Positions 1 through 12,222 of a stretch of DNA of 12,222 nucleotides are shown here, in pieces. The notes below the pieces were generated by a model. The model saw only the letters and a list, made by a program, of their open reading frames with translations, searched no databases and was not told the origin of the DNA. This DNA comes from Rodentolepis nana (Eukaryota > Platyhelminthes > Cestoda > Cyclophyllidea > Hymenolepididae): assembly GCA_900617975.1 (NCBI GenBank), contig UZAE01001637.1:1-12222 (forward strand), in the 5' to 3' direction. Within the stretch, counting starts at the first letter, position 1; the number at the start of each line of letters is the position of its first letter. The position numbers and the translations under genes were made by a program.

Positions 1-248
1 GGGAGACATCAAAGTGAGAAAAAGTCGCGAGAGAGGAACAGAAGAGCGTTTCACAGATGTAAAGAGACAGATGGGCACAAATGCAGAGAAAAGGTAAGAT
101 GGGTACTGTGGAAGGGGTCGAGCATGACATACAGTGGAGGCACGATGGTTTGAAGTCAGAAGTCAACTGCCAATTAGTAAAATTTTTAGGCGCATGAGTA
201 TATGTTGCTCAGGGTGCACCATGTGGCGGTAAGTCTATCGCACACCAC
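1..248 (-). mobile_element. SINE-like retroelement with 5' HDV-like ribozyme, copy 1 (cut by window edge)
   Basis: The element reads on the minus strand: its 5' end is at 248 and its 3' end lies beyond the left edge of the window. It shares with the other copies, in the same order, the ribozyme region (180-248), the motif around GTATGTCAT/ATGACATACAG (125-134 on the plus strand), the CTGTCT/AGACAG block and the GATGTTC/GAACATC-like block near position 5. It has no reading frame kept between copies. The body is close in length to the other full copies. The 5' terminal G corresponds to C248 on the plus strand, after which similarity to the other copies stops. The target-site duplication cannot be tested because the 3' tail is missing from the window. 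Confidence 0.85.
180..248 (-). ncRNA. HDV-like self-cleaving ribozyme, degenerate copy
   Basis: The first ~70 nt of copy 1. P1 (GUGGUGU with GCACCCU) has one mismatch, the P2 5' strand AUAGACUU is intact, and P3 is ACC/GGU. L3 starts UGCC or GCC instead of UCC. The P1.1 G39 equivalent is A (UGAGCAAC). P4 is weakened, G74 has become C, and the P2 3' strand is lost (AAAAUUUU instead of AAGUCUAU). The C75 equivalent appears to be kept (complement of G189). Probably inactive. Confidence 0.6.
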
Positions 249-2112
249 TCTTGTAAAATCATTATAAAATCTTATTCGAATTTAAAAACTATTAGTGGAG
301 GATATTAAATCTTAGTCATCTCGTCAGGCAGAATTCTTTAGTAAAAATTACTCCCAAAAGTTGGCAGTGTAGATCAACAGTATCGAAGCAAACCGAAAGT
401 TTGGAGCAAATAACGTTTAAAAAAATATTAGAGCAAATCTAATGCCAATTTAGCAGTACATCTTGTGAGAAGATAATACTTTATGATTTAAACATCATTC
501 GAGCTTTTGAAGTTAAACTTCATCCCGAATACTGAGATATATCAAAGCTGATACGAAATTAATTTGAATCTAAAAATTTTCACAAAAAATCAATACGGTG
601 TTCTTAATGAATATACATAAAAATAATTAATTAGTTTCGTTACTTAAAATATGAATTTTAAGTGGTAATTGGAAAACTATTTGCGAAATTCCTGGGTGTT
701 CAAATACTTAGGAATGAGCAATGCTCAAAATGTCGAAACTCAATACTCAATTTCAAATAGTTATATAATACTGGCTTTATAAAAATTTAGACTCTCTCTC
801 TATAAGCATCAACATATCTTTCTGTTTTTCCCTTTAATTTTGAAGGCCACATTCCTAAATCGTTTCACCTCGTGATCCCTTTTCCACTAAAAATATGTTT
901 TGATATATTTAAAAACTCTAAATTGGTATCTCACCTTTGCATTCAAAGTTATTTTTCAGATGTAGAATATTAAAAAAAGCATTTTTGCATGAAATCAACA
1001 GCATTCAATCTAGCCTGACAATATTTCATTGGTCAATCCATTTTTATACGACCAGAAAACGGGTGTTTTAGCAATGATAAGTGGAATAAGCTTTCGATTG
1101 AAAGTATTTTTACTTACAATTTTGTTACAAAGACTCAGTATTTAAGTCTTTAAATATTTTTTTTAAAAATCATGATGATAAGTTGAGTTAATTAGAGATT
1201 GCATATATGACAACTCTGCTTGAACTGTACGTATTCCGACACCAATGGACTTCCAGACTAATTTCGATCCAAAAGTAGGGCACTGAAACACGTCAAGCTG
1301 CAATTGTAGGCCTCAAAATTCTCTCCTTTCATAAAGTGTTAAAGCAGAATTTTTACAATTTATCATCTAGTAAAGGTGACTTTGTATAGAAATAATAACA
1401 GGAAATAGGATTAAATATATTTATTGCTGCAACTTCAGAGCTTTTATTTTTAACTTAATTTAATCGCTTTATGTTCGAATAATCCTTTACTAATTACTTA
1501 CTTATAATTTAATATGATAAATATATTTATAAATATTAGCTAGACTTAATGAAGAGAAATAGGTAAGGAATATGACTCAAATGTCTGTTATAATATAAAT
1601 AAAATAAATTCACTCGTGTAGATTAGAATATGATAAAAATGATTGGCTACCTGGTTAGCCATTAACTGTGATGACAGCTACTCTACATATGAGCGTGGGA
1701 ATACAATAATCGATAATCGAATGTATGTGTGCATGAAAATCACGAGTTTCTCTCTAGTGTAAGCTAACATTCAAATGGTCTTTCTAACAGTCTCAATATT
1801 TGGCTCTTTTGTTATGAGCTAGCTTTCAGGGCTAATCGACCCATTAATTAAATAGTTTTAATGACTTACCACTGCAGAGGTACTTTTCCAACTTCAAAAT
1901 GCAAATAAACAAAAATTGTTAATATAGTTTTAAGAAAGCATGGCTCTCTAATTTTCAATTACAATCCTATATTCAAAATTTTCGAATATTTGTATTTAAT
2001 AGCGAAGCTCTAAGTTCATTAAAGATAATAAATGAGCTATTATTTTGGGGGTGATCAATGCGATCCGACAGTAGGTTAATAATTCCCGAAAATTTTTAAT
2101 GAACTTGTACCC

Positions 2113-2140
2113 GAAAAAAGAGTGGGAGGAGGAGGAGGGG
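2113..2140 (+). repeat. Purine-rich (GGA)n tract
   Basis: GAAAAAAG is followed by GGGAGGAGGAGGAGGGG at 2124-2140. This is a short imperfect GGA microsatellite, and at most a two-quartet G-quadruplex could form. Confidence 0.6.
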
Positions 2141-2908
2141 TCACTGAGATCTTCTATATTTTGAACACAATTTCCGGTCTCATGTTCTATTCAGGGATTA
2201 AGATGTTATGGGCGATTATTCATTTGAAGTAACTAGCCCACATAATCTAGATAGTTCTCATAGAGACTCACGTGGCAACTCAAGGGAAAAATAGTGAACG
2301 ACATATCGAGAGTAGGGGAAATTACGCGCTGTTCAAGGTCATCCATTAGTTCGAATTAACAAATTTACATTAAAAAGTCATTCACACTATAAAAGAAAGG
2401 AAATCATGAAATATTATTCTAATATTGGTAACGAAAAAATATTTTTATAATTTCTACAGTGCTATTTATTCCTTGCCAATGTTCCCTGTAAGGAAGCGAG
2501 CATCTCGGTGGAAACAGTGCCCAATAACTTCTTATTCGATCTCCATAATTGGACACTTTTTTGGGAACTCAGTTACTGCCCTTTAATTAAAATCTGTAGC
2601 ACTTAGTTTAAATGAGCCAAGAGTGTGAATCGCGCCAAAATTACGTTTGAAATCTAATAGCACTTTTGAAAAACTTCATTCTTTGCTATTCTTTTCACTT
2701 TTTATATTTGCAGCCTTAAAACAAGGATTGGTATATTAAATAGAACCAATTGGCACTCGAATTTTGTCAATATTGCAAATAACTCTGTGACAATGTTGAT
2801 GCTTTCAGCAAAGATTCCCATGCACTTATCTCAGCTGTTTACATTCTCCCATTTATTAATTATCCCCTGGTCATGAGTTTGGGTTTGTCCACACCCGCAA
2901 AATACGGG

Positions 2909-2936
2909 TTATTATTATTATTAGTAGTAGTAGTAG
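2909..2936 (+). repeat. TTA then GTA trinucleotide microsatellite
   Basis: About five TTA units run directly into about four GTA/TAG units. The compound trinucleotide repeat gives the Leu/Val-rich run in the overlapping open frame, so that frame is not evidence for a protein. Confidence 0.75.
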
Positions 2937-4289
2937 GGCAAAATTATGGCTTTCTCTTGGTAAGTCATGACGGACAATTGTCAGCCCCTCGTAAACCCCA
3001 AATCTCCAGAGGTGTGTGCCAATTTTTTCCCCATGTAATAATTATTTATGAGAACATAATTATAGGCCCGATCAGTTACAAAAAATATTACAACTTGTTG
3101 ATACACCAGGATATTTTACAACTTCTTTACACATTAAGGAGCATGGCACATAATGCCACCTACAGGAAAACAGCCGATCATTTGGGATGATTCAGACTTC
3201 TTTTTTTCTGGTAACGCAATGGCCTCGTTTTATATAGTGAAAAACCTGATTATATTTCTACAACTTGATTTTCGCTTGAGATGAGTATTAGTGACGACGA
3301 ATTCACGAAGAGCTTAAAAGGCAAGTGTTGGGGTGGAGTTGGGTTGGAAACCTGGGATACTACAAATGGTGTCTTAAAGTACGTTGATATAAATGCACGG
3401 GCATACTCTTCAAAGTAGAATTAAATCAAACGGAACTAAATTGAAACCAATCTGGGTGGATGGTCATGTCTAAAACAACCTGCAAACATGAATTACTCGG
3501 TCCTCTTTTCTCAGCTGCTACCACTAATCTAAATAAACCCTCTTTGTATATATAGACACATAATCATTTGCAAACCTTTCGTGGTATCTGATCCAATTCC
3601 AAAAGAAGACCTTGCCCTCCACTGTTCCGTCTCGCTCACTCTTTCCTTTGGCAGAAGAACTGCAATCGAACCATTCTGTAAATCCATTTGAACTAGGCAG
3701 TGAGCAGAAATAAATTTGAATAAAGAAATATCTGGATTTCCCGAAATTCTCTCAGGAAATTTATTGGAAGGCAACAAAACTTAATGAGAATGGGAATAAG
3801 GAATGAGAATAAGAAAGATCTATAAGATTGCTTAACACGGGTGATGAAGAAATTGGCTATTGCCATTCTGATAGAATTACCTATATGATGGCTTGTAAGT
3901 GTTTTCCTAACCTCCTAGTCGTGTCCTCCGTCTAACTAATCTCTTCCTCTGTTGCTCCTATCCTTGGGAATTTCCATTGTCCTCCCCTCAGCAAGTTCGT
4001 CTTCCTCTTTCAAAAAAATTAAAGCGGTTAAGGTAATGAAACATTTTCCCGCATGGAATGGAAGATAGCTCCGTTAATTAAAATGAATGGAAACTGAAAC
4101 ATAGAATCACTATAATCTGTTTAAGTATTTGAGAACTTAGCCGTATTTATATGCGTAAGCAAGTACTCTTTCGTTACTTTTATTAATAATCAAAGCAAGT
4201 TTTAGATTGCTCTTTATATCGTTCAATAACACTATTTGTTGAATGGAAATGCTGACAGAGTTCACATTTTTCTTAATTGAACCAGCATG

Positions 4290-4300
4290 TATATTTAACT
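4290..4300. repeat. First copy of a triplicated 11-bp target site
   Basis: TATATTTAACT occurs here and again perfectly at 4364-4374, with an imperfect third copy (TATATTTAGCT) at 4668-4678. The three copies bracket two oppositely oriented element insertions. Confidence 0.6.
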
Positions 4301-4340
4301 TTTATTTATTCATTTCAAATGGCAGGCGTTATGATAGCTA
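4301..4340 (-). mobile_element. Severely 5'-truncated tail fragment of the same retroelement
   Basis: On the minus strand this reads as the last ~23 nt of the element body (GATAGCTATCAT-like, then CGCCTGCCATTTGA on the sense strand), followed by an A/T tail matching AAATGAATAAATAAAA. It matches the 3' ends of the copies at 4875-5205 and 11875-12203. It is 5'-truncated just before the GATAGCT palindrome and followed by a (TA)n run at 4343-4363. A perfect 11-bp direct repeat (4290-4300 and 4364-4374) flanks fragment plus (TA)n. The (TA)n could be a filler sequence made during insertion or a later expansion. Confidence 0.7.
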
Positions 4341-4342
4341 GT

Positions 4343-4362
4343 GTATATATATATATATATAT
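4343..4362. repeat. (TA)n microsatellite
   Basis: About ten TA dinucleotides lie between the truncated tail fragment and the next element copy. Confidence 0.85.
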
Positions 4363-4374
4363 TTATATTTAACT
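4361..4374 (+). repeat. Target-site duplication of copy 2, left arm
   Basis: ATTTATATTTAACT. It matches 4665-4678 at 13 of 14 positions and abuts the first G of the element (4375). Confidence 0.8.
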
Positions 4375-4445
4375 GGAGTGTGCGATAGACTTACCTCCAT
4401 GTGGTGCACCCTGGGCAACGTATACTCATACGGCAAAAAGTCTTT
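4375..4445 (+). ncRNA. HDV-like self-cleaving ribozyme (near-complete)
   Basis: A hand-built double pseudoknot. P1 is 4375-4381 with 4406-4412, with a G1-U37 wobble and one A-C mismatch at position 3. J1/2 is GCG. P2 is AUAGACUU at 4385-4392, pairing with AAGUCU at 4438-4443. P3 is ACC 4393-4395 with GGU 4403-4405, and L3 is UCCAUGU. GGGCAA at 4413-4418 supplies the two Gs for P1.1 with the CC of L3. P4 is CGUAU/AUACG with loop ACUC (4419-4432). G74 is 4433 and the catalytic C75 equivalent is C4434. Predicted cleavage is 5' of G4375, exactly the element boundary given by the target-site duplication. P1-P4 order, the seven-nucleotide P1, L3 start, GGGCAAC and the J4/2 cytosine are the established marks of this ribozyme family. 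Activity is inferred, not shown. Confidence 0.8.
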
Positions 4446-4664
4446 AAGCCGGCAGTTGGCTTCTGACTTCAAACTACCAACACCCCACCGTATGTCATAT
4501 TCGACATCTTCACAGTACTCACCTAACCTTTTTCCTTTGAAACTCTTCTGTTCCTCCCCCTCTCGACTTTTTTTCATTTTGATGTTCCTTCCCCTTTGTG
4601 AAGCTTGAAGTCAACTAAAGGGCTAATGATAGCCATCAAAATGCCTGCCATTTGATATAAATAA
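4375..4664 (+). mobile_element. SINE-like retroelement with 5' HDV-like ribozyme, copy 2
   Basis: A complete-ended copy of about 290 bp. It begins with the ribozyme, continues through the shared GACTTC/CAAACTACCA and GTATGTCATATTCGAC blocks, and lacks about 40 bp of the CTGTCT block present in the 8472-8799 copy. It ends in CCTGCCATTTGATATAAATAA. A 14-bp target-site duplication with one mismatch lies directly on both ends. The open frames across it (both strands) are not conserved in other copies. It shares the GATATAAATAA tail variant with the copy at 7186-7365, which suggests a common subfamily. It points toward copy 3, with the two 3' tails facing each other. Confidence 0.88.
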
Positions 4665-4678
4665 ATTTATATTTAGCT
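4665..4678 (+). repeat. Target-site duplication of copy 2, right arm
   Basis: ATTTATATTTAGCT, one mismatch to 4361-4374. It follows the A/T tail of the element. Confidence 0.8.
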
Positions 4679-4861
4679 TACTTGAGTGGAACATTAAACT
4701 GGTAAAAGCTCAGGATTTCCATCAACGTCTTAAAGTTAGTATTAAAGATTGACGAATATTATCAAGATTTCACTTGGTTAACTGGAAAATTGCTGGAGGG
4801 TAAAAAACGGCATGCTCACAAGATAGGTTAGCTGAAAAATAGATGACCCTTAAATGCCTCT

Positions 4862-4874
4862 TATTGGAAAATTA
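4862..4874 (-). repeat. Target-site duplication of copy 3, tail side
   Basis: TATTGGAAAATTA. It matches 5208-5220 at 11 of 13 positions. Confidence 0.75.
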
Positions 4875-5205
4875 TTTATTTATCTATTTATTTCAAATGG
4901 CAGGCGTTTTGATAGTTATCATAGCCATTTAGTTGACTTCAGGCTTCACACAAGGGAAGAACATCAAAGTGAGAAAAAGTCGAGAGGGGAAATAGAAGAA
5001 TGAATTAGAGATGTAAAAGCGACAGACAGACACAAAGGCAGAGAAAGAAAGAGAGGTGAGTACTGTGGGAGTGGTTAAATATGGCATACAGTAGGGTCAT
5101 GATAGCTTGAAGTCCGAAATCGATTTCCGTTTTATAGACTTTTTTGCCGTATGAGTATATGTTGCTCAGGGTGCACCACGTGGAGGTAAGTCTATTGCAC
5201 ACCCC
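4875..5205 (-). mobile_element. SINE-like retroelement with 5' HDV-like ribozyme, copy 3
   Basis: A full-length copy of about 331 bp on the minus strand. The plus strand shows the complement of a (AAAT)n-type tail (4875-4894), then AAATGGCAGGCGTTTTGATAG, and then the full body with GACAGACAGACACAAAG (5022-5038). The ribozyme complement ends at 5205, followed by two extra C residues (5206-5207). A 13-bp direct repeat with two mismatches flanks it. The two extra Gs at the 5' end could be non-templated additions or G-run slippage. Confidence 0.88.
5134..5205 (-). ncRNA. HDV-like self-cleaving ribozyme, one P1.1 change
   Basis: Read on the minus strand from 5205. P1 GGGGUGU pairs fully with GCACCCU, including the G1-U37 and U7-G31 wobbles. 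P2 is AUAGACUU/AAGUCUAU (8 bp), P3 is ACC/GGU, and L3 is UCCACGU. The G39 equivalent is A (UGAGCAAC), which removes one of the two P1.1 pairs. P4 is CAUAU/AUACG with an A-C mismatch. The C75 equivalent is the complement of G5146, followed by AAAA. P1, P2, P3 and L3 are otherwise the best preserved in the window. Cleavage is predicted to be weak or lost because of the P1.1 change. Confidence 0.75.
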
Positions 5206-5207
5206 CC

Positions 5208-5220
5208 TATTGGGAACTTA
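5208..5220 (-). repeat. Target-site duplication of copy 3, ribozyme side
   Basis: TATTGGGAACTTA, the partner of 4862-4874, two nucleotides beyond the canonical first G of the element. Confidence 0.75.
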
Positions 5221-7171
5221 GAGGGGTTAGAATTCGTTTTAAAAATCTATTCCATTATCATCAGTGGAGCAAGAGTGATAAAAGTAGAAGTGTATTCATC
5301 TTTCTCTACCTTTTTTCATTATACCAAAAGCCAAACAAAGGGAAAAGTTAATCTTTGTGTGAGATTATACGAAAAAATTTATGAGTTGCTCTAGGTTTCG
5401 AACCCAAGGCTTTAAGTACAGAAGGGGCCATTGATGTCCGTGTGGTATTAGCCCATTGGCATGCCTTCATTTAGTTTCAAAAAATGGTTTTCCTGTAACA
5501 CTTATTTCAACCAGTTTGAGCTATATCAGCTTAAATTTAAATAAGGAAAATAAGCCATTTTTCTATCATTTTAGTGAAGATGTCAATAATTCCAATAACA
5601 ACAGGTTCTCGGAATGTGATTAATATACTGAGAATATAATTTCTAAAATTTTAAATATTAAAATTTTTGTTTAATATTGTAAGAAATAACAAAAATAAAT
5701 AGATATTGATTACTCTTTAAACAAAATAAAACTTTTGAATTCATTTAGGGGAATAAAGTTGTTTTTAAATTTTAGCTGAGAGACTGCCATTTTAAAAAGA
5801 AAAATTTGTGACCTTTTTAAGTGCATGGGATTTTATTTTATTTCACGAATTCATTTAATACTAATTACGTATTAAATTTCCTTATTTGGTCAAAGGATAA
5901 TCCAGATCGTTCAAAACTACTAATTCTCAAGGATGAAATGATATATCCACAGCTGCGTTACACCATTTAAACAATCTTTCTCAAATCAACGCGAAAAGAA
6001 ACCATATAATTGATGTGATCGAATTTACATTTCTCCTTCGGATCTGCATTTTCTTTCATTTCTGTTTAAACCTATGCAAAATAAAAAAATTAAAATTTAT
6101 GGCGATTATTTTTATCATATTTTAAATCTTTCGCGTAATTATCCCGAACTTATGAATTGGATTGAAATGTGACCGCAGTGGCTAACCAACAGTAAAATTT
6201 AATTAATTGGCAAAAGTTCTGAACTCCACCAACATGAATTCACCTAGGTAAAAAAAAACAAAAAATATTTTGAAATCTGAAACCAAAAAATGGGATTATA
6301 GGCCACCTTTGCTGCGCCCATTTCTAACACCCTTATCGATTGGCTTTATCACTTCCTGAAATTTAAAATACTTCACTAATGATAATTATAAATCTCTGTT
6401 TTGCCTTTCCATGAGTAACAATGGATTTTAAGACAAAGAGTCTCTAATGCCAAAATTTTAAATCATAGGTGTATTCTTTTTGATCTGCCTGACGAAATGT
6501 TTCACCCAACCCTTAATTATATCATAATAGATATGTATCACTTATTTGGCAGAAGAACTTTGGACAAAGCGGAATTATTGTTGGCATAAAAAATGAGCCT
6601 CATTAAGCGTTCACACACAGAGAGCTACATGCACTATCATCAATTGGCAAGTTGGTACTCGACAACGCAAGAGGTGGGCGGTTTTTTCTGGCGCTATTGT
6701 ACCATTTCGGTTTCTCCGCACTTCAGCACCGAGAACGAGCCAATTATTGGCCTAGTTGGCACCTGAAACTGTGGCAAATTTTCGCTCCATTTTTAAAATT
6801 CTATCGATAACAGATAAACAAATCTCCTTTATTGCAGTATTCCAGGTTTAAAGTACAATTAAACTGAATGAACTAAGTAAAAAACGTAAATGATTTATTA
6901 GCATCATGAAAAATTTCTGTTGTGATTTTAGAAATGTCCCAATTATCACTTTTAGTGAATAGCTTAAACAATTTTCACCCACTCTATGATTTATACACAT
7001 GAAACATTCCCCGCTGTGAAAGAAGTTATCAATTTTCTGACTTGTGAGGTGAATTTCCTTCCCTTCATACTGTCTACAAATTTGATGCTTTCTCTATTAT
7101 GAACTCCGTCACATTCATGCCTTGTGGAAGCTTTTCCAAAGGGTACGCGCTTTGTGAACTTTCAATATCTG
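5221..7171. other. AT-rich DNA with a tRNA-like relic, otherwise featureless
   Basis: No ORF of note. It holds the tRNA-like stretch listed separately, an AT palindrome at 5645-5667 (AAAATTTTAA arms, 3-nt spacer), and a less AT-rich patch at about 6640-6780 that includes the palindrome GCCAATTATTGGC at 6739-6751. I recognise no gene or element in that patch. Confidence 0.55.
5390..5465 (-). mobile_element. Possible tRNA-derived SINE head (degenerate)
   Basis: On the minus strand GGGTTCGAAACC (5394-5405) matches a polymerase III B box and can form a T-arm with the 7-nt loop TTCGAAA. About 50 nt upstream, TGCCAATGGGCTAA resembles a D-arm/A-box with one base missing. The total length (~75 nt) suits a tRNA. 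The anticodon stem is poor, so it is unlikely to be a working tRNA gene; a tRNA-derived SINE or pseudogene fits better. The downstream body and tail could not be delimited and may run to about 5240. Confidence 0.35.
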
Positions 7172-7185
7172 ATATTGACATAATC
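7172..7185 (+). repeat. Target-site duplication of copy 4, left arm
   Basis: ATATTGACATAATC, a perfect 14-bp match to 7366-7379. Confidence 0.9.
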
Positions 7186-7365
7186 ATGATCCCACTGTAT
7201 GTCATATTCGACTACTTTCACAGTACTCACCTCACCTCTTTTCTACCTTTCTACCTTCGTCTCGACTTTCTTTCTCTTTAATGTTCCTTCCTCTCCATAA
7301 AGCCCGAAGTCAACTAAAGGGCTAATGATAACCATCAAAGCACCTGCCATTTGATATAAATAAAT
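7186..7365 (+). mobile_element. 5'-truncated SINE-like retroelement, copy 4
   Basis: A 180-bp 3' part of the same family. It starts within the CCCACTGTATGTCATATTCG block and continues through CACAGTACTCACCT, CTCGACTTTC, GATGTTCC-like and CCCGAAGTCAACTAAAGG to CCTGCCATTTGATATAAATAA. The ribozyme and first ~110 nt are absent. A perfect 14-bp target-site duplication abuts both ends, so the truncation happened during insertion and not by later decay, as is usual for LINE-driven reverse transcription. It shares the deletion of the CTGTCT block and the GATATAAATAA tail with copy 2. Confidence 0.9.
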
Positions 7366-7379
7366 ATATTGACATAATC
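7366..7379 (+). repeat. Target-site duplication of copy 4, right arm
   Basis: A perfect repeat of 7172-7185 after the A/T tail. Confidence 0.9.
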
Positions 7380-8323
7380 TATATGTAATACTTAAGTAGC
7401 TACAGAGTTCATTTAAATTTTTGAAGACTCTCATAAATGAGATTTATGCTTTCTTCTGTTCTTTCCAAAAACTTTGGATAAAATTTTGAAGTACAAGTTT
7501 ACAGACAAGACGTATGAAGGCTAATCCCCCCTCTTGAAAATCAATAAACGGAGAAAATATTTGCCGAATTCGATGTTACTAAGTATTTCTTGGTAATAAG
7601 AAATAATATATAAGAAATAAACACTTTCTAGGACTCTAAAGTCAAATTGAACTCGATTTTCCATACATTATAAACAGATGTGTATTTTGGTATTCAATCT
7701 GGACCTTCAAGGCAAGGTTTATAGACTAGTAGTTAGGGTGATCGGCATTTCGTTCTCACTGGAATTTGTCAAATAGTTTTACCTGAAAGGTAATTTTAAT
7801 TAATTGCACTCTTGTGAGGTTGTAATCAAGGTGTGCATCTGCAAGGGGAGACGTGATGGGCTCAACTAAATGTTTAGATTGTTTATGGTGAACAATTGAG
7901 GTGGAAGAATATGAATTTCTTTTGAAATCACATTTCGTCCAGATCATAGTTAATAAGTTAGCAATTTCTTGTTTTCTTTATTTAATGACCAAAATATTTA
8001 CAAAATAGAACTAGGCATATTAGATCTCACTTGCCTCACTCAGAGCGAGTTGAAAAACCACACACCTCTTCAGGGCACCTACTTTTATTGGGTTCTTTAT
8101 AATTACCCAAAAATTGAACCATTAATGCCAATAAATTCAAGTTTGTCTCAAGGCTTCACAGATGAAAAGATTAGACATCTTGCCTCATGACAAAAAATAA
8201 ATTTAAGATTAGAGTAGCCTCTAATAATAAGTTTCTTAAGAAAACAATAATAAAATCACCAAAATTGTAGGTTTTCGAAACAGTTATCCCCTTCTAATCA
8301 CCTTTCCCATATATTTACCGGTT
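7380..8323. other. No recognisable feature
   Basis: AT-rich DNA with scattered stops. Short open frames here have no recognisable domains or coding signal. A small inverted repeat (TATTTCTT with AAGAAATA) lies near 7584-7605. Confidence 0.55.
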
Positions 8324-8336
8324 TTCTTTTCAGTGT
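8324..8336 (-). repeat. Target-site duplication of mini-element copy 5, tail side
   Basis: TTCTTTTCAGTGT. It matches 8434-8446 at 12 of 13 positions. Confidence 0.75.
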
Positions 8337-8433
8337 CAAATTAAATCAAATGCCGAGTGATAGACTTTTTTTTCCCGTACAAAGATATGTTGTCCAGGGT
8401 GCACCACGTGGAAGTAAGTCTATCGCGCACCCC
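8337..8433 (-). mobile_element. 97-bp mini-element: HDV-like ribozyme joined directly to the 3' tail, copy 5
   Basis: The minus strand holds the complete ribozyme region (8360-8433) followed at once by GGCATTTGATTTAATTTG-type sequence (8337-8359) that resembles the family 3' end CTGCCATTTGA plus A/T tail. The ~230-bp body is missing. The junction lies at CTATCA, a sequence similar to both the P2 3' strand (GTCTATA) and the 3' palindrome (CTATCAAAA), so a microhomology-mediated deletion or reverse-transcriptase jump is likely. A 13-bp direct repeat with one mismatch abuts both ends, including the first ribozyme G. This shows insertion as a unit. The alternative is a deletion after insertion of a full copy; both leave the same flanks. 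Confidence 0.75.
8360..8433 (-). ncRNA. HDV-like ribozyme with C75-to-G change (predicted inactive)
   Basis: P1 GGGGUGC pairs with GCACCCU over all seven positions, the last pair being C-G instead of the family's usual U-G wobble. P2 is AUAGACUU/AAGUCUAU (8 bp), P3 is ACU/GGU, and L3 is UCCACGU. The GGGCAA segment reads GGACAA. After P4 the sequence is GGGAAAA, so the position of the catalytic cytosine (complement of C8374) is G. In the known family this cytosine acts in acid-base catalysis, so this copy is expected to be dead although its helices are well kept. Confidence 0.7.
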
Positions 8434-8446
8434 TTCTTTTCACTGT
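8434..8446 (-). repeat. Target-site duplication of mini-element copy 5, ribozyme side
   Basis: TTCTTTTCACTGT, one mismatch to 8324-8336. It starts at the base next to the predicted ribozyme +1. Confidence 0.75.
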
Positions 8447-8459
8447 TTGATGCTGTTTA

Positions 8460-8470
8460 TGACTTAAGCG
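8460..8470 (+). repeat. Target-site duplication of copy 6, left arm
   Basis: TGACTTAAGCG, matching 8800-8810 at 10 of 11 positions. One extra T (8471) separates it from the element's first G. Confidence 0.8.
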
Positions 8471-8471
8471 T

Positions 8472-8542
8472 GGGGTGTGCGATAGACTTACCTCCACGGG
8501 GTTCACTTTGGGCAACGTTTACTCATACGGCGAAAAGTCTAT
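8472..8542 (+). ncRNA. HDV-like self-cleaving ribozyme with a GCGAA J4/2
   Basis: P1 is GGGGUGU (8472-8478) with UCACUUU (8503-8509), weakened to wobbles and one U-U. P2 is AUAGACUU at 8482-8489 with AAGUCUAU at 8535-8542. P3 is ACC/GGU and L3 is UCCACGG. GGGCAA at 8510-8515 keeps the P1.1 Gs. P4 is CGUUU/AUACG with loop ACUC and one mismatch. J4/2 is GCGAA, with the catalytic C75 equivalent at 8531, which is the classical CGAA form, whereas other copies have CAAAA. P1 changes probably reduce activity. Confidence 0.75.
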
Positions 8543-8799
8543 TGATCGGCAGTTGACTTCTGACTTCAAACTACCAAGATCCCACTGAATTTCATATTCG
8601 AATAACTTCACAGCATTCACCTCCCCTTTTTTTCTACCTTTGTGTCCGTCTGTCTCTTTAGCGTCTGTGAATCATTAATCTATCCCTCTCTCGACTTTTT
8701 GCCACTTTGATGTTCCTCTTTCTTTCTGTGAAGCCCGAAGCCAACTAAAGGTCTAATGATACCTATCATAACTCCTGCCATTTGAAATATATATATATG
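8472..8799 (+). mobile_element. SINE-like retroelement with 5' HDV-like ribozyme, copy 6 (full length)
   Basis: A full copy of about 328 bp containing every block of the family: the ribozyme, TTGACTTCTGACTTCAAAC, the TTTGTGTCCGTCTGTCTC block, GTCTGTGAATC, CTCTCGACTTTTTG, TTTGATGTTCC, GTGAAGCCCGAAGC, the TAATGATACCTATCA palindrome and CCTGCCATTTGAAATATAT with a TA-rich tail. An 11-bp target-site duplication with one mismatch flanks it. It is transcribed away from copy 5, with the two predicted ribozyme start sites 38 bp apart. No open frame is shared with other copies. Confidence 0.9.
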
Positions 8800-8810
8800 T
8801 GATTTAAGCG
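8800..8810 (+). repeat. Target-site duplication of copy 6, right arm
   Basis: TGATTTAAGCG, the partner of 8460-8470, directly after the TA-rich tail. Confidence 0.8.
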
Positions 8811-9421
8811 AAAATTCGACAAAGCCTAGTTCAAATAGTGAACTTGATTGTGGGGTATCACACATAAATGGCTTTGGTGTGTTCACCTTCCAGATTCTTG
8901 TTGAATGAAGACACAACTGCACAGCGGTGACATGACCAAATACTTTAACCTATCTGGACACTTTAGGGTCATATGATAAACTGTAATTTTTGCTGCATTT
9001 GATAATATAGGACTACTCGTACCTCAAGACCTCATGAAAATGGAACTCTAAATTCATCATGTCTTTAATTTGCTTCTTACTACATAATTTCGTGATGCTC
9101 TGTATCCAGCTCCTAGTCCAGAAATATAAATTATAAAATATTATGAATTTTTTAGGAAAATACTAGCATTATAGTTACTGTTCTTCAAATGACAGCAATG
9201 ACAGCAATGTCTAAGCATATTCATTATGCAAATGTGGATTTAATCAATTCTTCCTCAGCATCATAGAAAGTCAAGTCGCTCTCTTCAGAATTAATTCACT
9301 ATCTCCTATTTTGGCTTATTTAAAATGATCTGATATTTACAGGTCATGATATGGGAAAATATTTTCTCAAGCTTAGGGTGAGGCATTTTGCGTTTTTTAT
9401 GCACTTCTTCTATGTTTGTGA

Positions 9422-9442
9422 GTGTGTGTGTGTGCGTGTGTG
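9422..9442 (+). repeat. (GT)n microsatellite
   Basis: GT repeats with one GC interruption, preceded by TTTGTGA. Confidence 0.85.
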
Positions 9443-9525
9443 AGGCACAGCACCAATAATTTTATTAATAAATGGGTAACATCAAAATTGACGATTATTG
9501 CCACATTTCTGATCACACTCTCCCC

Positions 9526-9556
9526 GGAGGGGGGGGGAGGGGAGGGAGGGAGGAGG
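9526..9556 (+). repeat. G-rich tract, strong G-quadruplex motif
   Basis: G runs of 9, 4, 3 and 3 separated by single A residues (9529-9550), followed by two GGA units. This satisfies the four-run, three-quartet motif with 1-nt loops on the plus strand. Confidence 0.75.
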
Positions 9557-10377
9557 AATGATTTCCTTCTGTTCACATTTCTCTTTCAGTGTAATACAAA
9601 TTCCAGAGCGGACATCACTCACAACTTCCATTGCGATGAATTTCTGTCCGAATGGTCAACAGAAATATTTCTCAATAACAGCAATTTACCACATATTTAC
9701 ATATTTGAGCAAAATATAAGCATAAACAAGTTGTGATCATGAAATAACACTCATAGTAGGAGATTACTCTGTAGACGAGGATGAGATGTAACGAGAGACG
9801 TCTAATCGACTTAGATAATTAAGTCGGGACTTTAAATGTCTCAAAATACAGAGCTTCCCACTTCTTAATAATATTCATTTGACCCAAGGCTCAATGTGGA
9901 TTTCTGGGGGTTATGTGAAAGTTCATCTCTATATTATTCAGTGCCATATTTACCATTTGATTTAATTGAAAATCGATCAAACCACTCTTTTACATTTGCG
10001 CTTTCTTGTAGCTATACGTCGGTAGATGTGCCTTTTTATAAATGTGGCCGAATTCGCTAGAGTTAATACAGTTTTCATTTTTTTCAATTGCATTTCGAAC
10101 GCATTGTAAAGCCGGGCAGAATAGTATGCAAAATTACGAAGTCTTCAAGGTTTACAAATGTGTAGTTCTGCTAGAAAATTCAAATTGAAAAATACGAATT
10201 TTGCTAAAATTGTTCCGATGGCCAAATTTGAACTTTGATGAAGTCCAGATTACAAACAAGAAAAACAGGAAATTAGCCTCAAACCTTCTACAAACACCAA
10301 CAGTATTACCCATTCATAACTTTTTTAATCCTTTATTTTAAATTGATTGACCAATAGTCTAAATTTACAAAATGATT

Positions 10378-10672
10378 AAAGGTTGCCTAACTCTGTAGAT
10401 AAGCCCATTGGTTGACTTGGAGCTTCACAGAAAGAAGGAGGAGCATCAAGGTGGAAAAAGTCGAGAGGGGGAATCACAGATGTAAGAGCAGCAGACAGAC
10501 ACAAAGGTAGAGAAAAGGTAAGGTGAGTATTGTGGAAGTAGTCGAATATGACGTACAGTGGGGTTATGGTAGTTTGAGGTCAGAAGTGAACTGTCAGTTT
10601 AAAGACATCTTTGCCTTATGATTGTACGTTGTCCAGATTGCACCATGAGGAGGTAAGTCTATCGAACACCCC
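10378..10672 (-). mobile_element. SINE-like retroelement, degenerate copy 7
   Basis: A minus-strand copy. Similarity is clear from about 10399 (AGCCCATTGGTTGACTTGG on the plus strand) to 10672, including GCAGACAGACACAAAGG, GTCGAATATGACGTACAG and GAGGTAAGTCTATCG. The 3' end (10378-10398) is diverged: CAGGCGTTTTGATAG is replaced by a loosely similar sequence and no clean (AAAT)n tail is left. I could not find a convincing target-site duplication. It is probably one of the older copies. Confidence 0.8.
10602..10672 (-). ncRNA. HDV-like ribozyme, degenerate copy
   Basis: The P1 3' strand is GCAAUCU (mismatch with the GGGGUGU start), P2 has a mismatch (GAUGUCU), L3 is UCCUCAU, the G40 equivalent is A, and P4 is broken (AUCAUAAG). 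The C75 equivalent remains (complement of G10613) within GGCAAAG. Likely inactive. Confidence 0.55.
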
Positions 10673-10673
10673 C

Positions 10674-11861
10674 ATAGAATGCAAAGCCTCTAATCTAAAT
10701 ATATGAATTAAATTATTGATTGAATCTTCTGATGACTAGGTTTAAATTACCTCCCTTCAGATCGCTTCAATTAACTTTATTATTCTTCACTTCTAGATGA
10801 TTTCTCAGCGTGAAAAAAATTAATACCCATTTCTACCTCACTTGTTTTAAAAATTCCAAGTGAAAGTGTTGCTGGAAAAACTCTCCCTTCTTCTTTTGAC
10901 ACTAAATTGTGAAGTAGTCAACCTTAGCATTTTCATATCAGCTAAAAAATAGATATATGTAGTGCGTTGAAAGTAGGAAGATTAACGTGAGATATGTGCT
11001 AAAGGTGTTGATCTTTTTCAGACGCAGTCAAAAGCTTGATCATGATCCAAATAAGCAAGAAGTATTTGCTATTTGAATATCAGAAAGCAAAACGCATATG
11101 AAATGCCTATACTTCTATGGGTTTATTAAAAAGAGCATAACTTTGGCAAGAAAATCTTTAGAGATGGTACAAGGAGATGGACGGGGGGAGGGGTTTAATC
11201 TCAAGGATAAATTTTCATTGGCTAGTGGATTGAATTGAGTTGAATCAATTCAAGTATTGGCGTAGCAAATGGCGCTGATTAATCCTCTTTACAAACCATA
11301 TGATTGGTTTTTATTGAAAATTAAATTCACTGCTAATAGCTTTTACGTTAGATTTATTTTATTAATAACAATATGAATTAACTTCTATATTATAATTTAT
11401 CTGGTGGGAAATGCTTTTTAAAAATGCCTTTTTTACATTTTATTCCATATCTACTTATGGTGATACGAAAGGACAAATGAATTAGAGTTAGCACAACTCA
11501 TTCAATTAAATAAATTAATCCAAAATGGAATATCAAGAGTACAAAATCCCAAAACACTAAAAATTCTAATGACTAAACGATTGTTAATGCCAACTTATTA
11601 ACTCGTTATAAAGTTAGATAGGTTGCCAGTATTTTCAAAGGCTTCATAAATTTTCGTGTAGTTATCTATTAAAATTTATTATTATCTATTCGAGTATATA
11701 TAACAGCGATTTTACGTCTTTGAACCACAATTTGTGAGGAGGTTCTAAAACGAATCCCACCTTAAGGGGTTGGCAACTGGAAGCAAAGATACGTTAAAGC
11801 GAGACCAGGAAATACCATATTTAAGTACATGAGAGTGATTTTCATAATCATCATCTAGGCA
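10674..11861. other. No recognisable gene
   Basis: AT-rich sequence. One perfect 9-bp inverted repeat with a 6-nt loop lies at 11230-11253 (TTGAATTGA / TCAATTCAA). No T-run or flanking gene gives it a role. Confidence 0.55.
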
Positions 11862-11874
11862 CCGGGTCAAAATA
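11862..11874 (-). repeat. Probable target-site duplication of copy 8, tail side
   Basis: CCGGGTCAAAATA against TTGGATTAAAATA at 12204-12216: 9 of 13 match, and all four differences are C/T or G/A transitions, consistent with decay of an old repeat. Confidence 0.55.
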
Positions 11875-12203
11875 TTTATTTATTTATTTCAAATGGCAGG
11901 CGTTTTGATAGATATCATTAGCCATTTAGCTGACTTCGGGCTTCACAGAGGGAAGTTTCATCAAAGTAGAAGAAAGGCGATGGGTGGGGAACAGAAGAGC
12001 GATTCACAGATGTAAAAGAGGCAGACAGACACAAAGGTAGAGAAAAAGGTAAGATGTGTACTGTGGAAGGGGTCGAATATGACATACAGTGGGGTCATGG
12101 CAGTTTGAAATCAGAAGTCAACTGCCGGTTTATAGACTTTTTTGCCGTATGAGAATACGTTGCCCAGGGTGCACCACGTGAAGGTAAGTCTATCGCACAC
12201 CTC
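11875..12203 (-). mobile_element. SINE-like retroelement with 5' HDV-like ribozyme, copy 8 (full length)
   Basis: A full copy of about 329 bp on the minus strand. The plus strand shows the complement of the (AAAT)n tail (11875-11890), AAATGGCAGGCGTTTTGATAG, the GACTTCGGGCTTCACAGAG block, ATTCACAGATGTAAAAGAGG, CAGACAGACACAAAGG, GTCGAATATGACATACAG and the ribozyme complement ending at 12203. A partly decayed 13-bp direct repeat lies at both ends. It is the closest relative of copy 3 in the tail region. Confidence 0.9.
12132..12203 (-). ncRNA. HDV-like self-cleaving ribozyme (near-complete)
   Basis: Read from 12203. P1 is GAGGUGU with GCACCCU (one A-C mismatch at position 2, G1-U37 kept), J1/2 is GCG, P2 is AUAGACUU/AAGUCUAU (8 bp) and P3 is ACC/GGU. 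L3 is UUCACGU, so one P1.1 pair becomes a U-G wobble. GGGCAA is intact. P4 is CGUAU/AUACG with loop UCUC, and the C75 equivalent is the complement of G12144 in GGCAAAA. With copy 2 it is one of the two best candidates for residual cleavage. Confidence 0.75.
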
Positions 12204-12216
12204 TTGGATTAAAATA
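12204..12216 (-). repeat. Probable target-site duplication of copy 8, ribozyme side
   Basis: TTGGATTAAAATA, immediately next to the predicted ribozyme +1 nucleotide. Partner of 11862-11874. Confidence 0.55.
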
Positions 12217-12222
12217 CAATCA

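Follow-up and report, generated by a model that had tools for sequence, protein, structure and literature searches.

A dispersed short element of the tapeworm Rodentolepis nana that shares both ends with a LINE and begins with a predicted HDV-like ribozyme

Introduction

Outside the tapeworm family described here, short partners of LINEs that carry an HDV ribozyme are known from trypanosomes and from the rDNA of fruit flies (PMC4035085; PMC3414825). The Drosophila R2 SIDEs described in PMC3414825 resemble the tapeworm element in that a ribozyme of the HDV type stands at the 5′ end, the middle part has no known origin and the 3′ end is that of an autonomous LINE; R2Dwi_SIDE, at 529 bp, joins the ribozyme to 197 bp of unknown origin and the R2 3′ end (PMC3414825). 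The R2 SIDEs occupy 28S rRNA genes and are described there as uncommon (PMC3414825), whereas the tapeworm copies are dispersed. According to PMC4035085, the trypanosome pairs L1Tc/NARTc and ingi/RIME each combine a LINE encoding endonuclease, reverse transcriptase (RT) and RNase H with a short partner, and both partners share the 77-nt HDV-like Pr77 at the 5′ end. The tapeworm pair is likened to these by description, and it differs from them in that their hosts are protists and in that Pr77 is also a promoter, with cleavage shown in vitro (PMC4035085). HDV-like ribozymes at 5′ ends are further reported in R2 (including planarian R2), R4/Dong, RTE, Baggins1 and L1Tc, with cleavage at the 5′ end of the element in R4, Dong, Baggins and L1Tc (PMC3774820). 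Their presence in flatworms as such is therefore not new, planarian R2 being an example; R2, R4/Dong, RTE and Baggins1, however, are other LINE types than the tapeworm LINE (PMC3774820), which in comparison with R2 carries a domain for RNase H and is not restricted to rDNA. Among the titles listed from the open-licence literature there was no dispersed animal short partner with an HDV-like ribozyme and, for a Hymenolepis or cestode ribozyme in a retroelement, no tapeworm case; those on HDV-like ribozymes in SINEs dealt with trypanosomes, R2 and RNA circles.

Here, we analyse a stretch of 12,222 nt from R. nana (contig UZAE01001637.1), referred to throughout as the window. An earlier note on its sequence had taken the host to be an animal, and the COX1 of the assembly agrees with this: translated with the flatworm mitochondrial code, it has its nearest named matches in Pseudanoplocephala crawfordi (87%) and Taenia (85%), with 89% reached by one unnamed sequence, as befits a cyclophyllidean tapeworm.

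Results

The one ribozyme-like fold in the window that our descriptor matched (see below) lies at 4375..4445 on the forward strand. When the pairing was read by eye, P1 was formed by 4375-4381 with 4406-4412 (one A.C mismatch), P2 by 4385-4392 with 4438-4445 (one T.T mismatch), P3 by 4393-4395 with 4403-4405 around the L3 sequence TCCATGT, and P1.1 by CC at 4397-4398 with GG at 4413-4414, while P4 (4419-4423 with 4428-4432) ended in a C-G closing pair and was followed by G4433-C4434-AAA. The predicted cut site is immediately 5′ of G4375, and C4434 is the predicted equivalent of the catalytic C75. On the short-element consensus the nested double pseudoknot P1-P2-P3-P1.1-P4 is complete, with 7, 8, 3, 2 and 5 bp in P1, P2, P3, P1.1 and P4, respectively, within the first ~72 nt; the seven P1 pairs of the LINE consensus are all perfect. 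The catalytic C75 is retained in 67 of 72 rows of a short-element group and in 14 of 16 rows of a LINE group, the 88 rows having been split by text pattern so that six LINE ends (L063, L082, L084, L086, L092 and window copy 8433) are counted among the 72. In 10 of the 16 LINE rows, the P4 position next to the loop is a U.U mismatch. An alternative register of P1, two bases further in (GGUGUGC), was rejected; by eye it suits a few copies but not the LINE, and it misfits the insertion boundary.

A profile search located nine pieces of the element in the window, seven with a 5′ end and two 5′-truncated. The first bases of the seven are at 4375 (+), 5205 (-), 12203 (-), 8472 (+), 10672 (-), 248 (-) and 8433 (-). 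The focal ribozyme heads a full-length short element (a SIDE/SINE copy) at 4375..4666 (+), which scored 301 bits with nhmmer over model positions 1-308. It is flanked by a target-site duplication (TSD) of 14 nt with one mismatch and an offset of 0; the last base of the 5′ copy (4361..4374) directly precedes G1, and the 3′ copy (4665..4678), placed on the sequence, overlaps the A/T tail. Three further full-length short elements were identified by the profile, at 4883..5205 (-), with a ribozyme at 5205-5134, at 11878..12203 (-), with a ribozyme at 12203-12132, and at 8472..8794 (+), with a decayed ribozyme at 8472-8542. Decayed ribozymes are also present at 10672-10601 in a copy that lacks the last ~40 model positions (10399..10672, -) and at 248-177 in a copy at the window edge (6..248, -; model positions 3-227). 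The seventh, at 8343..8433 (-), covers only model positions 1-89 and, compared by eye with LINE 5′ ends, is a LINE-type 5′-end fragment (GGACAAC, CTTTGTAC, TCACTCGGCATTTGATTT) in which C75 is changed. The two remaining pieces are a 5′-truncated short element without a ribozyme at 7182..7364 (+; model positions 102-307) and a 3′-tail fragment at 4305..4340 (-; model positions 272-307).

At E up to 10, six of the seven 5′ ends were recognized by the Rfam model RF02682 (HDV-F-prausnitzii), which is named from a gut bacterium. The highest score was 42.2 bits (E 3.7e-5, at 12201-12132 in the copy beginning at 12203), followed by 38.6 bits for copy 5205, 37.5 bits for copy 4375 (at 4377-4446), and 23.9, 20.8 and 19.1 bits for the decayed ribozymes of copies 8472, 10672 and 248; copy 8433 gave no match, and no copy in the window reached the cut-off of 44 bits. 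Across the assembly (107.1 Mb in 4,701 contigs) the same model gave at least 59 matches, at least 37 of them above the cut-off and the best at 54.5 bits; these counts are lower bounds because scoring extended to only 61 of the 25,212 first-look candidates. None of 14 control genomes gave an RF02682 match. RF00094, the model of the founding family, reached at best 33.7 bits in the window against a cut-off of 50 and, at E 0.001, matched nothing in the assembly, nor in the control genomes. The proposal that Rfam models of the HDV ribozyme would recognize the element thus held for RF02682, with scores above its cut-off genome-wide, and failed for RF00094 at genome scale. RF02682 and the tapeworm ribozyme are both compact (~74 model positions) and nearly identical over the P3/L3 region. 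We know of no retroelement context for RF02682, and the likeness may reflect compact architecture alone.

As the Rfam models omit the P2 pseudoknot, we wrote a pseudoknot-aware descriptor that specifies the catalytic GC and L3 along with P1 (one mismatch allowed), P2, P3, P1.1 and P4. The copies whose 5′ end is complete number 98, including 24 situated in loci fetched for the LINE; the descriptor matched 39 of them and failed in the other 59. There was no match outside element copies in 267,710 bases searched on both strands, nor in 40 Mb of single-strand, first-order Markov sequence modelled on the same loci. The descriptor was composed after the element had been seen, so this zero background speaks for its specificity and not for an independent discovery. 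In the window only copy 4375 matched among the seven, even with two P1 mismatches permitted, from which it follows that most window copies have decayed. The earlier note had counted seven copies with an HDV-like end, a number borne out by the seven 5′ ends located here, and its interpretation of them as HDV-like ribozymes heading a dispersed short retroelement is supported.

The consensus of the short element is 308 nt long. At 82-90% identity, positions 1 to ~97 correspond to the LINE 5′ end and ~233-308 to its 3′ end, so that the first ~100 nt and the last ~75 nt are common to both elements. The middle ~130 nt gave no significant match in the LINE sequence examined, apart from a short element inside L098 and matches at chance level; no Rfam family was found across the middle of the window copies and no tRNA in the window. 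The layout is the one seen in an R2 SIDE (PMC3414825) and in NARTc and RIME beside L1Tc and ingi (PMC4035085). Eight matches reaching the middle part in 113,201 bases (RT, COX1 and endonuclease loci) extrapolate to very roughly 7,600 copies, an estimate that stems from a small count in loci that are not a random sample; a genome search with the short element gave 7,772 first-look candidates, of which 40 were scored. By eye, a small inverted repeat, TGATA..TATCA, is present in the shared 3′ end of LINE and short element at consensus ~267-279 and is a candidate for a recognition hairpin.

The same ~75-nt 3′ end was found downstream of reverse transcriptases in the assembly, and in L071 the ribozyme is located directly upstream of the LINE open frame. 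Querying the assembly with the LINE stretch just downstream of the ribozyme returned at least 40 places at 92% identity or more (573 first-look candidates). From the 39 places other than that of L071 itself, 20 LINE 5′ ends were fetched and all 20 begin with the ribozyme as judged by eye, the core being tandem-duplicated in L083; the query adjoined the ribozyme, so this sample covers only copies that keep the stretch. RF02682 matched 18 of 20 LINE sources (L071 and 19 of those fetched, L083 being left out) at E up to 1; all 18 were under the cut-off (best 40.3 of 44), and L089 and L092 gave no match. The LINE frame begins ~100 nt after G1 (by eye). Domain searches of open frames identified RVT_1 and RNase_H (L074) and Exo_endo_phos_2 (L099), with no domain found in the short stretch of L098. 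Internally deleted LINE copies that keep both ends are represented by L071, L095 and L096, L095 being only about 580 nt long. Among named hosts, the closest matches to the LINE protein came from R. nana, at 88% across half of the query, and from Hymenolepis microstoma, at 76%; the names BS and X-element attached to database sources are annotation only. This LINE is probably the element that mobilises the short copies.

The 5′ boundary was examined for both partners. Across 19 LINE copies, a set that excludes L083, the base composition stays near background up to position -2, and from +1 onwards 84-100% of copies have the same base; position -1 is T in 13 of the 19 and in 26 of 55 short elements. 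Exact TSDs of at least 8 nt, with a median length of 13, flank 21 of 50 full short elements, and 13 of these abut G1, while shuffled pairs gave a mean of 0.7 and a maximum of 4. When one mismatch was allowed, TSDs were found for 32 of 50 copies (shuffled rate, 6%), and in 20 of the 32, including window copy 4375, they end at G1. The remaining 12 comprise three with one extra T, which is perhaps untemplated, three with two extra bases and six that are 6 to 86 nt off; 18 of the 50 full copies have no TSD at the chosen score. A stricter score, reached by 0.4% of shuffled pairs, left 19 of 50 copies, 13 of them at G1. Thirty of the copies in the TSD, covariation and descriptor sets had been selected on their Rfam score. 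The 3′ tail is alike in the LINE and the short element, and a TSD was observed for only one LINE-derived copy. In L011 (~1201-1241, -) an inverted piece of the 3′ tail, preceded by GGGGTGTA, lies between the TSD and G1, an arrangement that may have arisen through twin priming, as a 5′ inversion.

Two loci carry longer additional sequence in front of the element. In L019 (G000:C736, 1584-1656, -) a tRNA-Pro with anticodon CGG and a further 11 nt stand just upstream of a short element, and two perfect copies of a 13-nt TSD enclose tRNA and element together. Two G separate the TSD from the tRNA start given by ARAGORN, and P1 of the short element is damaged (by eye). R2 copies with a tRNA at the 5′ junction are attributed to template jumps in PMC3414825, where a CCA end proved the tRNA to be mature. 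The tRNA in L019 has no CCA and is followed by TTT, as would be expected of a Pol III transcript before processing, or of read-through from a tRNA gene; by analogy with R2, the locus resembles the product of a template jump in which a tRNA transcript was copied during insertion. In L095, taken together with L087 (G000:C99, ~32,430-33,060), the TSD is long and is separated from G1 by 28 additional bases, and P1 is again damaged. RNAs left untrimmed at G1 could account for both loci, but a pair of examples is no proof, and P1 may have been damaged after insertion.

Covariation was considered as proof of the fold and dropped. Double changes occupy 5 of 1,743 pair cells in the short-element group and 0 of 398 in the LINE group, all within one genome, and a wobble test was neutral, one-sided transitions keeping the pair in 15 instances and breaking it in 16; 92% and 93% of cells, respectively, are able to pair. 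Since dead copies of a few sources look alike either way, this shortage of covariation neither supports nor refutes function. In 21 copies that had not been picked by score, conservation was 0.917 in the ribozyme part, 0.835 in the middle and 0.887 in the 3′ part, the well-conserved 3′ part being as expected if both ends of the element matter.

Discussion

The short element shares its ends with a LINE, has its boundary at G1 and lacks Pol III boxes, and for these reasons we regard it as a LINE-derived short element of the kind represented by SIDE or NARTc. Taking together the fold recognized by model and descriptor, the ends held in common, the 5′ boundary and the lack of recognisable Pol III signals, we consider it highly probable that this is a LINE-derived, non-autonomous element whose 5′ end is set by an HDV-like ribozyme. 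We propose that the element is borne in a longer transcript, a likely source of which would be host read-through, and that the ribozyme would cut just before the first G of P1 to leave an RNA beginning at the first base of the element. Release from a longer transcript by self-cleavage would be the simplest way to obtain such an RNA. The LINE protein, with its endonuclease, reverse transcriptase and RNase H, could then recognise the shared ~75-nt 3′ end and, acting in trans, insert a copy of the short RNA through target-primed reverse transcription. New copies of an RNA freed by cleavage at that site would end at G1, so the scheme predicts a boundary there.

The same boundary is expected of a Pol II start at G1, and a start at this base would likewise yield exact 5′ ends. 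Another explanation is that the conserved first ~100 nt serve chiefly as an internal promoter for Pol II, with the HDV-like fold a relic or a minor activity. Pr77 of trypanosomes combines promoter and ribozyme (PMC4035085), and neither a covariation nor a wobble signal was obtained here. However, a promoter has no need of P1-P2-P3-P1.1-P4, a catalytic C or the L3 motifs, and the ribozyme motifs match an independently built model and fall in the best-conserved part of the element; we consider a mainly promoter function to be unlikely. Still less probable, to a degree that we would put as very slight, is an ordinary Pol III SINE with a chance likeness to a ribozyme. Its length of 308 nt, its TSDs, its repeated tail rich in A/T and its copy number in the thousands would all suit such an element, but no A or B box on the sense strand of the consensus was better than those in shuffles and runs of at least four T lie inside all 55 full copies (at least five in 46), which makes Pol III transcription unlikely and led us to reject the canonical class. 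Moreover, the window contains no tRNA, the descriptor found nothing in 40 Mb of random sequence, and the LINE has the same 5′ end. Least likely of all is a retrozyme-like element spreading via circular RNA: animal retrozymes are described as short non-LTR elements (PMC7761336) and ribozyme-core repeats of ~39-41 nt are in tandem at L010 and L083, but those repeats are partial ribozymes and not whole tandem units, the element itself is built with one ribozyme, has the 3′ end of a LINE and is bounded by TSDs at G1, and the ribozymes of plant retrozymes are hammerheads (PMC4918200).

With a LINE-derived element headed by an HDV-like ribozyme as the preferred reading, the tapeworm pair looks like a further animal example of ribozyme-headed jumping elements, and with its dispersed copies, thousands in number, it would add a third setting to the two in which this solution is known. 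Ribozyme-headed elements may also explain some of the unclassified repeats in tapeworm genomes. As the copies, their boundaries and the partner LINE have been located, the proposal is readily testable, and it raises the question of what effect thousands of potentially self-cutting sequences have on host transcripts. A bolder version, which we offer tentatively and consider somewhat less probable than its negation, is that LINE and short element form a dispersed animal pair outside rDNA in which both partners are promoterless and both depend on the HDV ribozyme for their 5′ end, that thousands of ribozyme copies, situated within host transcription units, cut host transcripts, and that the copy joined to tRNA-Pro illustrates a possible turn into a Pol III SINE.

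Two local arrangements were also noted among the loci. Head-to-tail repeats of ~39-48 nt from the ribozyme region occur at L010 (2785-2941), L016 (~1467-1572), L028 (~1502-1700) and L083, and their phase differs between loci. In L005, two short elements at 527 and 1808 (-) have an identical 5′ flank of 22 nt and are probably a local or assembly duplication.
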